Source: Levilactobacillus huananensis
GTDB lineage: Bacteria; Bacillota; Bacilli; Lactobacillales; Lactobacillaceae
DNA length: 42,275 nucleotides
Direction: 5' to 3'
Assembly: GCF_003946145.1 (NCBI RefSeq)
Contig: NZ_RHOC01000014.1
Span: 1 to 42,275, forward strand
Under the pieces are notes generated by a model. It saw nothing but the letters and a program-made list of their open reading frames with translations. It ran no database searches and was not told where the DNA came from. Numbering within the stretch: position 1 is the stretch's first letter; each line of letters opens with the position of its first letter. Shown here piece by piece: positions 1 to 42,275 of the stretch. Both the position numbers and the translations under genes were made by a program.

Positions 1-270
1 GCATTCACGTCAAAAGCTTTCAATAATTTAATGACTGATCACGAAGTGATCAGAAGCATGTCACGTCCAGGAACACCGTACGATAATGCGCCAATGGAGC
101 GTTGGTGGAATGAATTCAAGCTTAACTGGTTGGATAGCCACCCAATGCCAAAGACAAGGGAAGAATTAATGAAACTGATTGAGGCAGGCATTTACTACTT
201 CAACTATATTGATCGCACAGCACAAAGAAACGGCTCCACCGCGAATGAATACCGCGATGAAGCCGCTTAA
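1..270 (+). CDS. IS3-family transposase (OrfB), C-terminal part
   Basis: The open frame runs in from the window edge and stops at 268-270, so the true start is outside. The fragment (about 89 residues) contains SRPGTPYDNAPMERWWNEFK, the conserved C-terminal block of the DDE integrase core (rve) of IS3-type transposases; the E of MERWW is in the position of the catalytic glutamate. It ends with the usual YFNYIDRTAQ..NG.T..EYRD tail. The protein cuts and joins the ends of its own element. The 5' half with the two catalytic aspartates is not visible, so whether the element is intact is unknown. IS3-family assignment is firm; the subgroup is not. Confidence 0.85.
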   Translation, partial: AFTSKAFNNLMTDHEVIRSMSRPGTPYDNAPMERWWNEFKLNWLDSHPMPKTREELMKLIEAGIYYFNYIDRTAQRNGSTANEYRDEAA

Positions 271-323
271 GCAATACTAAAAATTATATTATTTCAACTG
301 TCAACTTGACAGGGACTAGTGCA
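1..323 (+). mobile_element. 3' end of an IS3-family insertion sequence
   Basis: The window opens inside an insertion sequence. It holds the last part of the transposase gene, then about 50 non-coding bases ending in CAACTTGACAGGGACTAGTG followed by CA (roughly 304-323). Read on the other strand this begins TGCACTAGTCCCTGTCAAG, the TG...CA-type end expected of an IS3-family terminal inverted repeat. The left end lies outside the window, so the repeat cannot be paired and no target duplication can be checked. The exact right boundary at 323 is inferred. Confidence 0.65.
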
Positions 324-348
324 AAATGAAGCGGTTAGCCTATTTTTG

Positions 349-2169
349 CTAGTTAAGTCTGGTGACTAATTTAGGATTACTGGTAATATAGCCACCGGTG
401 ACACGATAACGAAGATGACCTGACACAGACGTACTGGTTCCATGTGAATAGTCATAACCGATTATCTTAAGAGTCTGGTGATGCTTACCGATATAGTGAT
501 GGTTTCGCGTGGTTAAATTGGCATTGGTGTAGCGATTCATCCCTGACTTAACTCGAACTTGAGCGGGTATCGTGACTTTACCCGTTGTTATGAGACGCTT
601 ATTGGCGGTGATGTAATGGCCATTGGCTAAACGAAAACGAGTCACATGGCCAGAAGTGACTACAGCTTTCACGTTTAGTATGGTTCCTTGTGAGTAGGAA
701 ACTTGTTTATGGTCTAGGGTCGCATTGTTGTAGCCATTGATACCATTGCGTGCAATAACGGTAATCTTTTTTGGAGCAACTTGATCATAAGTTGCGGTGA
801 CATAAGCGGGCTTAGCCGTGATATAACCCTTTTTCCCGTAAGTCATAGATCTACGATTGGTGTCACGAACGCGGTAGCGTGGATTACCGTTGACGGAAGT
901 TGCGGTCCCCAGAATGGTGAATGTTGGTTGTTTCATCTGTGGTTTTTTGACGAACCAGTGGGATCGAGATCCAGCGGTGAAGTTAGGCGTTCGGTAAAAG
1001 CCAATCTTGTGAGTAGCAATGACATAGTAAGGGGCCAGATTGATTGTCGGGGGTGTGACTGGATTGACGGCTGTCGTTGGAAAAGCCGGTGCGATTATCG
1101 GTTTATCTGGTTTCCAAACGTAGGTTTCATTTCCAGGAATGTTGGCATTGTCGTTGGTGTAATGGTAAACTAGCGATTTTTCGTCAACGGATGATGAGTA
1201 AGTCTCCCCTAAGGGATTGTAGTTCAGATATCTTTGAGTGGGATCGTTGTTGACGAAGTTAACTTGGCCGTTTCCGACGGCTTGCCATTGCTGAGAAGTA
1301 AACGTTGACTGATCGGTAGGGGTCATGTCTGGACTAAGACCGACAGTTAGTAGCAGGTATTGGGCGGTGGTTAAATGAACTTTGGGGCTTAGCGTCAGAT
1401 TTTGCAAATGCTGATCACCCAAAAATAAGTCGGTAGTTTTTGCATCATAAGAAGCCATATTTGCGAGGTTGATGGTACGAATCGACGTGTCATTTATAAA
1501 AAGTTGATAGATGCTTGAGACGTTGTGAGTATCGAGTTGAGAAAGATCGGCCGACAATAAGGCAGAGTCTCCCGAAAACATGTCAGACATATCCCGTGGG
1601 CTAGTGGTAGCCGTAACCGCGAACTTAGGAGACGTAAAGGTAACGAGACTTGTGTCGTTGGCAAACATAAAGGCCATCCCGCGATAATAGCCCTCCTTTG
1701 TTGCAACATTGGCTGTCTGTAGGTAGTCGAGACCAACGAAGTGTGTGACCGCTGTTAAGTTAGCAAACAAGTAGTCCAGATCGGCACCTTCGTATGTGGG
1801 ATTAGCCAGGTCGTTAGGCGTTCCATCCCATATCGGGGCTGTTAATTTAACTGTTTTAATTTGTGGGGCTAGGTCCTGAATCGTCAGAGTGGTACCTGTA
1901 GGTTTAATGTCGGTTGAATTGACTAGAGACATCAGTAGCTGTCCATTTTGTGGGTGGTTGGTATCGGGTGTCCCCATGACACCGCCACTTAGGGTGAGGA
2001 GCCCCTCTTTTAAGGTCCAAGTGACTGGCTTGCGAGTTGTATCGCTGACAGACATCGTTCCTGAGTAATTTGTAGAAGCGCTTACATTGCGGGGCATGCT
2101 CACTAGACCTAAACCGAGGATGCCAATGATGATACTTAAAACGACGGGCATTTTAAAATTTATTTCCAT
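349..2169 (-). CDS. Secreted surface protein with DUF285/BspA-like region and C-terminal DUF5776-like repeats
   Basis: A predicted 606-residue exported protein. The ATG at 2169 is chosen because it has GAAGG about eight bases upstream and is followed at once by a hydrophobic signal segment (MPVVLSIIIGILGLGLVSMP) and an ASAS-type cleavage region; an upstream ATG at 2223 would add 18 non-conserved residues. Residues about 120-270 carry DUF285/BspA-like leucine-rich units (for example MSDMFSGDSALLSADLSQLD and LFINDTSIRTINLANM), typical of lactobacillar surface proteins. From about residue 400 there are three or so tyrosine/arginine-rich units (IGFYRTPNFTAGSR, RYRVRDTNRRSMTYGKKGYI, LRYRVTGGYIT) resembling DUF5776, a putative wall-binding repeat. 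No LPXTG anchor is present, so non-covalent attachment through the repeats is likely. A role in adhesion is inferred only from the family. Confidence 0.75.
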   Translation of the reverse strand: MEINFKMPVVLSIIIGILGLGLVSMPRNVSASTNYSGTMSVSDTTRKPVTWTLKEGLLTLSGGVMGTPDTNHPQNGQLLMSLVNSTDIKPTGTTLTIQDLAPQIKTVKLTAPIWDGTPNDLANPTYEGADLDYLFANLTAVTHFVGLDYLQTANVATKEGYYRGMAFMFANDTSLVTFTSPKFAVTATTSPRDMSDMFSGDSALLSADLSQLDTHNVSSIYQLFINDTSIRTINLANMASYDAKTTDLFLGDQHLQNLTLSPKVHLTTAQYLLLTVGLSPDMTPTDQSTFTSQQWQAVGNGQVNFVNNDPTQRYLNYNPLGETYSSSVDEKSLVYHYTNDNANIPGNETYVWKPDKPIIAPAFPTTAVNPVTPPTINLAPYYVIATHKIGFYRTPNFTAGSRSHWFVKKPQMKQPTFTILGTATSVNGNPRYRVRDTNRRSMTYGKKGYITAKPAYVTATYDQVAPKKITVIARNGINGYNNATLDHKQVSYSQGTILNVKAVVTSGHVTRFRLANGHYITANKRLITTGKVTIPAQVRVKSGMNRYTNANLTTRNHHYIGKHHQTLKIIGYDYSHGTSTSVSGHLRYRVTGGYITSNPKLVTRLN

Positions 2170-2341
2170 AAAAAGACCTTCAATCTGATGGGATAGTAAG
2201 GCAGCATATGTCGTCAAGAACACTTACGGCTTCATCCTAACACTTGATTTACAGCGGGTCTAGATATTGATACATTCTTCACAAAGTGCAATTTGGAGGC
2301 GAGGTCATGGCAGATATAAATGGGTTTCTGTGTAGACTGGT

Positions 2342-2377
2342 AAAAATAAAAAGACGATCACCATTTGGCAATCATCT
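2342..2377 (-). terminator. Rho-independent terminator of the broken MFS gene
   Basis: On the minus strand AGATGATTGCC and GGTGATCGTCT pair around an AAAT loop (with G-U pairs), followed directly by a run of T interrupted by A. It lies 19 bases past the stop of the disrupted transporter. Confidence 0.75.
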
Positions 2378-2395
2378 CTGTGAGGTGTCTTGAAG

Positions 2396-3452
2396 CTAAA
2401 GCTCCGGATATTGTTTTTCTTGATAAGTGACCAGTCCCAGTGCTCCCGCGGAACAAATGAAGAGCATGGCCGCCATAGCTGCGTAGGATTGACCGGACAG
2501 TCCAACCAATGGGGATGCGAGACCACCACAGGCGTTCTGCGCTAGGCCAATCACGGCAGAGGCCCCACCGGCATTGCTGGTGGCACGGTCCATGATGAGC
2601 GTTACCGTGAGTGTCAGGAGTGCCCCAATAAGGACCACTAGAATCAGGATGAAGATGCTGACCACCCAGACGTTGGCTGGGAACAGTAAGGTCCCCACTA
2701 ATAGGGCACTGAATCCAGCGGCAAGTGAGAGGAAGAGCGTCACCTGTTGGCGATTGGTGAAGCGCTTGGCCAGGTGCCCTGGCAGGTTACTGCCAACGAC
2801 GATTCCCAGGCCGTTAAAGGCATACAGGAGACTAAACATTTGTGGTGCCATGCCAAATCCCGTTTGAAAGACGAATGTCGAGGCCGAGATGTAACTGAAG
2901 AGGGCACCATAGACCAGCCCGGTTGCGAGAATCAGAGGCCAGAAGGCGGGTTTGACCACGAGCTGGGCCATCGATGTCAACGAGGCATGGAAACCGCCAG
3001 TCTGTCGCTGGTCGACTGGCAGCGATTCCTTGAGTCCTAAGGCGACAGCCAGGGCAATGATCCAGCCAATCGCGGCAAGTAATATGAAGATAGCCTGCCA
3101 GTCCCTGAATGAAACGGAGGATAATAAGTAACGTAATCGATTGGATAAAGGCCATAGTCAGAGAAACTAGGCCGAAGATAATGAAGCCCGCGATGAGCGG
3201 GCGACGTCGCCCATACTGGTCCGATAAGGGGCCGGCAATCAATTGGCCCAGAGCCAGACCAATCAGGCAGGCAGTGATGCTGAGCTGCATGAGAGAGGCA
3301 CTGGTACCGAATTGGGTGCGCATCTGGGGCAGGGCCGGCAGATAGAGGTCAATAGCCAACGGGCCGGTCGCACTGACCGTCCCCAAGAGGAGAGTCAGCC
3401 AGAGTTGGCGGCGCCGAGTAAGAGTAGGATTCAAATAAGTCAGCCCTTTCAT
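2396..3452 (-). pseudogene. Bcr/CflA-family MFS drug-efflux transporter, disrupted by an internal frameshifting deletion
   Basis: Two reading frames together encode most of a 12-TM Bcr/CflA-type multidrug transporter. The N-terminal frame (from 3452) has the family's SATGPLAIDLYLPALP and motif A (GPLSDQYGRRRPLI) and is recognisable up to FIQGLAG at about 3093. The C-terminal frame resumes immediately with DWQAIFILLAAIG and continues to the stop at 2396. The 45-50 residues that normally lie between these blocks (TM4/TM5) are missing and the frame shifts by one. The junction is GGACTGGCAGGC (3093-3104), which encodes GLAG in one frame and DWQA in the other, so deletion between two short direct repeats is the simplest explanation. 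The truncated halves are unlikely to form a working pump. Start is uncertain: ATG at 3452 has no clear ribosome site, and a TTG near 3434 follows AAAGGG. Confidence 0.85.
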
Positions 3453-3703
3453 ATAGTCGTGGTTCGTATGTAAGTTGACACGTATGCTTCATTATTGACG
3501 GAAATTCGGGAATTTGCAAGGTGGTTCTTACGGTCAGTTGGCAATTCCGTATCAAATGGATTAAATTCGCGGAAAGCGAGGGTATTTTTTCCGTGTAAAT
3601 GGTAAGATTAGAAGCGACCGCTAAACTGGGGAATGGGACAAATTCCCGGGGTGGTGTATGATAATAACAAATATAAACTAGTTGAGAAATAAGGAGTGCC
3701 AGT

Positions 3704-4288
3704 ATGAAAGTCTTAAAGGAAGTTGCCAGTTGGCTCATTCCCGTCATTATTGGGTTAGCTATTGCTGGAGCGTTAAAAGCATTTGTCTTTACCCGTGTTA
3801 GGGTAGATGGACCGTCAATGGAGCCTAACCTGAATAACAACGAAAAAGTCTTTGCTTTGAAGCAATCCAAGGTCAAACACCTAAGTGTTATCGTTTTCGA
3901 TGCCCATGGTGAAGATCCTTCGGCCAAGGTCAAGACCAACTATGTCAAGCGGGTCATTGGTTTACCTGGTGACAAAGTTAGCAGTAAGAATGGGTACATC
4001 TACGTCAACAACAAGAAGATTAAACAGTCCTTTATCAGCGATAGTGAACGGACTGCTGGCACTGGAAATTGGACGCTGGCTAGCTTGCAGAAGACCTATC
4101 ATTGGGGCAACGGGACCACGGTTGTACCTAAGGGCAAGTATTTTGTCTTAGGGGATCACCGGAGTGTTTCCAACGATTCTCGTTACTGGGGATTTGTGAA
4201 CAAGGATAAGGTCTTAGGTGTGGTCAAGGTGCCGGTCTGGGCATCTAATAAGACGAAACGAGCCAATGTGAATTCACTGGCCTACTAA
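3704..4288 (+). CDS. lepB: Signal peptidase I
   Basis: Type I signal peptidase (194 residues), which removes signal peptides from exported proteins at the outer face of the membrane. One N-terminal membrane anchor (about residues 10-29) is followed by box B with the nucleophile Ser38 (VDGPSMEPNL) and box D with the general base Lys82 (NYVKRVIGLPGD); box E is present as GKYFVLGDHRSVSNDSRYWG. The short size and single TM fit the Gram-positive SipS/SipT type. AAGGAG lies nine bases before the ATG. A TATGATAAT element at 3657-3665 could be its -10, and a GGGAAT...ATTCCC inverted repeat (3628-3647) sits just upstream. It is a single-gene unit closed by a strong terminator. Confidence 0.95.
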   Translation: MKVLKEVASWLIPVIIGLAIAGALKAFVFTRVRVDGPSMEPNLNNNEKVFALKQSKVKHLSVIVFDAHGEDPSAKVKTNYVKRVIGLPGDKVSSKNGYIYVNNKKIKQSFISDSERTAGTGNWTLASLQKTYHWGNGTTVVPKGKYFVLGDHRSVSNDSRYWGFVNKDKVLGVVKVPVWASNKTKRANVNSLAY

Positions 4289-4300
4289 ATATAACAGGAT

Positions 4301-4329
4301 GGCGTTCGGAAGATTCCGAACGCCTTTTT
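4301..4329 (+). terminator. Rho-independent terminator after lepB
   Basis: GGCGTTCGGA and TCCGAACGCC form a perfect 10-bp stem around an AGAT-like loop, followed by TTTTTG. It begins 12 bases after the lepB stop. Confidence 0.92.
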
Positions 4330-4370
4330 GTTTCGCCACTTGACGCGACTTTTCAATGGGGCCCTGATCG

Positions 4371-4390
4371 GCCGAACAGAGCCGAACAGA
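4371..4390. repeat. Tandem 10-bp duplication in the lepB-marR gap
   Basis: GCCGAACAGA occurs twice head to tail. The surrounding 4330-4525 stretch holds no convincing gene; it probably contains the promoter of the MarR gene, but no canonical -35/-10 pair stands out. Confidence 0.6.
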
Positions 4391-4525
4391 TTGGGCCGTT
4401 TGGTCGCAGATTCAGCATAATTTTCAGGCGAAATCGACGGGGATGGTGCCTCATTTAGCGGCTTGACTTTTAAGCACATTTAGAATATGCTTGCGCACGT
4501 AATTAGAGAGAGGGAGGTGGTGGCG

Positions 4526-4981
4526 ATGGCTACCACGGGAAAGGATTCGGATATTATTAAGTGGTTGTCGATTGCCAACCGCTATACGAGAATCGCACTG
4601 GACCGATGTTTACAGTCGTATCGCTTAAATGCCAGTCTGTATTATTATATTCTGAGATTGCACGAACAACCTCGTCTGACGCAGGATAAGTTGATCAGCA
4701 TGACTTACCTGAATCCCAGTAATGTGACGCGGGCTGTCAACCAGTTAGTCAGCCTGGGCTACGTTCGTAAGCGGCAGTCCAAGGCAGATAAGCGGGTCTA
4801 CGAGTTGTCACTGACCAAACGAGGGGAACGCATTTACCCCGATATTTTACGTTTACGGCAGACGGTTGCCGATGACCTGTTGGCCCAGTTTCCAGGGGAT
4901 CGGCACGACGAGTTGGTCGCAGCCGTTCGTCAATTGGCCTTGCAGGCCGTAGATAATGAAGCGGTAACGGATCAAAATTAA
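4526..4981 (+). CDS. MarR-family winged-helix transcriptional regulator
   Basis: A 151-residue regulator of the MarR family. The recognition region is visible as LTQDKLISMTYLNPSNVTRA followed by the wing (VNQLVSLGYVRKRQSKADKRVYELSLTKRGE), flanked by helices that form the dimer interface. The ATG at 4526 is preferred over an ATG at 4487 because GGGAGG (4512-4517) lies eight bases upstream and homologous proteins start close to this point. MarR proteins usually repress a neighbouring gene and respond to phenolic or oxidising compounds. Here the gene stands alone between two terminators, with no divergently paired transporter, so the target cannot be read from context. Autoregulation is possible. 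Confidence 0.88.
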   Translation: MATTGKDSDIIKWLSIANRYTRIALDRCLQSYRLNASLYYYILRLHEQPRLTQDKLISMTYLNPSNVTRAVNQLVSLGYVRKRQSKADKRVYELSLTKRGERIYPDILRLRQTVADDLLAQFPGDRHDELVAAVRQLALQAVDNEAVTDQN

Positions 4982-4991
4982 GTTGTGGTGG

Positions 4992-5023
4992 AGAGACCAG
5001 GACAACTGTCCTGGTCTCTTTTT
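4992..5023 (+). terminator. Rho-independent terminator after marR-like gene
   Basis: AGAGACCAGGAC and GTCCTGGTCTCT form a perfect 12-bp stem with an AACT loop, followed by a T run. Confidence 0.92.
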
Positions 5024-5166
5024 GGTCTCTGAAATTATCGTATTGAAACGTGGGAAACAGGCCGTGCTGCTCACCCCCAATAGCCAAACAAACGCAAATC
5101 AGGATTATCCGATGACTAACGTTAAGGCGCGCTGACTAGTCGTTTACGCTTAAAGAAAACTCCTCG

Positions 5167-5195
5167 TTGCGTCCACTATCGGAAAGCGTTAGAAT
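5167..5195 (+). promoter_or_regulatory. Promoter of pepC
   Basis: TTGCGT (5167-5172) and TAGAAT (5190-5195) are separated by 17 bases, a good sigma-A match. Transcription would start near 5202 and include the palindrome at 5221-5238. Confidence 0.6.
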
Positions 5196-5220
5196 GAATT
5201 CATGCTTTATTATGAGATTT

Positions 5221-5238
5221 TCATGAGATTTCTCATGA
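5221..5238. promoter_or_regulatory. 18-bp perfect palindrome between the pepC promoter and ribosome site
   Basis: TCATGAGA-TT-TCTCATGA is a perfect inverted repeat, preceded by a further direct copy of ATGAGATTT at 5212-5220. It lies just downstream of the predicted transcription start and about five bases before the GGAGAGAGGAG ribosome site. It could be an operator for a dimeric repressor, or an RNA hairpin with too tight a loop to be stable. The binding protein is not known from the sequence. Confidence 0.55.
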
Positions 5239-5260
5239 AATAGGAGAGAGGAGTTATTTT

Positions 5261-6592
5261 ATGCCAGAAACGCAAACGAATTATCCTTTAACAGTGGCTG
5301 AAATTGCGGCCCTACATGCCGATTTACAGACGCAACCCGCGCACGAGGTCATTGGGCGCGCCGTCATTAAAAACGGGGTCTTAGCGGCGGCCGAGGATCC
5401 ACAGGCTGTCACGCGATTGAACCGAACCTTTTCCGTTGAACTCGATACCGGGAAAGTCGCCAACCAGAAACATTCTGGCCGTTGCTGGCTCTTCTCCGTG
5501 TTAAACACGATTCGCCATCAATTCGCGGCACAATACAACGTGAAAGATTTCGAGTTATCCCAGAGTTACCTCTTCTTCTGGGACAAAGTCGAACGGGCTA
5601 ACATGTTCTATGCCAACATTTTAAAAACGGCTGATCGGCCTCTTGATGACCGGGAAGTGGCTTACTACCTGAGCCGTCCCGACGATGATGGTGGCCAATG
5701 GGCCATGGGTGCGGCATTGGTTCAAAAGTATGGGGTGGTGCCAACCAGCGTTATGCCCGAATCCTTCAGTGCTAACAACACTACGGCTTTCGCGGCAGCC
5801 TTAAACTTAAAGCTCCGCAAAGATGCCTTACATCTTCGTCAGTTAGTTGCTGACGGTGCCAGCGAGGCTGACATTGCGGCAGTGCGTCAGGCGGCCTTGA
5901 AAGAGGTTTACCGGATGGCAGCCTATGCCTTTGGCGAACCACCAACCACCTTTGACTTGGAATACAAGGACGATAAGCAAGGCTACCACCGAGTAGCAGG
6001 CCTGACGCCCAAGGACTTCTTCGACCAGTACTTTGACGTTGACTTAGATGACTACGTAGTGCTGTCCAACTCACCAGACAAGCCATTTGACCACTTTTAC
6101 AGCCTGCCTAGCCAGGACAACGTGGTTGGCGGAAAACACATTACCTTCCTCAATGAACCGATGGACGTGTTGAAGAAAGCTGCTAGCGCGCAACTCCAAG
6201 CCGGAGAGGCTGTGTGGTTTGGAAACGATGTTCTGCAACAGATGAGTCGGGAACGCGGCTTTCTTGATAGCCGTCTTTACCGGACAGCAGAACTCTTTGG
6301 CGTTGACCTTAGCTTGAGTAAAGCTGACCGCCTTGCAACTCATGAGGCTGAGGTGACCCACGCTATGACCTTGACGGGCGTTGATCTCGTTAATGATGAT
6401 TCAACTCGCTGGAAGGTTGAGAATAGCTGGGGTGAGAAGAATGGCGACAAGGGTTACTTTGTTATGACTGACGAGTGGATGGATGACTTTGTCTATGAGG
6501 TCGTCGTGCACAAACGATTCCTGACCACTGCGCAACAGGCTTTGTTGCACACAACGCCAGAGATCTTGCCCGCTTGGGATTCCTTACAATAA
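5261..6592 (+). CDS. pepC: Aminopeptidase C (bleomycin hydrolase family, peptidase C1B)
   Basis: A 443-residue cytosolic thiol aminopeptidase, the usual length for PepC, which trims N-terminal residues from peptides taken up during proteolytic growth. The catalytic cysteine is Cys75 in NQKHSGRCWLFSVLN. The histidine is in EVTHAMTLTGVDL and the asparagine in WKVENSWGEKNGDKGYF near the C terminus. The protein ends in ILPAWDSLQ, resembling the C-terminal arm that lines the active site of the hexamer. GGAGAGAGGAG precedes the ATG. Upstream lies a good promoter and an 18-bp palindrome, so expression may be controlled by a repressor. It is monocistronic, with a strong terminator behind it. Confidence 0.96.
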   Translation: MPETQTNYPLTVAEIAALHADLQTQPAHEVIGRAVIKNGVLAAAEDPQAVTRLNRTFSVELDTGKVANQKHSGRCWLFSVLNTIRHQFAAQYNVKDFELSQSYLFFWDKVERANMFYANILKTADRPLDDREVAYYLSRPDDDGGQWAMGAALVQKYGVVPTSVMPESFSANNTTAFAAALNLKLRKDALHLRQLVADGASEADIAAVRQAALKEVYRMAAYAFGEPPTTFDLEYKDDKQGYHRVAGLTPKDFFDQYFDVDLDDYVVLSNSPDKPFDHFYSLPSQDNVVGGKHITFLNEPMDVLKKAASAQLQAGEAVWFGNDVLQQMSRERGFLDSRLYRTAELFGVDLSLSKADRLATHEAEVTHAMTLTGVDLVNDDSTRWKVENSWGEKNGDKGYFVMTDEWMDDFVYEVVVHKRFLTTAQQALLHTTPEILPAWDSLQ

Positions 6593-6598
6593 TAAATT

Positions 6599-6637
6599 AA
6601 GCGATAGCTGCCGAGTAGTCGGTAGCTATCGCTTTTT
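6599..6637 (+). terminator. Rho-independent terminator after pepC
   Basis: AAGCGATAGCTGCCGA pairs with TCGGTAGCTATCGCTT (one G-U pair) around a short loop, followed by TTTTT. It may also serve the convergent small gene that ends at 6642. Confidence 0.92.
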
Positions 6638-6641
6638 AGGT

Positions 6642-6947
6642 TTAACCGTTGTGATGGAATGGCCGGCGAAGTGCCAATGGTCGAGGACGGCCGTCGGCAT
6701 GGTGGCCGGGACGTAGCTGGTTAAGTTGCTCCAGCTGGAGTTGTTTCGTGTGTTCCCGTTCGATTTGGAGTTGCTTCTTGAGTTGACGATTCTTCCAATA
6801 ACCGTGAATAATTACCGTGGCGGGCAGAACTTCCATGAACAGGGTCGCGGGAATTAGCCAAGGATTCTCAATCACGAGGGTTTTCATAGCGTCGTGGTGA
6901 GTGGCCAGTGGTTCGGCGACATCTGTTATCAGTTTATGCTTTAACAT
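6642..6947 (-). CDS. Small hypothetical membrane-associated protein with coiled-coil segment
   Basis: About 101 residues with no recognised domain. A hydrophobic stretch (PWLIPATLFMEVLPATVIIHGYW, roughly residues 29-51) could be one membrane segment. It is followed by a charged, glutamine/leucine-rich helix (NRQLKKQLQIEREHTKQLQL) that looks like a short coiled coil, and a basic histidine/arginine-rich tail. AAGGAG at 6959-6964 lies 11 bases from the ATG at 6947 and five from a TTG at 6953, so either could be the start. The parS site lies just upstream. Small single-TM proteins of this kind are common in lactobacilli; the function is unknown. Confidence 0.6.
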   Translation of the reverse strand: MLKHKLITDVAEPLATHHDAMKTLVIENPWLIPATLFMEVLPATVIIHGYWKNRQLKKQLQIEREHTKQLQLEQLNQLRPGHHADGRPRPLALRRPFHHNG

Positions 6948-7005
6948 CAGCAATCACACTCCTTTGACTCATCATAACCCAAAGGGGCGGCCCTGTCAGC
7001 CAACC

Positions 7006-7021
7006 TGTTCCACGTGAAACA
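7006..7021. promoter_or_regulatory. parS chromosome-segregation site (ParB/Spo0J binding site)
   Basis: TGTTCCACGTGAAACA matches the Bacillus-type parS consensus TGTTNCACGTGAAACA at all 16 positions. ParB (Spo0J) loads here and spreads to organise the origin region and recruit SMC condensin. parS sites cluster near oriC in Firmicutes, which agrees with the rRNA operon at the other end of the window. The site lies between two minus-strand small genes, outside coding sequence. Confidence 0.9.
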
Positions 7022-7024
7022 TCA

Positions 7025-7192
7025 CTAGCGTCGGTGCCAATAGCTTAATAGGTGCAGAATGCTGAGAACAGCGGCAATTCCTAGCACGATCGTTTCCAAC
7101 ATGGGGATGATTCCCAAGTGGCGATAGTATTCATAAGCGAGGATGCTTCCCGTAACCAGTACGCCACCAATCCAGGCCAGTAGTTTTTGCAT
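7025..7192 (-). CDS. Small membrane protein, 55 residues
   Basis: Reads MQKLLAWIGGVLVTGSILAY followed by EYYRHLGIIP, a second hydrophobic stretch (METIVLGIAAVLSILHLL allowing for the exact start) and a basic end (SYWHRR). This gives two probable membrane segments joined by a short polar loop. AGGAGGTG lies ten to twelve bases upstream of the ATG. The stop at 7025 is four bases from parS. No family is recognised. Its reality rests on the good ribosome site, the uninterrupted hydrophobic design and its position between a terminator and the next gene. Confidence 0.6.
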   Translation of the reverse strand: MQKLLAWIGGVLVTGSILAYEYYRHLGIIPMLETIVLGIAAVLSILHLLSYWHRR

Positions 7193-7224
7193 CTTAATGG
7201 GGCACCTCCTACGATCTTAGTCAC

Positions 7225-7251
7225 GAAAAAAGCCCGGAAACTTCCCGGGCT
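7225..7251 (-). terminator. Rho-independent terminator after the lipoprotein gene
   Basis: On the minus strand GCCCGGGA and TTCCGGGC pair around a short loop and are followed by TTTTTT. It lies 14 bases past the stop of the lipoprotein gene at 7266. Confidence 0.9.
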
Positions 7252-7265
7252 CAACAATTCGGTGG

Positions 7266-7808
7266 TTATTCAGCAACCTTAACCAGCACAGCCTTCGTCA
7301 CGTCTTCATCGACGTCGCGTGCGATGTGATAGCCGGCAACTTTCAAATGAGTGGCTTTGTTCTTGCCTGTCAGAGTCGTCTTAACCGTAAATTTCTGGGT
7401 CATCGGAATATCCGATAACTTCCCCTTAAAGGAGATTTCAGTTTGCTTGCCCTTCGTCTTAAACGTCGTGGTCAACGTGCCTTCCTTATTGAGTGCATTG
7501 GCCTTCTTAGCTGCACTGAAAGTCTTGTAGAACTTATTCACGTTGTAGACGGTAACCTTTCCGTCCTTATTAAACTTGTAGGCTTCCAGGCCGGAATTAC
7601 TTTTAGCGTTGACCGAACCGGTTACGTACCAAAGTTGTTTGGACTGCGTCAGAGTGGACTTCACGTCAGCTTTTTTTGTCGTCTTATTTTTAAAGCTTGC
7701 TTGTTGGGTGTTACCTGAGTCACTACTCTTACTGCTGCATCCTGCTAGGCCAATGGTCAGGATCGCCAATAAACCTAAGGTAGCAGCGAACATCCGAGAC
7801 TTCTTCAT
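7266..7808 (-). CDS. Hypothetical lipoprotein
   Basis: A 180-residue exported protein. It starts MKKSRMFAATLGLLAILTIG and has the lipobox LAGC, so it should be lipidated on Cys24 by Lgt, cleaved by signal peptidase II and held on the outer face of the membrane. A serine/threonine-rich linker follows, then a lysine-rich beta-type domain (residues about 55-180) with no motif I recognise. It resembles the small DUF-type lipoproteins common in lactobacilli. The GAGGTGATTGG stretch upstream of the ATG is a reasonable ribosome site. It is monocistronic, with its own terminator. Function unknown. Confidence 0.8.
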   Translation of the reverse strand: MKKSRMFAATLGLLAILTIGLAGCSSKSSDSGNTQQASFKNKTTKKADVKSTLTQSKQLWYVTGSVNAKSNSGLEAYKFNKDGKVTVYNVNKFYKTFSAAKKANALNKEGTLTTTFKTKGKQTEISFKGKLSDIPMTQKFTVKTTLTGKNKATHLKVAGYHIARDVDEDVTKAVLVKVAE

Positions 7809-8060
7809 TATCCAATCACCTCATCTAAAAATGATAACAGTTTTTACAGTAACGTACAAATAGAGCTATTTTATTCACCAATAGTATAGCATGACAGCCG
7901 TCGTAAGATGGAATGAGGCCCGTTAAAAAAAGGTTAAGGTTAAAGGAAAAGACAGGAACCCAGAATAAAAGTTATTCGTGAGAAAGAGCAGACGAACGTA
8001 TGTTTTTCTGGTAAAATGTGACAGAGAGTTTGAACGGTTTGAGAGAGAGGGGAATTAGAA

Positions 8061-8894
8061 ATGAGTAAGCGACATTATCACAGGGGGCGCCGCGGACGGA
8101 CCTCAATTGTAGCGGCAATTCTGCTGATTATGATTGGGGCCATTGGGGGACTGAGTTCACAGGGAAACCCGACAGCTGAGAAGCTCACCCAGACGGCTAG
8201 CAACGCAGTCACTCAGATTACGGGAGGATCGCGTAGCCAGTCCGATCAAAATGGTGGGGCTCAGACACCGAAACAGTCGGTGGCTACCAAAAAATTAGCC
8301 GAGTTGAAGTATACGGGAACTCAGATCGTGGCGGTTAATCATAATGAACCAACCTTCACGAAGGCTGACCTGTCCCTCAAGCAAGGGTCCTGGGCGAAAT
8401 ATGGCGCCCTAGACACTAGTAATCGGGTGACAACGGCTAATGCCATGTTAAGCAAATCAACGATGCCTACGGCCAAGCGAGAACCCCTGTATGTTAATCC
8501 AACTGGGTGGCGAAATAAGCCGTACACGGTTAACGGGAAGCGGGGGTATTTGTATAACCGAAGTCACCTGATTGGGTATCAACTGACCGGTCAGAATAAC
8601 AATCTGAAGAATCTGATGACCGGGACGCGTTCCCTGAATGATCCGGGGATGACGGCTTACGAGAATCCGGTGGCAAGTTATCTGAAGGCCAATCCTAGCA
8701 ATCACATCCGTTACCAGGTCCAACCGGTCTTTCGAGGAAACGAACTGGTCGCTCGTGGGGTACACATGCAAGCTGAATCTGTTGAAGGCAAGGGCATTTC
8801 TTACAATGTCTATATCTTCAATATTCAAGCCGGCATCAAGATTAACTATGATAATGGGAGTAGCCAGCTTGGCGATCCTGCGGCGGCATTTTAG
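8061..8894 (+). CDS. Secreted/membrane-anchored DNA/RNA non-specific endonuclease (NucA/EndA type)
   Basis: A 277-residue protein with a basic N terminus and one hydrophobic segment (SIVAAILLIMIGAIGGLSS, about 15-33) acting as a signal or anchor. A serine/glutamine-rich linker follows. The nuclease domain from about residue 85 has YNRSHLIGYQLTGQ, the variant of the DRGH motif used by Gram-positive DNA/RNA non-specific endonucleases of the beta-beta-alpha-metal fold. His169 is the likely general base, and the N of NNNLKNLMTGTR the likely metal ligand. Such enzymes degrade extracellular DNA for nutrients or act in DNA uptake, like pneumococcal EndA. The ribosome site is GAGAGAGGGG. A TGGTAAAAT element near 8011-8019 may be the -10. 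Confidence 0.88.
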   Translation: MSKRHYHRGRRGRTSIVAAILLIMIGAIGGLSSQGNPTAEKLTQTASNAVTQITGGSRSQSDQNGGAQTPKQSVATKKLAELKYTGTQIVAVNHNEPTFTKADLSLKQGSWAKYGALDTSNRVTTANAMLSKSTMPTAKREPLYVNPTGWRNKPYTVNGKRGYLYNRSHLIGYQLTGQNNNLKNLMTGTRSLNDPGMTAYENPVASYLKANPSNHIRYQVQPVFRGNELVARGVHMQAESVEGKGISYNVYIFNIQAGIKINYDNGSSQLGDPAAAF

Positions 8895-8910
8895 CCGAAA
8901 AGATAAAAAC

Positions 8911-8942
8911 GGCATCGACTTAACAGTCGGTGTCGCTTTTTA
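8911..8942 (+). terminator. Rho-independent terminator after the nuclease gene
   Basis: GGCATCGACT pairs with AGTCGGTGTC (two G-U pairs) around TAAC and is followed by GCTTTTTAG. Its T run overlaps the stop of the convergent 50-residue gene. Confidence 0.85.
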
Positions 8943-9092
8943 GTGACGATTCATATAACGGTAAATGAGATAGAGAACCAGTCCGGCCAGCAGGATCAGA
9001 CCAACGGTAGGATTGTCACGGAAAATCCAACGGATGGCACGGAAGGTTCCGGTGCCATGTAGGCCGCCAAGTAAGGCAAAGAGTCTGGGCAT
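8940..9092 (-). CDS. Small membrane protein, 50 residues
   Basis: Begins MPRLFALLGGLHGTGTFRAI and has one clear membrane segment (TVGLILLAGLVLYLIYRYM, about residues 29-47) before a basic end. GGAGG lies eight to nine bases before the ATG. No family is recognised. It is transcribed towards the nuclease gene and its stop lies in the T run of that gene's terminator. The good ribosome site and membrane-helix design support a real gene. Confidence 0.6.
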   Translation of the reverse strand: MPRLFALLGGLHGTGTFRAIRWIFRDNPTVGLILLAGLVLYLIYRYMNRH

Positions 9093-9216
9093 GATAGCTA
9101 ACCTCCTAAATTTTTTTCTGGAGAAGTAAGTAAAAGTTAAATAAAATTAAAGACATTTACACGGATTGGCGTATGATAAAAAAAGAAAGTGTTTTGTTTA
9201 ATGAGGAGGGTTACTG

Positions 9217-10674
9217 GTGAACGTGAATTTTGTGCTGATCTTGGATATTATCGTCATTTTGAATACGGCGTTAGCCTTCGTGACGGTTTTCCGAGAAAAA
9301 CGCGACATTGCGGCAACTTGGGCCTGGATGTTAGTGCTAGTTTTACTGCCGGTAGTTGGGTTTATCGCCTATGCCTTCATCGGACGGAAACTACCGAAGA
9401 ACCGAATGTTTCGACTGCAGCGGCAGGTGGCCGTCCAGTTAAATGAACGGTTGGACCAGCAGCGTGAACAGTTGGGAACGGAAATTATGCCCGCCGATAA
9501 GATTAGTCATTCGGTCATTAATATGGTGAATATGTTTATGGAAACCGATCAGGCCTTTTTGGCCCGTAAGAATCGCGTGCGCATTTTCACCAATGGACAT
9601 GACCTCTTTCACACCATGATGGAGGATATTGAGGGCGCCAAATCCAGCATTCATATCGAATTTTACACCTTTTATAACGATCAGATCGGAAATGACATCT
9701 TAGATCTTTTGGTTAAAAAAGCCGCTGAAGGGGTTGAAGTCCGCGTCATCTATGATCCGTGGGGCTCAATGGGAACCTGGAAACGGTTCTTTAAACCCTT
9801 GATGGACGTCGGCGGTCACGTGGAACCCTTCCTGGGTGTTCGCTCGGCGGTGATTGACTTCCGTCTAAACTTCCGTGATCACCGGAAGATCGTGACGGTT
9901 GATGGCAAAGTTGGCTACGTCGGTGGTTTCAATATTGGGGACCAATACCTCGGTCGCAAGAAAAAATTTGGGAACTGGCGCGATACGCACTTGCGCATCG
10001 TGGGTTCCGCGGTCTTTTCGCTCCAGGCACGCTTCATGCTTGACTGGAATGCCACCGATCGTGACCACCCCTTCGTAGACGATCGGATCGATTCTCGATA
10101 CTTTCCAATTACGAAGGTCAAGGGGACTACGAGTCTACAGATTGTTTCTAGTGGACCGGATTCCGACTTACAACAGATTAAGATGGGATACATGCGCTTG
10201 ATTCAAACGGCAGAGAAGAGTCTGTGGATTCAGACGCCGTATTTGATTCCCGACGACAGTGTCTTGGATTCTTTGCGGATCGCCGCGATGGCTGGTATTG
10301 ATGTTCGGATCATGATTCCTGACAAGCCAGATCATGCTTTCGTTTATCGGGCGACGCAGTACTATGCTCGACAGTTGGCGGATGATGGCGTCAAGATTTA
10401 CTACTATCATGATGGGTTTATTCATGCCAAGACGATGGTTATCGATGGGAAGATTTCTTCCGTAGGGTCCGCCAATATGGACTACCGAAGCTTCAAGTTG
10501 AATTTCGAGATTAGTGCCTTTATTTACGATGAACAGATTGCACAACAGCTGACGGCTATTTATGAAACAGATATTCACAACAGTGAGTTGATCACGCCAG
10601 AGATGTTTGATCAGCAGTCGGCTTACTTGAAATTTAAGCAAACGGCTTCACGTTTATTATCGCCAATCTTATAA
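9217..10674 (+). CDS. cls: Cardiolipin synthase
   Basis: Condenses two phosphatidylglycerols to cardiolipin and glycerol at the cytoplasmic membrane. The 485-residue length and layout are typical: two N-terminal membrane helices (about residues 2-20 and 30-52), then two phospholipase D (HKD) domains. The first HKD motif is FRDHRKIVTVDGKVGYVGG (His222, Lys224) and the second HAKTMVIDGKISSVGSANMD (His403, Lys405). Translation starts with GTG at 9217, with GAGGAGGG a few bases upstream; downstream ATGs would cut into the first helix. Cardiolipin often rises under acid or stationary stress. The gene is monocistronic, and the next transcribed unit appears to be a small RNA. Confidence 0.95.
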   Translation: MNVNFVLILDIIVILNTALAFVTVFREKRDIAATWAWMLVLVLLPVVGFIAYAFIGRKLPKNRMFRLQRQVAVQLNERLDQQREQLGTEIMPADKISHSVINMVNMFMETDQAFLARKNRVRIFTNGHDLFHTMMEDIEGAKSSIHIEFYTFYNDQIGNDILDLLVKKAAEGVEVRVIYDPWGSMGTWKRFFKPLMDVGGHVEPFLGVRSAVIDFRLNFRDHRKIVTVDGKVGYVGGFNIGDQYLGRKKKFGNWRDTHLRIVGSAVFSLQARFMLDWNATDRDHPFVDDRIDSRYFPITKVKGTTSLQIVSSGPDSDLQQIKMGYMRLIQTAEKSLWIQTPYLIPDDSVLDSLRIAAMAGIDVRIMIPDKPDHAFVYRATQYYARQLADDGVKIYYYHDGFIHAKTMVIDGKISSVGSANMDYRSFKLNFEISAFIYDEQIAQQLTAIYETDIHNSELITPEMFDQQSAYLKFKQTASRLLSPIL

Positions 10675-10708
10675 GCCATTTCAGTAGTGGTTTATCGCGG
10701 ACAGGTGG

Positions 10709-10714
10709 TATGAT
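10709..10714 (+). promoter_or_regulatory. Extended -10 promoter element upstream of the small RNA candidate
   Basis: TGGTATGAT (TG at 10706-10707, -10 hexamer TATGAT at 10709-10714) is an extended -10 element. No good -35 is seen. A start near 10721 is predicted. Confidence 0.45.
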
Positions 10715-10720
10715 GAAGAC

Positions 10721-10843
10721 GTTGAAGGTCGTGGTGCTTAGCCACCGGATTGAGGCCGGGAGAACCGGTCGGTTGGCAGGGCAGACCCGCAGCAGCAATA
10801 GGTAGTATGTGTGAGAGGCGAGGACGCGGGTCCTCGCCTCTTT
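10721..10843 (+). ncRNA. Candidate structured small RNA, unidentified
   Basis: Between cls and the yfhO-like gene lies a GC-rich, non-coding 120-base stretch bounded by an extended -10 and a perfect hairpin (GAGGCGAGGAC / GTCCTCGCCTC, 10814-10840, loop GCGG, then only TTT). Inside are further hairpins: GTGG/CCAC at 10731-10745; GGCCGG-GAGAA-CCGGTC at 10754-10770; and GGG-CAGA-CCC at 10779-10788 followed by GCAGCAGCAA. Composition and structure differ from the AT-richer DNA around it. I could not match it to SRP, tmRNA, RNase P, T-box, TPP or purine riboswitch signatures. It could be an sRNA or, less likely, a leader of the gene 210 bases downstream, which has its own promoter. Confidence 0.5.
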
Positions 10844-10926
10844 GGGTTTCCCGGTGCATTTTTCAAAGGGTCAAAAATCAAGGTATGAACCCGGTCATTC
10901 CCCAGCAAATTTTAATCCGGATTTGG

Positions 10927-10932
10927 TAGAAT
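10927..10932 (+). promoter_or_regulatory. Extended -10 of the yfhO-like gene
   Basis: TGGTAGAAT (hexamer TAGAAT, TG one base upstream) lies about 120 bases before the ATG at 11055. The rest of 10844-11054 shows no gene. Confidence 0.4.
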
Positions 10933-11054
10933 CAATTCTTAAAACAAGTGACCTTGGCGGGAAAATCTCGCGGTTGAACGGGTCAATAAAAATGGGGTAT
11001 CGGACAGGGAATTAGCCTGCCGGTAAGTGAACTGTGAGTATTGGAGGAAACAAG

Positions 11055-14000
11055 ATGAAGATTGCGCGACATCGTTGGCCGCTGTGGCTGCTGTATACAA
11101 TCGCCTTTGCTATCATTGCGGCGGCGAGCTTTGGGGTGTTGGCCATGGCTAACCGAACCTTGATTTGGAATATGGACGGCGTCAATCAGCATTATCCCTT
11201 GATGCGTACGTTCCATCAGATCCTCCATCGCCAAGGCCTAGGGGGCGTGGCGGGGTGGTCATGGACTTTCGGCTTAGGAGCCGATAAACTGACAACGTTG
11301 GCCTACTACGTTCTGGGTGATCCCTTTGCCTATGTGCTAGCACTCCTCCCGTTACGCCTAATGGAGGCGGGGTATGGGGTACTGGTGATTTTGCGCCTAT
11401 ATGCAGCTGGTTTAGCCTTTCTGGCCTTCAGCCGTTGCTATGCCTTTACGCCGGGGAGTCGGCTATTAGGGACGCTGACCTACACCTTCACGGGGTATTC
11501 CCTGATGATTGGGGTGCACCATCCCTTCTTCATCTTACCGATGCTCTGGTTCCCACTACTCTTACTGGGCATCGAGCGCGTCTTTGCTGGTAAGGGCTGG
11601 CGTTTGCTGGGTCTCGTCACGGGACTCGCCGTTTTGAGTAACTTTTATTTTGCTTACATATTAGGGTTGGGCAGTCTCTGTTACGCGGTGATTCGTTACT
11701 TTAGTCTGCGTTCCCAGGGCCGACTAACCCTTAAGATTCGCACGATCTGCTGGCAATTAGTGGTTGCCGCGATCACAGGACTGTTCTTTGCTGGTGTATT
11801 ATTGGTGCCGGCTGGGGTCATGATGCTCCAGTCTACGCGGACGCTGTCGACGTTTGCCAATGGGTTATGGGTCTATCCGGCCAGTTATTACCTGACTTTG
11901 GGAAATGCAGTCCTGACCACCGGTAACGTCCTTAATTACTGGGCAATCTTGGGAATGAGTGGCCTGACGTTTTTAGGATGTGGCTATACGCTACGTCATT
12001 GGCGCCAATACCATGACTTGGCGTTGACACTGGGACTCATCGTGGTTGGGCTTGCGTTTCCAGCCGTGGCGGCGTTCTTCAATGTTATGTCGACGCCGTC
12101 CAACCGCTGGTTGCTCTTGGCGACGATTCCCTTTAACCTGGCCACGATGGTATTAGGAGATCACTTGTTTAGTCTGTCCAAGGGGGATCGTCGTTTTCTA
12201 ACGGGCCTGGCGGCGGCTTTAATTCTGGTGGTTTACGCCAGCAATGGGTTTGTTTTCAGTAATCCGCGCCGCAATCTGATTACTTATGGCCTCTTTTTAG
12301 CTTTGGTCGTCGTTGTCGTTGGTGGCCATCAGTGGTCACGACGCTGGGTTGTGGGGCTACTGGGAACATTGGTGGGGTTAAACCTGATCAGCAACGCCTG
12401 GGGTTATTATGATCCCGATGCCGGCGTGCAGGCAACTCAGCAGTTACGAAATCAGGATGCCACGCGCTACATCACGGCGTATTTTGATGGCGCACAACAG
12501 GGCCTCAGTCAAACGCCATTTAGTCGGGTCAACACAGCGCCTAACTTTAATTTACAGCGGACAGTAGGGAACAACATGACCATGGCCCATGACCTTCATG
12601 GGGTAATGTCGTATTTCTCCGTCCAAAATGGGCACCTGGGCCAGTTCAGTCAGGATGTCAAAAATGCCGAGTATGCCATGAATTCCCCCTTAGGACAACT
12701 GGATGGGCGCACAGCACTGAATCAGATTCTCGGGGTAAAGACGCTTTTTGCTCGGGACGATCAGGTTCAAAATGGTACAGCATTGCCTTACGGTTATCAT
12801 GCCGGGAAGCGAATTTACCCGGAAGAGTCAGTCTATGGCCTTTCCAATGGCACGGGAACCCGACGATTGACTACGAATTTGAACTTTCCCTTAATTTATA
12901 CGCAGCCGCAGGTGCTGACGCAAAAACAATGGCGTCGATTGTCTGCGGTAGACCGCGAGCGTAGCCTCACACAGGCCGCGGTGGTTCCGGGTAATCAAAC
13001 TAAGGTGGCCGAGGCTAACTATCATTCACCAGCACGCCACCTGAGCTACACCGTGACGGCCAATACGATTCCCGTACTGGATAGCCCCAACAAGGTTATT
13101 CAGTATCGATTGAAACAGGCCGAGGTTGGCCAAAAGAAGACGCTTAATGACAAACAGCTGGCAACCTTTGGTCAAACCTTGAAGGCGCCAAAACTGACTC
13201 TGGATCAGAACGGCCTTATGAGTCGCCAGGACGAGCAGACTTACGGGCCAATCGTTCAGATTAAACAGAATCAGGAAGCACTTCAGCGGGTTCTCAAGGC
13301 TAATCAGCGGATAGTTTTACGGAATGCCCAGGCCAACGCAACGGGACTTCATCAAGTAACGAGTGACGTTCAGGGCCAGCCAATTCAGTATACGTTGACA
13401 ATACAACGGCCCAAACAAGCTGAGGGAACAGAACTGTATCTAGCCTTTGACGGGATCAGTGCGACCCGCCAGTCGACGCGTCAACAACTTAAACAACAAG
13501 AAAATTCAAGCATCTTTGGGAGCACGCCTCTCTCGGCTTTGACGAAGCTTGATTCATGGCGGGAAGCTGTTCGGACCCCTGATCTTGGCGATTATTGGGT
13601 TACAGCTAAAACTCGAAATGGTCGCAATAGCTTTTCTCAATTTGGGATCGATAATCTTTCAGATTATGAGCCTAAGCACAACGTTCTTTTAAACCTCGGT
13701 TATTCAAAACAGCGGCGTGAGACTATTGACATTACGTTCAGTGCGACCCGGCAGATCGATTTTAAAAAGGTCAACCTGATCGCCATGCCCTATGGTAAAG
13801 ACTACGATCGCCAGGTCCACGCCATTCAATATCGGGGAATCCGGGCGGCCACAGTTCACGATAATCGCGTTACCGGGACGGTCGAGAACACCCAGTCGAG
13901 CTGGCTGACGACCTCGATTCCTTACTCGACCGGGTGGCGGTTACGAATTGATGGTAAGAAAGTCCCAACCCAGATCGTCAATGACGGGTTCGTTGGGGCC

Positions 14001-14144
14001 CCAATGAAGGCTGGTGACCACCACATCGAACTGACCTACCGAACACCGGGACTTGCGGGTGGCTGGATTTTGACTATTCTTGGTGGCATAAGCCTTGCTA
14101 GTGGTCTGGTCATGCAAGGGTGGCGGCGTTATCGACGGAAATAA
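11055..14144 (+). CDS. YfhO-family polytopic membrane protein (putative glycosyl transfer to wall polymers)
   Basis: A 1029-residue membrane protein of the YfhO family (PF09586). The first half has about 12 hydrophobic segments. A conserved N-terminal stretch, IWNMDGVNQHYPLMRTF, carries the acidic residue in the first extracellular loop typical of GT-C-fold enzymes. The region after about residue 440 is a large extracytoplasmic domain, and a last TM (GGWILTILGGISLASGLVM) is followed by a basic tail. In Bacillus and Listeria, YfhO proteins glycosylate lipoteichoic acid with undecaprenyl-phosphate sugars made by a GtcA/CsbB partner. No partner gene is adjacent here, so the substrate is inferred from the family only. 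GGAGGA lies six bases before the ATG; a GTG at 11034 has no such site. Confidence 0.85.
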   Translation: MKIARHRWPLWLLYTIAFAIIAAASFGVLAMANRTLIWNMDGVNQHYPLMRTFHQILHRQGLGGVAGWSWTFGLGADKLTTLAYYVLGDPFAYVLALLPLRLMEAGYGVLVILRLYAAGLAFLAFSRCYAFTPGSRLLGTLTYTFTGYSLMIGVHHPFFILPMLWFPLLLLGIERVFAGKGWRLLGLVTGLAVLSNFYFAYILGLGSLCYAVIRYFSLRSQGRLTLKIRTICWQLVVAAITGLFFAGVLLVPAGVMMLQSTRTLSTFANGLWVYPASYYLTLGNAVLTTGNVLNYWAILGMSGLTFLGCGYTLRHWRQYHDLALTLGLIVVGLAFPAVAAFFNVMSTPSNRWLLLATIPFNLATMVLGDHLFSLSKGDRRFLTGLAAALILVVYASNGFVFSNPRRNLITYGLFLALVVVVVGGHQWSRRWVVGLLGTLVGLNLISNAWGYYDPDAGVQATQQLRNQDATRYITAYFDGAQQGLSQTPFSRVNTAPNFNLQRTVGNNMTMAHDLHGVMSYFSVQNGHLGQFSQDVKNAEYAMNSPLGQLDGRTALNQILGVKTLFARDDQVQNGTALPYGYHAGKRIYPEESVYGLSNGTGTRRLTTNLNFPLIYTQPQVLTQKQWRRLSAVDRERSLTQAAVVPGNQTKVAEANYHSPARHLSYTVTANTIPVLDSPNKVIQYRLKQAEVGQKKTLNDKQLATFGQTLKAPKLTLDQNGLMSRQDEQTYGPIVQIKQNQEALQRVLKANQRIVLRNAQANATGLHQVTSDVQGQPIQYTLTIQRPKQAEGTELYLAFDGISATRQSTRQQLKQQENSSIFGSTPLSALTKLDSWREAVRTPDLGDYWVTAKTRNGRNSFSQFGIDNLSDYEPKHNVLLNLGYSKQRRETIDITFSATRQIDFKKVNLIAMPYGKDYDRQVHAIQYRGIRAATVHDNRVTGTVENTQSSWLTTSIPYSTGWRLRIDGKKVPTQIVNDGFVGAPMKAGDHHIELTYRTPGLAGGWILTILGGISLASGLVMQGWRRYRRK

Positions 14145-14179
14145 AGGGCAGCTATAACCCAGGAAATTAAGCGAAATTA

Positions 14180-14219
14180 AAAAGACAGCGTGACCAGTTT
14201 GACTGGTCACGCTGTCTTT
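14180..14219. terminator. Bidirectional terminator between convergent genes
   Basis: AAAGACAGCGTGACCAG and CTGGTCACGCTGTCTTT form a perfect 17-bp stem around TTTGA, with A/T runs on both sides, so it can end both the yfhO-like gene and the permease gene. Confidence 0.95.
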
Positions 14220-14232
14220 AGTTAGAGGCGGT

Positions 14233-15543
14233 TTAGCCTGCATTTAAAATCCAAAGGAAGATGACGAAGACCACGGCAAGGCCATACATCATGGGGCCCA
14301 CTTCCTTACCACGCTTGGCGGCAATCATGGTTAAGGGATAGGTGATGAAGCCCAGAGCAATGCCATCGGAGATACTGTAAGTTAGGGGCATTCCCAAAAC
14401 AATCAGAAAGGCTGGTGCGGCAACTTCAAACTTTTCCCAGTGAATACCCTTTAAGGATTGGGCCATGAGAACCCCAACGATAATCAAGGCTGGTGCCGTG
14501 ACTTGATTGGTTACGACAGCCAATAGTGGGGAGAAGAAGGCACCGAAGATGAAGAGAATTCCAGTGACGATCGCGGTAAAACCAGTTCGCCCACCCACGG
14601 CAATGCCGGCGGATGATTCGACGAAGGCGCCCATTGGGGAGGTACCCAGTAAAGACCCCACAACCATCGTACTGGAATCGGCCATTAAGGCCTTACCGAT
14701 TCGTGGTAACTTATTGTCCTTAACTAATCCAGCTTGTTCAGCCAGACCGACTAAGGTCCCGGTGGTATCGAAGAAGGTTACTAACAGAAAGGTCAGAACG
14801 ACCACGACGAGTTGAATTGAGTTGATACTTCCAATGTGTGTTAGGCCCACTAGGAAGGTGGAATGGATGCTAGGAATTGGCGCAATCAGGTGACTTGGCA
14901 ATGGAATCAAACCTGTGAGAAGACCCAGAATGGAATTGGCCACCATTCCGATAAAGATGGCACCGGGGACCTTGGCACTCATGAGGATTAGGGTGACTAA
15001 GAGGCCAAAGATGGTTAACCAAGTACTCCCGACTTGCAGGGAACCCAAGGTCACCACAGTGGACTTGTCAGCGGCAACGAGGCCACCTTGACTGAGGCCA
15101 ATGAAGGCAATAAATAACCCAATACCGGCACTAATGGCCATTTTAAGATCACGTGGAATGGCGTCAACGACCATTTCACGGAGCTTGAATGCCGTTAAAA
15201 CCATGAAGAGTAGTGAGGCCACAAAGACCCCGGCCAACGCCGTTTCCCATGGGACCTTCATACCAATAACGACAGAGTAAGCGAAGAAAGCGTTGATTCC
15301 TAAGCTAGCCGAAATAGCGATGGGATAATTGGCCATGATTCCCATGACGAAACACCCGAAGGCAGAGGCAAAGGCAGTTGCGGTGAATACTGCCCCTTGG
15401 CTAATTCCAGAGGCCCCGAGGACCTGTGGGTTAACGAAGAGAATGTACGCCATGGAAACGAAGGTGGTGAGGCCGGCTAGAATCTCGGTTCTAAAGTTGG
15501 TATTTAGCTCATTAAAATGAAAATAGTTGGCAATCTTTTGCAT
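14233..15543 (-). CDS. pbuG: Guanine/hypoxanthine permease, NCS2 AzgA-type
   Basis: A 436-residue, roughly 13-TM nucleobase:proton symporter of the AzgA/PbuG branch of the NCS2 family. Recognisable blocks are NTNFRTEILAGLTTFVSMAYILFVNP at the N terminus (quoted in part: TEILAGLTTFVSMAYI), SASLGINAFFAY (first signature), FFDTTGTLVGLAEQAGL and SSAGIAVGGRTGFTA (second substrate-binding motif). It brings hypoxanthine and guanine into the cell for salvage. The ATG at 15543 is preceded by GAGGAGCGC. PurBox-like sequences in the upstream region suggest control by PurR together with PRPP. PbuG and PbuO cannot be told apart here. Confidence 0.93.
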   Translation of the reverse strand: MQKIANYFHFNELNTNFRTEILAGLTTFVSMAYILFVNPQVLGASGISQGAVFTATAFASAFGCFVMGIMANYPIAISASLGINAFFAYSVVIGMKVPWETALAGVFVASLLFMVLTAFKLREMVVDAIPRDLKMAISAGIGLFIAFIGLSQGGLVAADKSTVVTLGSLQVGSTWLTIFGLLVTLILMSAKVPGAIFIGMVANSILGLLTGLIPLPSHLIAPIPSIHSTFLVGLTHIGSINSIQLVVVVLTFLLVTFFDTTGTLVGLAEQAGLVKDNKLPRIGKALMADSSTMVVGSLLGTSPMGAFVESSAGIAVGGRTGFTAIVTGILFIFGAFFSPLLAVVTNQVTAPALIIVGVLMAQSLKGIHWEKFEVAAPAFLIVLGMPLTYSISDGIALGFITYPLTMIAAKRGKEVGPMMYGLAVVFVIFLWILNAG

Positions 15544-15579
15544 GAATCAGCGCTCCTCAGTAATTTATTTGATTAAAAG

Positions 15580-15604
15580 ACGAACATTAATGACTATTGT
15601 TCGT
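15580..15604. promoter_or_regulatory. Inverted pair of PurBox-like sites upstream of pbuG
   Basis: ACGAACATT (15580-15588) and GTTCGT (15599-15604) form an inverted pair with the CGAAC core of Gram-positive PurBoxes, in the untranslated leader of pbuG. Known PurR sites of Bacillus and Lactococcus are paired CGAA-containing boxes; the spacing here is shorter than usual, so PurR binding is an inference. No purine-riboswitch core was found in 15544-15865. Confidence 0.5.
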
Positions 15605-15676
15605 GTATTTGTCGGTAAATACTCCTTAAAGAGCTTAACATTTTTCTCTTTTAGAAGCAATCACGAATTAACATAT

Positions 15677-15701
15677 ATTTTATAAAAATAATGTTCGTAT
15701 T
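15677..15701 (-). promoter_or_regulatory. Putative pbuG promoter with a third PurBox-like motif
   Basis: On the minus strand AATACGAACATTATT (about 15688-15701) is followed by TATAAAAT (15677-15684), a good -10. The box overlaps the region between -35 and -10, where a repressor or activator could act. Confidence 0.45.
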
Positions 15702-15865
15702 AATAAAAGCGAAATTAACGTTGAACGAAGAAGTTGCTAGAAAAGGTCACAACATTAGAAAGGTCTGTTCATAAATATTGAAAATTCATGAAAATTGGTA
15801 AGGTCGTTATCCCTCGGTGAAGCTTTCTGGTACACTGGGAGGCAAGTAAAAAGGAGCGAGAACTG

Positions 15866-16468
15866 ATGACAACTTTCTTAATTATTGGTGCAACGGCTGT
15901 GGGTCAAAGCGTCGCTGAACGACTATTGGCAGCTGATGCTGGTGCAGTACGTCTTCTGCACACACCACAAGAACATTTAGTGGCCAGTGTGGCGAATCGG
16001 GTAACCGAATACACGGGAGATCTCCAAAAAGAAGCCACCTACCAGGCACCGTTGCAGGGTCAGCCGGTTGTCTTCTCGGCGCTGACTGGAATGGATGTCG
16101 ATCTGGCCTTCGAGGCCTTATTCGACGCGCAGTATCACCAGCGACTGACCTATCCGCGCTTCGTCATGTTGAGTACTGCGGGTGTGGATCACGAGGTTGA
16201 AGGCGACCTGACCTATCCTGGTATTTCGGCCACAGACGAATACCTGAATCAGCAGCGGTATGCCGCCAAACTGGTGGATGAAGCGGAGTTTCCATATACG
16301 ATTCTTCGACCAGTGGCGATGGTTGATCGGCCCGAAGAAGATGCCCAGATTATTCCAGAGGGCCATCCTGTTCCTGCTGGTCAGGTGGCAAGAGAAACGG
16401 TTGCGGCCGTGGCAATGGATGTCCTGTGCAATGGCGGTTATGACTATCAATCGATTGCAATTTGCTAA
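15866..16468 (+). CDS. NAD(P)-binding Rossmann-fold protein (NmrA/SDR-like)
   Basis: A 200-residue protein with an N-terminal dinucleotide-binding motif (TTFLIIGATAVGQSVAERLL; GxxxxGxxVA variant) and a core ending in YAAKLVDEAEFPYTILRPVAM, the atypical-SDR block in which Y and K correspond to the YxxxK pair. This fits the NAD(P)H-binding PF13460 group, which includes nucleoside-sugar-epimerase-like and quinone-reductase-like stress proteins. The substrate cannot be deduced. AAGGAGCG lies about eight bases before the ATG. The next gene follows after 76 bases and may have its own promoter. Confidence 0.8.
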   Translation: MTTFLIIGATAVGQSVAERLLAADAGAVRLLHTPQEHLVASVANRVTEYTGDLQKEATYQAPLQGQPVVFSALTGMDVDLAFEALFDAQYHQRLTYPRFVMLSTAGVDHEVEGDLTYPGISATDEYLNQQRYAAKLVDEAEFPYTILRPVAMVDRPEEDAQIIPEGHPVPAGQVARETVAAVAMDVLCNGGYDYQSIAIC

Positions 16469-16544
16469 ATACAACACAAAGTTAGTTTTTTTCATGGAAA
16501 AGGGTTTGCTCGCACACATAGTTTGTTAAAATAAGGGCAGTGGG

Positions 16545-16922
16545 GTGAAGGCATTGGCAATTAAAATAGATGATCAACAACTTCAAGCAATTCGTGAACG
16601 GATGGACGAAGCGAACCAACAGGCCCACTTTGTAATCTTTGAATCCGTTGAAAGAGACACAGGCAAGGTTCTGCGCCTGATTACGGATATTGAGAGTTTT
16701 CGAACCATTCAGGAACAGCATGCGGCTGATTCCGACATGACGGTTATTCAGGATATTGTCCCAATTACGGATGCTTTGGCCCGCTGGGCAGTCGCCGAAA
16801 ATATGGCGGCACAGCAGACGGATGGTAAAACAGTCCTCGCCGATTTGGAGTACTACACCAATGAAGTGTTAAAAGAGAATCATCAAGCGGTTAATCCTCC
16901 AGAGGATGCTGCTAGCAAGTAG
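16545..16922 (+). CDS. Hypothetical protein, 125 residues
   Basis: A soluble, acidic 125-residue protein (no signal or TM segment) starting with GTG at 16545, with AAGGG seven bases upstream; a TTG three codons on is the only alternative. It reads as alternating short beta and helical stretches (HFVIFESVERDTGKVLRLIT) and a long C-terminal helix (LEYYTNEVLKENHQ). No family is recognised. It is followed by a strong terminator with a UUCG loop and may be co-transcribed with the NAD(P)-binding gene upstream. Confidence 0.7.
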   Translation: MKALAIKIDDQQLQAIRERMDEANQQAHFVIFESVERDTGKVLRLITDIESFRTIQEQHAADSDMTVIQDIVPITDALARWAVAENMAAQQTDGKTVLADLEYYTNEVLKENHQAVNPPEDAASK

Positions 16923-16948
16923 GTTAACTTCGGTTAGCCTACTTTTTT
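16917..16948 (+). terminator. Rho-independent terminator with UUCG loop
   Basis: AAGTAGGTTAAC pairs with GTTAGCCTACTT (one G-U pair) around TTCG, followed by TTTTTT. It overlaps the end of the preceding reading frame. Confidence 0.92.
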
Positions 16949-17043
16949 ATTGCTATTTTTGTAAGGCGTATGGAACCTGGTTGGGGGCTAAGGCTGGTAA
17001 AATGGAGATAAGTTTAGGGGATTACCCTTGAGGAGGGGTTATG

Positions 17044-18057
17044 ATGAAACAAGGAAAATTGATAATGAGCGGAGCGCTGGTCACCTTGCTAACCTTTGGA
17101 CTAGTTGGGGGCTCAGTTACTGGGTATGCGGCGACGACCAAAGCCGTCACCTATGGTCAACTCACGAATAACAATGCCCATCGACTCGCGGCTATTCGTC
17201 AGGCGACGCGGCAACAGATTCTCAAGCAGACAAAATCGAAGAGTAGCCGGGTTAAGGCGGTTTACAAGGTAGGGTTGCCCTATCATATGAATAAGAAAGG
17301 GAAGCTGACCACCAAGGGGTTACGGGTCAGTTTGCAGAAGAATTCGTTTAAGTTAAAGAACGTGACGGTTCCTTACAAGGACTTGAAAGGGAAGATTCGG
17401 AATCGTTATCTACCAAAGGCGCAACGGACCAAGACGATCAAAACATCTAAGTTGGTCGCATTAACCTTCGATGATGGACCAGATAAGACGCTCACACCAC
17501 GGCTGCTGAAGACGCTGAAAAAGTACAAGGTTCACGCGACCTTCTTTGAAGTTGGCCAGAGTGTCAGTCGCTACCCACAAATCTCACGGGCAGTGCTCGC
17601 TGGGGGCAATGAATTGGGGAACCATTCGTGGAATCACCCAGACTTTAACGCCATTGGAACGGCGAAGACCGCGGCGCAAATTACGCGGACCAACCAAGCC
17701 ATCTACAAGGCGACGGGGACGCTACCACAATACGTTCGGCCGCCATATGGGAACATCACGGCCGCTGAGGGTCGAGCTATTGAACAGCCGATCGTCCGCT
17801 GGTCGGTTGATTCTCGTGACTGGGCTTATCTGAACAAGCAAAAAGATATTAGTTCTGTCATGCGGGCCACTAGAGGGGGGTCCATCGTCCTTATGCATGA
17901 TATCCACGCACAATCGGTAGCGGCCGTGCCAACGATTATCAAGCGGCTGAAAGCCAAGGGATACAAGCTGGTGACGGTTAGTCAGCTGTTAAATTATCAG
18001 GCATTGCCTGGCCTCCAGTACTTTGGGGCGCATGACTACCGGACAGCTGGTAAGTAA
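17044..18057 (+). CDS. Secreted polysaccharide/peptidoglycan deacetylase (NodB domain)
   Basis: A 337-residue exported deacetylase with a signal peptide (LIMSGALVTLLTFGLVGGSV...YAA). A basic linker domain of about 100 residues is followed by a complete NodB domain: LTFDDGPDK (Asp143 base, Asp144 metal), GNHSWNHPDF (His194 and His198 metal ligands), RPPYGNIT, WSVDSRDW and IVLMHDIH (catalytic His). All five CE4 motifs are intact, so it should be active. Removing acetyl groups from wall GlcNAc gives lysozyme resistance; the actual substrate is inferred. Two adjacent ATGs exist; the second (17044) has better spacing from GAGGAGG. Confidence 0.92.
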   Translation: MKQGKLIMSGALVTLLTFGLVGGSVTGYAATTKAVTYGQLTNNNAHRLAAIRQATRQQILKQTKSKSSRVKAVYKVGLPYHMNKKGKLTTKGLRVSLQKNSFKLKNVTVPYKDLKGKIRNRYLPKAQRTKTIKTSKLVALTFDDGPDKTLTPRLLKTLKKYKVHATFFEVGQSVSRYPQISRAVLAGGNELGNHSWNHPDFNAIGTAKTAAQITRTNQAIYKATGTLPQYVRPPYGNITAAEGRAIEQPIVRWSVDSRDWAYLNKQKDISSVMRATRGGSIVLMHDIHAQSVAAVPTIIKRLKAKGYKLVTVSQLLNYQALPGLQYFGAHDYRTAGK

Positions 18058-18068
18058 TGACGATCATA

Positions 18069-18100
18069 AAAAGGGGTCGAGACATTGTCTCGACCCCTTA
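18069..18100 (-). terminator. Terminator between convergent genes
   Basis: AAGGGGTCGAGACA and TGTCTCGACCCCTT-type arms form a near-perfect stem. The longer T run is on the minus strand (TTTTTATG), so it mainly serves the M20 peptidase gene, but it can also stop the deacetylase transcript. Confidence 0.88.
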
Positions 18101-18126
18101 AGTTATCATTTAATAGGATAAGTGAC

Positions 18127-19269
18127 TTATGCGAGGAATTGTTCTGCGAGTTGCTGATAGACGTGTTGCACGTGAATGAACTGGTCCAAATCGACGGATT
18201 CATTCAAGGCATGCGCATCACGCCAGTCACCGGCTCCGTAGACGATGACTGGGAAGACGTTACTGGATTTCGTAAATTCAGAGGCATCTGTGGCGCCATG
18301 AATGACCTGTAAATTAATTGTCCGACCGAATTCAGTATCTGCAATTTTCTTGGTCAGTTGGACCAATGGCGACGTTTGTTCGGAGATGATGGGTTTGAAA
18401 CTGTAATCTACGTGGAGGGTCAAATCCTGCTGGGGATCTTGGTTCAATTGATCAACGAGGGCATTTAACCGGGCGATCACGGCTGCATTGTCAAATTCTG
18501 GAATTGGTCGGATGTTACCTTGCAGTTCAGCTTTGGCGGGGATGCTATTCACCTGTTCACCACCATTGAAGACCGTGACACTATGTACCAGTGGTCCAAG
18601 TTCGGGACTGACTGGTGCGTCGTCAAAGCCGGTGGCTTCGGCCGTTATAAATTTTGCCAGGTTGGTGACCGCATTCACGCCTTTTTCTGGCATGGAGCTG
18701 TGGGCACCTACGCCTTTAGAATAGACGTGGTAGTTGAGTGAGCCATTGTGGGCATAAACGATGTTACCACCGGTAGGTTCACCGATGACCATGGCACTGA
18801 CATCATCTGCCAGGCCCTGTTCGGTCAGCATGCGTGATCCCATGGCCCCATTTTCCTCACCCACGGTACCGATGAAACGCAAACGACCGTTAAGCGGAGT
18901 CTGGGCATCTGCTAAAGTCAGGAAGGTAATGACCATCGCTGCCAGACCGCTCTTCATGTCGGCACTACCGCGGCCGTAGAGGCGATTATTCTCGATGTGT
19001 GCGGCAAAGGGATCGAATTTCCAGTCGCTTAGGTCGCCGGTGGCGACGGTGTCGAGATGACCAGAAAGCACCAGAACCCGATCATTGTCGGGAGCACCGA
19101 TTTCAGCGATGAGGTTATGGCGTCCTTCGGCGTAAGGTACTTGGTGGGACTGAATTCCGTGGTCGGTGAAGAGTTGCTGGAGATAGTCGGCCACGGCCGC
19201 CTCATTCCCGTTGACAGAGTTAATTTGAATTAAATGCTGCAAAATCTCAACTTGTTCGCTTTTTTGCAT
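18127..19269 (-). CDS. M20-family metallopeptidase (succinyl-diaminopimelate desuccinylase/ArgE-like)
   Basis: A 380-residue di-zinc M20 hydrolase of the ArgE/DapE/ACY1/CPG2 group. Metal and catalytic motifs are present in order: VLVLSGHLDTVATGD (His, catalytic Asp), YGRGSADMKSGLAAM (bridging Asp), TVGEENGAMGS (catalytic Glu and metal Glu), VIGEPTG (metal residue) and a C-terminal histidine region. A dimerisation (lid) domain occupies about residues 170-280. Lactobacillar proteins of this type are annotated DapE, but the family also includes acetylornithine deacetylase and dipeptidases, so no symbol is given. It is monocistronic; GTGAG-type bases upstream of ATG 19269 are a plausible ribosome site. 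Confidence 0.85.
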   Translation of the reverse strand: MQKSEQVEILQHLIQINSVNGNEAAVADYLQQLFTDHGIQSHQVPYAEGRHNLIAEIGAPDNDRVLVLSGHLDTVATGDLSDWKFDPFAAHIENNRLYGRGSADMKSGLAAMVITFLTLADAQTPLNGRLRFIGTVGEENGAMGSRMLTEQGLADDVSAMVIGEPTGGNIVYAHNGSLNYHVYSKGVGAHSSMPEKGVNAVTNLAKFITAEATGFDDAPVSPELGPLVHSVTVFNGGEQVNSIPAKAELQGNIRPIPEFDNAAVIARLNALVDQLNQDPQQDLTLHVDYSFKPIISEQTSPLVQLTKKIADTEFGRTINLQVIHGATDASEFTKSSNVFPVIVYGAGDWRDAHALNESVDLDQFIHVQHVYQQLAEQFLA

Positions 19270-19400
19270 AGAAGACTCAACTCACTTTCTCACCATTTTT
19301 TAATATTTAAGTCCTAGTGTAGCACGGTTTTGGCGAAATGGAGACTGATCGCGCAAAAAAGTTTGGCGTTAACTGACATTTTAGCCAAACGTTTGTTCGC

Positions 19401-19429
19401 TTTTGGCGTCGGGTATGCTAGACTATAAT
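19401..19429 (+). promoter_or_regulatory. Promoter of rexBA
   Basis: TATAAT (19424-19429) is a perfect -10; TTTTGG at 19401-19406 gives a weak -35 with 17-base spacing. A small palindrome CAAACGTTTG lies at 19386-19395. Confidence 0.55.
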
Positions 19430-19458
19430 CAAGTAAAAATGACATAGGAGGTTGGCAT

Positions 19459-22400
19459 ATGAGTTTACAATTCGTCTTGGGGAGCGCGGGGCAAGATCAT
19501 CGGACGCCCATGGTGACTGCTTTAACTCAGCAGGTGACCGATCATCCTCAGGATCGGGACTACTATTTGGTTCCTAACCATATCAAGTTTGAAACGGAAG
19601 TCGATGTTTTAGCCGCATTAAAAGCTCGCTTAGCACCGGATCAGGGACTGTTCGCACAGTCTCAGGTTCAGGTCTTTTCGTTTACCCGTTTAGCTTGGTT
19701 CTTTATGAAAAATGAACCGGTCTATCAATTACCACGGATCTCCAAGGCCGGACTCAATATGCTGATTTACCAAATTATTCAAAGTCATGCGGACGAGTTA
19801 ACGATCTTTCGCGTGGAGGTTGATCGGCCGGGCTTTGTCAGCCAGCTAACGGCCCAATTGGCTGAGCTTAAGGTAGGACAAGTCACGGCAGTAGACCTGA
19901 TGACGGCCGTGGAACAGATGGATACGGTCAATGCCGATCTTCAGGCTAAGCTTCATGATCTCATGATTATTTATGAAGCCTTTGAACAACAGATGCTGGG
20001 GAAGTATGTCGAAAATACCGACTTGCTCAATCAGTTGGCGGATTTTCTTGCGACAAAGGTTGACCTCAGCCAGGCCCACTTCTATCTGGAAGGTTTCTCC
20101 CAGTTAAGTGCGCAAGAACGCCGACTGGTAGCAGTCTTAATCGAGCATGCTGCCAGTGTGACCGTGGCCCTGAATCTCGATCGACCTTACCGTAGTCAGA
20201 AGCCAGACGCGACCAATCTGTTCTATCAATCGGGGCGGTTATACTTTCAACTGGCGCAAGTAGCCACAGCCGCCCAGGTGCGTGTGGAACCCGATCGGAT
20301 GGCACAGCAACCACGGGTTTCAGCCGACCTACAGGCACTAGATACCTATTGGCAAGCTTCCAATTCACTGATGACGGTACCCACTAAGGCCACGAAGACA
20401 CCAGCGAACATTCGGATTGTCCAGGCGGCCAATCGTTATGTGGAAGTGGCTCAAGTGGCCATTAAGATTCGTCAGATGGTGGCGACTGGTGACTATCGTT
20501 ATCAAGACTTTTTAGTGGTCGCCCGGCACCTCGATGCCTATCAAACGGTGATTGATCCTATTTTTAAAGCGCAAGAAATTCCATACTTCGATGATGCCGA
20601 TGTTCAAATGGCCGATCACCCTTTTGTAGAACTTATCAACGCACTCTTTGATGTTGATCGCCGTAATTATCGGTATGCCGACGTTTTTCGGGTTCTGAAG
20701 TCAGAGCTGCTCTTACCGAAAAATTCGGACGGCCAACCAATTGACTTACAAACGTATCGTCAGGCTTTGGCTTTAACGGAGAACCTGGTTTTGAAGAATG
20801 GTTACGAGGGCCAGCATCGTTGGACGCAAAAGAGGGATTGGGTCTATACCCGATTTGCTTCTGTCGCAGATCAAGTCCAGACGACACAAGACGAACGTAT
20901 TACCCGGCAGATTAACTTGATTCGTCATTTTGTCAGCAACACATTGCCACCGTTCTTTCAACGGCTTAAAAAGGCCAAGACCTATACCGATGCTGCTGCG
21001 ATTCTTTATCAATTTCTGGATCACGCGGGCGTTGCCGACCGATTAATGCTCTGGCGTGATCAGGCAATCGACGAGGGAGATCTGATGCGTGCTGGGCAAC
21101 CCGAACAGACCTGGTCGACCTTCTGTCAGATGCTGGATGAATGCCACGATATTTTGGGAAACATGGCATTTAACCAGGCGACTTTCCAGGCGATTTTACA
21201 GTCTGGGTTCGCCGGGGCCAAATACAGCCAGATTCCATCGACTTTGGATCAGGTGTCTATTTCCGAAAGCGGACTGGTTCAGGCAAACAATCGAAAGGTA
21301 ACCTTCCTGATGGGGGCGACCGCCGACAATATGCCGGATGAGCAAGTGCCAACCACACTGTTAGCGGATAATGACCGCCAAGATTTGAGTGCACAATTAC
21401 AGGCGACGGATGAGACGCATTATCTTAGAGATGATGCGGCCACGCAACTCGCCGGAGAGCCCTACTTAAATTACCTGGCGTTCATGAGTGCTAGCGAACA
21501 GTTGATTTTCAGCTATCCGGTGACCAGTGATGAGGACAACACATTGCAGGTTTCACCTTATGTTGCCCGGATTCAACAACACTTTAATTTGAAACCAATT
21601 ATTGCGGCTACAGCGCCACATGCTGAACAAACTGGGATCGGATCCTTTGTGGGAACTCGGCGCACGACACTCCGTCATCTGGTTCAAGCGAGCCATGACA
21701 GTCAGGAGCGGCAACAACCGTTGTCACCGGCCTGGATCACGGTTTACCGTTTGTTAAAGGATGATCCAACGTATGGCGATCTGACTGTAAAACTACTGGG
21801 GAGCCTGAATTATCGTAACGTTCCGAAGGCCTTAAAGCCCGAAATCGTCACTGACCTCTACGGAACGCATATCAGTACCTCGATTTCAAAATTAGAAGAA
21901 TATTATGCCAATCCGTATGCCTACTTCCTGAAATATGGGTTGAAGCTGCAGGAACGGGATGTTTTTGAGTTGTCGCCGGCTAGCACCGGGGAGTTCTTCC
22001 ATGCGACAATGGATGGCCTGATTCACAAGATTCATGACCAACACTTAGATCTGGCTAAGATGGACCAGCAACAGCTCCATGAATTGGCAACTGAAGTCAT
22101 GGCTAATGTCCTAGATACTGACGTGAACCCGCAATTTGCGATTCTGCAGAGTTCTCATCGGATGACGTACATTCAGCAACAGCTTGAGAAGACCATGCAG
22201 AAGATGGCCGAAACTCTCTGGGAACAGAGTAAGCGAACGCAGTTGCGCCCCCGGAAGACCGAAGTTCAATTTGGAACCAAGAATGAACGAACGGGGTTGT
22301 CCTTTGATCTAGGGAATGGCCGTCAGGTGACGGTTCGTGGTCGAATTGACCGCTTGGATGGCCTTCAAGCGGCGGGAAAGACCTACCTGGGTATCGTGGA

Positions 22401-23067
22401 TTACAAGAGTTCAGACCATGAATTTAGCTTTCAGGAGGCTTTTTACGGCCAATCCATGCAAATGTTGACGTACCTTGATGCTGTTCAGCAGAATTTGTCA
22501 GAGTATCTCGAAGATGACGATGCTCAAGCCGCCGAATTAGCCGGGGCTGTCTATCTTCACCTGCAAAATCCAATCTTGAAGCCGGCTGATTTAAAGGCAA
22601 CAGATCCAATTGGGGCCTTATTGAAAGCCGAGAGGTACCAGGGCTTGCTGTTAAACGATCCCGATCTGCTGAAGAATATTGATGCCTTGTTTAGTCAGGA
22701 AGGCTATGGTGTTAGCTCACAACTCTTTAAGAGTATTGCTCAGAAAAAGGCCGGTGGCTTTTATTCAAGGAGTGGGATGTTGGTTACCCGGGCTGAACTT
22801 GATTTGTTGTTAGCCCACACGGAAACGCTAATCAAACGGGCAGCCAATGGTATTTTGTCTGGGAAAACGGATCTGGCGCCAGTCAGGGAAAAGAGCCAGA
22901 ACAAAACGGCGATGCAGTACACACCTTATAAGGCCATCATGCAGTTTGATCCTTTGTTGCCCATGAATAATTATTATGATTTGGCACCACTCAAACGCGA
23001 TGAGGTTTTTAAATTGATCCAAGACGAGCAGGCAGCCGCAACCAGAAAGGAGGACCATCATGAGTAA
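19459..23067 (+). CDS. rexB: ATP-dependent helicase/nuclease subunit RexB (AddB)
   Basis: The 1202-residue RexB subunit of the RexAB (AddAB-type) exonuclease, which resects double-strand breaks to Chi sites for RecA loading. The N-terminal inactivated helicase part begins FVLGSAGQDHRTPMV, where the Walker A lysine of Bacillus AddB is missing. The C-terminal RecB-like nuclease is intact: KLEEYYANPYAYFLKYGL, GEFFHATMDGL, RGRIDRLDG and LGIVDYKSS carry the PD-(D/E)xK acidic residues and lysine. The cysteines that ligate the Fe-S cluster in AddB are absent (NPYAYF in place of CPFAYF). These losses are known for the LAB RexB form. AGGAGG precedes the ATG. The last codons overlap rexA by eight bases. 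Confidence 0.95.
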   Translation: MSLQFVLGSAGQDHRTPMVTALTQQVTDHPQDRDYYLVPNHIKFETEVDVLAALKARLAPDQGLFAQSQVQVFSFTRLAWFFMKNEPVYQLPRISKAGLNMLIYQIIQSHADELTIFRVEVDRPGFVSQLTAQLAELKVGQVTAVDLMTAVEQMDTVNADLQAKLHDLMIIYEAFEQQMLGKYVENTDLLNQLADFLATKVDLSQAHFYLEGFSQLSAQERRLVAVLIEHAASVTVALNLDRPYRSQKPDATNLFYQSGRLYFQLAQVATAAQVRVEPDRMAQQPRVSADLQALDTYWQASNSLMTVPTKATKTPANIRIVQAANRYVEVAQVAIKIRQMVATGDYRYQDFLVVARHLDAYQTVIDPIFKAQEIPYFDDADVQMADHPFVELINALFDVDRRNYRYADVFRVLKSELLLPKNSDGQPIDLQTYRQALALTENLVLKNGYEGQHRWTQKRDWVYTRFASVADQVQTTQDERITRQINLIRHFVSNTLPPFFQRLKKAKTYTDAAAILYQFLDHAGVADRLMLWRDQAIDEGDLMRAGQPEQTWSTFCQMLDECHDILGNMAFNQATFQAILQSGFAGAKYSQIPSTLDQVSISESGLVQANNRKVTFLMGATADNMPDEQVPTTLLADNDRQDLSAQLQATDETHYLRDDAATQLAGEPYLNYLAFMSASEQLIFSYPVTSDEDNTLQVSPYVARIQQHFNLKPIIAATAPHAEQTGIGSFVGTRRTTLRHLVQASHDSQERQQPLSPAWITVYRLLKDDPTYGDLTVKLLGSLNYRNVPKALKPEIVTDLYGTHISTSISKLEEYYANPYAYFLKYGLKLQERDVFELSPASTGEFFHATMDGLIHKIHDQHLDLAKMDQQQLHELATEVMANVLDTDVNPQFAILQSSHRMTYIQQQLEKTMQKMAETLWEQSKRTQLRPRKTEVQFGTKNERTGLSFDLGNGRQVTVRGRIDRLDGLQAAGKTYLGIVDYKSSDHEFSFQEAFYGQSMQMLTYLDAVQQNLSEYLEDDDAQAAELAGAVYLHLQNPILKPADLKATDPIGALLKAERYQGLLLNDPDLLKNIDALFSQEGYGVSSQLFKSIAQKKAGGFYSRSGMLVTRAELDLLLAHTETLIKRAANGILSGKTDLAPVREKSQNKTAMQYTPYKAIMQFDPLLPMNNYYDLAPLKRDEVFKLIQDEQAAATRKEDHHE

Positions 23068-26000
23068 TGGCTTTTCATTTACCCCGAGTCAGGATCAGGC
23101 GATCCATCAACATGGGAATAACCTCTTAGTGTCGGCTTCGGCTGGTTCTGGGAAAACCCGAGTTCTAGTTGAACGCGTAATCGAACGGTTGAAGGAAGGC
23201 ACCGGAATTGATGAGTTTCTCATTGTGACCTTTACCAATGCCGCGGCAGCCGAGATGCGCGATCGGATTCAAAAGGCGTTGCGTAAGGAACTCACGGCAG
23301 CTAAGGATGAACAGCAGCAACAGTTTTATTTACGACAATTAAATCAACTGCCAGTTGCCGATATCACCACGTTGGACGCCTTTTGTTTACACCTTCTACA
23401 ACATTATTATTACGTCATTGATATGGACCCTGTCTTTCGGCAACTCACGGATAAGACGGAAGTCGGCTTACTTCGCGATGAAGTCTGGTCTGACCTGCGG
23501 GAACAACTCTACGCCGATGATGTGTCGGGGCGATTTGCGCGATTGACTGAAAACTTCTCTAATGACCGAAGTGATGATGGCTTGGCCGATCTGGTCCAGC
23601 GTACGTACACGTTCGCAAATGCCACCCCCGATCCAGCCGCCTGGCTGAAGCAGCTTCCGGTAGCCTATCAATTGGACGCGCCAAAGCTGACGGATACGAC
23701 TTTTTATCGTGAGCGAATACAACCTTTGCTGACAGATCAATTAAATCAAGTTAAGGCGGACCTGACCAGCGCTCAGAATCTAGCAACTCAGCATGCATTG
23801 GATAAGCAGGCTGATCATATGACCAAAGCTTTGAAGTCGCTAGCTCGGGTGGACGACTTAGTGACCAATGGCAGTTGGAATGATTTACGAGCGGCTATTC
23901 AGGATTTTAGTTGGGGAAGGATTCCTAGCATTCAAAAAAAGAATGAAGATTACCCAATTTATAACGATCTCAAGACTGCCTACTACGAACCCGCCAAGGA
24001 TGAGCTCGATAAAATTCGCGATAAGTATTTCGCTCAAACAGAGGATCAGCTGGTTATGATCATGCAACGGGCTGAAGAGTTGGTCACGGAACTATCACGT
24101 GTTGTGTTGGCCTATCGTGAGGCTTATCGGGTTGAAAAGGAACGGCGGCGCGTCTTAGAGTTTGCGGATATTGAACATGCTGCGTTGCGGATTCTGACTA
24201 GCCGAACGGAACAGTCAAAGCAGGTGGCACAACGACTTCGTCAGCAGTATGCCGAGATTATGGTCGATGAGTATCAAGATACGAATGGCTTGCAGGAAGC
24301 CATTCTAACAGCGATTGCTGATCCAGCGCCTCACGGTAATTTGTTCATGGTGGGGGATGTGAAGCAGTCGATCTATCGGTTCCGACAGGCGGATCCCACC
24401 CTCTTTATGGGAAAGGCTGACCATTACGGTCAAGATCCGCAGTCCGGGGGATTGATTACCTTAGCCGAAAACTTTCGCTCGATGGAAAATATCGACAATT
24501 TTACGAACTTAATCTTTAAGCAACTGATGAATCGTGAATTGGGTGAGGTGGACTACACCGGGGATGCCGAGTTAGCCTTTGGCGCCACTTACTATCCCGA
24601 GGAGGTCACCAGTACTGCTGAATTATTGGTCTATCTGACCAAGGGAGCCGATCAAGATGACCAGGATGATGAGGCGATGGATGAGACCTTTCAGGTAGAT
24701 GACAAGCACCAAGGAGAAGTCCTGATGGCTGGGAAAAAGATTCAAGATCTTATTGCTGCCGAGACGCCGATTTATGATCGTGATAAGAAATGCATTCGGC
24801 CGATGACCTATGGGGACATTACGCTTTTAACGCCAACTCGGAATAATAATCTTATTATCACGGATGAACTCCGGAGACTGGGAATTCCAGTGGTAGTGAA
24901 CGACGCGCAGAATTACTTCAAGACGACCGAAATTCAGATCATGATGGCCCTTCTACAGGTGATCGACAATCCTTATCAGGATATTCCACTCGCTGCGGTG
25001 TTGCGTTCGCCCATCGTGGGTCTCGACGAAAATGAGCTGGCATTATTACGGATTAATCAACGAACTGGGGACTACTATCAAGCTGTTCGTCATTTTCAAC
25101 AACAAATGGCTGTTGGGGGTCCGGCGAGCGACATGCAACAACGGGTCTACCAGAAGGTGAGTCACTTTTTGGAACAACTCGATAAGTTCCGTGACATTGC
25201 GCGGCAAAATCAATTGGTTACCCTTATTTGGCGAATTTACCAGGATACGGGTTTCTTGGACTACGTTGGGGGAATGCCGGCTGGAAAGCAGCGACAAGCG
25301 AACTTACATGCCCTGTACGAACGCGCTCAGAGCTATGAGCAGAGTAGCTTCAAAGGACTCTTTCAGTTTGTTCGCTTCGTGGAACGTCTTCAGGAACGTG
25401 ACGACGATTTGGCCGGTGCGCCCGTTCAGACGGCGGAAGACGCCGTGTCAGTGATGACCATCCATGGGAGTAAGGGGCTGGAGTTTCCAGTCGTCTTCAT
25501 CATGGACGCGTCGCATCAATTTAACATGAAAGATCAGCAGGGAACTTATGTTATGAGTGGTAAGACGGGAATTGGGATCGATTATCTGGATCCCGAGACG
25601 CGAGTTCGCTCGGCGAGCCTACAGAAGTTAGTGGGGGCTCAAGCGATCTCACGGGCAAGCCTGGCGGAAGAAATGCGGAAACTTTATGTGGCCTTAACTA
25701 GAGCTGAGTCACGGCTTTATCTTGTCGGATCTCATAAGACCAAAGATGAAGCCTTACAAGCCTGGCGTCAGGCCTATCAAAGCCGTGACCTGGTACTTAA
25801 TGCCACTTTGCGAGAAAAGCATACGCTGGCGAATTACCTGGATTGGGTGGGAATGTGTTTGGTCAGAGCGCCACGGTTTAATGCCGACTGGCGCGATGGT
25901 AAGGCAACCAGTCCGAAGTTGGTAGATGATCAAACTAATTTTCAGGTTAGCTTCGCGACCGCGCAGGATCTTGGACCGGTGACAGCGGTTGGTGAAGAAG

Positions 26001-26830
26001 CCGCGGATTGGTTGAAAGAAACCCAAGCCAAGGCAGATGCTCAGGCGGGAACGCCTTTAGAACAGACGGCCATCCGTGGTGTTATGGACTTTAAGTATCC
26101 TCATGAGGCGGCCACATTAACGACGGCTTACCAGTCGGTTTCGGAAGCTAAGCGGCTCTTTGAAGACCCAGACAACGCGTCAATTGGGGAGTATCAGCCG
26201 GATAAGCCTACCGGCCATGGCCGACGATTCGTCAGCCATGACTTCGATCGGCCGGCGTTCTTACAAACGGTGCGGGCCCCATTACCGACCGAAATCGGAA
26301 CGGCGACTCACCTGGTGTTACAACAGCTCCCGGTAACCAGTGTACCAACGGCGAAAACTGTTCAGGCGGTGATCGACCGATTAGTGGCGGCGAAAATTCT
26401 GACACTAGAAGTGGCGGCTAAGATTGAAGCTGATCGTGTCCTAGGTTTCTTTGAGACGTCGGTTGGTCAGGCTGTATTGGATCATCCTGAACAGTTACAT
26501 CGAGAAGTCCCATTCTCACTCTTGATTCCGGCCAAGAGTCTGTTTCAAGATTTCCGTGAGGCCGATTCACAGGTCCTCATTCATGGGATTGTGGACGGGT
26601 ATTTGGAGACAGCTGACGGCATCACGCTCTTCGATTACAAGACGGATCATGTCAATCAACGGGCAGTTGACCAGAGTATAGCCAAATTGGTGGATCGTTA
26701 CGGCGGACAAGTTAATCTTTATGCCACCGCCCTGCGACAAATGACGGGCAAACCTGTGACAGCACAGTATCTGTATCTCTTGGATACGGGCACTCTAGTC
26801 GCGGTACCGGAACAAAAAATTCAAGGTTAA
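23060..26830 (+). CDS. rexA: ATP-dependent helicase/nuclease subunit RexA (AddA)
   Basis: The 1256-residue helicase-nuclease subunit of RexAB. UvrD/Rep (SF1A) motifs are clear: Walker A LLVSASAGSGKTRVLVERVI, FTNAAAAEMRDRI (Ia), MVDEYQDTNGLQ (Walker B), GDVKQSIYRFRQADP (III), TIHGSKGLEFPVVF (V) and RKLYVALTRAESRLYLVG (VI). The C-terminal nuclease domain has LIHGIVDGYLE, LFDYKTDHV and YGGQVNLYATAL, so both subunits carry nuclease active sites. The ATG overlaps the end of rexB (ATGAGTAA), with AAGGAGG inside rexB, which indicates translational coupling and equal subunit amounts. Length is normal for the family. Confidence 0.96.
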   Translation: MSNGFSFTPSQDQAIHQHGNNLLVSASAGSGKTRVLVERVIERLKEGTGIDEFLIVTFTNAAAAEMRDRIQKALRKELTAAKDEQQQQFYLRQLNQLPVADITTLDAFCLHLLQHYYYVIDMDPVFRQLTDKTEVGLLRDEVWSDLREQLYADDVSGRFARLTENFSNDRSDDGLADLVQRTYTFANATPDPAAWLKQLPVAYQLDAPKLTDTTFYRERIQPLLTDQLNQVKADLTSAQNLATQHALDKQADHMTKALKSLARVDDLVTNGSWNDLRAAIQDFSWGRIPSIQKKNEDYPIYNDLKTAYYEPAKDELDKIRDKYFAQTEDQLVMIMQRAEELVTELSRVVLAYREAYRVEKERRRVLEFADIEHAALRILTSRTEQSKQVAQRLRQQYAEIMVDEYQDTNGLQEAILTAIADPAPHGNLFMVGDVKQSIYRFRQADPTLFMGKADHYGQDPQSGGLITLAENFRSMENIDNFTNLIFKQLMNRELGEVDYTGDAELAFGATYYPEEVTSTAELLVYLTKGADQDDQDDEAMDETFQVDDKHQGEVLMAGKKIQDLIAAETPIYDRDKKCIRPMTYGDITLLTPTRNNNLIITDELRRLGIPVVVNDAQNYFKTTEIQIMMALLQVIDNPYQDIPLAAVLRSPIVGLDENELALLRINQRTGDYYQAVRHFQQQMAVGGPASDMQQRVYQKVSHFLEQLDKFRDIARQNQLVTLIWRIYQDTGFLDYVGGMPAGKQRQANLHALYERAQSYEQSSFKGLFQFVRFVERLQERDDDLAGAPVQTAEDAVSVMTIHGSKGLEFPVVFIMDASHQFNMKDQQGTYVMSGKTGIGIDYLDPETRVRSASLQKLVGAQAISRASLAEEMRKLYVALTRAESRLYLVGSHKTKDEALQAWRQAYQSRDLVLNATLREKHTLANYLDWVGMCLVRAPRFNADWRDGKATSPKLVDDQTNFQVSFATAQDLGPVTAVGEEAADWLKETQAKADAQAGTPLEQTAIRGVMDFKYPHEAATLTTAYQSVSEAKRLFEDPDNASIGEYQPDKPTGHGRRFVSHDFDRPAFLQTVRAPLPTEIGTATHLVLQQLPVTSVPTAKTVQAVIDRLVAAKILTLEVAAKIEADRVLGFFETSVGQAVLDHPEQLHREVPFSLLIPAKSLFQDFREADSQVLIHGIVDGYLETADGITLFDYKTDHVNQRAVDQSIAKLVDRYGGQVNLYATALRQMTGKPVTAQYLYLLDTGTLVAVPEQKIQG

Positions 26831-26833
26831 TCA

Positions 26834-26888
26834 AAAACAGGTTCCAACGGCTCACACCAAAAATGGTGTCGAGTTGTTGGAACCTGTT
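26834..26888. terminator. Long hairpin between convergent rexA and a small membrane protein gene
   Basis: ACAGGTTCCAAC and GTTGGAACCTGT form a perfect outer stem, with an inner imperfect stem (CTCACACCA / TGGTGTCGAG) around AAAA. The right side lacks a T run on the plus strand and the left side has a short A run, so it is a weak but probable bidirectional terminator. Confidence 0.65.
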
Positions 26889-26903
26889 GTCGTTAAGCTT
26901 AGG

Positions 26904-27095
26904 TTAATAGTGAATCATGAGTAGTGAGATCAGGACGAAGACGAGAACCACCATTGCGCCGATCACGCCGGGCAGGTGACGCCGATAAGCTGTATGGCGA
27001 CGGGTTACGGTGACTAGGGCGCCACAGAGAATGATTAGGCCCAAACTCGCCAAAATTAATAATTTCATTTTGACATCAAAATCTGCTGTCAGCAT
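26904..27095 (-). CDS. Small membrane protein, 63 residues
   Basis: A two-helix membrane protein. Segment one is KLLILASLGLIILCGALVTV and segment two is GVIGAMVVLVFVLISLLMIHY, separated by a basic histidine/arginine loop (TRRHTAYRRHLP). The positively charged loop suggests both ends face outside. The ATG at 27095 follows GAGG at suitable spacing; a GTG at 27107 overlaps that ribosome site. No family recognised. Confidence 0.65.
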   Translation of the reverse strand: MLTADFDVKMKLLILASLGLIILCGALVTVTRRHTAYRRHLPGVIGAMVVLVFVLISLLMIHY

Positions 27096-27149
27096 GGTGC
27101 ACCTCACTCATTTCAAAGTTATTAACCGCATTATACCAGACTTCTCGGG

Positions 27150-28316
27150 TTAGCGTTCGACTAACAGGGTCATCCCCATGCCACCGCCGATGCACATGGC
27201 GGCTAGGCCACGGTGGGTTTGGGTTCTCAGGAGTTCGTGAAGTAGCGTAACCACGATACGGGTTCCGGAAGCACCCAGGGGATGTCCTAAGGCAATGCTA
27301 CCACCATTGACGTTCAAACGATCTGCGGGAATCTGAAGATCCCGAGTAATCGCGACTGATTGGGCGGCAAAGGCTTCGTTAATTTCGAAGCGGTCGATAT
27401 CGGCTACCGTTAGCTGGTGATCCCGGAGAACCTTTTGAATGGCGGTGACCGGAGCATACCCCATGATCTGAGGATCGATACCACTCTCCTGATAACCACT
27501 CAGCGTGGCGAGGTAGGGAATACCAGCGGCGATGGCCGTGGACTTACGCATCAAGACCATAGCGGCGGCCCCATCGTTAAGGCCGGCGGCATTTCCCGCA
27601 GTGACAGTCCCGTTGGTTTTGAAGGCGGGCTTTAAGGCTTCAAGCTGATCGCGTGAGGTGGTGGCGCGGACGGCCTCGTCCTGCGTGATGGTTTTGCCAG
27701 CTACAGGTACGGGTACAATCTCAGCGTCGAATCGGTGGGCAGCTTGCGCTTGCGTGGCTTTTTGTTGGGAACGTAACGCAAAGGCATCCTGATCAGCACG
27801 GCTGACGTTGAACTTTTCGGCAACATTTTCGGCTGTAATCCCCATAGGGACTTGGCTAAAAGCGTCAGTTAAGCCATCTTTAGCGAGACTATCCGTGAGT
27901 GTGAGGTCGCCAAACTTGCGACCCCAGCGAGCATGATGACTGAGATAAGGTGCGCGACTCATACTCTCGGTCCCGCCAACCAGTACGGCATCCGCGTCAC
28001 CCATGAGGATGGCGCCTTGTCCCAAGCGTATCGCCTTCAGACTGGAACCACAGACCTGATTGACAGTCATGGCGGTGCTACTAGCGGGGAGGCCGGCATT
28101 CAATTCAATCTGACGGGCGACGTTTTGCCCCTGGCCGGCCTGGAGGACGGTGCCAAAAATCGTTTGTTGAATCATGTTAGGTTCAAGACCACTACGCTTG
28201 ATAGCGGCCTTTGCGGCGATGGTTCCCAAGGTGACGGCAGAGACTGACCGGAAGTTCCGACCAAATTTACCGATGGGCGTCCGAACGGCGCTGACGATGA
28301 CAACTTCTTCTGCCAT
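27150..28316 (-). CDS. Acetyl-CoA C-acetyltransferase (thiolase)
   Basis: A 388-residue biosynthetic-type thiolase that condenses two acetyl-CoA to acetoacetyl-CoA, the first step of the mevalonate route to isoprenoids in lactobacilli. Signatures are MAEEVVIVSAVRTPIGKFGR at the start, VNQVCGSSLKAI with the acylated Cys89, NVNGGSIALGHPLGASGTRI with the catalytic His, and AMCIGGGMGM with the second active-site Cys. The start at 28316 is set by these first residues and by AAAGGAGAA nine bases upstream; a longer frame to 28559 adds unrelated residues and overlaps the divergent gene. Other mevalonate genes are not adjacent. Fatty-acid-type use cannot be excluded but is unlikely in this group. Confidence 0.93.
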   Translation of the reverse strand: MAEEVVIVSAVRTPIGKFGRNFRSVSAVTLGTIAAKAAIKRSGLEPNMIQQTIFGTVLQAGQGQNVARQIELNAGLPASSTAMTVNQVCGSSLKAIRLGQGAILMGDADAVLVGGTESMSRAPYLSHHARWGRKFGDLTLTDSLAKDGLTDAFSQVPMGITAENVAEKFNVSRADQDAFALRSQQKATQAQAAHRFDAEIVPVPVAGKTITQDEAVRATTSRDQLEALKPAFKTNGTVTAGNAAGLNDGAAAMVLMRKSTAIAAGIPYLATLSGYQESGIDPQIMGYAPVTAIQKVLRDHQLTVADIDRFEINEAFAAQSVAITRDLQIPADRLNVNGGSIALGHPLGASGTRIVVTLLHELLRTQTHRGLAAMCIGGGMGMTLLVER

Positions 28317-28412
28317 GTGTATGAATTCTCCTTTTCCGATGAGTTTCCGAAACTTAAATATAACCGACTTTGCCGCTTTTGTCTTGGCGGAGGACTGGAA
28401 TGAGATGAGGAT

Positions 28413-28442
28413 TTGCATTTTCTTAAAGACTTTTCTTATAAT
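28413..28442 (+). promoter_or_regulatory. Promoter of the gene at 28477
   Basis: TTGCAT (28413-28418) and a perfect TATAAT (28437-28442) lie 18 bases apart. Transcription would start near 28449, which excludes upstream starts of the following frame. Confidence 0.65.
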
Positions 28443-28476
28443 GAGGAGGAGTTTACAAGATAGGGGATTAGTTGTA

Positions 28477-29439
28477 ATGGAACAAACAGATGAAGCGGTT
28501 GACACTCTGACAGTGGCAGATTTTCTGACCACCACGCAATTTAAGAGGCTATCAGCCAACCAACAAAAGTATGCCGAAACGATTCTGACGGATGTGTTGG
28601 CAGCCCGTGAGACGGTGGATCTTAACCAGGGGGTCTGGACACCTCGGCAGGTAGCAGGGACGTTAGCAGCGCTCCCAAGTTTAGTTGACCAGCCACACGT
28701 TTACTATGTTGCCGTCGTTCCTGTGATGATCGCTTACTTTGAGGCCCAAGGTCATCAGGTAAAGCCCTTAATCGCGGCACTGAAGGCGGCACGCCCAGCA
28801 TTGGTGGCCAAGCACGCGGAGACTGCACAAGAAGAGGCAGATTACGATGGCGTTGTCCAACAGGTGAAGCAGTGGGTTCAAGCTATGTTTGAGCAACCCG
28901 AAGTGATGAATCTGACGATCGCCGATCAACATCACTTTGTGACGATTATTCATACTACCGCGGAACTTATGATTACCGGGAGAAAGTTGGCACCGAAGGA
29001 TTGGGACGTCGACACGTTGAGCGGCATTATGTTTGGCCCATTCACGCATCTACTGGATGAAAAAGACCGGGTTTCGGGTCTCTTTCAGTTAGTGCCTTTT
29101 GCTCTGACGACGCTCTTTACCTATCTTGAGCAAACCAATCAATTAACCCATGCCGCCGCATTGCAGGATTGGGTGCTCAAACAGCATGAGGCACTGGTGA
29201 CGATGTACAATCCGGAATTAGAGAAATTCTACGAGGGGTTAACCGAAGCGATGGAACAAGCCGGCATCGATACTCAAGATCACACAGCTGTTGATCACTT
29301 TACGCAGACCTATTTGCGCGCTCATCCAGCGATTAGTCGTGCGCTATTTACGGCGGATCGGCAGTTAAAACGGACAAAACCCGTTAAGCAAATTAAATAT
29401 AGTCGAAAACAGCGGCGCCGGCGTCGGCGCAAGCATTAG
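28477..29439 (+). CDS. Hypothetical protein with arginine-rich C-terminal tail
   Basis: A 320-residue soluble protein. The start at 28477 fits the promoter at 28413-28442 and a GGGGA ribosome site. It is mainly helical, with no signal peptide, and ends in a strongly basic tail (KYSRKQRRRRRRKH) after a lysine/arginine-containing linker. Such tails bind nucleic acids or ribosomes, but no catalytic or DNA-binding motif is seen in the body. It is acidic overall before the tail. I do not recognise the family. It is transcribed divergently from the thiolase and followed about 110 bases later by the LacI-type regulator. Confidence 0.75.
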   Translation: MEQTDEAVDTLTVADFLTTTQFKRLSANQQKYAETILTDVLAARETVDLNQGVWTPRQVAGTLAALPSLVDQPHVYYVAVVPVMIAYFEAQGHQVKPLIAALKAARPALVAKHAETAQEEADYDGVVQQVKQWVQAMFEQPEVMNLTIADQHHFVTIIHTTAELMITGRKLAPKDWDVDTLSGIMFGPFTHLLDEKDRVSGLFQLVPFALTTLFTYLEQTNQLTHAAALQDWVLKQHEALVTMYNPELEKFYEGLTEAMEQAGIDTQDHTAVDHFTQTYLRAHPAISRALFTADRQLKRTKPVKQIKYSRKQRRRRRRKH

Positions 29440-29549
29440 GCCATTGATAACCAACCGTGAATTTGCAGGTAAAATCACAAAAAACTTTTACCTAGCGACA
29501 GATTAGTTTATGATTAACTTATAATAACTATTTGGCGAGGTGTGGTTTT

Positions 29550-30551
29550 ATGGTCAAAAAGGTCACAATCACTGACATAGCTAAGGCAGCGGGTATCTCA
29601 CCAACAACCGTGTCGTTGATTCTTAATGGTAAAGGTGAGCGGTTCAGTCAGGAAACCTGTTCGCGGGTTTTTCAGTTGCGCGATGAACTCGGTTATCATA
29701 TTGAAAAGCGTCCAGTTGTGCCGCGATATGCCAAGAAAATTTACCGGCTCGGTGTTGTTATGACAGCGTTTAATCAATTTTTTTATCAGGATGTCATTAC
29801 GGGTATTCGCGAATCAGCGGGGACAGAGGTTATTGTCTCGCTCTATGAAGTGGGGAACACCTACGAGGATAATCTGCGAGACTTGAAGGGATTATTCAGA
29901 GAGCCTATTGATGCCCTAATTCTTTGTGAGCCCATAGTTCCAACGAAGATCCTTCGGGAGCTCTCTGCCGCCTTCAAAGTGCCCTATGTGATCGTTAACA
30001 GTCATGCGGCAGCTAGTGATTCGGATGTTTGGGTCGATCTGCATGAGGTTGGGATCTTGTCTGCAGAATACCTATTGGCCAATGGTCATCGGAAGATAGC
30101 GGTGGTCGTGCCCCAAGAGAATCACGCGAATTCAGAGATCGTTGCTGGGTTTCGCGAAGGACTTGCAGAATACCACCTCCAACTGGAGGAACAAGACATC
30201 TTCCGCATTGTGCCCTCCCTCAGTGAGAGCTACCGCTTTGCTAAAAACACCAATCTACAAGACTACACGGCGGTTTTTACGGCTGCGGATGAGATTGCGA
30301 TTGGGATGATGCGGGGCCTGGCCTCCAAGGGGCAGCGGGTACCGGATACCCAGTCATTACTGGGTGTGGGCAACTCTGAGTTGGATAATTATACGCACCC
30401 GCAGTTATCGTCGGTGCTGATTCCGGCATCCGATATTGGTCGGGCAGCCTTTGATAAGTTAGAAGAGCTGAATCAAAAGCCACAGACGCCGCGAGAAACG
30501 TTGAACTTGCCGATTGGACTGGTCAAACGTTCAAGTGTCAAACATATCTAA
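29550..30551 (+). CDS. LacI/GalR-family transcriptional regulator
   Basis: A 333-residue LacI-family regulator. The N-terminal helix-turn-helix is VTITDIAKAAGISPTTVSLILNG, followed by the third helix (SQETCSRVFQLRDELGYH). The periplasmic-binding-protein-like effector domain covers residues about 63-333. The hinge sequence HIEKRPVVPRYAKK lacks the usual NxxARxL hinge-helix block that inserts a leucine in the operator, so the operator contact may differ from LacI/PurR. The ATG at 29550 follows GCGAGGTG. It lies directly upstream of the ornithine decarboxylase cluster, and a 12-bp LacI-type palindrome (30647-30658) lies just behind its terminator, so control of that cluster or of itself is plausible. 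Effector unknown. Confidence 0.9.
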   Translation: MVKKVTITDIAKAAGISPTTVSLILNGKGERFSQETCSRVFQLRDELGYHIEKRPVVPRYAKKIYRLGVVMTAFNQFFYQDVITGIRESAGTEVIVSLYEVGNTYEDNLRDLKGLFREPIDALILCEPIVPTKILRELSAAFKVPYVIVNSHAAASDSDVWVDLHEVGILSAEYLLANGHRKIAVVVPQENHANSEIVAGFREGLAEYHLQLEEQDIFRIVPSLSESYRFAKNTNLQDYTAVFTAADEIAIGMMRGLASKGQRVPDTQSLLGVGNSELDNYTHPQLSSVLIPASDIGRAAFDKLEELNQKPQTPRETLNLPIGLVKRSSVKHI

Positions 30552-30561
30552 AATGTCTCAG

Positions 30562-30589
30562 GATCACCCGGTTTAGGGTGATCTTTTTT
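30562..30589 (+). terminator. Rho-independent terminator after the lacI-type gene
   Basis: GATCACCC and GGGTGATC form a perfect 8-bp stem with a GGTTTA loop, followed by TTTTTTG. It separates the regulator from the decarboxylase operon. Confidence 0.92.
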
Positions 30590-30646
30590 GTTTTTTATGC
30601 ATAGAAAATTAAAAAAGCATGAATGAAAATGAAAACGCTTAATAAA

Positions 30647-30658
30647 GCAACCGGTTGC
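30647..30658. promoter_or_regulatory. LacI-family operator candidate
   Basis: GCAACCGGTTGC is a perfect 12-bp palindrome with the central CG typical of LacI/GalR operators. It lies 58 bases after the terminator of the LacI-type gene and about 540 bases before the first decarboxylase. Binding by the neighbouring regulator is inferred from position only. Confidence 0.6.
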
Positions 30659-31071
30659 CACCTCAAACGTTCCCATTTTAAAGAAATGAAAACGGCTCAC
30701 GAAAACAAAGTCAAAAGAGACTATAAACTATTGAAAACAGATACGTTCTAGGCTATGGGCCGATCTTTAGTCGGTGTGAAGTGACCACAAAATTCGATTT
30801 TTGGTGGGGTTAGTAAAAAAAAGTAAAAATTATTTTTGAATGAAAAGCAGACGCTAAATTTAACGTTTTTTGAACGGAAATATACATTTAAAGTGAATAT
30901 TATTAGTTGTGCTCGTGAAAAGTTTCGCTAATCAAAGATGGCGGCGCCATGCGGCTTTAAGGCGAATTGGTCTGGCTTAGTGAGTGGGTAATCAATCCAA
31001 TGGATGAGTATATTTATTGATAAAACGAAAATTCCCATCATCCTCTAATGAGGGTCAAAGGGTGGTTTGAA

Positions 31072-31107
31072 ATGAAAGACCCCCTTGTCAGCGCTTTCAA
31101 AATGTAG
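31072..31107 (+). CDS. Possible 11-residue leader peptide upstream of ornithine decarboxylase
   Basis: The frame reads MKDPLVSAFKM and stops 82 bases before the decarboxylase ATG. AAAGGGTGG lies six to seven bases upstream, a good ribosome site. In enterobacteria the speF ornithine decarboxylase gene is controlled by an ornithine-sensing arrest peptide (SpeFL) in its leader; this peptide is shorter and not similar in sequence, so only the logic is comparable. There is no intrinsic terminator between it and the gene. A chance frame of this size is quite possible. Confidence 0.3.
   Translation: MKDPLVSAFKM
31086..31099 (+). promoter_or_regulatory. cre-like (CcpA) box with one mismatch
   Basis: TGTCAGCGCTTTCA differs from TGNAANCGNNNNCA at one position. 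It lies about 90 bases before the decarboxylase ATG and overlaps the possible leader peptide. Catabolite repression by roadblock is possible; the match could be chance. Confidence 0.35.
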
Positions 31108-31189
31108 TAAAAATAAGAGTGTAAGTCTTACTTCGACTCCCTCATCCGGAAGCCGTGGTAAAAATTGTAAATTTTATAAGGAGGCTCTC

Positions 31190-33355
31190 ATGGATAATTT
31201 AAAGATTGCGTCTACTGAGGAAGCTCGGCAGTATTTCACCACTACTCGTGAAATCGTCGATGCTAACGACACTGACTTCGTTGATTCTGCAGCGGTTGTT
31301 GTAATGGATGATCAACTTGATCCTATCAATGCTGTTGACGAAACAAAGTTTGGTGTGCCAGTCTTTGTTCTCAGTAAAGACAGTTCAAAGATCCAGGGCG
31401 ATTTGATGGCAAAGATTTACCACATTGTTGACTTAAACAGTAAGTCAGATGGTAAATTGGTTGATCGTGAAATTGAATCGGCTGCCGCAAAGTACGAAGA
31501 TAGTGTATTACCACCATTCTTCAAAGCCCTTAAGTCATATGTTGAACGGGGTAACATCCAGTTCGACTGTCCAGGACACCAAGGTGGGCAATACTTCGCT
31601 AAGCACCCAGCTGGTCGCGAATTCTACAACTTCTTCGGTGAAAACGTCTTCCGTGCCGACATCTGTAACGCCGATGTTGACTTAGGTGACTTGTTAATTC
31701 ACGAAGGTCCAGCTATGGATGCTGAAAAGCATGCCGCACAAGTCTTCAACGCTGACAAGACATACTTCGTAATGAATGGGACTTCAACTTCTAACAACAT
31801 CGCTGTTGGTGCTGCTGTTGCTCCCGGTGACTTGGTTCTGTTCGACCGGAACAACCACAAGTCCATTTACAACGCTGCCCTCGTTAAAGATGGTGGCCGT
31901 CCAGTTTACTTAGAAACTTCCCGTGACCCTTACGGATTCATCGGTGGGATTTATGCCCGTGACTTCGATGAAGACTACATCCGGAAGCAAGCTGCTAAGG
32001 TTGACCCAGAAAAGGCCAAGCAAAAGCGCCCATTCCGTTTAGCTGTTATCCAATTAGGGACTTACGATGGGACTATCTACAACGCACGTCAAGTTGTTGA
32101 CAAGATTGGTCACCTTTGTGACTACATCCTCTTCGACTCTGCATGGGTTGGATACGAACAATTCATTCCTATGATGAAAGACAGTTCTCCATTACTGTTA
32201 GACCTCGGACCAGAAGATCCAGGTATCTTAGTAACGCAATCAACCCACAAGCAACAAGCTGGGTTCTCACAAGCATCACAAATCCACAAGAAGGATAAGC
32301 ACATTAAGGGTCAGAAGCGTTACATCGACCACAAACGGTTCAACAACGCTTACAACCAATATGCTTCTACTTCACCATTCTACCCATTATTCGCTACGCT
32401 TGACGTTAACGCCAAGATGCAAGAAGGCGAAGCTGGTAAGAAGTTATGGCATGATGCATTGGTAACTTCCGTTAACGCTCGTAAGAGTCTGTTAAAGAAC
32501 GCAACCATGATTCGTCCATTCGTTCCACCAGTTGTTAATGGTAAGAACTGGGAAGATGCTGACACTGAAAAGATCGTTAACGACATCGACTACTGGCGCT
32601 TTGAAAAGGGTGCTAAGTGGCATGGATTTGACGGCTACGAAGACAACCAATACTTCGTTGACCCTAACAAGTTCTTGTTAACGACTCCTGGTATCAACGT
32701 TGAAACCGGTGAATACGAAGACTTCGGTGTTCCAGCCGTTATCTTAGCTAACTACTTGCGTGAACACGGAATCATCCCAGAAAAGAATGACTTGAACTCT
32801 ATCTTATTCTTGATGACTCCTGCCGAAACGCCAGCTAAGATGAACAACTTGGTAACCCAAATTGTTAACTTCGAAAGCTTGATCAAGGCTGATGCCCCAT
32901 TATCTAAGGTATTGCCTCGTCTGTACGCACGTAACAAAGACCGTTACGCCGGCTACACTATCAAGCAACTTTGCCAAGAATTACATGACTTCTACAAGGG
33001 TAACAATGCTAAGGAATACCAAAAGAAGATGTTCTTAGCTGACTACTTCCCAGAACAAGCAATGACGCCATACGATGCTAACGTTGAATTGTTACACAAC
33101 AATGCTAAGTTAGTTAAGTTGAGTGATATTGAAGGGGAAACTGCCCTTGAAGGTGCTTTACCATATCCTCCTGGTATCTTCTGTGTTGCCCCAGGTGAAA
33201 AGTGGACCAAGGTTGCTCAAACTTACTTCTCAATTCTTGAAGCAGGTATTAACAAATTCCCTGGTTTTGCACCAGAAATCCAAGGTGTTTACTTTAAGCA
33301 AGAAGACGGCAAGACTGTTGCTTACGGTTACGTTTACGATTCAAGCAAAAAGTAA
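31190..33355 (+). CDS. Ornithine decarboxylase (first of two), PLP-dependent, group III
   Basis: A 721-residue inducible/biodegradative-type ornithine decarboxylase, converting ornithine to putrescine and CO2 while consuming a proton. ATG 31190 has AAGGAGG six bases upstream; the frame opens further 5' from a TTG without support. It has an N-terminal wing domain (1-105), then the PLP fold-type I core: FDCPGHQGGQYF, DRNNHKS (His stacking on PLP), YILFDSAWVGYEQF (Asp binding the pyridine nitrogen), STHKQQAGFSQASQIHKKD with the Schiff-base Lys354, and EGALPYPPG near the C terminus. It strongly resembles the Lactobacillus 30a enzyme and E. coli SpeF/SpeC as I remember them. Frequent use of optimal codons (AAC, GAA, GGT, TAC) suggests high expression. 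Next gene after 33 bases. Confidence 0.94.
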   Translation: MDNLKIASTEEARQYFTTTREIVDANDTDFVDSAAVVVMDDQLDPINAVDETKFGVPVFVLSKDSSKIQGDLMAKIYHIVDLNSKSDGKLVDREIESAAAKYEDSVLPPFFKALKSYVERGNIQFDCPGHQGGQYFAKHPAGREFYNFFGENVFRADICNADVDLGDLLIHEGPAMDAEKHAAQVFNADKTYFVMNGTSTSNNIAVGAAVAPGDLVLFDRNNHKSIYNAALVKDGGRPVYLETSRDPYGFIGGIYARDFDEDYIRKQAAKVDPEKAKQKRPFRLAVIQLGTYDGTIYNARQVVDKIGHLCDYILFDSAWVGYEQFIPMMKDSSPLLLDLGPEDPGILVTQSTHKQQAGFSQASQIHKKDKHIKGQKRYIDHKRFNNAYNQYASTSPFYPLFATLDVNAKMQEGEAGKKLWHDALVTSVNARKSLLKNATMIRPFVPPVVNGKNWEDADTEKIVNDIDYWRFEKGAKWHGFDGYEDNQYFVDPNKFLLTTPGINVETGEYEDFGVPAVILANYLREHGIIPEKNDLNSILFLMTPAETPAKMNNLVTQIVNFESLIKADAPLSKVLPRLYARNKDRYAGYTIKQLCQELHDFYKGNNAKEYQKKMFLADYFPEQAMTPYDANVELLHNNAKLVKLSDIEGETALEGALPYPPGIFCVAPGEKWTKVAQTYFSILEAGINKFPGFAPEIQGVYFKQEDGKTVAYGYVYDSSKK

Positions 33356-33388
33356 ACTCATTCGGAAATAGAAAGGAACTTATCGAAA

Positions 33389-35575
33389 ATGGCTGAGTCT
33401 TTGAAAATAGCTAGCTCTGAAGGAGCTCTTAAATTCTTCAGTACTGACCGTGAGATCGTCGACCTCGCAGGTAAGACTGACTTCACCGATATTGCTGCTG
33501 CCGTCGTCACTGATTCTGACGAAGATATTGCCAGCGTAAAGTTAATTAATGCAACGAAATTTGATATTCCTGTATTTATGTTAACTGCTGACTCTGCAGC
33601 TCTCGATGCAAGCGTTCGTGAAATGGTCTTCCATTTCTTGGACAACAATGACGAGAGTTACCGTAACATCTACGACAGTGAAATTGAAACAGCTGCCGCT
33701 ACGTATGAAGATAAAATGATTCCTCCATTCTTCAAGGAAATGGTACATTACGTTGAAGAAGGTAACCTGAACTTTGATACGCCAGGTCACCACGGTGGAC
33801 AATTCTTCTTACGTCACCCAGCTGGTCGTGCACTGTACAACTTCTACGGAGAAAACTTATTCCGTTCTGACGTAAGTAGTTCTGACGTCGAAGTTGGTGA
33901 CTTGTTGACCCACGGTGGTGCTGCCCTTGATGGTGAAAAGCATGCCGCACGTGTCTTCAACGCTGACAAGACTTACTTCGTTATGAATGGGACGACCACT
34001 TCTAACGCAATTGTTGATATTGCAGCTGTTAAGCCAGGCGACTTGGTATTGTTCGACCGGAACAACCACAAGTCTAACTACAACGCTGCCTTGGTACAAG
34101 CTGGTGGTTTACCAGTTTACCTCGAAACTGAACGGAACCCATTCGGTTTCATCGGTGGTATCGACGATGCTGCTTTCAATGAAGATTACATCCGTGCACA
34201 AGCTGCTAAGGTGGATCCAGAAAAAGCTAAGGAAAAGCGTCCATTCCGATTAGCTATCATCGAATTAGGGACTTACGATGGGAGTATCTACAACGCACGT
34301 CAAGTTATCAAGCGGATCGGTCGTCTTTGTGACTACATCCTCTTTGACTCTGCATGGGTTGGTTACGAACAATTCATTCCTATGATGAAGGATAGCTCAC
34401 CATTGCTGATTGATGACTTGGGACCAGAAGATCCAGGTATCTTCGTTACCCAATCTGTCCACAAGCAAATGGGTGGTTTGTCACAAGCTTCCCAGATTCA
34501 CAAGAAAGATAAGCACATTAAGGGTCAGAAGCGTTACATTGACCACAAACGGTTTAACAACGCCTACATGAAGTACACGTCTACTTCACCATTCTACCCA
34601 ATCTACTCCACACTTGACGTTAACGCCAAGATGATGGAAGGCCCTGCCGGTGCCAAGATGTGGATCGACACGGTTAAGTTGGGTATCGAAGCTCGTAAGC
34701 GGATGCTTAAGGAATCCACGATGTTCACGCCATTCATTCCTACCACTGTTCATGGTAAGAAGTGGGAAGACGTTGATACGGACACGATTGCTAACGACAT
34801 CGACTACTGGCGCTTCAGTAAGGGTGAAAAGTGGCACTCATTTGCCGGCTATGCTGACAACCAGTACTTCGTTGACCCACTGAAGTTCATGTTGAAGACA
34901 CCAGGTATCAACATGGAAACCGGTGAATATGAAGACTTCGGTGTTCCCGCAACGCTGATTTCCAGCTACTTGCGTGAACATGGGATTATCCCTGAAAAGT
35001 CTGACTTGAACTCAATCTTGTTCTTACTCACGCCTGCTGAAACTAAGGCTAAGTTGGACAACTTGGTTAACTTCATTCTTCAACTTGAAAAGTTGATCAA
35101 GGAAGATGCCCCATTGAGCGATGTCTTACCTAAGATTTACGCTGAAAACATTGACCGGTACCGTGGTTACACGATCCGTCAACTTTGCCAAGAAATTCAT
35201 GACTTCTACAAGAAGTCAAATGCCAAGGCATATCAACGTGCATTGTTCCGGGAAAAGACTTGGCCAAAGCCAAGCATGACCCCATACGATGCTGACAAGG
35301 CATTAGTTGCTAACAATGCTAAGTTAGTACCATTGGACAAGATCGTTGGTGAAACTGCTCTTGAAGGTGCACTTCCATATCCTCCTGGTATCTTATGTGT
35401 TGCCCCAGGTGAAGTTTGGAACAAGGAAGCCGCAACTTACTTCACGATTCTTCAAGAAGGTATCAACAACTTCCCTGGATTTGACCCTGAAATCCAAGGT
35501 GTCTACATGGAACCTCAAGAAGACGGTCGCGTTAAGGCTTACGGTTACGTTTATGACAAGGATGCCGCAAAATAA
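33389..35575 (+). CDS. Ornithine decarboxylase paralogue (second of two), diverged active-site region
   Basis: A 728-residue tandem paralogue of the preceding enzyme, same fold and length, with AAAGGAA a dozen bases before the ATG. PLP-binding elements are kept: FDTPGHHGGQFF, DRNNHKSNY, YILFDSAWVGYEQF and SVHKQMGGLSQASQIHKKD with Lys359. Several residues that match between the first copy and known ornithine decarboxylases are changed: LLIHEGPAMDAEKH becomes LLTHGGAALDGEKH, DICNAD becomes DVSSSD, and QQAGFSQ after the lysine becomes QMGGLSQ. Ornithine remains the likely substrate given the PotE gene behind it, but another diamino acid, a different pH optimum or hetero-oligomer formation is possible. 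Codon use is equally optimised. It is probably co-transcribed with its neighbours. Confidence 0.9.
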   Translation: MAESLKIASSEGALKFFSTDREIVDLAGKTDFTDIAAAVVTDSDEDIASVKLINATKFDIPVFMLTADSAALDASVREMVFHFLDNNDESYRNIYDSEIETAAATYEDKMIPPFFKEMVHYVEEGNLNFDTPGHHGGQFFLRHPAGRALYNFYGENLFRSDVSSSDVEVGDLLTHGGAALDGEKHAARVFNADKTYFVMNGTTTSNAIVDIAAVKPGDLVLFDRNNHKSNYNAALVQAGGLPVYLETERNPFGFIGGIDDAAFNEDYIRAQAAKVDPEKAKEKRPFRLAIIELGTYDGSIYNARQVIKRIGRLCDYILFDSAWVGYEQFIPMMKDSSPLLIDDLGPEDPGIFVTQSVHKQMGGLSQASQIHKKDKHIKGQKRYIDHKRFNNAYMKYTSTSPFYPIYSTLDVNAKMMEGPAGAKMWIDTVKLGIEARKRMLKESTMFTPFIPTTVHGKKWEDVDTDTIANDIDYWRFSKGEKWHSFAGYADNQYFVDPLKFMLKTPGINMETGEYEDFGVPATLISSYLREHGIIPEKSDLNSILFLLTPAETKAKLDNLVNFILQLEKLIKEDAPLSDVLPKIYAENIDRYRGYTIRQLCQEIHDFYKKSNAKAYQRALFREKTWPKPSMTPYDADKALVANNAKLVPLDKIVGETALEGALPYPPGILCVAPGEVWNKEAATYFTILQEGINNFPGFDPEIQGVYMEPQEDGRVKAYGYVYDKDAAK

Positions 35576-35610
35576 CCTAGACTTTATGAGATTCTAGATT
35601 TATACTAATG

Positions 35611-35637
35611 AATGTCGGTCCTTTTTGGGCCGGCATT
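35611..35637 (+). other. Intercistronic hairpin between the second decarboxylase and potE
   Basis: AATGTCGGTCC pairs with GGGCCGGCATT (two G-U pairs) around TTTTT, but CTAGCAATTG follows in place of a T run. It is more likely an mRNA-stabilising or partial terminator structure than a full stop, so potE would get reduced read-through. The gap to potE shows no clear promoter. Confidence 0.6.
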
Positions 35638-35683
35638 CTAGCAATTGTTCGTTTCAAAATTTTATTCAATTGAGGTTAGAAAA

Positions 35684-37048
35684 ATGGCAGAAAATAGTAC
35701 GAAAATGGGTGTTATGCAGCTGACCATCATTACGGCTGTTAACATGCTTGGTTCCGGGATTATTATGTTGCCATCTAAGTTAGCACAAGTTGGGACGATG
35801 TCCGTTCTCTCTTGGATTGTAACTTTAGGTGGGGCCCTCTGTCTGGCATGGGTTTTCGCCAGAAACGGTATGTTTAGTACAAAGTCCGGTGGTATGGGTG
35901 GATACGCCGAATACTCATATGGTAAAGACGGTAGTTTCATGAGTAACTTTACTTATGGGTTATCACTGGTTATCGCCAACGTGGCCATCGCGGTTTCCGC
36001 CGTTGGTTATTTGACGGTGTTCCTGGACATTACACTGAAGCCAATCGAAGTTACTTTCTGGGTTATCGGAACGGTTATCATTACGACCTTGCTTAACTTC
36101 GGTGGTTCTAAGTTGACTGGTCGGATTGGTTCCGTAACTGTCTGGGGTGTTATTCTCCCAGTTGTTATCTTGGCCGTATTAGGCTGGTTCTGGTTCTCAC
36201 CATCACTGTACGCTGCTTCATGGAATCCACACAATGTTGGATTCTTCGACGGAATTGCTTCATCAATTCCAATTACGTTATGGGCTTTCTTAGGACTTGA
36301 ATCTGCGGTTGCCAACATGGATGCCGTTGAAAACCCACGTAAGAACGTTCCTATCGCCGTTATGGCTGGGACGATTGGTGCCGGGATTATTTACATCCTG
36401 TCCACTAACGTTATGGCTGGTATTGTTAAGAACTCAGCATTGCTGACTTCTAACGCCCCATTCGGTTTGACTTTCTCAACCATGTTCGGTGGCTGGGCTG
36501 GTAAAGTCGTTGAAGGTATCATGGTTCTTGCTTGTCTTGGGTCATTATTGGGTTGGCAATTTACTATCGCCCAAGTGTTCAAGTCATCCGCTGATGAAGG
36601 TTACTTCCCAGCAATCTTCTCTCGTGTTTCCAAGAATGGTGCCCCAATTGCCGGTATGACTATCTTGTTAATTGTTCAAATTCTGTTGTCATTCATGACT
36701 ATCAGTCCTGACTTGAACAAACAATTTAACGTTTTAGTTAACTTGGCTGTTATCACCAACTTGGTTCCTTACATCTTGTCAATGGGTGCTGCAAAGACCA
36801 TTCAACAAAGTGCCGGGATCAGCAAGCACAACATGACCTACAAGGTTACGAACTTCTTAGCTGTCGTTGCCGCAATTTACTCATTGTACGCAATGTACGC
36901 TTCAGGTGCGCAAGCCATGGTCTTAGGTTCATTAGTTACCTTCTTCGGTTGGACTATGTACGGTTTCGTTTCGCCTAAGTTTGACTTAGACCAAAAGGAA
37001 ATTGAAAAGGCCAACAAAGAAGCTGCTACTGAAGCTGAAGCTAACTAA
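35684..37048 (+). CDS. potE: Ornithine/putrescine antiporter, PotE type
   Basis: A 454-residue, 12-TM transporter of the APC superfamily, closely resembling E. coli PotE along its whole length. Shared blocks are VNMLGSGIIMLPSKLAQVGT, FSTKSGGMGGYAEYSYGKDG, LWAFLGLESAVANMDAVENP, STNVMAGIV, GSLLGWQFTIAQVFKSS and QFNVLVNLAVITN. Trp200 and Glu206 correspond to PotE Trp201 and Glu207, residues reported to recognise putrescine. It exchanges external ornithine for internal putrescine, so with the decarboxylases it generates proton motive force and raises internal pH. ATG 35684 follows GAGGT by seven bases; the frame upstream to 35645 has no ribosome site. It is the last gene of the cluster, with a terminator behind it. 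Confidence 0.94.
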   Translation: MAENSTKMGVMQLTIITAVNMLGSGIIMLPSKLAQVGTMSVLSWIVTLGGALCLAWVFARNGMFSTKSGGMGGYAEYSYGKDGSFMSNFTYGLSLVIANVAIAVSAVGYLTVFLDITLKPIEVTFWVIGTVIITTLLNFGGSKLTGRIGSVTVWGVILPVVILAVLGWFWFSPSLYAASWNPHNVGFFDGIASSIPITLWAFLGLESAVANMDAVENPRKNVPIAVMAGTIGAGIIYILSTNVMAGIVKNSALLTSNAPFGLTFSTMFGGWAGKVVEGIMVLACLGSLLGWQFTIAQVFKSSADEGYFPAIFSRVSKNGAPIAGMTILLIVQILLSFMTISPDLNKQFNVLVNLAVITNLVPYILSMGAAKTIQQSAGISKHNMTYKVTNFLAVVAAIYSLYAMYASGAQAMVLGSLVTFFGWTMYGFVSPKFDLDQKEIEKANKEAATEAEAN

Positions 37049-37067
37049 TTATTAGTTGCCTAGAAAA

Positions 37068-37105
37068 AGTCGTCGGTTCGCGTGAGCGAGCTGATGGCTT
37101 TTTTA
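37068..37105 (+). terminator. Rho-independent terminator after potE
   Basis: AGTCGTCGGTTCG pairs with CGAGCTGATGGCT through a 13-bp stem (four G-U pairs), followed by TTTTTT. It closes the decarboxylase operon. Confidence 0.85.
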
Positions 37106-37209
37106 TTTTGTTTGGACAGTGGGGCAGGTGATGATTGTCTAGACAAAGGGTGGCTTCGAAGCAGATCGATCGGGCGGTACGGATTTTGTTCCGTTAGAAT
37201 AGCAAAAAA

Positions 37210-37249
37210 ATAGCACGACAGGTGATTTTTATCATCTGTCGTGCTATTT
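37210..37249 (-). terminator. Rho-independent terminator after murE
   Basis: On the minus strand AATAGCACGACAGATGAT and ATCACCTGTCGTGCTATT pair around AAA, followed by TTTTTTT (37204-37210). It ends the lysS-murE transcript. Confidence 0.93.
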
Positions 37250-37282
37250 ACGTTTGATTGTGACCTATTTATCCTAGAAACT

Positions 37283-38809
37283 TTAGGCTTCGTCAGCTAG
37301 CGATTCTAAGACGTTAGCGGCAACGACAGGATCGGAAGGATAAGGTGTATCTACACCGTTCACCTTTTGATACTTGTCCTCACCTTTACCAGCCAGAACG
37401 ACGAGATCCGTATTGGATGCGCCGGTAATCGCTTGGCGAATAGCGTCTTCACGCTTAGGAACGATAGTGGTGGCTACCTTTGAGTGGTCGATGTGACTGT
37501 CGATTTCCTCGGCAATCTTGATGGGGTCTTCGTGACCCGGATCATCAGCCGTCAGGTAGGCGACATCAGCGAAATCGTTCAAGGCACGGGCGAAACCTTC
37601 TCGCCGGTCTTCACCCTTATCACCGGTACTGCCGAGAACGGCAATAACCCGTTGATCAGGGAACTGAGTGCTCAGAAAGCCAAGTAATGCATTCATACTG
37701 CCCCAATCGTGAGCATAGTCCACATAGATGGTTCCGTGATTCTTGGTCCGAGTAAATTGCATACGGCCAGGAACCTTAGTATTAGCCAAGCCATATTGCA
37801 TGTCCTCAGCGGAAGCACCTGCAATTGCAGTGGCTAAAATGGCTGCGGAGGCATTACCTTGGTTAAAGTCACCAGGAACGGAGACATTGTACGTTTGTGC
37901 AAGACTAGCGAGTGTGGGGTTGTCGCTATTAACGACTAATTTGAAGGTACTTGCCGTCAAACTAGCTTGGTTATCAGTGATCGACACACTGGCTGAATCT
38001 GAGTTCATTCCATAGGTGAAGATGTGATCGGGAGCGGTGGAGACTTGCGAGGCAGCGAGGACTTCATCGAAGTGGTCGGTGTCGGCGTTAATCACCACAT
38101 TACGGGAGTTCAGCAGTAACTGCTGTTTGCAGAACAAGTAGTTTGCAAAGTCAGGATGTTCGTTAATGCCGATATGGTCTGGTGTGATATCTAAGAAGAT
38201 ACCCACATCAAATTGTAAACCGTAAACCCGATCAAGGAGGTAAGCCTGGGAGGCAACTTCCATCACCAGGTACTTCGCACCGTTATCCACGGCTTCTCGC
38301 ATTTCCTTGAATAGATCGAAAGATTCTGCGGTGGTCAAGTGGGCTTTGAATTGGTTCTTAGCACCCTGACCAACAATCCGGTCGATAGTCGAGAACATGG
38401 CAACCTCACCTGGATGAGCATGTTCAAGGATATTGTGAGTGAAGTAAGTGGAAGTGGTTTTACCCTTGGTTCCCGTGTACCCAATCAGAAATAATTCATT
38501 TTGGGGAAAACCGAAGAATAGTTGAGCGGCCAAGGACATAGCCTTACGCACGTCGCTGACGATAATCCCCGGAACGGAAACCACGTCACTATAATCAGTT
38601 TCAGCGAGATAACTAGTGGCCCCATTAGCAATGGCTTGCTTTAGGTAATCAACTGAAAAGTTCTTGCCTTTGCAGATGAAGAGACCATTCTCACTGACGT
38701 TGCGAGAATCATAAGCTAATGATTCGAAAGAAACGTCGTCTGATTTAAGCGAATTACTTTGGTACAAATCATGTTCTTGTAGTAACGCAATCAGTTGGAA
38801 TGCTTTCAT
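37283..38809 (-). CDS. murE: UDP-MurNAc-tripeptide synthetase MurE
   Basis: A 508-residue cytoplasmic Mur ligase that adds the third residue to UDP-MurNAc-L-Ala-D-Glu. The ATP site is GYTGTKGKTTSTYF. Mur-ligase residues follow in HLTTAESFDLF, EVASQAYLLDRV, DITPDHIGIN and YVDYAHDWGSMN. The substrate-selecting loop reads TADDPGHEDP where DAP-adding enzymes have DNPR, so L-lysine (or possibly another diamino acid) is the likely substrate. ATG 38809 has AAAGAGG seven bases upstream; an ATG six codons earlier is weaker. It follows lysS by 21 bases, clearly one operon, which links lysine charging and lysine use in the wall. Confidence 0.93.
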   Translation of the reverse strand: MKAFQLIALLQEHDLYQSNSLKSDDVSFESLAYDSRNVSENGLFICKGKNFSVDYLKQAIANGATSYLAETDYSDVVSVPGIIVSDVRKAMSLAAQLFFGFPQNELFLIGYTGTKGKTTSTYFTHNILEHAHPGEVAMFSTIDRIVGQGAKNQFKAHLTTAESFDLFKEMREAVDNGAKYLVMEVASQAYLLDRVYGLQFDVGIFLDITPDHIGINEHPDFANYLFCKQQLLLNSRNVVINADTDHFDEVLAASQVSTAPDHIFTYGMNSDSASVSITDNQASLTASTFKLVVNSDNPTLASLAQTYNVSVPGDFNQGNASAAILATAIAGASAEDMQYGLANTKVPGRMQFTRTKNHGTIYVDYAHDWGSMNALLGFLSTQFPDQRVIAVLGSTGDKGEDRREGFARALNDFADVAYLTADDPGHEDPIKIAEEIDSHIDHSKVATTIVPKREDAIRQAITGASNTDLVVLAGKGEDKYQKVNGVDTPYPSDPVVAANVLESLADEA

Positions 38810-38830
38810 GCAATTGCCTCTTTTCAAAGA

Positions 38831-40342
38831 TTACTCGTTAGGACGCATCGTTGGGAATAGCATGACGTCACGAATTGAAGGTGCATCCGTTAACAGCATG
38901 GTCATCCGGTCAATCCCGATTCCAAGTCCACCAGTAGGTGGCATACCATATTCCATGGCTTCCAGGTAATCTTCGTCAATCCCATGGGCTTCTTCGTTAC
39001 CGGCATCACGTTCAGCATCTTGTGCTTCGAAACGTTGACGTTGGTCGACAGGGTCGTTTAATTCGGTAAAGGCGTTCCCATATTCATTACCATTAATGTA
39101 TAACTCGAAACGGTCAGTGAAACGACCATCCTTAGGGTTCTTCTTAGCTAATGGTGAGATTTCAACTGGGTGACCGTAAATGAAGGTTGGGTCGATCAAG
39201 GTATCTTGAACCTTGTCTTCGAAGAAGGCGTTGATGAAGTGACCAACAGTCCAGTAGTCTTCGTATTCAACATCATTTTCGTCAGCTAACTTACGAGCAT
39301 CTTCAACGGACATCTTCTTCCAGAAGTCGATACCAGTAACTTCCTTAACAGCATCAACCATGTGAATCCGCTTGTATGGAGATTCCAGGTCAATAGGGGT
39401 GCCTTGGTAAGTGATGTGGCCATCGCCGTGAAGCTTACGAGCCGTGTAACGGAAAATGTTTTCCGTTAAGTCCATGACGTCGTTATAGTCCGTATACGCG
39501 GTATAAACTTCGATCATGTTGAATTCAGGGTTATGACGGGTGTCAATCCCTTCGTTCCGGAAGTCCTTGCCTAATTCGTAAACCTTTTCGAATCCACCGA
39601 CAATTAAGCGCTTCAGGTAAAGCTCCGTGGCAATCCGGAGATATAAAGGAATGTCGAGAGCGTTAGAAGAAGTGATGAATGGCCGTGCTTCCGCACCACC
39701 GGCTTGCGTCTGTAAGACAGGCGTGTCGACTTCAATGTAACCTTGGTTATCCAGGTATTCACGCACAGCGCGCTTGATCTGGGTAACCTGCATAAAGCGG
39801 TTAAAGCTATCGCGGTTAGCGATTAAGTCCAAGTATCTCTTACGGTAGATAGATTCCTGGTTCGTTAAACCGTGGAACTTGTCAGGTAACGGACGTAACG
39901 CCTTTGATAAGAATTCAAGTTGCGTAATTCGAATCGTTAATTCATCGGTATCCGTCTTGATAACGTAACCGTGAATACCAATAAAGTCACCTAAGTCCAA
40001 AGAAGTATATAAGTCGTAGGCAGATTCACCGAGTTCATCTTGCCGTGCGTAGCCTTGGATAGTACCGAAACGGTCGAGAATATCGACGAATCCGGCCTTC
40101 CCACTACCACGCTTAGCGGTTACCCGCCCAGCAAGAGTCACATTATGCTTATCTTCGGCCAACTCTTCTTTAGTATTTTGACCGTACTTGTCGTTAAGTG
40201 TCTTGCTAGTATCGGTCCTGTCAAACCGGTGTCCAAATGGCGCGATGCCTTGTTCACTGAGCTTGTTCATTTTGTCCCGCCGAACCTGCATTTGATCGTT
40301 TAAGTCGGGTTGCGTGGAACTGTTTGTATGATTATTGCTCAT
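38831..40342 (-). CDS. lysS: Lysyl-tRNA synthetase, class II
   Basis: A 503-residue class IIb synthetase charging tRNA-Lys. It has an OB-fold anticodon-binding domain ([20 protein letters not shown], about residues 65-170), motif 1 around [20 protein letters not shown], motif 2 [20 protein letters not shown] and motif 3 [15 protein letters not shown] near the C terminus. The ATG at 40342 has AGGAGG eight to nine bases upstream. A promoter lies at 40398-40426; I saw no T-box leader, as is usual for lysS. In related lactobacilli lysS is next to an rRNA operon, as here. Confidence 0.97.
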
Positions 40343-40397
40343 ATATGTGGCCTCCTAATAAGTATTGATTCGGTAAATCAAATCCAAATCTAACTTA

Positions 40398-40426
40398 AAT
40401 CTAATTTATTTCGACCAAATAAGCAA
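40398..40426 (-). promoter_or_regulatory. Promoter of lysS-murE
   Basis: On the minus strand TTGCTT (40421-40426) and TAGATT (40398-40403) are 17 bases apart, about 55 bases before the lysS ATG. Confidence 0.6.
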
Positions 40427-40489
40427 GGGAAATCGCTAAAAAAGTTAATTTTATTTAGAAAAATGTATAAATATCTTTGGGGTGCTAGT

Positions 40490-40624
40490 ATGGCAAACAT
40501 GACTTTGACGGCTTTTGTAAGCCGAATTAGCAAATTGGTCTGGAACAATTTATGTATAGCTCGAATTATTAGAAACTTTGTAATAAAGCCACGGAGAGAT
40601 CAGGTGAGCAACGGGGGGGGGTAA
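40490..40624 (+). CDS. Possible 44-residue small protein ending in a G9 tract
   Basis: A frame opening with MANMTLTAFVSRISKLVWNN, with an amphipathic, basic middle (CIARIIRNFVIKPRRDQ) and ending SNGGG, the three glycines encoded by nine G. GGGGTG lies eight bases before the ATG, and TATAAAT near 40466 could be a -10. No homologue is recognised. It lies between divergent lysS and an MFS gene; it may be a small peptide, a leader of the MFS gene or a chance frame. Confidence 0.3.
   Translation: MANMTLTAFVSRISKLVWNNLCIARIIRNFVIKPRRDQVSNGGG
40613..40621. repeat. Homopolymeric G9 tract
   Basis: Nine consecutive G upstream of the MFS gene, about 45 bases before its probable -10. Tracts of this length are prone to slipped-strand length changes, and also to sequencing errors. 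Confidence 0.9.
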
Positions 40625-40640
40625 ATGATCGATTCAGGTG

Positions 40641-40669
40641 TTTCGGTCAGTGACGGGTGATGATAGAAT
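40641..40669 (+). promoter_or_regulatory. Putative promoter of the MFS gene
   Basis: TAGAAT (40664-40669) with a weak TTTCGG (40641-40646) 17 bases upstream. A start near 40676 agrees with translation from 40701. Confidence 0.4.
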
Positions 40670-40700
40670 GGACTTAGTATTGAAGGGCGGGAAACGACAT

Positions 40701-41882
40701 ATGTTAAAAACGATTCGTAGAATGTGGCCGTTACTGGTGCTGGGGTTCTTGGTGAACACAGCGTACAGTGTGATGTGGCCGTTAACGACCATCTATCTTC
40801 ATGGGAATCTCCATTTAGACTTAGTTCAGAGTGGACTGATTTTAGCAGCTTATTCTGGGTGCAATGTCTTAGGGGGGTATCTAGGTGGGGTCCTCTCGGA
40901 TCGCTACTCGGCAAAAACGGTTGGGTTGGGCATGCTCGCAGCATTGGTGATTGATGCTGGCTTCGGGTTTATCTGGAATGGGATTATTGCCTATCCAATT
41001 GTTTTGATTGTTTTTGGGCTCCTCACGGGGGGCATGTTAACTCTGATTACGGCACTTACGGCACAGCTCAGTCATAATGACAGTAAACTCTTTAATCTAC
41101 TATATATATTCATTAATGTCGGGCTTGTCGTCGGAACCGCCAGCATCGGGGTTCTTTTCCATCACAGTCTACGACCAATCTTCACCCTGCTGATTGTTTG
41201 CTATCTTGGGGCTTTTGCCCTCTGGCGTTGGAAGGCTGCTGAATTCGAAGCCAGTGGTACGGATGAAGCCGTTGTAACTTCGACACAACAGACCACGGTA
41301 ATTAATAGTAGGAAACTCCCCGTGGCGAGTCTTGTGATTATTCTCTTAACGTTGGTCTTCATGTGGATTACCTACGCCCAGTGGATGAGTAACGTCTCGG
41401 TCTACATTCAAAATGAAGGATTAGGGATTAAGCTCTACAGTTATCTTTGGGTCTACAATGGGATTCTTTTGATCATTGTACAGGCACTGATGACCAAGGC
41501 CAGTCACGTACGGATTATTCCGTGGCAGATTCTATTTGGACTCCTCGCGATTGCCTTTTCTTTTCTATTAATGACGACAACTTCTGGCATCGTGGTACTC
41601 TTTATGGCGATGACCCTTTTAACGGTGGGGGAAGCTGTCTATGTACCGGGGGTTCCGGCGTTGATTAACGCGTACACCGTGGGAAATGAAGGAAAGTACC
41701 AAGGACTGGTTAATTCTTTCTCATCGCTTGGGAAGGCTTTAGGCCCTGTTCTTGGGGGCGTTGTGATTGGTCAGTTCACGTCATTTAAGTTTTTATTCTT
41801 ACTGTGTGCGATTGTTGATTTCATCGTTGCGGCCGGATTTGTTGTCGGTGTTGCCCCGATCTTGCGACGACGGACAAAATGA
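40701..41882 (+). CDS. MFS transporter (drug-efflux type)
   Basis: A 393-residue, 12-TM major facilitator. Motif A is GGYLGGVLSDRYSAKTVG after TM2, and a second similar layout follows the central loop (about residues 190-215, EASGTDEAVVTSTQQTTVIN), which is short and polar. The PGVPALINAYTVGNEGKYQG block before TM11 and GKALGPVLGGVVIG are typical of the DHA1 multidrug group related to MdtG/MdtH. The substrate is not identifiable. The start at 40701 (MLKTIRRMWPLL) fits the promoter; the ribosome site (AAGGGCGGGA) is at a slightly long distance, and an ATG at 40668 is possible. It is monocistronic, with a strong terminator. Confidence 0.85.
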   Translation: MLKTIRRMWPLLVLGFLVNTAYSVMWPLTTIYLHGNLHLDLVQSGLILAAYSGCNVLGGYLGGVLSDRYSAKTVGLGMLAALVIDAGFGFIWNGIIAYPIVLIVFGLLTGGMLTLITALTAQLSHNDSKLFNLLYIFINVGLVVGTASIGVLFHHSLRPIFTLLIVCYLGAFALWRWKAAEFEASGTDEAVVTSTQQTTVINSRKLPVASLVIILLTLVFMWITYAQWMSNVSVYIQNEGLGIKLYSYLWVYNGILLIIVQALMTKASHVRIIPWQILFGLLAIAFSFLLMTTTSGIVVLFMAMTLLTVGEAVYVPGVPALINAYTVGNEGKYQGLVNSFSSLGKALGPVLGGVVIGQFTSFKFLFLLCAIVDFIVAAGFVVGVAPILRRRTK

Positions 41883-41902
41883 CGACGGACAACAACTGAT
41901 AT

Positions 41903-41950
41903 AGCGTCTGAAATTGTGCGGCTTTTACGGTGCAATTTCAGACGCTTTTC
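41903..41950 (+). terminator. Rho-independent terminator after the MFS gene
   Basis: AGCGTCTGAAATTG and CAATTTCAGACGCT form a perfect 14-bp stem with a 16-base loop, followed by TTTTC. It isolates the rRNA promoters downstream. Confidence 0.9.
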
Positions 41951-41998
41951 TTGTGCGGTTCGCCTTTAAAAAAAGATTGTTTAATTGTCATTTTTTAG

Positions 41999-42027
41999 TT
42001 GACGATTTAGACGCTGGTTGGTATAGT
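41999..42027 (+). promoter_or_regulatory. rRNA operon promoter P1
   Basis: TTGACG (41999-42004) and TATAGT (42022-42027) with exactly 17 bases between. The upstream T/A-rich stretch (41968-41998) may act as an UP element. Confidence 0.75.
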
Positions 42028-42086
42028 TGTATACGTTGCTGTTACGAAATAACGACTAGACCAATTTAAAAGATTGAATTTAGTTG

Positions 42087-42115
42087 TTGACAGCAAACCA
42101 ATAGAATGATATGCT
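42087..42115 (+). promoter_or_regulatory. rRNA operon promoter P2
   Basis: A consensus TTGACA (42087-42092) and TATGCT (42110-42115) with 17 bases between, 88 bases after P1. Tandem promoters are the rule for Gram-positive rRNA operons. Confidence 0.8.
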
Positions 42116-42123
42116 TTATGAGT

Positions 42124-42275
42124 TGCTTGTTCAGGCAAGCAATCAGGTAGACCTTTGAAAACTGAACATTGTTTCGACAAACCAAATATGTGTAGGGCGG
42201 TTTGATACTTGGTATCAAACCCAAACAATATTTGCGAAGTCAATTCGCTTTTATAACAAAAGTAACAACAATCGA
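42124..42275 (+). promoter_or_regulatory. rRNA operon leader (precursor of 16S rRNA)
   Basis: The stretch contains ACCTTTGAAAACTGAACA, a sequence found in lactobacillar rRNA leaders and spacers. It has hairpins GTTTGATAC-TTG-GTATCAAAC (42200-42220) and GCGAA-GTCAA-TTCGC (42234-42248), and ends ACAATCGA, a natural entry to the AGAGTTTGATC start of 16S rRNA. The 16S gene itself is outside the window. Assignment is from memory of related leaders, so it is probable and not proven. Confidence 0.75.

Follow-up and report, generated by a model that had tools for sequence, protein, structure and literature searches.

Why does Levilactobacillus huananensis keep two diverged decarboxylase genes side by side with a PotE antiporter gene, and do both enzymes act on the same amino acid? 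In the window, a 42,275-nucleotide stretch of contig NZ_RHOC01000014.1, a LacI-type gene, an intergenic region, two full-length decarboxylase genes and potE follow one another on the plus strand, in the order given by an initial annotation of this DNA (Table 1). That annotation described an ornithine decarboxylation module with two ornithine decarboxylases. We consider it probable that the genes form a two-substrate (ornithine and lysine) decarboxylation/antiport operon, probably LacI-controlled, that would serve acid stress and energy.

TABLE 1 Features of the decarboxylase locus and its flanks, in window coordinates
Feature	Positions	Strand	Basis
Left flank, conserved protein without Pfam match	28480..29439	+	near murE in genus genomes
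LacI-family protein, 333 aa, candidate operon regulator	29550..30551 (ATG at 29550)	+	Pfam LacI and Peripla_BP_3
Terminator-like stem-loop 3' of LacI gene	30560..30585	+	consensus match only
Palindrome GCAACCGGTTGCC, candidate LacI-type operator	30647..30659		search with pattern GCAACCGGTTGMC
Candidate operon promoter, TTGTCA-N17-TAAAAA	31085..31113	+	conservation across two genera
cre-like/LacI-family-like element TGTCAGCGCTTTCA, overlapping the -35	31086..31099		present in window, G012 and G015
ODC_A, ornithine decarboxylase, 721 aa	31190..33355	+	clade of L. saerimneri Odc/1ORD
ODC_B, probable lysine decarboxylase, 728 aa	33389..35575	+	groups with L. saerimneri Ldc and P. wasatchensis Odc1
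12-bp RNA hairpin between decarboxylases and potE, without T-run	35610..35638	+	matching position in G034
PotE diamine/amino-acid antiporter, 454 aa	35684..37048	+	TIGR04299 over cut-off
Terminator-like stem-loop 3' of potE	37063..37104	+	consensus match only
Right flank, MurE	37283..38809	-	one match per genome in 34/35 genus genomes
Right flank, LysS	38831..40342	-	one match per genome in 34/35 genus genomes

Both decarboxylases contain the N-terminal, major and C-terminal Orn/Lys/Arg decarboxylase domains (Pfam, NCBIfam) and have kept K355, H223, D316, H354 and E532 (1ORD numbering), which we take to be active-site residues. PotE scored 689.8 bits against a curated NCBIfam cut-off of 560. 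The strongly optimised codons noted initially were borne out, with ODC_A, ODC_B and PotE having the three lowest effective numbers of codons (36.8, 39.8 and 40.5) among the 17 window genes measured, followed by LysS (44.6). Likewise, dN/dS values of 0.027-0.093 for ODC_A and ODC_B (three comparisons each) indicate purifying selection, in agreement with the earlier view that both full-length copies are under selection. The hairpin ahead of potE has a counterpart of equal stem length at the equivalent place in genome G034, with largely different letters.

Phylogenetic analysis separated the two copies. ODC_A and the solved L. saerimneri ornithine decarboxylase (1ORD) shared a supported clade, and an exact 53-aa stretch of the 1ORD record is present in the L. 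saerimneri genome (G316); here the original reading as an ornithine decarboxylase stood. It probably does not hold for ODC_B, which grouped with both assayed lysine decarboxylases of lactic acid bacteria (LAB), L. saerimneri Ldc and Paucilactobacillus wasatchensis Odc1 (100/100). The B row of genome G036 was taken as the assayed Odc1, to which ODC_B is 71% identical, because the published odc1_F primer matches the start of that gene. In the excerpted text of PMC8928434, P. wasatchensis Odc1 acts on lysine only, with undetectable ornithine activity, and Odc2 prefers ornithine about 600-fold over lysine. Since ODC_B belongs with the lysine decarboxylases, the module is probably not ornithine-only, and a division of labour by substrate, one of the options named at the outset, is the one to which these groupings point.

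ODC_B carries T127, H131, S159, S161, T393 and L494 (1ORD numbering). At 131, 393 and 494, 6/6 B rows differ from 26/26 rows of the ODC clade, a set grouped by sequence in which assayed enzymes are a minority and which has Q, A/S/M and N/C at these positions, as against H, T and L in ODC_B. E. coli CadA and LdcC have the same T at 393 as the B rows; they also match the B rows in the T, S and S at 127, 159 and 161, positions at which ODC-clade rows have C (25/26), C (24/26) and A (23/26). The subclade of the two assayed lysine decarboxylases excludes the two B rows from Levilactobacillus, which are its sister group; with CadA and LdcC in the tree, the six B rows held together at only 78/18 and the 26 ODC-clade rows at 89/87. 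Of the 23 positions private to the four remaining B rows, the Levilactobacillus rows share 9, and their D126 and G132 are ODC-like, unlike those of the other four. Given this position, support and residue pattern, ODC_B, probably a lysine decarboxylase, could be dual-specific for ornithine and lysine.

Two alternative accounts of the pair bear on this assignment. Both enzymes might be ornithine decarboxylases that differ in pH or growth-phase optima, the main reading of the initial annotation; the NCBIfam model PRK13578 "ornithine decarboxylase" scored over its cut-off for each, and the D126 and G132 of the Levilactobacillus B rows fit such an account. However, ODC_B lies outside the ODC clade in both trees, its H131, T393 and L494 occur in no ODC-clade row, and its assayed relative Odc1 lacks detectable ornithine activity, and we regard this account as unlikely. 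The pair might also stem from a recent tandem duplication in its own lineage by innovation-amplification-divergence, as proposed for the P. wasatchensis pair in excerpts of PMC8928434. The two genes are indeed adjacent, on the same strand and 68% identical, and the data are compatible with A and B sharing an older, LAB-wide origin (AU p=0.4). The AU test nevertheless rejected a duplication restricted to the tandem clusters (an A + B clade of the window, G034 and G243; p=1.45e-41), and two genomes keep their A-type and B-type genes at a distance from each other, ~56 kb in G271 and ~23 kb in L. saerimneri G316. Moreover, the nearest relative of ODC_A outside the genus, the 87% identical enzyme of Furfurilactobacillus milii (G148), sits beside a PotE that is only 63% identical, for which reason the cluster seems to combine genes of two origins; a recent duplication is highly improbable. 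Across 397 family genomes, near-full-length matches of at least 57% were found in 19, of which 7 carry the tandem (including G036, where the contig ends within the first gene), 2 have A and B apart (G271, G316) and 10 have neither arrangement; this count leaves out G091, G109 and G231, which hold only partial pieces at 55-57%. A plasmid search with positions 30550-33500 returned 108 records, all 60-80% identical, with staphylococcal speC the best and no near-identical copy among them.

In the proposed operon, the two enzymes would share one transporter. In a tree with CadB as outgroup and one starred branch in all, PotE grouped with the PotE of LDC-bearing clusters plus that of G390 at 80/100, on a branch that was not starred; the enzyme encoded next to PotE in G390 is of A type. 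ODC_A would convert ornithine to putrescine and ODC_B lysine to cadaverine, one dual-substrate-type PotE would swap each amino acid for the matching amine, and every turnover would use up a cytosolic proton and build membrane potential. A protective role against acid would parallel Furfurilactobacillus rossiae, in which odc-potE is induced by ornithine and acid and protects the cell from acid (PMC5838238, in excerpt). The genome has no match to arginine deiminase, so the arginine deiminase route would be unable to supply ornithine.

Judged from sequence, the known three-component ornithine/lysine system is the most likely identity of the locus. It has an ODC with the N-terminal wing domain (Pfam N, major and C domains; 1ORD clade) and a separate enzyme of the LAB Ldc clade, albeit in the sister position described above. 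The system of L. saerimneri likewise comprises Odc, Ldc and a shared antiporter (PMC3569274; PMC8928434 and PMC10880667 in excerpt), but there odc lies apart from ldc-potE (PMC3569274; G316), unlike the present tandem. The odc2-odc1-potE cluster of P. wasatchensis matches the present one in its three genes and their order, with gene 1 of ODC type and gene 2 of LDC type; the excerpted text of PMC8928434 reports the same cluster in Levilactobacillus paucivorans, hunanensis and lindianensis and in Lentilactobacillus kribbianus, with both P. wasatchensis enzymes assayed. Because that cluster was published with assayed enzymes and three Levilactobacillus species included, the novelty first attributed to the two-copy arrangement largely falls away. 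At the present locus, in contrast, a LacI-type gene precedes the cluster, and the same excerpts mention no regulator. The Furfurilactobacillus rossiae/milii odc-potE locus (PMC5838238, in excerpt) shares the promoter-like element and has a LacI-type gene directly upstream, but lacks an LDC-type neighbour.

The LacI-family protein is probably a regulator of the operon; the dedicated regulator of the initial annotation gained from co-occurrence, phylogeny and the shared promoter-like element, with its function at the level of a candidate. A gene of at least 50% identity occurs in only 5 of 35 genus genomes, exactly those with the operon (5/5 vs 0/30), four of the five being close relatives. Related LacI genes adjoin odc in more than one genus, lying directly upstream of it in Furfurilactobacillus G148, G093, G123 and G171, and the regulator formed a 98/95 clade with odc-adjacent LacI of Furfurilactobacillus (the 7-row split is starred) in a tree that is shaky near the root, where PurR and L139 are long branches. 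A Levilactobacillus paralogue, 33-36% identical, fell outside this clade. A published study had reported no regulator in the neighbourhood of odc.

The promoter-like element TTGTMA-N13-GTAGTAAAAATA is present in 8/8 loci (window, G012, G015, G020, G034 and three Furfurilactobacillus loci), and GTAGTAAAAATA has a chance expectation of 0.01 occurrences in the window. A plain sigma-70 consensus scan gave 11 sites against 12.0 expected from shuffles, so the argument for a promoter is one from conservation. From this candidate promoter, which ends ~75 nt 5' of odcA, the LacI-family protein would probably control the operon. The element TGTCAGCGCTTTCA, which we liken to the cre/LacI-family consensus and which may take part in regulation, has its central CG altered in G020.

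Two other explanations concern this upstream region. The LacI gene may be a sugar regulator unrelated to the operon and adjoining it by chance: its best NCBIfam model is the ribose regulator RbsR, albeit below cut-off (225 vs 382 bits), and LacI matches are absent from the 5 kb upstream of the G243 tandem cluster and from upstream of odc in Bombilactobacillus G184. In G034 the LacI gene has an in-frame TAG and is split from odcA by an opposite-strand 162-aa ORF and an IS30 element, and both decarboxylases stay open. Nor did the pattern GCAACCGGTTGMC help the case for a dedicated regulator; it lies upstream of odcA in 5/5 operon-bearing genomes, with one extra site in G015, but in these genomes the reversed pattern was likewise hit 5 times in all, and palindrome rarity was rejected as evidence for an operator. 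Set against the strict co-occurrence, the clade shared with Furfurilactobacillus and apart from the paralogue, and the common promoter-like element, a chance neighbour is the lesser possibility, if one of some weight. The gap itself had been called a long leader and might hold a regulatory RNA or, in one of its short ORFs, code for a leader peptide, much as E. coli speF-potE carries the annotated speFL leader; its length (638 nt) suggests as much. Yet Rfam had no match at gathering score anywhere in the window, the fold of the gap is ordinary (z -1.49; 2/20 shuffles fold equally well), and the gap holds the LacI terminator-like stem and the conserved promoter-like element, making a long leader doubtful and, on balance, unlikely. 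Given the element at 31085-31113, most of the gap probably lies upstream of the transcript, leaving a predicted 5'UTR of ~70 nt. A tRNA scan of the window found none.

The operon is inserted beside murE-lysS. Of the 35 genus genomes, 33 were readable in this region, leaving out G008 (no murE/lysS match) and G013 (a 5,281-base contig), and 28 of these lack odc. The left-flank protein lies within 700 bases of murE in 20/28 of them, and the same region carries tyrosine-decarboxylase or agmatine-deiminase genes in 13/28. Counted by genome, AgDI or TDC genes occur in 0/5 operon-bearing and 17/30 other genomes (Fisher p=0.045, for genomes that are not independent, four of the five being close relatives). 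A related system is the tdc/AgDI locus for acid resistance in Levilactobacillus brevis (Lucas 2007, as described in excerpts of PMC3499163); amine modules of this kind occupy the same region in the genus, with other enzymes and substrates (tyrosine, agmatine). By a narrow balance, we favour a LacI-family switch of the operon's own, common to Levilactobacillus and Furfurilactobacillus and missed in print, together with an exchange region from a thiolase gene to murE-lysS in which AgDI, TDC and ODC/LDC modules would be swapped. The position of lysU near cadBA in E. coli had prompted the separate idea of a LysS dedicated to the operon. A second LysS or MurE serving a lysine-consuming operon was rejected, with single lysS and murE matches in 34/35 genus genomes, the exception being G008 (72% complete).

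The LacI-type gene linked to odc, with a common promoter-like element, is the new detail at this locus. Under the automatic family models both genes are named ornithine decarboxylase, and the lysine reading of ODC_B would add cadaverine to the predicted amine risk. The candidate regulator would make ornithine/lysine and acid sensing directly testable for a decarboxylation pathway in LAB, and the common exchange region, if true, would explain the swapping of amine traits between species.

The initial annotation placed a regulator, two decarboxylases (A and B) and a PotE antiporter in one module, and we recovered all four on a single strand within 29550-37048 of the window, which is a whole contig of a Levilactobacillus genome, with a terminator-like stem closing the module. 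A and B are each complete and 68% identical. Strong codon optimisation was likewise confirmed, as Nc values of 36.8 (A), 39.8 (B) and 40.5 (PotE) marked the strongest bias among the 17 window genes measured. Decarboxylases of this type occurred in 5 of 35 genus genomes, always in tandem, and 19 of 397 genomes drawn from the family carried a near-full-length copy at >=57% identity, 7 of them in tandem. A hairpin lies between the second decarboxylase and potE, and possibly tunes potE expression. Its counterpart in locus L041 of operon-bearing genome G034 matches it in position and stem length, while the letters mostly differ; the same gap also folds in two Furfurilactobacillus loci and in G066, and a strong hairpin is absent from five other clusters with short gaps.

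Features of the decarboxylase module, its flanks and related loci
Feature	Location	Coordinates (strand)
Left-flank gene, conserved protein	window	28480-29439 (+)
LacI-type regulator	window	29550-30551 (+)
Decarboxylase A (odcA)	window	31190-33355 (+)
Decarboxylase B	window	33389-35575 (+)
Hairpin	window	35610-35638
PotE	window	35684-37048 (+)
murE	window	37283-38809 (-)
lysS	window	38831-40342 (-)
IS30 transposase	G034, L041	9532-10461
Extra opposite-strand ORF	G034, L041	11068-11556
TAG-bearing LacI gene	G034, L041	11671-12708
Third decarboxylase paralogue	G148, L046	14123-16477
LDC-type module beside lysS	G243, L042	5518-14655
LDC-type module beside lysS	G271, L044	3710-10062
PotE-decarboxylase, order reversed	G390, L052	6228-9779

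The two-decarboxylase system had been correctly spotted, while ornithine was probably misassigned as the substrate of B, which clades with lysine decarboxylases. In a 31-row tree, A grouped with the ornithine decarboxylase of L. saerimneri, whose genome (G316) contains an exact 53-aa stretch of the 1ORD record, and B fell in a six-row clade (100/100) with the L. saerimneri lysine decarboxylase and P. wasatchensis Odc1, the latter identified by the published odc1_F primer sitting at the start of that G036 gene. Against the 26 ODC-clade rows of a second alignment, only a minority of them enzyme-assayed, all six B rows had H rather than Q at position 131 (1ORD numbering; M in the E. coli lysine decarboxylases CadA/LdcC), T rather than A/S/M at 393 (T in E. 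coli) and L rather than N/C at 494 (I/V in E. coli). B and CadA/LdcC shared T, S and S at positions 127, 159 and 161, where the ODC clade had C, C and A in 25/26, 24/26 and 23/26 rows. The B rows of Levilactobacillus branch as the sister group of the subclade containing both assayed lysine decarboxylases, carry only 9 of the 23 residues private to it, and belong to a group weakly supported (78/18) once CadA/LdcC are added; a lysine preference of B is therefore likely rather than established. The arginine deiminase route cannot supply ornithine in this genome, since the family model used had no match anywhere in it. Furfurilactobacillus milii (G148) encodes a third paralogue, 57-59% identical and on a long branch, with S159/S161 like lysine decarboxylases, Q131 like the ODC clade and no PotE match beside it.

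As to origin, a clade of the A and B rows from three tandem clusters was rejected (AU p=1.45e-41), and an older LAB-wide A/B duplication was compatible with the data (AU p=0.4). The closest relative of A outside the genus is a Furfurilactobacillus milii enzyme (87% identical), the PotE of that locus being only 63% identical to the window PotE, which tends toward the PotE of LDC-bearing clusters (80/100, branch not starred). These sequence comparisons suggest that an odc unit and an ldc-potE unit were brought together to form the cluster. In G390, where PotE precedes the decarboxylase, PotE groups with the LDC type although its enzyme is A-type.

Of the 35 genus genomes, the five with the operon, and no others, had a LacI-type match at >=50% identity; in G020 this gene is terminal on a separate contig, adjoining the left-flank gene. 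The regulator formed a clade (98/95) with the LacI gene that immediately precedes odc in Furfurilactobacillus, apart from a 33-36% identical paralogue present in every genus genome, three of which entered the tree. The G034 regulator gene has an in-frame TAG, yet both decarboxylase frames are open; a 162-aa ORF on the opposite strand and an IS30 element separate the regulator gene from odcA. The published F. rossiae odc study sequenced 4,165 bases and found no regulator near odc (PMC5838238), and our literature search, with subscription journals mostly outside its coverage, found no LacI link to odc. The promoter-like element TTGTMA-N13-GTAGTAAAAATA precedes odc in 8/8 loci examined: ~75 nt ahead of odcA in the window, G012, G015 and G020, separated from it by the IS30 element in G034, and also in three Furfurilactobacillus loci. 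The palindrome GCAACCGGTTGMC occurs upstream of odcA in all five operon-bearing genomes, with a single other site (G015), and is favoured only by this common location, because the reversed control pattern was equally frequent (5 hits in five genomes). In G020, the cre-like element that overlaps the -35 is without its central CG.

Single, adjacent lysS and murE matches were found in 34/35 genus genomes, and among the 28 readable odc-less genomes, 20 have the left-flank gene <=700 bases from murE. The module sits between left-flank gene and murE in the window, G012, G015 and G034, and the two G020 contigs are consistent with that order. The same region holds agmatine deiminase genes in 10 of the 11 genomes having them and tyrosine decarboxylase genes in 4 of 7, hence one or the other in 13 of the 28 odc-less genomes, at variable positions relative to the left-flank and thiolase genes. 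Neither family had a match in whole-genome searches of the five operon-bearing genomes (p=0.045, genomes not independent). A linked tdc/AgDI acid-resistance locus is known in L. brevis (PMC3499163). Two other genera also have LDC-type modules next to lysS, in differing orientations, and E. coli lysU is one gene from cadBA; this adjacency is either chance or a recurring association.

A tandem cluster with both enzymes assayed has been published (PMC8928434), and a Loigolactobacillus rennini metagenome-assembled genome carries an ODC-like gene, an LDC-like gene and potE (PMC10880667). The two-decarboxylase/PotE module belongs to a known kind of system, and the parts worth following are the candidate regulator and the proposed exchange region.
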